A stretch of 26,084 nt of DNA from a virus: positions 1 through 26,084 of the IMG/VR virus record IMGVR_UViG_3300042542_000434; one strand, given 5' to 3'. Positions within the stretch are counted from its first letter, which is position 1. Each line of letters begins with the position of its first letter. The translations under genes were made by a program, and so were the position numbers. Below, piece by piece: positions 1-26,084 of this stretch. Below the pieces are notes generated by a model, which was not told where the DNA came from, searched no databases, and saw only the letters and a program-made list of their open reading frames with translations.

Positions 1-249
1 AATGTAAGTTCTATTACTGATAATGGTACTGGATTCTATACAGTAAACTTTTCAACTGCTATGCCTGATGAAAATTATGCAGTTGCTGGAACTGCCCAAC
101 GACCTTCAGCTAACGCTGACAATATTATGATTGTTAATGGGAGTTCAACATACAACCAGCTTACTACTACCGCTGCTGTTATTAGAACTATGGATTCTGC
201 AGCTACTGCTCAGGACTCAATTTATGTGGGCGTAACATTTTTCAGATAA
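1..249 (+). CDS. Tail fibre protein, C-terminal part (5' end outside window)
   Basis: The reading frame is open from base 1 to the TAA at 247-249, so only the last 82 residues are present. The segment SSITDNGTGFYTVNF followed by AMPDENYAVAGTA and the end VGVTFFR is the C-terminal domain commonly seen on phage tail fibres and host-recognition proteins, predicted to be beta-rich. Two small chaperone-like genes follow directly (259 and 432), which fits a fibre plus assembly-factor cassette. The role in receptor binding is inferred from family and position. The upstream domains, including whatever attaches it to the tail, cannot be seen. Confidence 0.75.
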   Translation, partial: NVSSITDNGTGFYTVNFSTAMPDENYAVAGTAQRPSANADNIMIVNGSSTYNQLTTTAAVIRTMDSAATAQDSIYVGVTFFR

Positions 250-258
250 GGACTTAAT

Positions 259-435
259 ATGAATCAACGAATTATTTACCCTACTGATGATGGTGGAGTT
301 GCTATCATTATTCCAGCTATATCTGTAGAACTAGCCATGAAGGATATTCCTGAAGGCAAGCCTTACAAGATTGTAGATGTATCAGACATTCCTACAGACA
401 GAACTTTTAGAGATGCTTGGGAGTATCAAGAATGA
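259..435 (+). CDS. Small phage protein (58 aa) of the tail-fibre region
   Basis: The gene encodes 58 residues, starting MNQRIIYPTDDGGVAIIIP and ending TFRDAWEYQE. It starts 10 bp after the fibre stop, with AAGGA just upstream, and its TGA overlaps the next ATG (ATGA). I recognise the patterns IIYPTDDGG, PYKIVDVSDIP and DRTFRDAW as recurrent in small phage proteins next to tail-fibre genes; no enzymatic motif is visible. A role in fibre assembly is inferred from position. The gene is short but fully open, well spaced and in the same operon, so I regard it as real. Confidence 0.7.
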   Translation: MNQRIIYPTDDGGVAIIIPAISVELAMKDIPEGKPYKIVDVSDIPTDRTFRDAWEYQE

Positions 436-653
436 TTGTTATTAATATAGACAAAGCTAAAGTAATTACTAAAGACAGACTTCGTGCTGAGAGAACTCCT
501 TTGTTGCAAGCTCAAGATGTAGCATTTCAAAGAGCTTTAGAGAGTGGTGCAGACACTACAGAGATTGTTGCTGAAAAGCAAAGACTAAGAGATATTACTC
601 AGGTAGTTGATACAGCTACAACCTTAGAAGAATTAAAAGGTATTACACTATGA
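432..653 (+). CDS. Tail assembly chaperone-like protein (73 aa)
   Basis: The chosen start at 432 overlaps the preceding stop (ATGA) and gives 73 residues; an in-frame ATG at 417 would add five residues inside the upstream gene and is less likely. The protein is mostly helical and charged, with AERTPLLQAQDVAFQRALESG then EKQRLRDITQVVDTA. The pattern of R..LL...D....A....E..ALRDIT resembles the phage tail assembly chaperone family found beside tail-fibre genes. No catalytic residues are expected. Its TGA overlaps the ATG of the next fibre at 650, which suggests translational coupling. The assignment rests on pattern recognition and position, not on a search. Confidence 0.6.
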   Translation: MIVINIDKAKVITKDRLRAERTPLLQAQDVAFQRALESGADTTEIVAEKQRLRDITQVVDTATTLEELKGITL

Positions 654-1195
654 GTCTTAAACTAAATACTGCATCAGGCGGTTCAATAACCTTACAAGAA
701 GCAGACACAGCTAGTAATTTAACGATTACTGTACCAGCTGTTACAGGGACTCTGATAACGACAGCATCTACTTTTGCTGGTACTGGTCCAGCTTTTAGCG
801 TTACAAAATCAGCAAACCAATCAATTTCAGGCAGTACTTGGACTAAAGTAACTTTTGATACTGAAGGGTTTGACACAGCTAGTTTCTTTGATACATCTAC
901 AAGTCGTTTTACACCTCTTGTTGCTGGGTATTACCAAGTAAATGGTGCTGCATGGATGGGCGGTCAACCGCAGCAAAGGGTGTCAGTATATAAGAACGGA
1001 ACTGAATATAAAACAGGACCTGTGACAGCAAACGGAGGTGGGTATATGAACTCATCTAACGTTGTATGTATTGTTTATTTAAATGGGTCAACTGACTATA
1101 TTGAGCTTTATGTTTATCAAGCAGGTGGTTCGCAGACAATTGATAAAACCGCAACTGACACATATTTTCAAGGTGTATTAGTGAGGACAGCGTGA
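650..1195 (+). CDS. Tail fibre / receptor-binding protein with C1q-like domain
   Basis: This 181-residue protein begins MSLKLNTASGGSITLQEADT, a leader shared by many environmental phage fibres. It continues with TITVPAVTGTLITTAST and then a compact beta domain from about residue 45 to the end. The block FSVTKSANQSISGSTWTKV, FTPLVAGYYQVNGAAW, QRVSVYKNGTEY, DYIELYVYQAGGSQTI and TYFQGVLVRTA has the order and spacing of a C1q/TNF-like jelly roll, which usually trimerises. The leader probably attaches it to the tail or a neighbouring fibre, and the C1q head would contact the host surface; both are inferred. It is coupled to its neighbours by ATGA upstream and TGATG downstream. Confidence 0.8.
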   Translation: MSLKLNTASGGSITLQEADTASNLTITVPAVTGTLITTASTFAGTGPAFSVTKSANQSISGSTWTKVTFDTEGFDTASFFDTSTSRFTPLVAGYYQVNGAAWMGGQPQQRVSVYKNGTEYKTGPVTANGGGYMNSSNVVCIVYLNGSTDYIELYVYQAGGSQTIDKTATDTYFQGVLVRTA

Positions 1196-1356
1196 TGCTT
1201 TACGACAAAATTATTTCTATTTACCCTGAACTTGCAGATTTTGACTTTGCAAACGGAGTAATCACACTACAAAACGATTCAGACGGCAATGGCGATTACA
1301 TTGCTAAGTGGGAACACCCTACGCTAGCTAGACCTACAGAGGAGCAATTAGCATGA
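1195..1356 (+). CDS. XkdW-like small tail protein (53 aa)
   Basis: The ATG at 1195 shares its A with the TGA of the C1q fibre (TGATG). The product is 53 residues: MLYDKIISIYPELADFDF, then a segment with ITLQNDSDG, then YIAKWEHPTLARPTEEQLA. The layout (short N-terminal helix ending IYPEL, acidic LQNDSDG turn, IAKW..P..P..EQLA end) matches the XkdW family of PBSX-type prophages, whose function is not established but whose genes sit beside tail-fibre genes. Its stop overlaps the start of the homing endonuclease gene at 1353. It is likely a partner or chaperone of the preceding fibre. Confidence 0.7.
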   Translation: MLYDKIISIYPELADFDFANGVITLQNDSDGNGDYIAKWEHPTLARPTEEQLA

Positions 1357-1871
1357 CAGTTTCAATTAACGGGACTAGCGGACTAGCTAAAAGATTCAAC
1401 GAAGCCTTTGAGTATAAAGAAGGTGCTTTGTATTGGAAGATTAATACTAATAAATCAAAGAAACTAACAGGTAAGAGAGCTGGTTGCTACTCGTCAGGTG
1501 CTTACGGTGTTGTTAATTTAGACGGTAAAAATTATAGTATCCACAAAGTTGTTTATTGTATGCACACAGGAGAGATGCCTGTAGTTGTAGACCATATTAA
1601 TAGAATTAAGACAGACCACAGAATTGAAAACCTAAGAGCTGCTGACCACCACACTAACAACTACAACAAAGAAACACAAAAGAACAATAAACTAGGTGTT
1701 AAGAATGTTTGTTGGAATGAACAAAATAAAAAGTATTGGGTGCAAGTAAGAGCTAAAGGAAAAACAGTTGTGTCTAAAATGTTTGATAGCTTAGAGCTTG
1801 CTGAACTTGTAGCTACTGAGGCTCGTGATAAATTTCACGGTAAATTTGCTAACCACGGAGTATCTGTATGA
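1353..1871 (+). CDS. HNH homing endonuclease with AP2 domain and a tail-fibre-type leader
   Basis: The gene encodes 172 residues. Residues 1-11 (MTVSINGTSGL) match fibre leaders such as MSVSINGSGAITFN at 1868, not endonucleases. From about residue 12 it is a typical phage HNH enzyme: FEYKEGALYWKI at 19-30, His64 in YSIHKVVY, the metal and catalytic core VVVDHINRI with D80, H81 and N83, then IENLRAA with N93. An AP2-like DNA-binding domain spans about 114-165, including GVKNVCWNEQNKKYWVQV. It should cut one DNA site and spread itself into related phages; known members are stand-alone mobile genes. The start has GAGGAG upstream and overlaps the preceding stop, and the end overlaps the next fibre (ATGA). 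There is no other in-frame Met until residue 70, so the borrowed leader supplies the start. Confidence 0.9.
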   Translation: MTVSINGTSGLAKRFNEAFEYKEGALYWKINTNKSKKLTGKRAGCYSSGAYGVVNLDGKNYSIHKVVYCMHTGEMPVVVDHINRIKTDHRIENLRAADHHTNNYNKETQKNNKLGVKNVCWNEQNKKYWVQVRAKGKTVVSKMFDSLELAELVATEARDKFHGKFANHGVSV

Positions 1872-2698
1872 GTGTGTCTATAAACGGAAGCGGAGCAATA
1901 ACATTTAACGACAACACAACACAAGCCTCTGCACAAGTTGGAATGAAGAACAGATTAATTGATGCTGGTTTTATTATTAACCAGCGAGGCTATGCAAGCG
2001 GTACATCTTTGTCATCAGGAGCTTATGCTCACGACAGATGGAAAGCTGGTTCAAGTGGTTGTACCTATACCTTTACTCAAGGTTCTTTAGGTGTACCAAT
2101 TACACTAACAATTACTGCTGGTTCTTTACAGCAGATTGTTGAAGGATGTAACATGGCTGAAGGCGGTACTTTTGTCTTATCTTGGACAGGTACTGCACAA
2201 GCTAAAATTAATGGCGGTAGCTATTCAGCTAGTCCTTTAGTTGTTACTGGTCTTACTGCTGGAGCAAACTGCACCGTTGAGTTTGGTACTGGAACAGTAT
2301 CTCAACCACAACTAGAAAAAGGCTCTACTGCTACTAGCTTTGATTACAGACCTTATGGTACTGAGTTAGCTTTGTGTCAGAGGTATTACACAGTTCAAAA
2401 GACAGACACAACTAGCACATCTTTTGGTTTGGGAATGTCAATTTCTACAACTGCTTGTAGGGTAGTTATACCTTACCCTGTACAAATGAGAACTGTCCCT
2501 ACTGGGGCTTACACAGGAACTATTTCAGTAAATGATGGTGCTCTTGTTGGAAATGTATCTTCATTATCTGCATCTTGGAACAACATAACAAATGGATTTA
2601 TTCAGTTTACTAATGGTGCTATTACTGCTGCTGGTAGAGCGGTTCAAATTTATTCTGGCTCATCAGATGCAACCATTTCTTTTTCTGCGGAGTTATAA
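1868..2698 (+). CDS. Tail fibre / receptor-binding protein
   Basis: This is a 276-residue protein. The leader MSVSINGSGAITFNDNTTQA is followed by MKNRLIDAGFIINQRG and YAHDRWKAGSSG at about 26-59. Many phage fibres share this pattern (NR.I..G...NQRG...Y..DRW), which in those families begins a beta-sandwich, carbohydrate-binding-like domain. PQLEKGSTATSFDYRPYG and ELALCQRYY at about 148-174 are also highly characteristic. The remaining approximately 100 residues form a Ser/Thr-rich beta domain ending TISFSAEL, probably the host-contacting tip. It is coupled upstream to the HNH gene by ATGA and is followed by its own small partner gene. Receptor specificity cannot be read from the sequence. Confidence 0.82.
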   Translation: MSVSINGSGAITFNDNTTQASAQVGMKNRLIDAGFIINQRGYASGTSLSSGAYAHDRWKAGSSGCTYTFTQGSLGVPITLTITAGSLQQIVEGCNMAEGGTFVLSWTGTAQAKINGGSYSASPLVVTGLTAGANCTVEFGTGTVSQPQLEKGSTATSFDYRPYGTELALCQRYYTVQKTDTTSTSFGLGMSISTTACRVVIPYPVQMRTVPTGAYTGTISVNDGALVGNVSSLSASWNNITNGFIQFTNGAITAAGRAVQIYSGSSDATISFSAEL

Positions 2699-2860
2699 AT
2701 GTACAAACTATGTTATGACTTGGTTTTAAATCAAACAGCAAATTGCGTAATTCGTTTAAGCGATGGTGCTTGCATCCCATTTGACCCCCAAAATACTGAT
2801 TACCAAGAGTACCTAAAATGGGTAGCTGAAGGCAACGAACCATTACCAGCGGATGAATAA
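2699..2860 (+). CDS. Small tail-fibre-associated protein (53 aa)
   Basis: The ATG lies directly after the fibre's TAA and the gene encodes 53 residues. It begins [20 protein letters not shown], has [18 protein letters not shown] in the middle and ends [15 protein letters not shown]. The segment [22 protein letters not shown] recurs in very small phage proteins encoded immediately after tail-fibre genes. Those proteins are usually called tail assembly proteins on positional grounds, without a proven mechanism. No catalytic or membrane motif is visible. It fits the alternation of fibre and tiny partner gene seen three times between 1 and 2860. Confidence 0.65.
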
Positions 2861-2862
2861 GC

Positions 2863-3078
2863 ATGAGTGAAGAGAACGGAATAGACCTCTATAAGTATGG
2901 TAAACTAACAGCTCAAGTAGAGTCTATGGAAAAGAAGATAGACAAACTAGAGTCTAACATGGAAGAGTTACTAGAATTAGCCAATCGTAGCAAAGGTGGC
3001 TTCTGGATGGGGATGACCATTGCTTCTATTGTTGGAGGTGTTATTACCTTCATTACATCACATTGGGTAGTTAAATGA
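2863..3078 (+). CDS. Coiled-coil protein with C-terminal membrane segment (XhlA/holin-like)
   Basis: The 71-residue product has a polar N-terminus, a predicted coiled coil at about residues 14-42 (LTAQVESMEKKIDKLESN) and one hydrophobic segment at about 47-66 (FWMGMTIASIVGGVITFITS) with a short tail ending VVK. That layout, length and helix-then-membrane order resemble the XhlA haemolysin/holin-accessory family of phages. It lies far from the lysozyme at 13803, so it could be a second lysis factor or a tail-associated membrane protein. Its stop overlaps the start of the next gene (ATGA). The membrane location is well supported by the hydrophobic run; the lysis role is inferred. Confidence 0.6.
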   Translation: MSEENGIDLYKYGKLTAQVESMEKKIDKLESNMEELLELANRSKGGFWMGMTIASIVGGVITFITSHWVVK

Positions 3079-3419
3079 GAGAACTAACAATCTTTAAAAA
3101 CATTACTGCAGGTGTAACCACTACTATTTATACAGTACCTAAAGGATGTAAAGCCATTGCTACATTATTGTTTCTTGCAAACAGTGGTGGAACAACTAAA
3201 ACTATTTCTGCTGCAGTGCATGATGCTAGTACTGCTGCTACTGTTCCTATTGTAGGAGCTAAGTCACTTGGTGCTGGAGATGCTCTTCAGTTTAATCAAG
3301 GTCGGATGGTGATGGATGAGTTTGATTATATTACAGTCACATCCGAATCAGGTGCAACTATGAGTTGTATTTTCACTGTAGAAATATTACAAACAACATC
3401 TTATCAGCATGTCTCTTAA
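3075..3419 (+). CDS. Small beta-rich phage structural protein, unknown (114 aa)
   Basis: I do not recognise a named family. The 114 residues start MRELTIFKNITAGVTTTIYT and contain VPKGCKAIATLLFLANSGG, a hydrophobic beta-strand run, then DYITVTSESGATMSCIFTV near the end. The alternation of hydrophobic and Thr/Ser residues with little charge predicts a small beta sandwich, as in decoration or tail-associated proteins. It overlaps the upstream membrane protein by ATGA and is followed after 9 bp by another small gene, so it is part of the tail operon. A virion role is inferred from context only. Confidence 0.55.
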   Translation: MRELTIFKNITAGVTTTIYTVPKGCKAIATLLFLANSGGTTKTISAAVHDASTAATVPIVGAKSLGAGDALQFNQGRMVMDEFDYITVTSESGATMSCIFTVEILQTTSYQHVS

Positions 3420-3428
3420 GGAGCAATA

Positions 3429-3608
3429 ATGCCATTGAAAAAAGGTAAATCAGACAAAACAGTATCTTCTAACATCAGCATGATGGTTAAAGAAGGTAAA
3501 CCACAAAAGCAAGCAGTAGCAATTGCACTGTCAAAGGCTGGTAAGTCTTTCCCTGTTAGGGGTAATCGTACAGCTACAAACATGAAAAAAAGCGGTCGTG
3601 GACGCTAA
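3429..3608 (+). CDS. Small basic phage protein with [11 protein letters not shown] motif (59 aa)
   Basis: AAGGAG lies seven bases before the ATG. The 59-residue product is strongly basic: [20 protein letters not shown], then [17 protein letters not shown], a linker and a [15 protein letters not shown] tail. The SSNI...M...[15 protein letters not shown] pattern is a widespread conserved signature in tiny phage proteins of unknown function; the helix carrying [12 protein letters not shown] may mediate protein contacts. The basic tail could bind nucleic acid, but this is a guess. It is the last gene before the promoter at 3616. Confidence 0.7.
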
Positions 3609-3615
3609 ATAGTTG

Positions 3616-3644
3616 TTGACACAAACATAAAAATGTGGTAAACT
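3616..3644 (+). promoter_or_regulatory. Sigma-70 promoter for the tail gene block
   Basis: TTGACA at 3616-3621 and TAAACT at 3639-3644 are separated by exactly 17 bp in the 46-bp gap between the genes at 3429 and 3655. The -35 hexamer is perfect and the -10 matches four of six bases. The expected transcription start, near 3651, is only about four bases before the ATG at 3655, so a transcript from here would be nearly leaderless and would lack the AGGGA at 3646-3650 as ribosome-binding site. It points in the direction of the late genes. Confidence 0.55.
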
Positions 3645-3654
3645 TAGGGATATT

Positions 3655-4302
3655 ATGCAATATATTCAACTTACTAATGCGGTGTTAAGACGACTCAGAG
3701 AGACAGAAGTCTCTTCTGTTAGCGACAACGCTTATTCTAAACTCATTGGTGACTTTGTCAATGACGCTAAACGCAATGTAGAAGATGCTTACAACTGGAA
3801 CTCATTGTCAGACACATTGACAGCGGTGACAGCTAACGGTATCTTTAACTATGTTTTAGTGGGTTCAGGTCAACGCTTTAGAGTGATTGATGTATTGAAC
3901 GACAGCTCTGATGTAGTTGTTAGAAATGCTTCTACTCGCTGGATGAACCAACAGTTCTTGTTAAACCCTACACAGGCTGGTACTCCACAGTATTATAACT
4001 TTAACGGTACTGACTCTAACGGTGACACACAGGTAGACTTGTTTCCTGTCCCTGATAGTGTCTACAATATCCGTTTCAATGTGATATTACCTCAACCGTT
4101 ATTAGACTCTGATGCTGATACTCTATTAGTACCGTCTGAGCCTGTAATATTCTTAGCTTATGCTAAAGCCTTGGCAGAGCGTGGTGAAGACGGTGGTTTA
4201 GTCTCTAGCGAGGCTTATGGTTTATATAAAACATCTCTAGCAGATGCTATTGCCCTTGAATCTGGTCGTTACTTTGAAGAAGAGACTTGGAGTGCTACCT
4301 AA
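3655..4302 (+). CDS. Head-tail adaptor-like structural protein
   Basis: The 215-residue protein begins MQYIQLTNAVLRRLRETEVS and contains IGDFVNDAKRNVEDAYNWNS at about 31-50. A beta-rich middle follows (RFRVIDVLNDSSDVVVRNAS, TQVDLFPVPDSVYNIRFNV), then a helical end with VIFLAYAKALAERGEDGG. Helical bundle first, small beta domain, then helix is the layout of podophage ring adaptor proteins (tail tubular A / adaptor families), and F.N.AKR.VEDA.NW recurs in that group of environmental phages. It is followed without gap by a large tail protein, as adaptors often are. The exact position in the tail is inferred. The closely spaced promoter suggests that this gene begins a transcription unit. Confidence 0.65.
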   Translation: MQYIQLTNAVLRRLRETEVSSVSDNAYSKLIGDFVNDAKRNVEDAYNWNSLSDTLTAVTANGIFNYVLVGSGQRFRVIDVLNDSSDVVVRNASTRWMNQQFLLNPTQAGTPQYYNFNGTDSNGDTQVDLFPVPDSVYNIRFNVILPQPLLDSDADTLLVPSEPVIFLAYAKALAERGEDGGLVSSEAYGLYKTSLADAIALESGRYFEEETWSAT

Positions 4303-5901
4303 ATGGCAGAACAATTAACAACTGGAACTATTGCAGCACCAGGCTTCTTTGGTCTTAATACTCAAGATTCCTCAGTACAGTTGTCTTCTGGCTTTGCACT
4401 AGAGGCTAATAACTGCGTAATCGACCGCTATGGTCGTGTTGGTGCTCGTAAGGGGTGGACTAAGGTCAACTCTACGGCAGCGTCTACAGGCTCATTTAGA
4501 GCCATCTATCAGGTGTTTAAAGATGATGGTAATGTTGTGTTGTCTGCAGCTAACAATAAGATTTATAGCGGTACAACAACTTTAACTGAATTAGCTGTTC
4601 GTAATGGTACTGACACAGGTAATTTAACTTACACCATCACGGACGATAACTGGCAGATTAGCGGTATGCCTTATGACACTGGAGCAACTCCTTCAGGTCA
4701 TGCTATCTTAGCTCAAGCTGGTCATCCTCTTTTAGTTTATCATAAGTTAGGTGCTACAGCTCATGCTCACACAGGTGCTTATGGTTTACAGCGATTAGGT
4801 GATATTGCCACTAATTTACCAGGTTCTTACAGCGTTACTAGCTTTACTCCAAACATTGCTATGACAGCGTTTGGTCGTTCTTGGGTAGCAGACATTGCTA
4901 ACGATAGACAAACTGTGTATTTCAGTGACTTATTAAACCCTGCTGAATGGAAGACAGGAACTGCAGGTTATTTAAACATTAGTGAAGTTGTTCCTAATAA
5001 CGACCCTATTGTTGCTTTAGCTTCTCACAATGGATTCTTAATTATATTCTGTGAAAAGCATATTGTTGTTTACAAAAACCCTGTAGACCCATCAGCTTTG
5101 GTATTAGAAGATGTTATTACTGGTATTGGTTGCATTGCTAGAGACTCTGTAGCTTCTATTGGTACAGACTTAATGTTCTTGTCTGCTACTGGTGTACAGT
5201 CTTTACAACGAGTTGTACAAGAAAAGTCACTACCGTTTAGAGATGTGTCTAAGAATGTACGAGATGAGTTATTGTCTAATGTGTCGTCTGAAACATTAAA
5301 GAACATTAAAGCAACTTACTTCTCAACAGAAGCTTTTTACTTATTAGCATTACCGTCTACTGGTTTTACTTATTGCTTTGATACAAGAGGTGTGCTAGAG
5401 AACGGTGCAGCAAGAACAACTGTTTGGAAGCAGATTGAACCTACAGCATTTTGTGTAACACAAGATAGGCAGTTGTATATTGGTAAAAAGGGTTACATCG
5501 GTAAGTATGATTTATATGAAGATGATGGTGCTACCTATCGTATGTCTTACTTTACTAACTACTTTGACTTTGGTTCAGCAACTACTAACAAGATTCTAAA
5601 GCGTATCAATGTGACTGCTATCGGTGGTTCAGCACAGCCTATCGCTGTTAAGTGGGGTTATGACTACACTCGTAACTATTTCTCTCGTGGTATTATATTA
5701 CAGCGAGTCGAAGTATGGGAATACGGAACAGCTGAGTACAACATTGCTACTTACACTAACGGTATTGCTTTGGACATTGCTAACATCCCAGCGTCAGGTT
5801 CAGGCACTGTTATGCAGATTGGTTTTGAATCAGACATTGATGGCACACCGTTATCGATACAGAAAATTGATTTCTTCCTTAAACAAGGTAAAACACTATG
5901 A
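4303..5901 (+). CDS. Large tail protein (tail nozzle / DNA stabilisation type)
   Basis: This is a 532-residue protein. Near the N-terminus, GFFGLNTQDSSVQLSSGFAL followed by EANNCVIDRYGRVGARKGW is a signature of podophage tail-tube/nozzle proteins, including P22 gp10-type stabilisation proteins (GLNT......L..G.A..A.N......G....R.GW). The rest is repeated beta strands, for example YFSDLLNPAEWKTG, IVALASHNGFLIIFCEKHIV and DLMFLSATGVQSL, which suggests a beta-propeller-like body. It probably forms the lower tail and keeps packaged DNA from leaking. It starts directly after the adaptor stop and ends overlapping the next fibre start by four bases. The class is well supported; the exact paralogue is not. 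Confidence 0.7.
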   Translation: MAEQLTTGTIAAPGFFGLNTQDSSVQLSSGFALEANNCVIDRYGRVGARKGWTKVNSTAASTGSFRAIYQVFKDDGNVVLSAANNKIYSGTTTLTELAVRNGTDTGNLTYTITDDNWQISGMPYDTGATPSGHAILAQAGHPLLVYHKLGATAHAHTGAYGLQRLGDIATNLPGSYSVTSFTPNIAMTAFGRSWVADIANDRQTVYFSDLLNPAEWKTGTAGYLNISEVVPNNDPIVALASHNGFLIIFCEKHIVVYKNPVDPSALVLEDVITGIGCIARDSVASIGTDLMFLSATGVQSLQRVVQEKSLPFRDVSKNVRDELLSNVSSETLKNIKATYFSTEAFYLLALPSTGFTYCFDTRGVLENGAARTTVWKQIEPTAFCVTQDRQLYIGKKGYIGKYDLYEDDGATYRMSYFTNYFDFGSATTNKILKRINVTAIGGSAQPIAVKWGYDYTRNYFSRGIILQRVEVWEYGTAEYNIATYTNGIALDIANIPASGSGTVMQIGFESDIDGTPLSIQKIDFFLKQGKTL

Positions 5902-6656
5902 GTAATTATACAAAGGCAACGAACTTTGCCACTAAAGACACACTATCAACAGGTGATGCTAACAAGATTGTTAAAGGCACTGAGATAGATAACGAATTTA
6001 ACTCTATTTCAGGTGCTATCAGTTCTAAAGCTGATTTAGCTTCACCTACATTCACAGGAACTCCTGCAGGTCCTACAGCTACTGCTGGTTCTAATACTAC
6101 TCAGATTGCCACCACAGCTTTTGTTACAGCTGCCTTATCTGCTGTTTATCCTGTTGGTTCTATTTATATCAACGCTACTAGCTCTAGCAACCCTTCGTCT
6201 TTGTTAGGCTTTGGTACTTGGACTGCGTTTGGTGCTGGTCGTGTCATGGTTGGTTTAGATGGCTCTGATGCAGACTTTGACACAGCAGAAGAAACTGGCG
6301 GTGCTAAGACTGTAACTCCTTCAGCTTCTATTAGTGGTACTGTAGGTGGTACATCTCTTACTGAAGCTCAGATGCCTAAGCATCACCACGCAATGCTAGG
6401 TCCGAACAGTATTGACAGTGTACCTAACGGAGAAAACACCAATGTGGGTATGTCTTATTCTGGCGGTACGGATGATGACCCTGTATTTAGATATAATACA
6501 TATTCAGTAGGCGGTAACGCTGCTTCTGGTGGAACTGGTACAGGAACATCTAACGGTGATTCTCATACTCACTCATTCTCAGGTTCAGTAACTGGTTCTG
6601 CTACAAGTGTAGTTCAGCCATACATCGTGGTAAGAATGTGGAAACGCACAGCGTAA
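5898..6656 (+). CDS. Tail fibre with phage collar-type C-terminal domain
   Basis: The 252-residue product has three parts. The N-terminal section has GDANKIVKGTEIDNEFNSIS, a segment common in podophage fibres for attachment to the tail. A stalk-like section follows (ADLASPTFTGTPAG, then IATTAFV). The C-terminal section from about residue 86 begins AVYPVGSIYINATSSSNP and LGFGTWTAFGAGRVMVGLD, and ends VVQPYIVVRMWKRTA. This is the collar/microcystin-dependent-type domain found at the ends of short tail fibres. Histidine clusters MPKHHHAML and DSHTHSF may bind metal ions along a trimer axis, as seen in some fibres of this class. It overlaps the preceding gene by ATGA. Confidence 0.8.
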   Translation: MSNYTKATNFATKDTLSTGDANKIVKGTEIDNEFNSISGAISSKADLASPTFTGTPAGPTATAGSNTTQIATTAFVTAALSAVYPVGSIYINATSSSNPSSLLGFGTWTAFGAGRVMVGLDGSDADFDTAEETGGAKTVTPSASISGTVGGTSLTEAQMPKHHHAMLGPNSIDSVPNGENTNVGMSYSGGTDDDPVFRYNTYSVGGNAASGGTGTGTSNGDSHTHSFSGSVTGSATSVVQPYIVVRMWKRTA

Positions 6657-6940
6657 AGACACCAGTAGTACAGCGTAGCGACTATGTAATGTATTTAGAG
6701 TTCTTCGCAGGTATGCACTGGTTTCACACGGATGTCTTTAACTGGACACCAAAAGTAAAGAAGAAGTATTTAGAAGATTTAAATTTATTACAGTATCTTG
6801 TTGGAACTCCGTTAGTAGCCCTTGTAGAAGAGGATAACACTAAGTTAGCGAAGTTTGGACAAAGTACTGGTTGGGTGTTATTAGAGCCGTATAGACTTAA
6901 CAACGGTAAACAAGCAAATATTTATACTTGGAGTAAATAA
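6638..6940 (+). CDS. Unknown 100-aa protein before the internal virion proteins
   Basis: I do not recognise the family with confidence. The start at 6638 lies inside the last 19 bases of the fibre gene; an alternative ATG at 6689 would remove the first 17 residues. The core is aromatic-rich: YLEFFAGMHWFHTDVFNW, then KKKYLEDLNLLQYLVGTPL, and TGWVLLEPYRLNNG near the end. Podophages often encode a small acetyltransferase-like or gp13-like internal protein at this position; the mixed alpha/beta pattern does not exclude that. Its TAA overlaps the next ATG (TAATG), so translation is probably coupled to the ejection-protein block. Confidence 0.55.
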   Translation: METHSVKTPVVQRSDYVMYLEFFAGMHWFHTDVFNWTPKVKKKYLEDLNLLQYLVGTPLVALVEEDNTKLAKFGQSTGWVLLEPYRLNNGKQANIYTWSK

Positions 6941-7968
6941 TGGGTGATATAGTCGGTCCAGTTCTTGGATACATGGGAGCTAAAAAGCAAGCATCGGCAA
7001 CAACAGATGCAGCCAGAATGCAATCTGATGCTGCTCGTGAAGCAGCGGAGATGGCTCGCTTTCGTCCTGTAGGAATCACTACAGGCTTTGGCTCATCTCA
7101 GTTTACAACTGATGCTGAAGGCAATGTGAGTGGGGCTGGTTATCAGCTAACACCTGAGCTACAGTCAATTAGGGACAGATTGATGTCTCAAGCTGGTGCT
7201 TACGACCCTACTCAGATAGCACAGCAAGCACAGGCTTTAGGCACTGGTGCAGGTTCGCTATTTGGAGCTGCTCAAGGCTATTTGTCTGAGTCTCCTGAAA
7301 TAGCTCGTCAGCGTTACATCAGTCAGCAACAAGGTCTGTTAGCACCAATGAATGAACAGAACTTAGCTGGTATCCGTAACCGTTTATTCCAGACAGGTCG
7401 TACAGGTTTAGCCACTGGCGGTACAATGGCTGGTGGAATGCAAGCGACTAACCCAGAGTTGGCTGCTTACTACAATGCTTTAGCACAACAACAATCTCAA
7501 CTAGCTGCAGGTGCTGACCAAGCTGCACAGCAACAACAAGTGTTTGGTGCTGGTTTGTTCGGTCAAGGTGCTGGTTTATTAGGACAACAATCAGCATTAA
7601 CAGCAGGTGCTTACGCTCCATTACAGACTCAATTAGGTCTAGCTGGTTCTACAGAACAGTTAGGACAACAAGCATTAGAGTTAGGCTCTGCTCTAGGCGG
7701 TCGTCAAGCTCAAGCTGGTGCTGCTGCTGGTAACTTGTTAAATACAGGAAGTATTTATGCTGGTAAAACACTAGCTGGTATTACAGACCCTAATGCAGCT
7801 TTGTTAGGCTCTTTAGGTAGACAGCTTGGCTCATCTAATTTTGCATCAACACCGTCTTCTAATTGGTTTGATAACTTAATTGGTAATCCTGCTACAGCTT
7901 CTCAATACGGCACTGACAGAGGCTCTCAACAAACAAGAATGTTAGCTGCACAAGACTACGGATTTTAA
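6940..7968 (+). CDS. Internal virion / DNA ejection-type protein 1
   Basis: This is a 342-residue protein rich in Ala, Gly and Gln. It starts MGDIVGPVLGYMGAKKQASA, a glycine-rich amphipathic helix suited to membrane contact, then has a charged helix (DAARMQSDAAREAAEMARF) and the recurrent podophage motif RFRPVGITTGFGSSQF at about 40-55. Long helical, Gln-rich stretches follow (ALAQQQSQLAAGADQAAQQQ). The composition and its place as the first of three successive large genes after the tail genes match ejected core proteins that form a conduit for DNA entry. No catalytic motif is seen. The function is inferred from composition and order. Confidence 0.6.
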   Translation: MGDIVGPVLGYMGAKKQASATTDAARMQSDAAREAAEMARFRPVGITTGFGSSQFTTDAEGNVSGAGYQLTPELQSIRDRLMSQAGAYDPTQIAQQAQALGTGAGSLFGAAQGYLSESPEIARQRYISQQQGLLAPMNEQNLAGIRNRLFQTGRTGLATGGTMAGGMQATNPELAAYYNALAQQQSQLAAGADQAAQQQQVFGAGLFGQGAGLLGQQSALTAGAYAPLQTQLGLAGSTEQLGQQALELGSALGGRQAQAGAAAGNLLNTGSIYAGKTLAGITDPNAALLGSLGRQLGSSNFASTPSSNWFDNLIGNPATASQYGTDRGSQQTRMLAAQDYGF

Positions 7969-7977
7969 GGAGTAATT

Positions 7978-9099
7978 ATGGCTGAAAGAGATATTGTAGG
8001 CGGTATGTTCGGGATTACTCCTGAGATGTATCAACAAAACTTAGCTGCTAGAAACACAGCTACTAATGCTCAACTAGCACAGTTATCACCAGGACAGTTA
8101 GCTGGCTTCTATGCTATGGAGGCTGGTACTGGTTTAGGTCGTGCAACACAGGGTTTATTAGGTGTTGAAGACCCTGAGTTGATGAAGATTCGTAATGTAC
8201 AGCAGATGCGTACACAGTTTGATACAAGCTCTGCAGCAGGATTAAGAGCTTTTGCTCGTAGTTTGGCTGAGAAAGGCTATACTGATTTAGCTATTCAAGC
8301 CACTGCTAAAGCAGACGGAATGGCTAAAGCTTTATTAGACCAAAGCAAGACAGCTGAAGAAACTCGTCTTCTTGGTCGTGAGATTAAAGAAATTGGTGTT
8401 CCTGGTAATCCTGAAATGGTTATTAAAGCAGCTGTTAATAAAGATGGTCAGATTATTGGTTACATCGGACAACCTTACAGTAGATTCACAAGTAAAACAA
8501 ATGTAAATGTAGACACAGCAGGTGAGTCTGAGTTTGTTAAAAAACTTGCTGGGCTAGATGCAAAAACTGTTAAAGACGCAATGGACACAAGAACAGATGC
8601 TATTAACTCTTTAAAGAACCTTAACACTTTATCAACATTAAATGACCAAGAGTTAATTAGCGGTACTTATGCTTCAGGTCGTGTAGGTGCTGCTAACTTA
8701 TTTAATACCCTTGGTTTAGCTACTAAAGAAGACGCAGCTAGACTTGCTACTTCTGAACAGTTCCAAAAAATAGGTAAAGATTTAATTCTACAAACATTGG
8801 GCGGTAAGCTAGGTGCTGGCTTCTCTAACGAAGACCGTAAGTTTATTGAAGGACTTATTCCTAGTTTAGAAAACAGTCCTGATGCTCGTAGAAAGTTGAT
8901 TAACTTTATGCAGACTAAATTTGGTAATATTGTTACTGAAGTTAATAACCTTGAAACCTATGCTCGTGAAAAGAAAGGTTTGGGCGGTTATAAATATAGC
9001 ACACCTTTACCATCGTCTTCAGTTGCTCCTGGCGGTGCTGGTAAACCAACTAAGGCTGAGCTTGAAGCAGAGGCTGCAAAAAGAGGGATAAAACTATAA
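7978..9099 (+). CDS. Internal virion / DNA ejection-type protein 2
   Basis: AAGGAG precedes the ATG. The 373-residue product is mainly helical, with MFGITPEMYQQNLAARNTAT at the start and a conserved-looking segment LGGKLGAGFSNEDRKFIEGL near 279-298. That segment is similar to one found in other podophage internal proteins. The C-terminus is a lysine/glutamate helix, GKPTKAELEAEAAKRGIKL. No signal peptide, membrane segment or enzymatic motif is visible. It sits between two other large Ala-rich genes and ends with a TAATG overlap onto the next, which implies coordinated expression as one structural set. Confidence 0.58.
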   Translation: MAERDIVGGMFGITPEMYQQNLAARNTATNAQLAQLSPGQLAGFYAMEAGTGLGRATQGLLGVEDPELMKIRNVQQMRTQFDTSSAAGLRAFARSLAEKGYTDLAIQATAKADGMAKALLDQSKTAEETRLLGREIKEIGVPGNPEMVIKAAVNKDGQIIGYIGQPYSRFTSKTNVNVDTAGESEFVKKLAGLDAKTVKDAMDTRTDAINSLKNLNTLSTLNDQELISGTYASGRVGAANLFNTLGLATKEDAARLATSEQFQKIGKDLILQTLGGKLGAGFSNEDRKFIEGLIPSLENSPDARRKLINFMQTKFGNIVTEVNNLETYAREKKGLGGYKYSTPLPSSSVAPGGAGKPTKAELEAEAAKRGIKL

Positions 9100-11240
9100 T
9101 GGCGACAGAACCTAAACAATTGAAAGATATGTCTGATGACGAACTCAGACAGTATTACAGAAGCGGTGTAGGTTATGCGGACAATAAATCTGTTTTAGAT
9201 GCCTCTGAAACATCGTTTAAAGACATAGCAACTAATACTTTAGAGTCTATTTCTAAAGGCTCTGCTAAAGGTATTCTTGACTTAGTTGGTGGATGGGAAG
9301 CTTTATACAACTACTTAGATGCAGGTAAAGATGCAAGTGCATTTAAACCAACACGCATACTAGGAGCAGTTAAGAATTTAACTGGTGTTGACTTAGAAAA
9401 CGCACCTTACAGAACACCTTATAACATTTCTGCAGCAGGTGCTCCAGCAGCTCTGTCAACGATGGTTGGTGTTCCTGGTTTGTTTACAGTTCCTCAAGCA
9501 GCTTCTACAGCTCAAAGACTTATTCCAGCAGCTAAAGAGTTTGCCGTTTCAGGTACAGTAGGTGCAACAGCTCCGTTTATTACAGAATCTGGGTTAGGTC
9601 AAGTTGCTATTGGAATGACACCTTACGCTCTTAAAGGCGGTTATACATCTTTACAAAGTTCCGCAATGCGTCCACAAGGAGCATTCCCTCCAGTAGCTGA
9701 AACAAGAGGTTTGTTATCTGTTGGTCCTATGACCCCTGGTGAACTAACAGGTTCAAGACAGCAGTTAGCAACAGAATCAAGGGTTGCTGCTTCACCTAGA
9801 GCACAAGAGGTATTGCCTTTTAGACAAGAACAGGCTCAATCAGTCAGCAATTATTTAGATAATCTATTTACAAGAGCTTCTAGCAAAGCAGTTGACTCAG
9901 ACACACTTACAACAAGTGTTGTTAATTCATTTAAAAACTATGGTAAATCATTGTCTACAACTCTTCGCTCAGACGCTGCAAAAGACTTTAGAGCAGCAAA
10001 AGCTGCTGGCGGTAAAGTAGATACATCTCCAATTATTGCAACAGTACAACAGAGATTAGCTGGTATTTCTCCTGAGACTCCTGGATTTGAAGGATTGCGT
10101 AGTTCTTTAAGTCGTATTATTGAAGAATATGCAATACCTGCTATCCCTGAAAAAACAACAGCAAGTGCTATTGTTTCTGAAAGTGGACAACCAGTAGCAA
10201 CTACTGTTACACCTGGGACACCTGCACAGGCTTTATCGATTGACATTGATAGACTTCAAAAGAATTTGTCTGCGTGGGGAGAGGCTGCTTATTCAGGTAA
10301 AGCGGACTTTGGTAAAGGTAACATATTTGAAGGAGTTGCTCCTGGACAAGCAAAAGGTATTGCTCTTGATGTTTTAAAAGGATTTAGAACATCACTTGAT
10401 AATGCCATTGCTGATGGTGTTCCTGGTGCTGATAAACTTAAAATAGCCCGTGATAGGTTTTCAGCAAATATTGATAAAATTTCTGAGTTTTCTGACCGTC
10501 CGTTAACACGAGTTTTTGATGTTGATAGCCCGTCACAGTTAGTTCCTGAGAAAGAAGCGGTTAGATTAAAAAATTTACCTCCATCACAAAGAGCTGTTTT
10601 AATCGAAGTTATGGGTAACACTCCTGAAGGAGCTGCTGCTTTAGATACAATTAGACGAATGAAATTTAATGAAGTATTGTCTAAAAGTGAAGCAACAGGG
10701 GCAGCTCAAAACGCACCTGAGTTCAATATTGATGTTGCTTTAAAAGAATTAAATAAGAAAGACGGTGAGTTTGGATTCTTGTTTCAACAAACAAGTGACT
10801 TAAACGATGCTAGATTAGTAACAAATTACATGAAGCGAGTGTTACAGTCAGAGACTGGCGGAGCTGCAGCAGGTATGGCAGGTTCTACTGCTTATGCTTT
10901 AACAAAAGCAGGTGGCGGTAATACTCAATTAGCTAACGCTTCTAAAGAACTCACAGATGTGTTAAGAGATAAAATAACAAACCCTGAAGTGTTTTCTAGA
11001 ATATTATTTGACACGAATTCTAAAGATGCTTTAATCGCTCTTGCAAAAGGTAAAACAACTCTTGAAAAAGTAAACTCAGCAATTACAGCAATAGGTAAAG
11101 TTGGTGGTATTACAGCTGTTCGTGGTGGTCCTATGTTGTCTCCTGAGTATGCTCCTGGAGAAGCTGTTAATGCTCCTAATGTACCTGCAGGTGTTGAAGG
11201 AATGTCTGATGAAGAGCTTAGAAGAGCATACGAAGAATGA
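9099..11240 (+). CDS. Large internal virion / DNA ejection-type protein 3 (713 aa)
   Basis: This is the longest gene in the window. The protein is helical and Ala/Thr-rich with no recognised catalytic motif; I see no transglycosylase signature. A hydrophobic region spans about 109-180 (SAAGAPAALSTMVGVPGLF and following), which might contact or cross a membrane. The middle (about 230-560) is polar and helical with AKDFRAAKAAGGK and LDIDRL-like segments. Notably, the N-terminus has LKDMSDDELRQYY and the extreme C-terminus GMSDEELRRAYEE, two copies of the same short motif. It is the third gene of the probable ejection set and overlaps the next gene by ATGA. The role is inferred from size, composition and position. 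Confidence 0.6.
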   Translation: MATEPKQLKDMSDDELRQYYRSGVGYADNKSVLDASETSFKDIATNTLESISKGSAKGILDLVGGWEALYNYLDAGKDASAFKPTRILGAVKNLTGVDLENAPYRTPYNISAAGAPAALSTMVGVPGLFTVPQAASTAQRLIPAAKEFAVSGTVGATAPFITESGLGQVAIGMTPYALKGGYTSLQSSAMRPQGAFPPVAETRGLLSVGPMTPGELTGSRQQLATESRVAASPRAQEVLPFRQEQAQSVSNYLDNLFTRASSKAVDSDTLTTSVVNSFKNYGKSLSTTLRSDAAKDFRAAKAAGGKVDTSPIIATVQQRLAGISPETPGFEGLRSSLSRIIEEYAIPAIPEKTTASAIVSESGQPVATTVTPGTPAQALSIDIDRLQKNLSAWGEAAYSGKADFGKGNIFEGVAPGQAKGIALDVLKGFRTSLDNAIADGVPGADKLKIARDRFSANIDKISEFSDRPLTRVFDVDSPSQLVPEKEAVRLKNLPPSQRAVLIEVMGNTPEGAAALDTIRRMKFNEVLSKSEATGAAQNAPEFNIDVALKELNKKDGEFGFLFQQTSDLNDARLVTNYMKRVLQSETGGAAAGMAGSTAYALTKAGGGNTQLANASKELTDVLRDKITNPEVFSRILFDTNSKDALIALAKGKTTLEKVNSAITAIGKVGGITAVRGGPMLSPEYAPGEAVNAPNVPAGVEGMSDEELRRAYEE

Positions 11241-11692
11241 AGACTATGCTATACCTTTGGATAGGGTTAGTCCTTATCTGTGTAAGCTATGTCCCAGTAC
11301 ACGCACAGACGATAGTTACTGATTCTACTTCTAATAGTAAGACCAAGGTAGAGTCGCCTCCTCCTTCAGCTATCTCACCGTCTATTACAACCATCAATAA
11401 CAAGATGTGTAGTAGCGGTGTGGCTGCAGCGGTACAGACTCAAATCTTTGGTATTTCGATGGGAACTACTGTCAGAGATTCTAACTGTGAAATGATTATC
11501 AAGGCTGAGTCACTGTTCAATATGCAGATGAAGACTGCTGCGGTGTCAGTGATGTGTCAAGATGCTGCTATTTGGTGGGCTATGTGGGACGCTGGTACAT
11601 TCTGTCCAATAGAAGGTAAAGTAGGTGTTGAAGCTAAGAACTATTGGCTAAACAACGAAGCATTGATTCCTACTCGTCCTAAGATAAGATGA
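11237..11692 (+). CDS. Exported protein with signal peptide, unknown (151 aa)
   Basis: Residues 1-24 form a clear signal peptide: a basic MK start, the hydrophobic core LYLWIGLVLICVSYV and the cleavage-type end PVHAQ. The mature part is small, with a Ser/Pro-rich linker and four cysteines (MCSSG, SNCEM, MCQDA, TFCPIEG), which suggests disulfides in the periplasm. The helix around QDAAIWWAMWDAGTF is strikingly aromatic. I do not recognise the family. It overlaps both neighbours by ATGA and precedes a second exported protein, so the pair is probably made late, just before lysis. A role at the cell envelope or virion surface is inferred from the signal peptide and cysteines. Confidence 0.7.
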   Translation: MKTMLYLWIGLVLICVSYVPVHAQTIVTDSTSNSKTKVESPPPSAISPSITTINNKMCSSGVAAAVQTQIFGISMGTTVRDSNCEMIIKAESLFNMQMKTAAVSVMCQDAAIWWAMWDAGTFCPIEGKVGVEAKNYWLNNEALIPTRPKIR

Positions 11693-12900
11693 AATGGTTG
11701 GTAGCCTTTCTAGCCTGTATTGGCATAGCACAGGCTCAAGTTATACAGCATCAAATCAGTGATGATGGCTACGCTAGAGTTCCACTACAGTTTGCTTTTC
11801 CTTACTACGGTCGTGTGTTCACTGAATCTTATATGTTCAGTAACGGTGTTGTTGGTTTCCTCAATCCGACAAATCACTTCTGTTGTTCAGGATATGACAT
11901 AACACAGCCTAATCATCCGTTTAGCTTTGCTATTATGCCACTGCAGACGGACTTGATTAACTACGGTCAAGGTAGGTTCTTAACTGAAGGAACTGCACAG
12001 TATCAGCGGTACAAGTGGGAAAACATCAGTGAGTACGGTAGTCCAGGTAACTTAAACACCTTTGGTGTAGAGATTAGACCTAGTGGCTTTATTGGTATGC
12101 ACTATGAACAAATCAATATCGACCCTAGTAGACCTGTAACAATGGGCATGACTGGAGATAGTTCACTGAACCAGTACACCTTGCACTACAGTGGTGCAGG
12201 GTTTAATAGAACAGAAAATGTGTCGTATATTACACATTCTACTGGGGATATATGCTTAACAGACCCTCTGTTTAGTCCTAGCTGTGCAGGGTATGCTCAA
12301 GCTTATTTAACACAACAATGTGGATTAAATGCTCTCTATGACCCAAGCTGTCCAGGATACACTCAAGCTTATTACAATCAACAATGCAGCACTAACCCGT
12401 TGTATGACAGAGGATGTAGTGGATACGCAGAAGCTTATGCACTTGCTAACATTGTGTCAACACCAAGGACAGTTGTTTCAGCACCAGTACTTCAAGTCAG
12501 TACAACAGGCACAGTTAGCGTTGAAACTCCTATCGTGTCTGACACAGTTGTCAACGAAGTCATAACGAGACCAGTCAATGCTACCGCATCAGTTCAACAG
12601 AATAATACGCAAACTGCAACTCAAACTGCCCAAGCAGAACCAAAGTCGGAGAAGAAGACGGAAGCTAAACCAGTGGCAAAGCAGAACAGAAATGAAGTTA
12701 AGAATGAAGTCACGCAGACAGCACCAGTGATGGTGGATGTTCCTGTGCAGACACAGCCATTGATGATTGTCGATATGCTGTTTAGGAATATGGTTAAGAA
12801 ACCAATACAAGATAATAACAGGAGCTACTATGCTCTGATAATGGGTAGTCAGAAAACACACGAGGAGATGGTAGATGAGCAGTACAGAAAAAGAGATTAG
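11689..12900 (+). CDS. Exported NIDO-like domain protein with three Cys-rich repeats
   Basis: The protein has 403 residues. Residues 1-17 are a signal peptide (MKWLVAFLACIGIAQAQ). Residues about 25-185 resemble a NIDO (nidogen-like) extracellular domain: VPLQFAFPYYGRVFTESYMF, SNGVVGFL, FSFAIMPLQTDLI and a beta-rich tail. Three exact-length 22-residue repeats then start at Cys189, Cys211 and Cys233, with consensus C....L(F/Y)...C.GY..AY. A Thr/Val-rich linker and a Lys/Glu-rich stretch (KSEKKTEAKPVAKQ) follow, then the C-terminal segment LMIVDMLFRNMVKKPIQD. It should act in the periplasm, at the cell surface or in the virion, possibly by binding an envelope component. It overlaps the next gene by 26 bases. 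The NIDO call is by pattern. Confidence 0.68.
   Translation: MKWLVAFLACIGIAQAQVIQHQISDDGYARVPLQFAFPYYGRVFTESYMFSNGVVGFLNPTNHFCCSGYDITQPNHPFSFAIMPLQTDLINYGQGRFLTEGTAQYQRYKWENISEYGSPGNLNTFGVEIRPSGFIGMHYEQINIDPSRPVTMGMTGDSSLNQYTLHYSGAGFNRTENVSYITHSTGDICLTDPLFSPSCAGYAQAYLTQQCGLNALYDPSCPGYTQAYYNQQCSTNPLYDRGCSGYAEAYALANIVSTPRTVVSAPVLQVSTTGTVSVETPIVSDTVVNEVITRPVNATASVQQNNTQTATQTAQAEPKSEKKTEAKPVAKQNRNEVKNEVTQTAPVMVDVPVQTQPLMIVDMLFRNMVKKPIQDNNRSYYALIMGSQKTHEEMVDEQYRKRD
12253..12450 (+). repeat. Three tandem 66-bp coding repeats (22 aa each)
   Basis: Inside the exported protein gene, units begin at 12253, 12319 and 12385, exactly 66 bp apart. Each encodes a Cys, a PL/AL(F/Y) step, a second Cys ten residues later, then GY(A/T)(Q/E)AY. 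The spacing is invariant while the bases have diverged, which points to an old duplication kept by selection on the protein. The paired cysteines suggest one disulfide per unit. Confidence 0.85.
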
Positions 12901-13300
12901 CGTAGCTGGCTTCAGCTTTAAACTCACTAACAAACTCATGGTGATGGTTATCGCTATTGCTCCAGTTGTTGGCGGTGCTTTCTGGGGTGCTTTTGAAGTC
13001 TACAATGACTACATGTCTATGCGTTCTGCCATCAAGAGCTATGTCAGCCCAGACTTTACTGACTACGATAAGAAGATAGCTCTATTAGAAGAGTCTACAG
13101 CTAAAGTGAACGACTACACCAGAGACATCAAGAATGACATCAAGAACGATGTGCGTCGCCTAGAGAAGGTAGTAGAGCAGGTTGAGAGAGACGGTAAGCA
13201 GTTGTCTCGTGATGTTGACAAAGACCTTCGTGAGATGCGTAGAGAGACTGACAGCAAGATTAAAAGAGCTTTAGATAACCCATTGGCAAACAAGGAGTAA
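12875..13300 (+). CDS. Membrane-anchored coiled-coil protein, possible i-spanin
   Basis: The 141-residue product starts 26 bases before the end of the upstream gene, with GAGGAG eight bases ahead of the ATG. An N-terminal polar stretch of about 20 residues is followed by one hydrophobic segment at about 21-43 (LMVMVIAIAPVVGGAFWGAF). The rest is a highly charged predicted coiled coil (AALLEES-type heptads, then RRLEKVVEQVERDGKQL and LREMRRETDSKIKRAL). A single N-terminal anchor with a long coiled coil, just before holin and lysozyme, matches the layout of an inner-membrane spanin (Rz-like). No lipoprotein partner (Rz1-like) is visible nearby, which weakens that reading. The membrane topology is solid; the function is inferred. 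Confidence 0.6.
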   Translation: MSSTEKEISVAGFSFKLTNKLMVMVIAIAPVVGGAFWGAFEVYNDYMSMRSAIKSYVSPDFTDYDKKIALLEESTAKVNDYTRDIKNDIKNDVRRLEKVVEQVERDGKQLSRDVDKDLREMRRETDSKIKRALDNPLANKE

Positions 13301-13302
13301 GT

Positions 13303-13806
13303 ATGTTTTCATTAATTTCAACACTAGGTGGATTGTTAGTCTCAGGACTACCTAGTCTACTAGGTTTCTTCCAAGACAAGTCTGACAAGAAACATGAGTT
13401 AGAACTAGCTCAGATGCAGACTGACAGAGAGCTACAGATGATGGAGCGAGGGTTCATTGCTCAAGCCAAGGTAGAAGAGATTCGTACAGACCAAATCATG
13501 ATGGAAACTGACTCTGAGATGACCAAGGCTGCCTATGCACACGATGCTAAGGTGCTTGAGAGAGCGTCTCCTTGGGCTTCTACATTCGTTGCTACTGTTC
13601 GCCCTGTAGTGACTTACTTGTTTGTGGCTGAGTTGTTCATCATCAATATCGGTATTGGTTGGTATCTATTCACTCACGGTACTTTGATTACAAGCGTTGA
13701 TGACTTCCTTAGAGCCACTGACATGATATTCAGTGAAGATGAGATGGCGATGCTTGGAGCTATCATCGGCTACTGGTTCGGTTCTAGAGGCTGGTCTAAG
13801 AAATGA
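13303..13806 (+). CDS. Holin, 3-TM type (GTA_holin_3TM-like)
   Basis: AAGGAG lies upstream of the ATG. The 167-residue product has an N-terminal hydrophobic segment (LISTLGGLLVSGLPSLLGFF), a charged coiled-coil middle (KSDKKHELELAQMQTDRE and following), then two more hydrophobic segments: RPVVTYLFVAELFIINIGIG and MAMLGAIIGYWFGSRGWSK. ASPWASTFVATVRPVVTYLF and the end IGYWFGSRGWSKK are typical of the 3-TM holin family first noted in gene-transfer-agent lysis modules. It would permeabilise the inner membrane to release the lysozyme encoded next, whose start overlaps its stop (ATGA). Confidence 0.85.
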   Translation: MFSLISTLGGLLVSGLPSLLGFFQDKSDKKHELELAQMQTDRELQMMERGFIAQAKVEEIRTDQIMMETDSEMTKAAYAHDAKVLERASPWASTFVATVRPVVTYLFVAELFIINIGIGWYLFTHGTLITSVDDFLRATDMIFSEDEMAMLGAIIGYWFGSRGWSKK

Positions 13807-14279
13807 AAGTAAGTCAAAAGTGTATAGAACAGATTAAGAAAGATGAGGGTGTCCGTAACAAGCCTTATCAATGTCCTGCACTTTTATGGACGGTTGGGGT
13901 TGGTCATGTTATTGACCCCCATCACGCTAAAGTTCCAATGGCTGATAGAAAAGCACTCCCTATTCCTGCAGGTTGGGATAGGATTCTAACTTCAATAGAG
14001 ATAGACGACATCCTTCGTACAGACCTCAATAGGTTTGAAGCTGGTGTCTTGCGTCTGATTAAAGTACCATTGACTCAAGGACAGTTTGATGCCTTGGTGA
14101 GCTTTAGCTTTAATGTAGGCTTAGGTAACTTACAGAACTCTACATTGCGTATGAAGGTCAATAGAGGCGAATACGAGGCTGCCGCAGAGCAGTTCCTAGT
14201 CTGGACCAAGGCTGGTGGTAAAGTTCTTAAAGGCTTAGTTATTAGACGAACCCACGAAAAAGAGATGTTCGAGTCTTAA
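13803..14279 (+). CDS. Endolysin, GH24 lysozyme with E-C-T triad
   Basis: The 158-residue protein is of T4/P1/R21 lysozyme size and hydrolyses the glycan strands of peptidoglycan. The active-site segment KKDEGVRNKPYQCPALLWTV places Glu15, Cys24 and Thr30 at the family spacing Glu-8 residues-(Asp or Cys)-5 residues-Thr, so the usual Asp is Cys here, as in phage P1 Lyz. VGVGH at 31-35 and QFDALVSFSFNVGLGNL at about 97-113 are further family hallmarks. There is no signal peptide or N-terminal anchor, so export depends on the holin upstream. It is the last gene of the rightward arm. Confidence 0.92.
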   Translation: MKVSQKCIEQIKKDEGVRNKPYQCPALLWTVGVGHVIDPHHAKVPMADRKALPIPAGWDRILTSIEIDDILRTDLNRFEAGVLRLIKVPLTQGQFDALVSFSFNVGLGNLQNSTLRMKVNRGEYEAAAEQFLVWTKAGGKVLKGLVIRRTHEKEMFES

Positions 14280-14297
14280 TATTACCGTTCGGGAAAG
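14280..14297 (+). repeat. 18-bp dyad repeat, copy 1
   Basis: The sequence TATTACCGTTCGGGAAAG starts one base after the lysozyme stop and recurs exactly at 14329. Its core TTACCGTTCGGGAA has two-fold symmetry of the form TTnCCG-TT-CGGnAA, as expected of a dimeric protein's binding site. No third copy was seen elsewhere in the window. Its function is unknown: operator, phage-specific promoter or recombination site are all possible. Confidence 0.8.
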
Positions 14298-14298
14298 A

Positions 14299-14317
14299 TT
14301 GCTTAATTATTGAGCAA
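14299..14317 (+). terminator. AT-rich hairpin between the two repeats, possible weak late terminator
   Basis: TTGCTTAA-TTA-TTGAGCAA forms an eight-base-pair stem with one G-U pair, placed midway between the two 18-bp repeats and 20 bases after the lysozyme stop. A short T run follows at 14326-14329 (CTTTTA). The stem is weak and the T tract is short, so this may be only a poor terminator for the rightward late transcript. Confidence 0.3.
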
Positions 14318-14328
14318 ATAACAGCTTT

Positions 14329-14346
14329 TATTACCGTTCGGGAAAG
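14329..14346 (+). repeat. 18-bp dyad repeat, copy 2
   Basis: This is an exact second copy of the 18-bp sequence at 14280, in direct orientation and 49 bp downstream (start to start, close to five helical turns of about 10 bp). It contains the same TTnCCG-TT-CGGnAA symmetry. No gene follows in this orientation, which makes a simple promoter role for the late genes unlikely. Confidence 0.8.
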
Positions 14347-14430
14347 TTTATGCAAATCCTCTTTTGAAAAGTGGAATTACATGAAAACCAATAAAAATAT
14401 CCTTATAAATCAGTAAACCGATTAACTGTG

Positions 14431-14458
14431 TAAAAAAAGACAGCCCCGAAGGGCTGCC
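14431..14458 (-). terminator. Intrinsic terminator of the leftward gene arm
   Basis: Read on the - strand, GGCAGCCC-TTCG-GGGCTGTC forms an eight-pair stem (one G-U) capped by a very stable UUCG loop and followed directly by seven T residues (the A run at 14432-14438 on the + strand). It lies about 34 bases beyond the stop of the last leftward gene at 14492, where termination is expected. In the + direction no T tract follows, so it acts on the leftward arm only. Confidence 0.92.
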
Positions 14459-14491
14459 ATAAAGGTCTCGGAAGGAGACTACACAAGGAAA

Positions 14492-14644
14492 CTATTTAAC
14501 AGGCTTGTAGGACTTTAACGCTTCTCTAAGAACATCGTTAATACCCCTACTGAGTAGAAACTCTTTAGCCTCTTCATCAAGCTCTAGTTCAATAATAGCC
14601 GAACCATCCGCTTCTTCAATAAGTTTTAATAAGTCTATCTTCAT
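14492..14644 (-). CDS. Small acidic protein after the RNR gene (50 aa)
   Basis: The ATG at 14644 overlaps the RNR stop (ATGA). The 50-residue product starts MKIDLLKLIEEADGSAIIEL and ends DVLREALKSYKPVK. It is predicted to be helical, with acidic ELDEEAKEFLLSRG in the middle. It is the last gene before the terminator at 14431. I do not recognise a family; the sequence LDEEAKEFLL.RG..DVLREAL is plausible as a small regulator or partner of the reductase, but this is only positional. Confidence 0.6.
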   Translation of the reverse strand: MKIDLLKLIEEADGSAIIELELDEEAKEFLLSRGINDVLREALKSYKPVK

Positions 14645-16545
14645 TTTACTGGACAAGCTCCTGAAGCACACTCATCACCGCCATCGAAAGATGCTTCATC
14701 AATCTTAGTGATTAGTTTAGTTTTAGATACCAACTCATCATAAGCTTCTTTTGTTATCTCTTCATAAGGGGCTTGTTTAAAGCCATGCTCACTGTGTAAC
14801 AAGAAAGACAAAGACTTATGATTGTTCTTGTAGTTCTTAGCTAGATACTTTTTAATTTCAGGTAACTCTTCTTTACGGTAGTAAACAGTACAAGACACAG
14901 AGTTATCACTCCAAACTTCCTGTAACCATTTAACTGTCTCTAACTGAGAGATAGCTGTCATTTCACTAGCTAAAACAGTTCCTTCTGGATAGGCAAAAGG
15001 GAAAGACACGACAACAGTGCTGTGGTCTTCAGAGCCATCAAAGTTCTGCTGATACTCTACAGGATAGCCATGCTCACGACATACATTAACCAACGAATGG
15101 TCGGCTGAGATGCGGATACGACGAATCATGTACTGAGCGTAAGCAGGATGACAACCTGGAGTAACACCTGGCAACAAAGACAATGTACCACTAGGCTTAA
15201 CAGTTGTAATCTTTACTGATGTCGGGAAGCCGTGCTCTTCGCTATACTTATTGTCAAAGTAACGAAGTTGTGTATAAGCAGGTCTTAACCAAGCTTTTTG
15301 TTCTTCGCTTGCTTGTAGTACACCTGTAACTCCAATACCCATCCGCATATTCTTATGGACAATATCAGCTGTCTCATCTAAGTGACAAGGTAGAGCTAAA
15401 GAGTGCTTGTTGATGCGGTATAGCAACTGACAGATGTCTACAAACTCTTCGTATGTTGACACATTAGGAAGCCATACTTCAGCCAGACAGCAAGTCTCAT
15501 AAGCAGCTAGTGATTGTTCTGCACATGGGTTGTAACCTTGAACATCAGGGTCTGGATACTGTGTCTCACCTAAACGACCCATCTTACGACTTAGTTTAAG
15601 ATTGATTAAACCGTAGGGTTCTCCCTTACCTTCATAACCATCCCAGAAGTACTCGTGCAAGTCTTTGATGTCGTTACACACTACTGAGTTGTTAGACATC
15701 GCTCTCCATGATGGAATGTTACCCATGTCCCAACGCTTTGCTAACAAGTATTCAACATCGTCAGCATCACCAATAGCAATCTGTGCAGAGCGACGCACAT
15801 TACCAGCCACGACAACAGCACCAATAATGTTCATAATATCTAAGCAGTCAATAGGGCGGAGATTACGACCAACTCTCTTCTCTAACACTTCACTAATCTT
15901 ATTAATACCCCAGCATAGGTCTTCTGGACCACTAGCTGTACCACCAAAGCCTTTGATTGGAGCACCCTTACCACGGATGTTCATTGTAGAGAAAGAGAAT
16001 GTACTCTTCTTGTCGCTTAGAAAAGCTGCTTTAAGCGTTTTACCGAGAAGTGCAACCCATCCCTCCCTAGAATCAGGAACAATAAAATCAGCATCGGCAA
16101 CATCAAGGCGAGTCGGAGCAGAAAAGCTGGGATTAACAATAGGTAATTTATCAACATTAACTTTCTGAATATTATAACCAACACCAGAGCCAAGCATTAA
16201 CATATCCATCGCCCATGTGAAAGGACGAACAGGCTCATTGATAACAGTAAAAGCACAGTTTTGAAGACTGGCTAGACCTAACTTGTCTACAGTACCTGTC
16301 CCCATTTGCCAAAGAAATCGACCAGCAACAGTGCCTTTCAATTCCATTAAGTATTTTTTCAATCTTTCATTTTCTTCTTGTGTAAAACCAACATTCAACT
16401 GCTTGTTCGCTGATGTGATTACACGATTCACTGTGTCTTCAAACTCTTCTGTAGGGCTATTAATATCTGCTTCGTTCATACGACGAGCATAAGTTCTTTT
16501 ATAAGTAATGTACCCAACGGTACTAAACGGTGTCTTGTGTTCCAT
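14641..16545 (-). CDS. nrdJ: Ribonucleotide reductase, class II (adenosylcobalamin-dependent), monomeric type
   Basis: The enzyme reduces ribonucleotides to deoxyribonucleotides for phage DNA synthesis, using coenzyme B12 instead of a separate radical subunit. In its 634 residues, NPCAEQSLAAYETC gives Asn339, Cys341, Glu343 and Cys352, the same spacing as Lactobacillus RTPR (Asn406, Cys408, Glu410, Cys419). LQNCAF supplies the other active-site cysteine, Cys97. The C-terminal ECASGACPVK has Cys626 and Cys631 (CX4C), the redox pair that re-reduces the active site. VKPSGTLSLLPGVTPG at about 449-464 is the conserved phosphate-binding loop. The family is typically near 740 residues, so this is a compact form. 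No class I small subunit gene is nearby, in agreement with class II. Confidence 0.93.
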   Translation of the reverse strand: MEHKTPFSTVGYITYKRTYARRMNEADINSPTEEFEDTVNRVITSANKQLNVGFTQEENERLKKYLMELKGTVAGRFLWQMGTGTVDKLGLASLQNCAFTVINEPVRPFTWAMDMLMLGSGVGYNIQKVNVDKLPIVNPSFSAPTRLDVADADFIVPDSREGWVALLGKTLKAAFLSDKKSTFSFSTMNIRGKGAPIKGFGGTASGPEDLCWGINKISEVLEKRVGRNLRPIDCLDIMNIIGAVVVAGNVRRSAQIAIGDADDVEYLLAKRWDMGNIPSWRAMSNNSVVCNDIKDLHEYFWDGYEGKGEPYGLINLKLSRKMGRLGETQYPDPDVQGYNPCAEQSLAAYETCCLAEVWLPNVSTYEEFVDICQLLYRINKHSLALPCHLDETADIVHKNMRMGIGVTGVLQASEEQKAWLRPAYTQLRYFDNKYSEEHGFPTSVKITTVKPSGTLSLLPGVTPGCHPAYAQYMIRRIRISADHSLVNVCREHGYPVEYQQNFDGSEDHSTVVVSFPFAYPEGTVLASEMTAISQLETVKWLQEVWSDNSVSCTVYYRKEELPEIKKYLAKNYKNNHKSLSFLLHSEHGFKQAPYEEITKEAYDELVSKTKLITKIDEASFDGGDECASGACPVK

Positions 16546-16548
16546 GTA

Positions 16549-16704
16549 TTATCTAACTTCCTTCTCCAGTTTATCGGCATTCTCTTCAATTCGGTCAGAG
16601 AACAGTTCTACAATGTCTTCGCTTGTGATGTTCAACAGCTCCAACAAGGTTATCTCATCAAGCTCTATAAGTCGCTCTTTAATCTCGTGCAGTAATAACG
16701 GCAT
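16549..16704 (-). CDS. Small acidic helical protein (51 aa)
   Basis: The start at 16704 lies 26 bases inside the end of the DUF3310 gene, and the stop is three bases from the RNR start. The product begins MPLLLHEIKERLIELDEITL and continues LELLNITSEDIVELFSDRIE, an acidic Leu-rich sequence predicted to be fully helical. The segment EL.....EDIVE.F.DRI resembles small phage proteins seen near metabolic genes, but I know no function. It bridges an otherwise empty gap in a tightly packed operon, which supports it being real. Confidence 0.6.
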   Translation of the reverse strand: MPLLLHEIKERLIELDEITLLELLNITSEDIVELFSDRIEENADKLEKEVR

Positions 16705-17029
16705 CTTTTTCTTTCTTGATGAGGTATTCTAAATAGTGCTTGGCTTTTTCTAGGTCTTCCACACCATTCTTATATTTATAGCGTAACAAGTATTTTAACA
16801 CATTTCCAGAATAATAGCACAGCTCCCATTCGTCAATGATTTCCCACGGTTGAATTGCTCGTTTGTAATGGTCTCCAGCTACTTGACGAGACATAACATC
16901 ACCTGCGTCTTCACTACCTTCAGCATAGGCTTTATAGACCTTCTTAGTGTTCTCAGCCCATGCTTCGTAAGTATCTCCTAGGTTAGGCATCGCTACTGGT
17001 GATGAATACATATTATGGTTTCCGCTCAT
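16679..17029 (-). CDS. DUF3310 family protein
   Basis: The 116-residue product has its conserved domain at about 48-108: RQVAGDHYKRAIQPWEIIDE, CYYSGNVLKYLLRYKYKNG and EDLEKAKHYLEYLI. This is the DUF3310 signature (H.Y....QPWE.I...........GN..KY..R...KN...DL.KA..YL), also present in the C-terminal part of T7 gp1.7, a phage nucleotide kinase. Whether this short form has kinase activity is unknown; it lacks the N-terminal half of gp1.7 and shows no P-loop. Its start overlaps the exonuclease stop. The location next to RNR suggests nucleotide metabolism. Confidence 0.8.
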   Translation of the reverse strand: MSGNHNMYSSPVAMPNLGDTYEAWAENTKKVYKAYAEGSEDAGDVMSRQVAGDHYKRAIQPWEIIDEWELCYYSGNVLKYLLRYKYKNGVEDLEKAKHYLEYLIKKEKDAVITARD

Positions 17030-17766
17030 TAAGCAACCCCTTTGATTTTAATACCTTTTTTAACCGCTGTAGTCCCTTGACTCCACGAACCGCAATCACG
17101 GCATTGATACCTCTGGTATGTTCCTGTTGTTGCCAAAGAGAATCCACGCTTCTGTATCTTCGACGAAGCACAGCTTGGGCATACATGATTGTCCGTATTA
17201 AGATTGTGATTTGGAAGCGATTTAATCCAAGGAAGAAGCTTATAGTAAAGCTTTTCCAATAAGATGACATCCTGGATGTTGTACTTTTCCATACGACTCC
17301 AAGCTGCGTTATCTTTGTCCATACACTTAAGCCAGAGTTCAAATCCTTCATGTTCTACTTTCTTTCCTAATCCTAGTTGCTGTGAGACATAATCTAGTTT
17401 GTTAGAAGTAAACCTAAAGTTGCTCCTAACAGTACGCAGTAAGTCAATCTTCTTAGAAGGAGATGGTGGATTAAGATTATGTAAGAGAAATTCCTTGTTG
17501 AGAATAGGTAGGTCGAACTTATTGCCATTATAAGTAACAAGACCGTCTGCTTGGTCGATAAGTCCATGTATACCTTTCAGCATCTTCTTACGAGATGATT
17601 TATGGATTGAGTCAAACACAACTTCTTTATCACCGAGCCACTTGGCACAGTAACAAAGAACTTGCGATGAATCTATCATTTGATTGATGCCGATGTTCTG
17701 GTCGAATAAACCCCACACATAGGCGGAGTTTGGACTTGTTTCAATGTCAAGCAATAAGATTCTCAT
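17029..17766 (-). CDS. DnaQ-like 3'-5' exonuclease fused to a C-terminal zinc ribbon
   Basis: The 245-residue product carries an RNase H-fold exonuclease in about residues 1-180. Exo I is LLLDIETSP with Asp7 and Glu9, Exo II is VTYNGNKFDLPIL with Asn80 and Asp85, and Exo III is YNIQDVILLE with Tyr162 and Asp166. These acidic residues bind the two metals that remove 3' nucleotides. The last 55 residues form a zinc-ribbon-like domain with CPSC at 196-199 and CRDC at 222-225, and YQRYQCRDCGSW is similar to the DNA-binding ribbons of transposases. The DNA polymerase at 19888 already has its own DEDD exonuclease, so this one probably acts in recombination, repair or host DNA breakdown. It overlaps its neighbours by one to four bases. 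Confidence 0.85.
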   Translation of the reverse strand: MRILLLDIETSPNSAYVWGLFDQNIGINQMIDSSQVLCYCAKWLGDKEVVFDSIHKSSRKKMLKGIHGLIDQADGLVTYNGNKFDLPILNKEFLLHNLNPPSPSKKIDLLRTVRSNFRFTSNKLDYVSQQLGLGKKVEHEGFELWLKCMDKDNAAWSRMEKYNIQDVILLEKLYYKLLPWIKSLPNHNLNTDNHVCPSCASSKIQKRGFSLATTGTYQRYQCRDCGSWSQGTTAVKKGIKIKGVA

Positions 17767-17969
17767 TTAACTTTCTTCTCCCATTGATAGACAAACCAAG
17801 GACCTACAACTTCTAGGGCATCAACGACTTTCTGAAACTGTTCTAAGTCTTCCTGTCCCCAGGTCTTTTCTTTAATGTCTTTCTTTAGTGCCTTTGCTGT
17901 ACCAATAAGACGAGCTGCAACAATCTCATCACAAAAGTCATTGTCAACATCTATTTTAACTTCATTCAT
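17763..17969 (-). CDS. Small phage protein, unknown (68 aa)
   Basis: This 68-residue product begins MNEVKIDVDNDFCDEIVAAR, has the helix LIGTAKALKKDIKEK and ends GPWFVYQWEKKVK. The N-terminal DFCDEIV pattern recurs in tiny proteins of T7-like environmental phages, but no function is known to me. It starts three bases after the resolvase-like gene and overlaps the exonuclease start by ATGA, so it is translated within the recombination/repair block. Mixed alpha/beta is predicted; no metal-binding or membrane motif is visible. Confidence 0.65.
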   Translation of the reverse strand: MNEVKIDVDNDFCDEIVAARLIGTAKALKKDIKEKTWGQEDLEQFQKVVDALEVVGPWFVYQWEKKVK

Positions 17970-17972
17970 AAT

Positions 17973-18305
17973 TTACCCCGCCATCATGTCAAATAATACT
18001 TCAGCATCAATCACCGCTAACGGTGCTCTGCCATTCTGTTTAATAATCACGATTGGTTCGTACTTACCGTGGGACTTTGCTTGGTCGTAGTAGTTGTAAA
18101 CCGCTACCTTAGCTAAAGACTTGCATTCAAACACTGCTGGTATTTCTTCCTTAGCTGCTTGAGACATCACGACATCTTCACCGTGAGAACCCATTGGACA
18201 GCTTCTAAGGTCAAGCTCTGTTAACTGTGGATACCTTTCTAACAGTTGCTTTACGACCCATTTTTGTAAGTTTCGTCCTTTCGACTTTGCTGATTGTGTC
18301 TTCAC
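17973..18305 (-). CDS. PD-(D/E)XK nuclease, Holliday junction resolvase-like
   Basis: The 110-residue product has the core order of resolvase-type PD-(D/E)XK enzymes. A basic start, KTQSAKSKGRNLQKWVVKQL, resembles the N-terminal helix that holds the first acidic residue in this family. SCPMGSHGEDVVMS has Glu43 and Asp44, PAVFECKSLAK has the Glu60-x-Lys62 pair, and a following helix has Gln75. IIKQNGRAPLAVID is a typical terminal strand segment. It probably cleaves branched DNA before packaging, the role played by endonuclease I in T7. It begins 95 bases inside the preceding gene in another frame, but its N-terminus looks family-conserved, so the start is trusted. Confidence 0.8.
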   Translation of the reverse strand: MKTQSAKSKGRNLQKWVVKQLLERYPQLTELDLRSCPMGSHGEDVVMSQAAKEEIPAVFECKSLAKVAVYNYYDQAKSHGKYEPIVIIKQNGRAPLAVIDAEVLFDMMAG

Positions 18306-18531
18306 GAGCTAGTACCTTTCTGTTTTTAATCCATGCTTTCGGAATGTGCATTCTTGCGTTGGTTTGGTCAACAGACCATGTAGAAGCTAAACAGAGTGCT
18401 TCATCTGTTTCGTCAACTAAATAACCCACAGTGATGCAATGGTGTATCTCTGCCTTTGTCTTAGATTCCCAACCGACATCAGCAACAGCATCAATCCACG
18501 ACACCTGAATTATCTTTGGGGAGGCTGCCAT
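18211..18531 (-). CDS. Unknown phage protein (106 aa), C-terminus overlapping the resolvase gene
   Basis: The start lies 22 bases inside the exonuclease gene. Residues about 5-75 look like a compact beta domain, with IIQVSWIDAVADVGWESK, IHHCITVGYLVDETD, ALCLASTWSVDQTN and MHIPKAWIKNRKVL. The pattern (V.W.DA....GW then S.GY....D then IP..WI) recurs in small phage proteins of unknown function next to replication genes. The last 31 residues, rich in Lys, Arg and Thr, lie entirely within the resolvase gene in another frame and may be a late extension. No active-site motif is seen. Confidence 0.62.
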   Translation of the reverse strand: MAASPKIIQVSWIDAVADVGWESKTKAEIHHCITVGYLVDETDEALCLASTWSVDQTNARMHIPKAWIKNRKVLAREDTISKVERTKLTKMGRKATVRKVSTVNRA

Positions 18532-19190
18532 ACATCTCCTTCTTTCCGCTGTAGGTACAGCAATTGTCCGTTCTCTAACACTCTCACAGTGTCTCCATCG
18601 TAGGCTTTTAGCACTGCATCGTACAGTTCTTCAACAGTTGTGCAGTCTTTGAGTAGCTTAGTCCCTTTAGCAGGACCAATACCTTTCAGACCTTCAATGT
18701 TGTCAACTCTGTCGCCAGTAAGAATTTGTAGGTAGAAGCTGTGCCAACCAGCGAATTCAGAGACATAATACTTCTCTTTCTTTCGATAGTTGTAATGATG
18801 CCCTCGGAACTGATTAAGGTCTTTGTCGATGTGTACCATGATTGAGTCATGCTCATCGAGAGCGTAAGCAGCAATACCGACAGCATCGTCAGCTTCTATA
18901 CCTTCGGTGACTACAAACTCCCAGTCGTTCACTAAGTGGTCTCTGAGAGCTTGTAGGTGTACAGGTTTTTCTGTTGGTCGAGTTCCTTTATATGGAGCTG
19001 TGACTGCGATGTCGTTGCGGAAGTTACCCTTTCCAGTAAGGAATCCCTTATAGTCATCACACTCTAAATCCATGCAAAGCTCTACCACTGTTGCTTCTAA
19101 CCTAGACACCGCTAACGCTTCGTCTACATCGTTGCTAGAAAAGCCAACGGCATAGCACAAAGAGTCAGCGTCGATTAAAGCAGTTATCAC
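18510..19190 (-). CDS. 5'-3' exonuclease / flap endonuclease
   Basis: The 226-residue product has all FEN-family metal sites in order: LIDADSL with Asp7 and Asp9, IEADDAVGIAA with Glu99, Asp101 and Asp102, VHIDKDLNQFRG with Asp122 and Asp124, and ILTGDRVDNIEGL with Asp160 and Asp163. A helix-hairpin-helix follows (GLKGIGPAKGTKLL). TAPYKGTRP at about 64-72 is the usual conserved basic segment. It should remove RNA primers and degrade DNA from 5' ends, equivalent to T7 gp6. Its start overlaps the SSB stop by four bases, which puts both under the promoter at 19630. Confidence 0.93.
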   Translation of the reverse strand: MITALIDADSLCYAVGFSSNDVDEALAVSRLEATVVELCMDLECDDYKGFLTGKGNFRNDIAVTAPYKGTRPTEKPVHLQALRDHLVNDWEFVVTEGIEADDAVGIAAYALDEHDSIMVHIDKDLNQFRGHHYNYRKKEKYYVSEFAGWHSFYLQILTGDRVDNIEGLKGIGPAKGTKLLKDCTTVEELYDAVLKAYDGDTVRVLENGQLLYLQRKEGDVWQPPQR

Positions 19191-19597
19191 AGAATATCGT
19201 CATCCATGTCGGCTGTTGCTACACCTTCAGGATTGTATTCCTTTAGGTCAGTAATAACAATCTTCATCAATGATGGGCTGATACCCTTCTTGTTCATGAA
19301 CTTCCACTCATAAGCAGAAACCATTGCTGTTGCTTTAGAGTTGTTAGCCACGATTGCAGTGATGTGGTTACCTGAAGAGTCTTGTGGACGAATAGGGTTC
19401 ACAGACTTGCAAGTGATGTAGTTACCTTGCTCAGGCTTCTTAGGGTTGTTGTTGACAGCGATGCCCATTGCTTCCAATGCTGCTACTGCGTCATCAGATA
19501 GGTTGCAAAGGTCTACTTGGTATTTTTGACTAAGGTCATTAATCTTGTCAAAGTATGCCCAGAAGATATCGGCTTTTAGTTTAACTGGTGTACTCAT
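19187..19597 (-). CDS. Single-stranded DNA-binding protein
   Basis: The 136-residue product begins MSTPVKLKADIFWAYFDKIN and has KYQVDLCNLSDDAVAALEAM, then a beta domain with QGNYITCKSVNPIRPQDSSG and IVANNSKATAMVSAYEW. It ends in the acidic tail ATADMDDDIL. An OB-like core followed by an acidic C-terminal tail is the layout of phage SSBs such as T7 gp2.5, where the tail contacts polymerase and helicase. AAAGGAG lies ahead of the ATG, and a perfect sigma-70 promoter is 33 bases upstream. Being first in its transcription unit fits a protein needed in large amounts. Confidence 0.85.
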   Translation of the reverse strand: MSTPVKLKADIFWAYFDKINDLSQKYQVDLCNLSDDAVAALEAMGIAVNNNPKKPEQGNYITCKSVNPIRPQDSSGNHITAIVANNSKATAMVSAYEWKFMNKKGISPSLMKIVITDLKEYNPEGVATADMDDDIL

Positions 19598-19629
19598 TTA
19601 TTACTCCTTTAAAAATGTTGCTGTTACTG

Positions 19630-19657
19630 ATTATAGTGGGTTGTCAAGCTTTGTCAA
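19630..19657 (-). promoter_or_regulatory. Perfect sigma-70 promoter for the SSB operon
   Basis: On the - strand TTGACA (19657-19652), a 16-bp spacer and TATAAT (19635-19630) are exact consensus hexamers. A second TTGACA starts ten bases after the first, within the spacer. The expected start near 19623 leaves a leader of about 26 bases with AAAGGAG before the SSB start at 19597. It sits in the only sizeable gap of the replication block and would drive SSB through RNR, ending at the terminator at 14431. Confidence 0.88.
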
Positions 19658-19684
19658 ACATTTGTGTTTCATCATGTGAAATAG

Positions 19685-19888
19685 TTAGTGAACCTTTCGT
19701 GGCACACCTTCTTCGTATTCATCAAGACCTTCTAGTGTACCGTCTTCTAAGTCTTGGACACAGTCGATAAGCAATTGAAAGGACTCGTCTAAACTCATTG
19801 ATGTCTCAATAGAATAGGTGTTGTCGGTAAAGGCACGAAGAACCACCATGCCGTATAGATTCTCGTCAGGGTCTTTATTGTCTGGCAT
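19685..19888 (-). CDS. Small acidic protein after DNA polymerase (67 aa)
   Basis: I chose the ATG at 19888, which shares its base with the polymerase stop (TGATG) and gives 67 residues. Longer starts at 19906 and 19942 would lie deeper inside the polymerase gene. The product begins MPDNKDPDENLYGMVVLRAF, has TYSIETSMSLDESFQLLIDC and ends DEYEEGVPRKVH. It is acidic, a small beta part followed by a helix. I do not recognise a function. It is the last gene before the SSB promoter. Confidence 0.6.
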   Translation of the reverse strand: MPDNKDPDENLYGMVVLRAFTDNTYSIETSMSLDESFQLLIDCVQDLEDGTLEGLDEYEEGVPRKVH

Positions 19889-21633
19889 CAATGAGTATCT
19901 CTCCATGTTGTTCCAATCTGATATGCCCCATCTAGAGGACAACGAAGATTGAAGTTTAGTCCTGCTTGCTTAATTGCTTCTTTACCTAATTGCCCGACTT
20001 TCTCAGCGTCGGCTTCTCGGCATTCTATCTGAAATTCGTCGTGAACATTTGCCTTAAACTCGTGCCATATCTTCTGTCTCGTTAGTTCTTTCTTAAAGAC
20101 AACAAGAGCTTCTTTCATGATGATAGCACCCGCACTTTGCAATAGCGTGTTGAGCGACGAGTGCTCGGAACGCACGAGTAGCTTGCGTCCGTCCAAACCT
20201 GGAAGCCACCCTTTTGTAGAGTAGATACGAGTAATCTTGTCACGAAGCTTTCGTAGCTTCGGGGTGTTGCGTAGAAACAGATTAATGAGGTGTTGTCCTT
20301 TGGTCGATGAACCACCAACAATCGCCCCGATTTTTGAAGCCCCTGCTCCGTAACAGAAGGCATAAAAAAATGTTTTAGCCTTATTTCTTTTCGCTTCATG
20401 CTCCTCATTGGTTTTATCTCTCTTAGTCCCTGGAGGGAAACCGCCAAGTGCGATAGTGTTCGTCCAGTGAATATCACCTTGAATAATTTCATTTGTATAC
20501 GCATCGTCTCCAATATAGTGAGCCAACATCCTTAACTCCAATCCTGAAGCATCAATGCCAACTAATCTATTGCCTTTCTCTACTATCCATAGGTTTCTAC
20601 ACTCAGGTCCATAGACAGCACCGCTGTTAGGAATCTGTGCCATGTTAGGACTCATGTGCGTCATACGACCAGTCACTGCACCGTTGGTGATGACACGACC
20701 ATGAACCCTGCCGTCTGATTTAACTGCTTCTAGCCACGATTCTATCTGTCCTATCCGCTTCTGTAGCATCAAGTATTCTGCTATGGCTTTCGCTTCTGGG
20801 ATGTCGATGCCTTCGAGCGTGGTTTCGTCGACGATGACACTGCCTTTTTCGGTGTGCTTCTGGGGTTTCCAGCCTTTTTCTTGGAGACGCTCTGCGATTT
20901 GCTGACGGCTGCCTGGGTTGAAGGGTGTGACGATGTCGTTGAGCTTTCTTCCGTTTTTAGCGACTCGATTGGACTCGACCTTCGCAGGAAATATGCTTTG
21001 TAACGCAACTGTGTGAGCTTCCAACTTAGCCTTAAGACTGCATAGAAGTTCCATAGCTCCTCTTTCATCGAGCTTAAAGCCGTTTCGTTCTTGTTCCGCA
21101 ATGATGATTGCGACTTGGTGTTCGAGTTCGATACTCTTTTTCGAGTAATCATTTTCCATTTCCCTTTCTAGGTGTTTATAAAGCTGTGCAGTGACTAAGG
21201 TGTCTCTAACACAGTAGTGGTGTAACAACGACATGATAGGTTCATCAAAAGGTAAGTTTTGATTGTCTTTGTCCATGAATGTGTTTGTCATCCAAGACCA
21301 GATTTGTTTATATGGGGCTTTGTAATAGCCAAGTCTTTGACCCCAAGCTTCTAACGAATGACCATCTTCAATAGAAGGATTGTACAGCCTAGACAACACA
21401 AGCGTGTCAAAGACCTGTGACTTCTTTGCCTGTATTTTCCATATTTTCTTTAATACAGGGAAATCAAAGAAGATTCCGTTGTGTGCGATGATTTTCTCGA
21501 CTGAGTCTAGGTATTGCTGTAAGTTGTTTGGCTGTGTGAATGTTGACACAATGTCGGTGTCTAAGTCACGACAAACCACACACCATATCTTATCGTGTGC
21601 AGAGTTAGTTTCAATGTCTAAGATGATTCGCAT
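19888..21633 (-). CDS. Family A DNA polymerase (T7-like)
   Basis: The replicative polymerase has 581 residues. A proofreading exonuclease occupies about 1-160: ILDIETN with Asp6 and Glu8, AHNGIFFDFPVL with Asp57, and YCVRDTLV with Tyr140 and Asp144. The polymerase domain has TGRMTHMSPNMAQIPN at 321-336, motif A GIDASGLELRMLAHY with Asp361, motif B KRNKAKTFFYAFCYGAG with Lys420 and Tyr424, and motif C VHDEFQIEC with His531 and Asp532. Tyr424 is at the position of E. coli Pol I Phe762 and T7 Tyr526, a residue often linked with lytic phages. It is shorter than T7 gp5 (704), so the thioredoxin-binding thumb insertion is probably absent. It overlaps the nuclease gene upstream by one base. Confidence 0.96.
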   Translation of the reverse strand: MRIILDIETNSAHDKIWCVVCRDLDTDIVSTFTQPNNLQQYLDSVEKIIAHNGIFFDFPVLKKIWKIQAKKSQVFDTLVLSRLYNPSIEDGHSLEAWGQRLGYYKAPYKQIWSWMTNTFMDKDNQNLPFDEPIMSLLHHYCVRDTLVTAQLYKHLEREMENDYSKKSIELEHQVAIIIAEQERNGFKLDERGAMELLCSLKAKLEAHTVALQSIFPAKVESNRVAKNGRKLNDIVTPFNPGSRQQIAERLQEKGWKPQKHTEKGSVIVDETTLEGIDIPEAKAIAEYLMLQKRIGQIESWLEAVKSDGRVHGRVITNGAVTGRMTHMSPNMAQIPNSGAVYGPECRNLWIVEKGNRLVGIDASGLELRMLAHYIGDDAYTNEIIQGDIHWTNTIALGGFPPGTKRDKTNEEHEAKRNKAKTFFYAFCYGAGASKIGAIVGGSSTKGQHLINLFLRNTPKLRKLRDKITRIYSTKGWLPGLDGRKLLVRSEHSSLNTLLQSAGAIIMKEALVVFKKELTRQKIWHEFKANVHDEFQIECREADAEKVGQLGKEAIKQAGLNFNLRCPLDGAYQIGTTWRDTH

Positions 21634-21998
21634 TAGATGAGTGTAACCAAGTCTGTCAACTTAATCAAGTATAACTTTGATGTCATGTCATCACCGCCAC
21701 GAACAGACCGTGGTTTCTGCTTTGCAATGTACTTACGCAGTGTGCTCACTTTGATAAGAAAAGATAAGACAATGTCGTCGCCCATAGCAAGATTGTGAAG
21801 CCAGTAATCAGCGTCAGTAGTAACAATTCCAGAGGGCTTATTTCTGGACTCGTATTCAATGACAATGTTACCTGTCGTCTTCCACTTGTCTTTCTCTGTT
21901 TTGACCTCAATCTTACTTTGTCCGAGAATCTCTGCAACTTTGTGTTCAAACACTTTCCCATAAGCTAAGTCCAAATCAAATCGTTTATCATTATTCAT
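21633..21998 (-). CDS. Probable PD-(D/E)XK nuclease
   Basis: I chose the ATG at 21998, which overlaps the preceding TGA (ATGA); an in-frame ATG at 22004 would add two residues. The product is 121 residues. An N-terminal helix FDLDLAYGKVFEHKVAEILG is followed by KIEVKTEKDKWKTTGNIVIE, where Glu-Val-Lys within a strand is the (D/E)XK signature, then ESRNKPSGIVTTDADYWLHN. This arrangement (acidic residue in a helix, IEVKTE, then a substrate-like strand with TTDADYW) matches small phage endonucleases in the restriction-fold group. Its position next to the polymerase suggests a DNA replication or host-DNA degradation role. The exact substrate is unknown. Confidence 0.72.
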   Translation of the reverse strand: MNNDKRFDLDLAYGKVFEHKVAEILGQSKIEVKTEKDKWKTTGNIVIEYESRNKPSGIVTTDADYWLHNLAMGDDIVLSFLIKVSTLRKYIAKQKPRSVRGGDDMTSKLYLIKLTDLVTLI

Positions 21999-22198
21999 AA
22001 GCATAGTTTAACTAAGCCTCCTAGATACATTAACACAGCAACTGCTTCGACAACAAACAAAGCATAGTCTTTCTGTTGCACACCAGACCAAGCCCACAGA
22101 CCGCTACCGACCAAACCAAACCACAGGTTCAATGGGTAAATGTTCAGACTGGTTAATGCTATACCAATCAGACATAAGCCTGTGCCTGTCCATTTCAT
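21995..22198 (-). CDS. Small membrane protein with two to three TM segments (67 aa)
   Basis: The product is almost entirely hydrophobic. It starts MKWTGTGLCLIGIALTSLNI, then YPLNLWFGLVGSGLWAWSGV, a short polar turn QQKDY and FVVEAVAVLMYLGGLVKL. Two or three membrane helices are predicted with short loops. The middle SGLWAWSGV...D..L..VEAVAV..Y..G pattern recurs in tiny phage inner-membrane proteins, without known function to me. It overlaps both neighbours by four bases. It could modify the host membrane or exclude other phages, but nothing in the sequence shows this. Confidence 0.72.
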   Translation of the reverse strand: MKWTGTGLCLIGIALTSLNIYPLNLWFGLVGSGLWAWSGVQQKDYALFVVEAVAVLMYLGGLVKLCL

Positions 22199-22539
22199 GC
22201 GGTTTTACACATATATTTATCTAAAAACTCAACAATTCCATTACTATGATAGTGTTTATCGGGTCTTTTACCATAATAATACATACCCCATTGTCCAGTA
22301 GTGTAAAAATATTGATACTGTTTGCCGTTGTTGGGATGATACACTCTAAACATTTTAGCCGTGTCTTGAAACACAAAAGCTATACCACGTTCATTTAGGA
22401 CATCAGCAACATACTCCGCAGTTTCGTTTGTTTGTTTACGAAGTTTTGCTGTTCCGTCTTTTTTCTTGCCAGCGTAATACCATTCTGTTTGTGGAACAGG
22501 TGTTTTTGACTGAATTGAATTAGACACAATATTCTCCAT
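22195..22539 (-). CDS. Unknown early protein, aromatic-rich (114 aa)
   Basis: I do not recognise this protein. It starts MENIVSNSIQSKTPVPQTEW and contains ETAEYVADVLNERGIAFVFQ, then FRVYHPNNGKQYQYFYTTGQ and WGMYYYGKRPDKHYHSNGIV, with unusual amounts of Tyr and His. The middle (helix then FRVYHP..GK.YQYFYTTG.W) looks like a small alpha/beta fold in which the C-terminal part is a beta sheet. It starts two bases after the preceding gene and ends by ATGA overlap onto the membrane protein. No catalytic pattern stands out. Confidence 0.6.
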   Translation of the reverse strand: MENIVSNSIQSKTPVPQTEWYYAGKKKDGTAKLRKQTNETAEYVADVLNERGIAFVFQDTAKMFRVYHPNNGKQYQYFYTTGQWGMYYYGKRPDKHYHSNGIVEFLDKYMCKTA

Positions 22540-22540
22540 A

Positions 22541-22765
22541 TTATTTCTTCTTAACTGCTTTCTTAATCTTTAAGTCTTTTTTCGTTTCTTCGACTGCCTT
22601 GAGTATAGGGCTTTCTACTCGTGGTTCGTTAAAGAGATGAGCAAACAAGTCCTGTATCTCTGGCTCTGTCAAGATAATTGACTTACCGTTGTTAAAGTGA
22701 ACTTCTCTTTCGATAACCCAGGTGATGCTAGAGGGGTTGAAATAGTACTGTCCAATCTTAATCAT
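22541..22765 (-). CDS. Unknown small early protein with basic tail (74 aa)
   Basis: The product starts MIKIGQYYFNPSSITWVIER, a small beta hairpin-like part, continues VHFNNGKSIILTEPEIQDLF and ends in the basic tail KKDLKIKKAVKKK. The first part is similar in style to small phage proteins that hold a beta hairpin followed by one helix. The lysine-rich tail could bind nucleic acid, but this is inferred from charge only. It overlaps the upstream gene by ATGA. Confidence 0.6.
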   Translation of the reverse strand: MIKIGQYYFNPSSITWVIEREVHFNNGKSIILTEPEIQDLFAHLFNEPRVESPILKAVEETKKDLKIKKAVKKK

Positions 22766-22995
22766 AATTTAAATACCTTTGTCCAGGCTGCGAAGTGGTG
22801 AACTGTGCCTTTAGAATCTTTACAGAAGCTGTACATACCGTCAATGTGGTAGAAAGTAAAGAGGTCGTCAATATCACAGTCGTTATATTCAACAGGAACT
22901 TTAATCTCTTCCTCGTGACTAAGTTTAAAGCTGTCGCCTTTGTGCAGTGAATACAATGGCACACACATATCTTCAAGGTCGTGTTCGTTAATCAT
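22762..22995 (-). CDS. Unknown small early protein (77 aa)
   Basis: The product starts MINEHDLEDMCVPLYSLHKG and ends FCKDSKGTVHHFAAWTKVFK followed by Leu. The recurring pattern is PLYSLHKGDSFKL, a stretch with VEYND, then FYHIDGMYSFCKDSKG.VHHFAAWT.V. I recognise this pattern from conserved small phage proteins without assigned function; it suggests a beta-barrel-like fold with Cys and His at the end (C.......HH), perhaps metal-binding. The competing frame at 22758-22976 lacks this pattern. It overlaps neighbours on both sides. Confidence 0.68.
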   Translation of the reverse strand: MINEHDLEDMCVPLYSLHKGDSFKLSHEEEIKVPVEYNDCDIDDLFTFYHIDGMYSFCKDSKGTVHHFAAWTKVFKL

Positions 22996-23321
22996 AGTTT
23001 TTCATCCTTTCTAAATTTATCAATAGCTTCATCAAGTAATATACCTGTGAGCCATTCCCAATGATTGCCACGACCATCACAAGCAATCACCGTCGGTGCA
23101 ACAACATCTTCAGGTAAGTCCCATGCGGAAGTCTTTAGCCAGCGGTAACGCTCTGCATCGTTGAACATCTCAACATTGTCTTGAATGCGGTTGAACACAT
23201 CTTTGTTAAGACTACGCAATCGCTCAATCTCGTTGCACAATGCAAGAATGTAATTGCGAGTGACGCTGTACTCGTCTGTCTTCGCATACTCTCTAGCTTT
23301 TTCTACTAAATCCGATTTCAT
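22992..23321 (-). CDS. Unknown early protein (109 aa)
   Basis: The product starts MKSDLVEKAREYAKTDEYSV and has RNYILALCNEIERLRSLNKD, a predicted coiled coil, followed by MFNDAERYRWLKTSAWDLPE. The DAERYRWLK motif is very common in small phage proteins and usually begins a compact C-terminal domain. Here that domain runs through VIACDGRGNHWEWLTGILLD to a helix ending KDEKL. No function is known to me. It overlaps the helicase stop by ATGA, so its translation is coupled to the primase-helicase. Confidence 0.68.
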   Translation of the reverse strand: MKSDLVEKAREYAKTDEYSVTRNYILALCNEIERLRSLNKDVFNRIQDNVEMFNDAERYRWLKTSAWDLPEDVVAPTVIACDGRGNHWEWLTGILLDEAIDKFRKDEKL

Positions 23322-24913
23322 AACTCCTCCGTTGTTTCCAGCATTCTACCTGTATGGCTCTGATAAAGCAAGTGACCTGCCGCACCAGTGAACCCACTAA
23401 AGCGATTCTTTAAGACACGAACATGAGTGGTGTTGCGTTCAATCATGTCTGTAGCCTGTCCATTACGCTCTAATCCTATCACAATGTCGCTAAGTTGTGC
23501 AATCGCCCCTGAGCCACGAAGCTGTGCTAATGATGTGGCTGCACCTTCTTCGTGTCCTTTGGCTTCAGGACGCTTTAGGTGTGAGACGCAAATGAGACTG
23601 ATTCCTGTTTCCTGTACCAACATACGAAGCTTGGTCATGATAGAGTCTAGAGCCTTACGCTCATCACCAACATCGCCACCACTCACGATTATGCTTAAAT
23701 GGTCGAGGAATATATAGCCACAATTCAATCCTTTCGCCAAGTATCTAACACGATTGATGATATTTTCCAAACTAGTAGAACCAAAATGGTCAAACAAATA
23801 AAGTCTATCAGTACCCAATGTCCTATCGAAAGCATCTTTTAACTCCTCTGGTGTTACCTCAACATCTGGTAAATGAATCGGTCTGTTGACTGCTAACGAC
23901 ATGAGTGAACGAGCAGTCTTACGCACTCCTTCCTCAAGAAACATAAGTCCGATGTTGTCAGGTGTTTTATTGAGGATATGCCACACGATTTCTCGTAAAA
24001 ACTGAGATTTGCCGAGTCCACTTCCCGCTGTAACCATGACAAGCTCACCCTTCCTGATGCCATATGTAAGCTTATTAAGTGCTTCATATGGGTAATCGCA
24101 ATCAGCTTTCTCAATAGGAGTTGATACAACATCCCATAGCGAATTTCCTTGAATAATCCCATCAGGTATATAAGACTCAGCACTCCACCAAGCATCAACA
24201 TATTCTTTGCCTGAGTTATTCTTAAGATAGTCAGCCGCATCTTTGTATCCTTTCTTGTGCTTTAACACTTTAACTTTACCACCAAACAGTTCTGCTACTG
24301 CTTGGGCTGCTTTCTGTCCAGGCTCATCAGCATCAAAGTCAATGACGACGTTCTCGAATGAGTCAATGTATTCATATTGTGCTTTGCAGTCCTTTAAAGC
24401 AGCACTAGCACCGTTGCGGATACTAACCACAGGGTACTTACTGCCTTGCATCTGAAACGATGCCATAGCGTCAATCTCGCCCTCACAGATAGTCAGGAAG
24501 CGACCTGCCTTAGCGAAGTTCTGTTGTCCAAACAATGTGGCATCTTTGAACTCACCAGCGATGCTGAACTGCTTATCTGCTACGCTTCTGGTCTTAACCG
24601 CTACCATCACACCATCAGCGTCAAAGTAAGGGTAGTAATGCTTATTTCCTAATGGGTCTTGTTTAACACCGTAGCTTAGGCAAGTAGCCTGAGAAAGACC
24701 ACGATTATTGATAGCATTAGTAGTAGCATTGTCATAGAAATTAATCCTTGTCGTTGGGGTTGTCATTTGTTTACTCTTATCTATTGTTCCATCTTCGTTA
24801 GTGTATGTTTCACACTTAAAACACCACTGATGCCCATCGTCATACAAGCCATTGGCATTGGATGAACCGCAATGAGCACAGGGTGTGTGCTTTATAAATT
24901 TAGATTCACTCAT
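23318..24913 (-). CDS. Primase-helicase, T7 gp4-like
   Basis: In this 531-residue product the N-terminal zinc finger has CAHC at 12-15 and CFKC at 31-34, which reads the primer start site in T7. The TOPRIM primase core has ICEGEIDAM with Glu144 and VVIDFDADEPGQKA with Asp192 and Asp194. The C-terminal RecA-like helicase has the P-loop TAGSGLGKS at 295-303, a Walker B region CGYIFLDHLSIIV at 398-410, the sensor-like VSHLKRPE near 443-450 and NRFSGFTGAAG with an arginine-finger-type residue. It unwinds DNA and lays primers for the family A polymerase. It begins by ATGA overlap with the preceding small gene. Confidence 0.95.
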   Translation of the reverse strand: MSESKFIKHTPCAHCGSSNANGLYDDGHQWCFKCETYTNEDGTIDKSKQMTTPTTRINFYDNATTNAINNRGLSQATCLSYGVKQDPLGNKHYYPYFDADGVMVAVKTRSVADKQFSIAGEFKDATLFGQQNFAKAGRFLTICEGEIDAMASFQMQGSKYPVVSIRNGASAALKDCKAQYEYIDSFENVVIDFDADEPGQKAAQAVAELFGGKVKVLKHKKGYKDAADYLKNNSGKEYVDAWWSAESYIPDGIIQGNSLWDVVSTPIEKADCDYPYEALNKLTYGIRKGELVMVTAGSGLGKSQFLREIVWHILNKTPDNIGLMFLEEGVRKTARSLMSLAVNRPIHLPDVEVTPEELKDAFDRTLGTDRLYLFDHFGSTSLENIINRVRYLAKGLNCGYIFLDHLSIIVSGGDVGDERKALDSIMTKLRMLVQETGISLICVSHLKRPEAKGHEEGAATSLAQLRGSGAIAQLSDIVIGLERNGQATDMIERNTTHVRVLKNRFSGFTGAAGHLLYQSHTGRMLETTEEL

Positions 24914-25086
24914 TTGATATTAAACTTTCTCTTCAATCTTTCAAAGTCTTCACCATCTAGTGTGTCGTATAGAAAGTGCTCAAGTGCTTCCCAACACAGG
25001 TAGAAGTGAGCGTCTAAGCCATCATCTTTAATCTTCATGAGTATCTTGTTTGCATCTTTCATTTTCAATCTAGTTGCTTCGTCCAT
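24910..25086 (-). CDS. Small helical early protein (58 aa)
   Basis: The start at 25086 shares a base with the preceding TAA (TAATG) and the stop overlaps the helicase start (ATGA). The 58-residue product starts MDEATRLKMKDANKILMKIK and ends DFERLKRKFNIK, with CWEALEHFLYDTLDGEDFER in between. It is charged and helical. The family is not known to me. The tight overlaps on both sides and the even codon structure support it being a real gene in the operon. Confidence 0.65.
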   Translation of the reverse strand: MDEATRLKMKDANKILMKIKDDGLDAHFYLCWEALEHFLYDTLDGEDFERLKRKFNIK

Positions 25087-25295
25087 TATTTAATCCTTTT
25101 ACAGTTAGCTTGGTTCTCTTTACATTCATACTCGCCACAGAAGCCATTACAAGTTTTAAAAGACTCAATGGCATTCGCAGCTTCTTCTAACAGGTCAGCA
25201 ATGCGGTCTGGTTCGTTATTCTGCACAGATTTACGACTAGGTATCTGTCTGCGTATCTCTGCCCTTTTGCGTAGCCTCTCTACTAAATCATTCAT
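25086..25295 (-). CDS. Small early protein with C-terminal cysteines (69 aa)
   Basis: The product starts MNDLVERLRKRAEIRRQIPS, contains ADLLEEAANAIESFKTC and ends CNGFCGEYECKENQANCKRI followed by Lys. The N-terminal DLVERLR.RA......S........D..ADLLEEAA.AIE motif is widespread in small phage proteins that start with an amphipathic helix and often carry a zinc-binding end. Here five cysteines (residues about 49-65) could bind a metal, although the spacing is not a standard zinc finger. No function is established. Both ends overlap adjacent genes. Confidence 0.65.
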   Translation of the reverse strand: MNDLVERLRKRAEIRRQIPSRKSVQNNEPDRIADLLEEAANAIESFKTCNGFCGEYECKENQANCKRIK

Positions 25296-25522
25296 CTACC
25301 CACCTCTATTCCTTGTCTAACCCTGTTAGGGAATGTATCTGACAGCCAAAAGCATCTTCGGTCATAGTCCTCGCTGATAGCCCGATAGCCCACCCATGTT
25401 ATATCCCCTTGCCTATAAGTTGTGCAGTGTGTCATGTTGTCCACATAGTGGTTCAGTGAACCATAAGCAAACCCACCCAGAAAGGATAAGACAAAGCCCA
25501 TAAGCATTAAGACATCTTTCAT
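25292..25522 (-). CDS. Small membrane or exported early protein (76 aa)
   Basis: The product begins MKDVLMLMGFVLSFLGGFAY, one hydrophobic helix of about 18 residues that can be a membrane anchor or uncleaved signal. The polar part is aromatic and has two cysteines (MTHCTTYRQGDITWVGYR, YDRRCFWLSDTF) and ends RQGIEVGR. There is no clear cleavage site. It is probably anchored in the inner membrane with the polar part outside. It overlaps neighbours by four bases on both sides. The function is unknown; early membrane proteins of phages often target the host envelope, but nothing specific is visible. Confidence 0.62.
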   Translation of the reverse strand: MKDVLMLMGFVLSFLGGFAYGSLNHYVDNMTHCTTYRQGDITWVGYRAISEDYDRRCFWLSDTFPNRVRQGIEVGR

Positions 25523-25683
25523 ACAGGCTCTAAGTTATCCACTTTAGCGTTGATGATAGCGATTAGCTTCTCCATCGTAGGCTCAAAGCCTTCACTAAGA
25601 CACAAATCAGCCATATCGTGCAGTATGAAGTGATTGTGTGCTTCATGTGCTTCTTGCGGTGTCATATTCATAAACTCAATCAT
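25519..25683 (-). CDS. Small early protein, first gene of the leftward operon (54 aa)
   Basis: AAGGAGAAAATT precedes the ATG at 25683, a good ribosome-binding site. The product starts MIEFMNMTPQEAHEAHNHFI and contains LHDMADLCLSEGFEPTMEKL, then IAIINAKVDNLEPV. It is acidic and helical; I do not recognise a family. It is the first gene after the 224-bp spacer with divergent promoters, so it is likely expressed early and strongly. The stop overlaps the next start (ATGA). Confidence 0.65.
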   Translation of the reverse strand: MIEFMNMTPQEAHEAHNHFILHDMADLCLSEGFEPTMEKLIAIINAKVDNLEPV

Positions 25684-25704
25684 AATTTTCTCCTTATACC
25701 ATCA

Positions 25705-25732
25705 ATGTTAATAGACAATCCATAAAAGTCAA
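25705..25732 (-). promoter_or_regulatory. Possible proximal promoter of the leftward early operon
   Basis: On the - strand TTGACT (25732-25727), 16 bp and TAACAT (25710-25705) lie just ahead of the gene at 25683. The -35 matches five of six and the -10 four of six consensus bases. The predicted start near 25698 would keep the AAGGAG site in the transcript. It is weaker than the one at 25777 and may be a chance match in A+T-rich DNA. Confidence 0.3.
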
Positions 25733-25755
25733 TACCTAAGACAAAAATAAAGTTC

Positions 25756-25784
25756 TTGACAACAATTACAAACATCGTTATAAT
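25756..25784 (+). promoter_or_regulatory. Perfect sigma-70 promoter pointing rightward, against the flanking genes
   Basis: TTGACA at 25756-25761, a 17-bp spacer and TATAAT at 25779-25784 are exact consensus hexamers with ideal spacing. Transcription would start near 25791 and run into the partial gene at 25908, which is on the opposite strand. No + strand gene or recognisable structural RNA lies in the 120 bases after it, so the transcript would be antisense or a small RNA, or serve a + strand gene beyond the window. Confidence 0.7.
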
Positions 25785-25805
25785 GCTCTTCAACACAGTC
25801 TTCAA
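25777..25805 (-). promoter_or_regulatory. Overlapping divergent promoter for the leftward early operon
   Basis: On the - strand TTGAAG (25805-25800), 17 bp and TATAAC (25782-25777) form a near-consensus promoter whose -10 overlaps that of the rightward promoter through the shared palindrome TTATAA. Only one polymerase could bind at a time, so the two directions would compete. The leader to the first gene at 25683 would be about 85 bases. Confidence 0.4.
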
Positions 25806-25890
25806 TGTAATGCTTTGAAAGTGTATATCTAAGTGGTTGTTGATATAACAAGCGATAAAGACTCTATACAGATGCTATATAGCCCCTAAC

Positions 25891-25902
25891 GGGTGTACAC
25901 CC
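25891..25902 (-). promoter_or_regulatory. Perfect 12-bp palindrome GGGTGTACACCC, operator-like
   Basis: GGGTGTACACCC is its own reverse complement and lies five bases beyond the stop of the partial gene at 25908. On the - strand flanking CTA and TAG bases could extend the pairing with a two-base bulge. There is no T tract after it, so it is not a standard intrinsic terminator. It could bind a dimeric regulator or form a short hairpin at the 3' end of the upstream gene. Confidence 0.45.
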
Positions 25903-25907
25903 TAGTG

Positions 25908-26084
25908 TTACCTTTCCTTCCAATAGTCATCTAAATCCTCATTGTCATCATAGCCTGATAATTCATCATCTTCCATCAGGTTGTCCGATAGCTCTGTATC
26001 AGCCTCTGTCATCAAGTCCGACCGACCAACAACAGGCAATTTATACCCTAAAGAGTTGATACATTCCTGACATAGCTCTAAAAA
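25908..26084 (-). CDS. Partial gene, acidic C-terminus, unknown (start outside window)
   Basis: The frame is open from the window edge to the TAA at 25910-25908, giving the last 58 residues. They run FLELCQECINSLGYKLPVVG, then a segment rich in Asp and Glu (MEDDELSGYDDNEDLDDYW) and the end KER. Such acidic tails are common on small regulatory or DNA-mimic phage proteins, but the family cannot be told from this part. The two cysteines in CQEC could be the second half of a zinc site whose first half lies outside. The operon upstream of it is not visible. Confidence 0.55.
   Translation of the reverse strand, partial: FLELCQECINSLGYKLPVVGRSDLMTEADTELSDNLMEDDELSGYDDNEDLDDYWKER

Follow-up and report, generated by a model that had tools for sequence, protein, structure and literature searches.

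A putative homing endonuclease fused to borrowed tail-fibre leaders in freshwater-type phages

The DNA analysed here (the window) is a 26,084-base virus record from a podovirus-like phage, whose DNA polymerase is nearest to those of the Pelagibacter phages HTVC103P and HTVC104P, at 47% identity. Within it, a predicted nuclease gene separates a small XkdW-like gene from a tail-fibre gene (Table 1). The Pfam XkdW match of the small gene lies below the cut-off (E 4.9e-5; 23.4 bits, cut-off 24.6), and the gene was found in 80 retrieved viral contigs, usually with a fibre gene directly 3'. It ends in GAG GAG CAA TTA GCA TGA, overlapping the nuclease ATG (ATGA), and GAGGAG (1339-1344) in its last codons is the likely ribosome-binding site of the nuclease. 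At the other end the arrangement is similar, with GGAG lying within the final nuclease codons, 7 nt 5' of the fibre ATG, as a likely ribosome-binding site, and this ATG overlapping the nuclease stop (ATGA). At three of the 80 XkdW-like loci (L052, L068 and L090), GIY-YIG-like or related nuclease ORFs were seen by eye in this position, directly behind the XkdW-like gene, without a leader, and in L132, L136 and L143 the nuclease start codons lie in another frame within the last XkdW-like codons.

Table 1. Features of the nuclease-fibre locus (window coordinates unless stated otherwise).
Feature	Coordinates	Strand	Evidence or remark
Small XkdW-like gene, 53 aa, between fibre genes	1195..1356	+	Weak Pfam XkdW match
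Captured fibre leader MTVSINGTSGL, start of nuclease ORF	1353..1385	+	Equals the N-terminus of the L120 fibre; leader varies among copies with identical bodies
HNH_3/AP2-type endonuclease body and stop	1386..1871	+	D80, H81 and N93 match I-HmuI catalytic residues by motif
Mobile block, nuclease and 5' part of next fibre, 1015 bp	1374..2388	+	Zero mismatches in L118 and L122
GGAG (1857-1860) and fibre ATG (1868-1870)	1857..1870	+	Sequence
Downstream tail-fibre gene, own leader MSVSINGSGAITFN	1868..2698	+	phrog_4492 tail fiber protein, E 6e-37
Right-hand breakpoint, a conserved fibre motif (QLEKGSTATSFDYRPYGTELALCQRYY)	2313..2388	+	Identity of 95-100% with nuclease-free relatives
Variable tip of the fibre, with first part of next small gene (2699-2860)	2389..2744	+	Differs in the window, L118 and L122
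NUMOD-type nuclease ORF of L123	start 3773 of reversed contig	reverse	23-residue fibre leader

The ORF at 1353-1871 (172 residues, forward strand) reads MTVSINGTSGL followed by AKRFNEAFEY..., a fusion of a fibre leader (residues 1-11) with an HNH_3/AP2-type phage endonuclease (phrog_99). The phrog_99 (HNH endonuclease) profile matched residues 13-169 (E 1e-52), that is the whole nuclease body, and Pfam HNH_3 matched residues 63-103; since family matches start only at residue 13, the leader lies outside the nuclease family. The initial annotation had taken everything behind the leader for an HNH/AP2 endonuclease, and both matches bear out the HNH part, whereas the AP2 profile itself found no match in this protein. 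HNH_3 was present in 12 of 12 family members and Pfam AP2 in 4 of the 12 (best E 0.0012), and the C-terminal half of the nuclease aligns with AP2-type nucleases. D80, H81 and N93, whose I-HmuI counterparts are named as catalytic in PMC12724721, are invariant across the family alignment (A1), and among solved structures the family profile matched I-HmuI alone (1u3e_M, E 0.0016). An NCBIfam search gave no relevant match. For the nuclease core, dN/dS was 0.08-0.15 (pairs with measurable dS only), and the gene is evidently under strong purifying selection. Taken together, the low dN/dS and the kept catalytic residues make up the pattern expected of a working enzyme, as far as can be predicted from sequence.

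The first 11 residues of the nuclease, which had been described as being of the fibre-leader type, proved to match 11 of 11 the start of the fibre gene of L120, MTVSINGTSGLVFNDASTQNT, and the fibre downstream of the nuclease opens with a leader of this type as well. When nuclease N-termini were compared with 1918 ORF N-termini, leader shuffles (60) matched at most 7 of 11 positions. In nuclease-free phages a fibre, MSVSINGTSGLVFNDAS..., stands directly after the same small upstream gene. Four of them (L113, L116, L119 and L121) share the upstream gene of L118, which bears the nuclease, yet in these four the ATG is the start of a complete fibre, MSVSINGTSGLVFNDASTQNTAATGFGFKNRIINGAM, which continues uninterrupted from the leader MSVSINGTSGL, and L120 has the exact leader of the window. 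The occurrence of the same upstream gene and leader in nuclease-free fibres supports the earlier proposal that the nuclease sits just inside a fibre start and uses the start codon, Shine-Dalgarno sequence and leader of that fibre.

Fusions of this kind were seen repeatedly among close relatives of the nuclease, MPITLDGT and MSQLSVNAILDANGGNTATINSMT being among their leaders. In a 14-member nuclease clade (SH-aLRT 99, quick tree), the starts found at readable fibre loci range over SINGTSGL leaders, MPITLDGT, MSQLSVNAILDANGGNTATINSMTLQ, MSQVRVNTIVDANSGNTAQINGMTPTADSLH, MTYGTVQANAIQ... and independent starts. Some close relatives start independently (MELAKRF in L007, MPTIAERF in L006), and in L005 an out-of-frame leader remnant of five codons, MPVSIV and a stop, precedes the nuclease's own ATG. 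The N-termini of 12 of the 84 non-redundant relatives matched an ORF N-terminus in the set better than all 60 shuffles did, and outside the clade the nuclease start of L131 looks fibre-leader-like (by eye only). A nuclease of another family, with an I-HmuI-type NUMOD match, carries the leader MTLAINGTTGITLAGQFDSASTF in L123, where the fibre behind it starts MTLAISGTTGITLAGQFDSASTF; the two leaders are nearly the same in protein with many synonymous differences in DNA, and the pair is therefore not a fresh duplication. Recent tandem duplication of the leader was thus ruled out for L123, and also for the window, whose two leaders are different over their whole length. In L014 (3983-4501), an HNH nuclease of this family finishes, before its stop, with the XkdW-like tail HPTLAKPTDEELA, which shows that the nuclease can be chimeric on the 3' side as well. 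In L012 (132-626), the nuclease matches L011 in its first part and is no more than a distant relative over the remainder, which suggests a recombination event within the gene. Fibre leaders, SINGTSG included, were also sought in HNH relatives beside endolysin, ribonucleotide reductase and portal genes and none was found, which ruled out the leader as a general part of HNH enzymes.

A pattern search for the end of the XkdW-like gene together with the leader returned 13 contigs, and most of the compared sequences are metagenome contigs. Presence and absence of the nuclease at one site in near-identical genomes was observed in three pairs. On the left side, L118 (filled) and L116 (empty) are 99.1% identical over 903 bp, ending 34 nt past the ATG; no similarity follows across 926 bp of L118 (nuclease and fibre stem) versus 624 bp of L116 (resident stem), after which the two are 100% identical over 55 bp at the motif ending CQRY, then carry different tips, and to the right of the tip are 99.9% identical over 2673 bp. 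Similarly, L012 (filled) and L061 (empty) share 95.5% identity over 155 bp, up to the leader MPITLDGT, followed by nuclease in the one and fibre in the other, and L137 (filled) and L045 (empty) share 93% over 86 bp through MSQLQ. A stem of the L116 type was thus replaced by the nuclease together with another stem, and the resident fibre was not merely split by an insertion.

The extent of this replacement is delimited by the window, L118 and L122, which diverge at exactly the same bases, the last difference on the left being at 1373, within the leader, and the first on the right at 2389, after CQRYY. The DNA flanking the block is 89-96% identical among the three phages, which have three different fibre tips, and the 1015 identical base pairs take in the fibre stem, so that flanking sequence was co-transferred with the nuclease. 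By this comparison the block is a recent spread of nuclease and stem, the tips having been exchanged independently; the nuclease and the first part of the new fibre evidently arrived together, replacing the resident stem. The initial annotation had also considered the downstream fibre as the re-initiated remainder of an invaded gene. This part did not hold: a complete leader of its own opens the downstream fibre, whose 5' part belongs with the nuclease to a single block that three phages share without a mismatch; a simple split of one fibre gene was ruled out on the same grounds, the stem travelling with the nuclease. Window positions 2389-2744, the fibre tip and the beginning of the small gene behind it, are exchanged as one piece at CQRYY between phages that have the stem in common.

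That the leader is a native N-terminal part of the nuclease family, fibre-like by chance, has a negligible probability and nothing found in its favour, as near-identical nuclease bodies have different leaders, relatives elsewhere start without one and the fibre match of 11 of 11 stands against the shuffle maximum of 7; the filled and empty pairs ruled out such an origin. In a group I intron or an intein, the leader would be a 5' exon continuing in frame into the nuclease, and the 3' exon would be the downstream fibre, an arrangement that recalls the fungal mitochondrial intron ORFs that are fused in frame to the first codons of an upstream exon (PMC7487136). This is nevertheless highly improbable, the downstream fibre having its own leader, start codon and Shine-Dalgarno sequence and the leader sequence being present twice, as in L123, and an intron was ruled out by the Rfam search, in which neither the window nor ten related loci matched a group I intron or any other family. 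In metagenome assemblies, on the other hand, a repeated block may be mis-joined to the wrong flanks, and a 100% identical block in metagenomic contigs would be a known cause of such mis-joins. An assembly chimaera is still very unlikely here, since the block-bearing contigs (L001/L115, L002/L118 and L003/L122) come from three different datasets, L118 is more than 99% identical to one and the same relative, L116, on either side of the block, and three filled and empty pairs with different leaders agree.

The fusion, its recurrence and the replacement are well supported by these comparisons. They point, with a probability of about 0.8, to a homing endonuclease of the free-standing HNH/AP2 type whose gene enters fibre leaders by recombination and takes over their translation start. 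A copy of the nuclease would come to lie in the leader at the 5' end of a resident fibre gene, whose Shine-Dalgarno sequence, ATG and first codons would thereby become the nuclease start, while the 3' end of the nuclease provides the next fibre with a Shine-Dalgarno sequence and an overlapping ATGA; with signals at both ends, the operon would stay translatable on either side. In the window lineage the spreading unit is the nuclease plus the fibre stem, bounded by the leader on the left and the conserved fibre motif on the right. Double-strand cleavage of the empty allele by the nuclease would start the exchange, and the leader probably serves expression and homology rather than enzyme activity.

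Whether the nuclease causes these exchanges is a separate matter. Ordinary homologous recombination at conserved joints (the XkdW-like end, the leader and CQRYY) may instead carry the nuclease cassette as a passenger, the leader fusion being a by-product of crossovers within the leader, and this is a serious possibility, short of an even chance. The nuclease-free pairs L053/L054, L065/L066 and L066/L084 are 95-98% identical upstream (last 110 bp) and unrelated from the ATG, and L113 and L116, neither of which carries the nuclease, agree at 99.9% over the stem, then switch tips at the motif; since gene changes are common at the upstream junction of nuclease-free phages and tips change there too, ordinary recombination could move the nuclease as well. 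Against a mere passenger speak the strong purifying selection on the nuclease, the several nuclease families at the joint (HNH, NUMOD type and GIY-YIG-like ORFs) and the presence of the nuclease in the zero-mismatch block. The earlier suggestion of a driver of fibre swapping is therefore plausible and weakly supported, the swapping itself being observed and the driving role unproven, given that genes are exchanged at the upstream junction, and tips at this motif, in phages lacking the nuclease as well. Such exchange without the nuclease marks the fusion locus as a general exchange region, where the nuclease may cause part of the exchanges or simply travel with them. Rather speculatively, these could be homing endonucleases specialised on fibre leaders, the enzyme recognising the conserved 5' end of fibre genes and its insertion splitting the target, in effect a self-spreading exchanger of receptor-binding proteins; if so, every round of homing would alter the nuclease N-terminus together with the stem of the following fibre. 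Near-identical phages with filled and empty alleles provide ready substrates for asking whether a selfish nuclease moves receptor-binding modules from phage to phage; at stake is whether a mobile element, besides selection, can drive the exchange of fibres and shifts in host range.

Descriptions of free-standing homing endonucleases usually place them between genes or within introns. Our literature search, whose coverage was incomplete, returned no report of a homing endonuclease repeatedly fused to fibre leaders or to the start of the invaded gene. The closest kind are the phage HNH-AP2 or I-HmuI-like homing endonucleases (phrog_99, HNH_3; T4 mob, Skunavirus and Xanthomonas phage HNH genes), which have in common with the present nuclease the HNH motif, a free-standing position beside structural genes and presence or absence between related phages; here, however, the reading frame is fused to the leader of the invaded fibre, so that the start is that of a host gene and differs among copies. 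With its motif, its presence and absence at one site and its co-transferred flanks, the nuclease ranks as a putative member of this kind. In T-even phages, fibre adhesins are reportedly swapped by recombination between conserved motifs, as described by Tetart and colleagues in 1998. Short conserved fibre motifs are the exchange points in both cases, whereas here the segment exchanged includes a nuclease gene. HEG-islands (Barth, Dunham and Seed 2023, PMC10448857) exceed 10 kb and are bracketed by two or more nuclease genes. They likewise contain a structural gene, proposed as cargo, that is near-identical in otherwise divergent phages beside a homing endonuclease gene. The present block, in contrast, has about 1 kb, a single nuclease on one side and joints in the fibre leader and the fibre motif, and bracketing is absent, the XkdW-like gene and the fibre lying on either side of the one nuclease gene. 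Fungal mitochondrial GIY-YIG endonucleases also borrow host-gene expression signals by in-frame fusion to an upstream exon (PMC7487136), but these fusions lie in introns and are freed by proteolysis, whereas no intron was found here and the next gene restarts with its own leader.

The phages carrying the nuclease-fibre fusion are freshwater-type. The same fusion was not found in cultured phages of the phage collection, which yielded distant HNH relatives only (<60% identity). Distantly related fibres are carried by Methylophilales phages, and a scan of bacterial genomes recovered one close relative of the nuclease, on a 4.5-kb contig of a Methylococcaceae genome bin that is possibly a phage fragment.

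What the first reader, a model, noticed from the sequence alone, without database searches (positions are those of the whole stretch)
14280..14346. Paired 18-bp dyad elements flank a hairpin at the junction of the two gene arms
Two identical copies of TATTACCGTTCGGGAAAG lie 49 bp apart, with an AT-rich hairpin between them, exactly where the rightward arm ends. The core TTnCCG-TT-CGGnAA is symmetric, as for a dimeric binding protein, and the roughly five-turn spacing would place both sites on the same DNA face. The G+C-rich repeat stands out from the AT-rich spacer. Possible roles: regulator sites, recognition by an unseen phage RNA polymerase, a replication or packaging signal, or a recombination site.
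Basis: partly seen in the sequence, partly recalled or inferred. Interest (0 to 1): 0.58.

Follow-up and report, generated by a model that had tools for sequence, protein, structure and literature searches.

The report
Phage-borne hipBA operator pair, likely decoy
A virus of bacteria carries, between two gene blocks, a pair of DNA sites that look just like the control sites of a bacterial growth-arrest toxin system (hipBA), without the toxin genes, as if to soak up the host's toxin-antitoxin proteins during infection.

Summary
The repeats are real: exact copies at 14280-14297 and 14329-14346, 49 bp apart, two matches against 0.02 expected. The same pair, with different spacers and dyad orientations, sits in relatives at exactly 49 or 50 bp. 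Scans of IMG/VR for two TTMCCNWWNGGKAA dyads found 96 stretches at 49 bp and 75 at 50 bp; the reversed motif at 49 bp gave 0. In bacterial genomes the same arrays (2-4 dyads, 49-50 bp steps) are hipBA toxin-antitoxin operators: 102 of 117 array loci have a hipA- or hipB-like ORF within 700 bp. In viruses they stand alone: 3 of 138 array loci, window included, carry hipA/hipB-like ORFs, and 0 of 50 whole virus records match a HipB alignment (positive control 7 of 7). Best reading: a non-coding decoy of the host hipBA operator that holds HipB, or the inactive HipA-HipB complex, on phage DNA and so blunts a HipA growth-arrest response. Operator identity is well supported by sequence; the decoy function is inferred.

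The parts
14280..14297 (+). dyad copy 1 (14-bp core TTACCGTTCGGGAA at 14282-14295): HipB-type half-sites TTACC / TTCCC
   Evidence: family consensus
14329..14346 (+). dyad copy 2 (core 14331-14344), 49 bp from copy 1
14298..14328 (.). AT-rich spacer with an imperfect hairpin at 14299-14317; not conserved in relatives (mean pairwise spacer identity 0.50 against 0.86 for the dyads over 9 distinct 49-bp elements)
13803..14279 (+). endolysin gene, last gene of the rightward arm; its stop codon abuts copy 1 (context)
   Evidence: phrog_7, E 6.8e-50
14439..14458 (-). leftward intrinsic terminator of the replication arm (context, not part of the element)
14641..16545 (-). ribonucleotide reductase gene of the leftward arm (context)
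   Evidence: phrog_367, E 5.3e-132

Best explanation
The two dyads are a stand-alone copy of a hipBA operator: two palindromic sites for a HipB-type antitoxin dimer, at the 49-50-bp step used by one subfamily of bacterial hipBA promoters. The phage has no hipBA genes of its own, as far as the fragment shows. Most likely it is a DNA decoy: as phage DNA multiplies, it offers many operator pairs that bind host HipB or the HipA-HipB complex. By what is published for E. coli HipBA, operator DNA protects HipB from Lon, and HipA bound with HipB on operator DNA is inactive; so a high-copy operator pair would keep the HipA kinase in check and spare the phage a translation-stopping, abortive response. 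Shown here: the pair, its spacing, its identity with bacterial hipBA operator arrays, and its occurrence without hipBA in many viruses. Inferred: binding by a host HipB, the sign of the effect, and benefit to the phage.
For: (1) The pair is conserved with fixed spacing across relatives: 11 endolysin relatives plus the window at 49 bp and 4 relatives at 50 bp, with different spacers and flipped dyads; dyad identity 0.86, spacer 0.50 over 9 distinct 49-bp elements. (3) Fixed-gap scans: 96 stretches at 49 bp, 75 at 50 bp; reversed motif at 49 bp, 0. (5) In 34 hipA loci all 14 dyads in their 118 kb lie upstream of hipA and all 9 steps are 49 or 50. (6) Viral and bacterial dyads share the extended flanks, A-rich before and T-rich after. 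(7) Viruses lack hipBA: 3 of 138 array loci with hipA/hipB-like ORFs, PF07804 in 1 of 50 whole records, HipB alignment in 0 of 50 against 7 of 7 positive controls. (8) Of 50 whole records, most have exactly one pair of strict dyads and none elsewhere. (9) Left and right half-sites mix freely: 124 of 207 viral dyads pair A with G or C with T at positions 3/12, which an RNA stem would not tolerate. (10) Literature passages: PMC3376134 (operator oligo slows Lon degradation of HipB to t1/2 over 200 min; Kd 0.6 nM for O1O2), PMC3920265 (HipA trapped inactive with HipB on DNA), PMC7029023 (HipA dimerisation within HipA/HipB/operator complexes), PMC13092281 and PMC12548924 (HipA-family kinases defend against phage).
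Against: No binding or infection data; the host is unknown. The 49-50-bp HipBA subfamily has not, in what I read, been studied at the bench; E. coli operators step by 28, 39 and 28 bp. Only 5 of 34 sampled hipA loci have these dyads, and 3 of the 5 (L386, L387, L389) come from genomes chosen because they hold an array. Titrating HipB could also derepress hipBA and help the host: the sign is not settled. The HipA-family kinases shown to stop phage (HipAD/DS-6) have a different antitoxin. The pair is patchy: 65 of 80 endolysin relatives have none at the threshold used, and 8 of 8 named phages sharing some genes with the window or other array carriers have no such dyad. Six of 43 viral flank clusters are mostly divergent and six mostly inside an ORF of 100 aa or more (simple ORF calls), so not all are at 3' ends. 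Most viral records are fragments.
Confidence: 0.6

Rival explanations
1. The phage uses host HipB or HipBA as a regulator or roadblock: bound at the end of an operon it blocks read-through between gene blocks or reports host stress, rather than disarming HipA.
For: In the window's flank cluster 29 of 66 pairs are convergent and 21 tandem, 1 divergent; several begin 2-5 bp after a stop codon.
Against: The convergent junction already has an intrinsic terminator; relatives without the dyads keep a terminator-like hairpin right after the endolysin; positions vary widely between clusters.
Confidence: 0.13
2. The sites serve an unknown phage-encoded DNA-binding protein whose specificity resembles HipB by chance or distant kinship.
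For: The window is a 26-kb fragment, so a gene may be missing; 3 of 50 records have an HTH_3 match.
Against: No HipB-like protein in any of 50 records; the same motif, step and flanks at bacterial hipBA promoters would need double convergence.
Confidence: 0.09
3. A relic: promoter remains of a hipBA module that phages picked up and lost.
For: Three viral-contig loci do carry arrays with hipBA (L164, L113, L438).
Against: Dyads and spacing are kept while spacers diverge; 43 flank clusters; viral arrays show no promoter enrichment (mean best score 8.48, shuffled 8.57).
Confidence: 0.06
4. An RNA element (terminator or processing hairpin), or a replication, packaging or recombination signal of the phage.
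For: Location between convergent arms; GC skew changes sign here, as expected from gene direction alone.
Against: No terminator called at the dyads and no unusual folding; half-sites would mismatch as RNA in 124 of 207 viral dyads; absent from many close relatives, so not an essential signal.
Confidence: 0.06

Closest known systems
hipBA promoter/operator arrays of bacteria (E. coli K-12 type; Legionella hipBST type)
   Same: Several palindromic sites for a dimeric HipB repressor at fixed steps; E. coli consensus TATCCN8GGATA, four sites (PMC3920265, passages); Legionella three sites with even 53-bp gaps (PMC10653801, passages).
   Different: Dyad is TTMCCGWWCGGKAA and the step 49-50 bp (E. 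coli steps 28, 39, 28); here no hipB or hipA follows, no promoter is evident, and the carrier is a phage.
Phage-encoded antitoxins or antitoxin-like proteins (for example the putative HipB-like ORF067 of cyanophage CL131, PMC6293099, passages)
   Same: Proposed aim: stop a host toxin-antitoxin system from arresting the infected cell.
   Different: A protein there; here two short DNA sites and no protein.
Operator titration / decoy DNA (general concept, recalled, no call)
   Same: Extra binding sites compete for a regulator.
   Different: I know of no described natural phage case aimed at a toxin-antitoxin regulator; searches listed none that I recognised as such from titles and abstract starts.

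Membership tests
hipBA operator array (TTMCC subfamily) | two or more TTMCCNWWNGGKAA dyads | tested here: met
hipBA operator array (TTMCC subfamily) | dyad step of 49-50 bp | tested here: met
   49 bp, compared
hipBA operator array (TTMCC subfamily) | lies upstream of hipB-hipA | tested here: not met
   no HipA_C and no HipB match in the record; so it is a solo operator pair, not a hipBA locus
hipBA operator array (TTMCC subfamily) | bound by HipB | not testable with these tools
   needs gel shift or equivalent
temperate-phage repressor operators | repressor gene and controlled promoter nearby | tested here: not met
   no HTH_3 or HipB-like match in the record; one sigma-70-like site against 1.7 expected in the kilobase; record is a fragment
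intrinsic terminator | GC-rich stem followed by U-tract | tested here: not met
   the only site found is the leftward one at 14458-14439; z -0.16
known structured RNA | Rfam gathering score | tested here: not met
   no match reached a gathering score in 14100-14700

The most novel reading that the evidence does not exclude
Many unrelated phages carry a non-coding counter-defence: a solo hipBA operator pair with the exact spacing that lets HipA-HipB complexes assemble on DNA in their locked, inactive form, turning replicating phage genomes into a sponge for a growth-arrest kinase.
Probability: 0.45. Interest if true: 0.9.

Novelty: new variant of a known kind. Interest (0 to 1): 0.78.

Why it matters
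Whether HipBA is an anti-phage system, and how phages might deal with toxin-antitoxin kinases without making a protein, are open. A 67-bp element makes both directly testable, and the two-dyad signature lets one find the phages and hosts that may fight over HipA. If true, non-coding decoy DNA should be added to protein and RNA counter-defences, and 'empty' intergenic DNA of phages deserves a search for other host operators.

Tried and rejected
RNA hairpin and terminator readings (half-site statistics). Phage repressor operators: a separate family with TTACCNNNNGGTAA sites stepping by 19-20 or 38-39 bp did turn up but has other spacing and promoter-like contexts. Copies elsewhere in the record: none. 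Mobile element or duplication: flanks and spacers differ and there is no shared insert. A first clustering of viral pairs by shared 11-mers put all pairs into one cluster and was dropped; flank BLAST clusters were used instead. Rows dropped before counts: pairs identical in sequence over the element and its near flanks were counted once; L113 and L164 were left out of the viral set because they carry hipBA. The 51-bp pairs (13) were left out as one coding family. HTH_3 is a weak detector of these HipB proteins (L274 HipB scored 17.8, cut-off 23), so the HipB alignment is the test that counts. Named phages sharing some genes with the window or with other array carriers: no dyad in 8 of 8. Host of the window phage: not found; the helicase-primase is nearest Pelagibacter phage HTVC115P at 52%.

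Of the 15 of 117 bacterial arrays without a hipA/hipB-like ORF, 8 lie at the edge of the held DNA. The other 7 are L289, L291, L297, L302, L322, L345 and L384; neighbours matched a phage tail family (L291) and phage helicase families (L345) and a phage-type integrase (L322), L384 neighbours matched PHROGs of unknown function, and L289, L297 and L302 gave no phage match among the proteins tried (20 proteins, part of those present).

Full report
Observation. The two 18-bp copies are exact, 49 bp apart, and unique in the window within three mismatches. They begin directly after the stop codon of an endolysin gene at a convergent junction whose other arm encodes ribonucleotide reductase, a DNA polymerase exonuclease subunit, DNA polymerase and primase-helicase. 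The record is a 26,084-base virus record, probably a fragment.

Conservation. Eight IMG/VR contigs hold the exact 18-mer, six of them as the same 49-bp pair; one has a single copy and one has its first copy replaced by an inverted variant. Among 80 contigs encoding a related endolysin (596 were found, the best 80 kept), 15 hold a pair: 11 at 49 bp and 4 at 50 bp, besides the window. Some are diverged, some flipped, and in three (L030, L032, L042) the pair follows a different gene 1.4 kb further on, again just after a stop codon. Over nine distinct 49-bp elements the dyads are 0.86 identical (either orientation) and the spacers 0.50. Many relatives have none, so the element is dispensable.

A general signature. 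I scanned IMG/VR for TTACCNWWNGGKAA, a gap of 22-52, then TTMCCNWWNGGKAA. Scans with a fixed gap gave 96 stretches at 49 and 75 at 50; the same motif read backwards at 49 gave none. After merging identical elements there are 139 distinct pairs in 138 loci, window included, in 43 flank clusters of which the largest has 66.

What the sites are. Next to them lie a small gene and a gene of about 420 codons. Of 74 such large ORFs 72 join in one protein cluster; a member has HipA_C and Couple_hipA domains and matches solved HipA structures. The small genes form an alignable family of HipB type (21 aligned) with helix-turn-helix matches. A hipA- or hipB-like ORF lies within 700 bp in 102 of 117 loci. 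As a check that starts from hipA rather than from the motif, 34 hipA loci were read: 29 were brought in by a search of 60 genomes of one order and 5 by a search of genomes chosen for their arrays. Five of the 34 have dyads within 700 bp upstream, three of these from the chosen genomes; all 14 dyads in the 118 kb lie there, and all 9 steps are 49 or 50. Viral and bacterial dyads share the same A-rich and T-rich flanks. I conclude that the phage dyads are HipB-type operators of one hipBA subfamily.

Solo in viruses. HMMs of the operator-linked HipA and HipB proteins find relatives in 3 of 138 viral array loci. In 50 whole virus records PF07804 matches 1. In a largely overlapping set of 50 records, the HipB alignment matches 0 (the same query matches 7 of 7 positive controls) and HTH_3 matches 3. 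Strict dyads occur in 46 of those 50 records, mostly as exactly two. Bacterial arrays often have three dyads (47 of 117), viral ones almost always two (102 of 103). Viral arrays show no promoter enrichment over shuffles, bacterial ones a slight one. By simple ORF calls the 139 viral pairs are tandem 56, convergent 35, inside an ORF of 100 aa or more 19, at an edge 16, divergent 13; by majority context of 43 clusters, tandem 23, divergent 6, inside 6, edge 5, convergent 3.

DNA, not RNA. Each half-site is TTACC or TTCCC, and the two halves mix: A/G 75, C/G 66, C/T 49, A/T 17 of 207 viral dyads. A/G and C/T would be mismatches in an RNA stem. The window segment does not fold better than shuffles.

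How it may work. In E. [quoted passage not shown] HipA-family kinases can stop phage: HipAD/DS-6 (PMC13092281, passages) and the same gene pair in a retron context (PMC12548924, passages); their antitoxin is not HipB. A phage that replicates a two-site operator would bind and stabilise HipB and HipA-HipB complexes. That the effect is protective, rather than derepressing hipBA, is inference.

Novelty. Library searches listed no paper that I recognised as describing phage-borne hipBA operators or decoy DNA against a toxin-antitoxin regulator; I read the listings and passages of the papers cited, not whole texts, and subscription papers (including the 2014 Shewanella HipB paper) were not available.

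Noticed in passing
window 14351-14381; L020, L021, L025 after the endolysin stop: A second quasi-palindrome (TGCAAATCC...GGAATTACA) is present in inverted orientation in three relatives, as if flipped by template switching; the junction is a mosaic of small palindromes.
   Followed up: partly
window about 14462-14497: GGTCTCGGAAGGAGACTACACAAGGAAACT next to the leftward terminator is nearly unchanged in many relatives although the gene beyond it differs; an unexplained conserved element at the 3' end of the leftward arm.
   Followed up: no
L111, L115, L117, L118, L121, L139, L151, L166, L188 and others: Another phage operator family: TTACCNNNNGGTAA sites at 19-20-bp steps around TTGAC boxes, probably repressor operators, with half-sites like those found here.
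   Followed up: no
L094, L134, L137, L138, L150, L153, L161 and others: Pairs at 51 bp inside one conserved coding family; probably a by-product of the protein sequence.
   Followed up: partly
L291, L322, L345, L384 (GTDB): Bacterial arrays without hipBA: L291, L322 and L345 lie beside phage-type genes (tail protein, integrase, helicase) and L384 beside genes matching PHROGs of unknown function; possibly solo operators in prophages or other mobile elements.
   Followed up: partly
L113, L164, L438 (IMG/VR): Three viral-contig loci carry the array together with hipBA.
   Followed up: partly
L253 (IMG/VR): The one viral array of three dyads at 49-bp steps.
   Followed up: no
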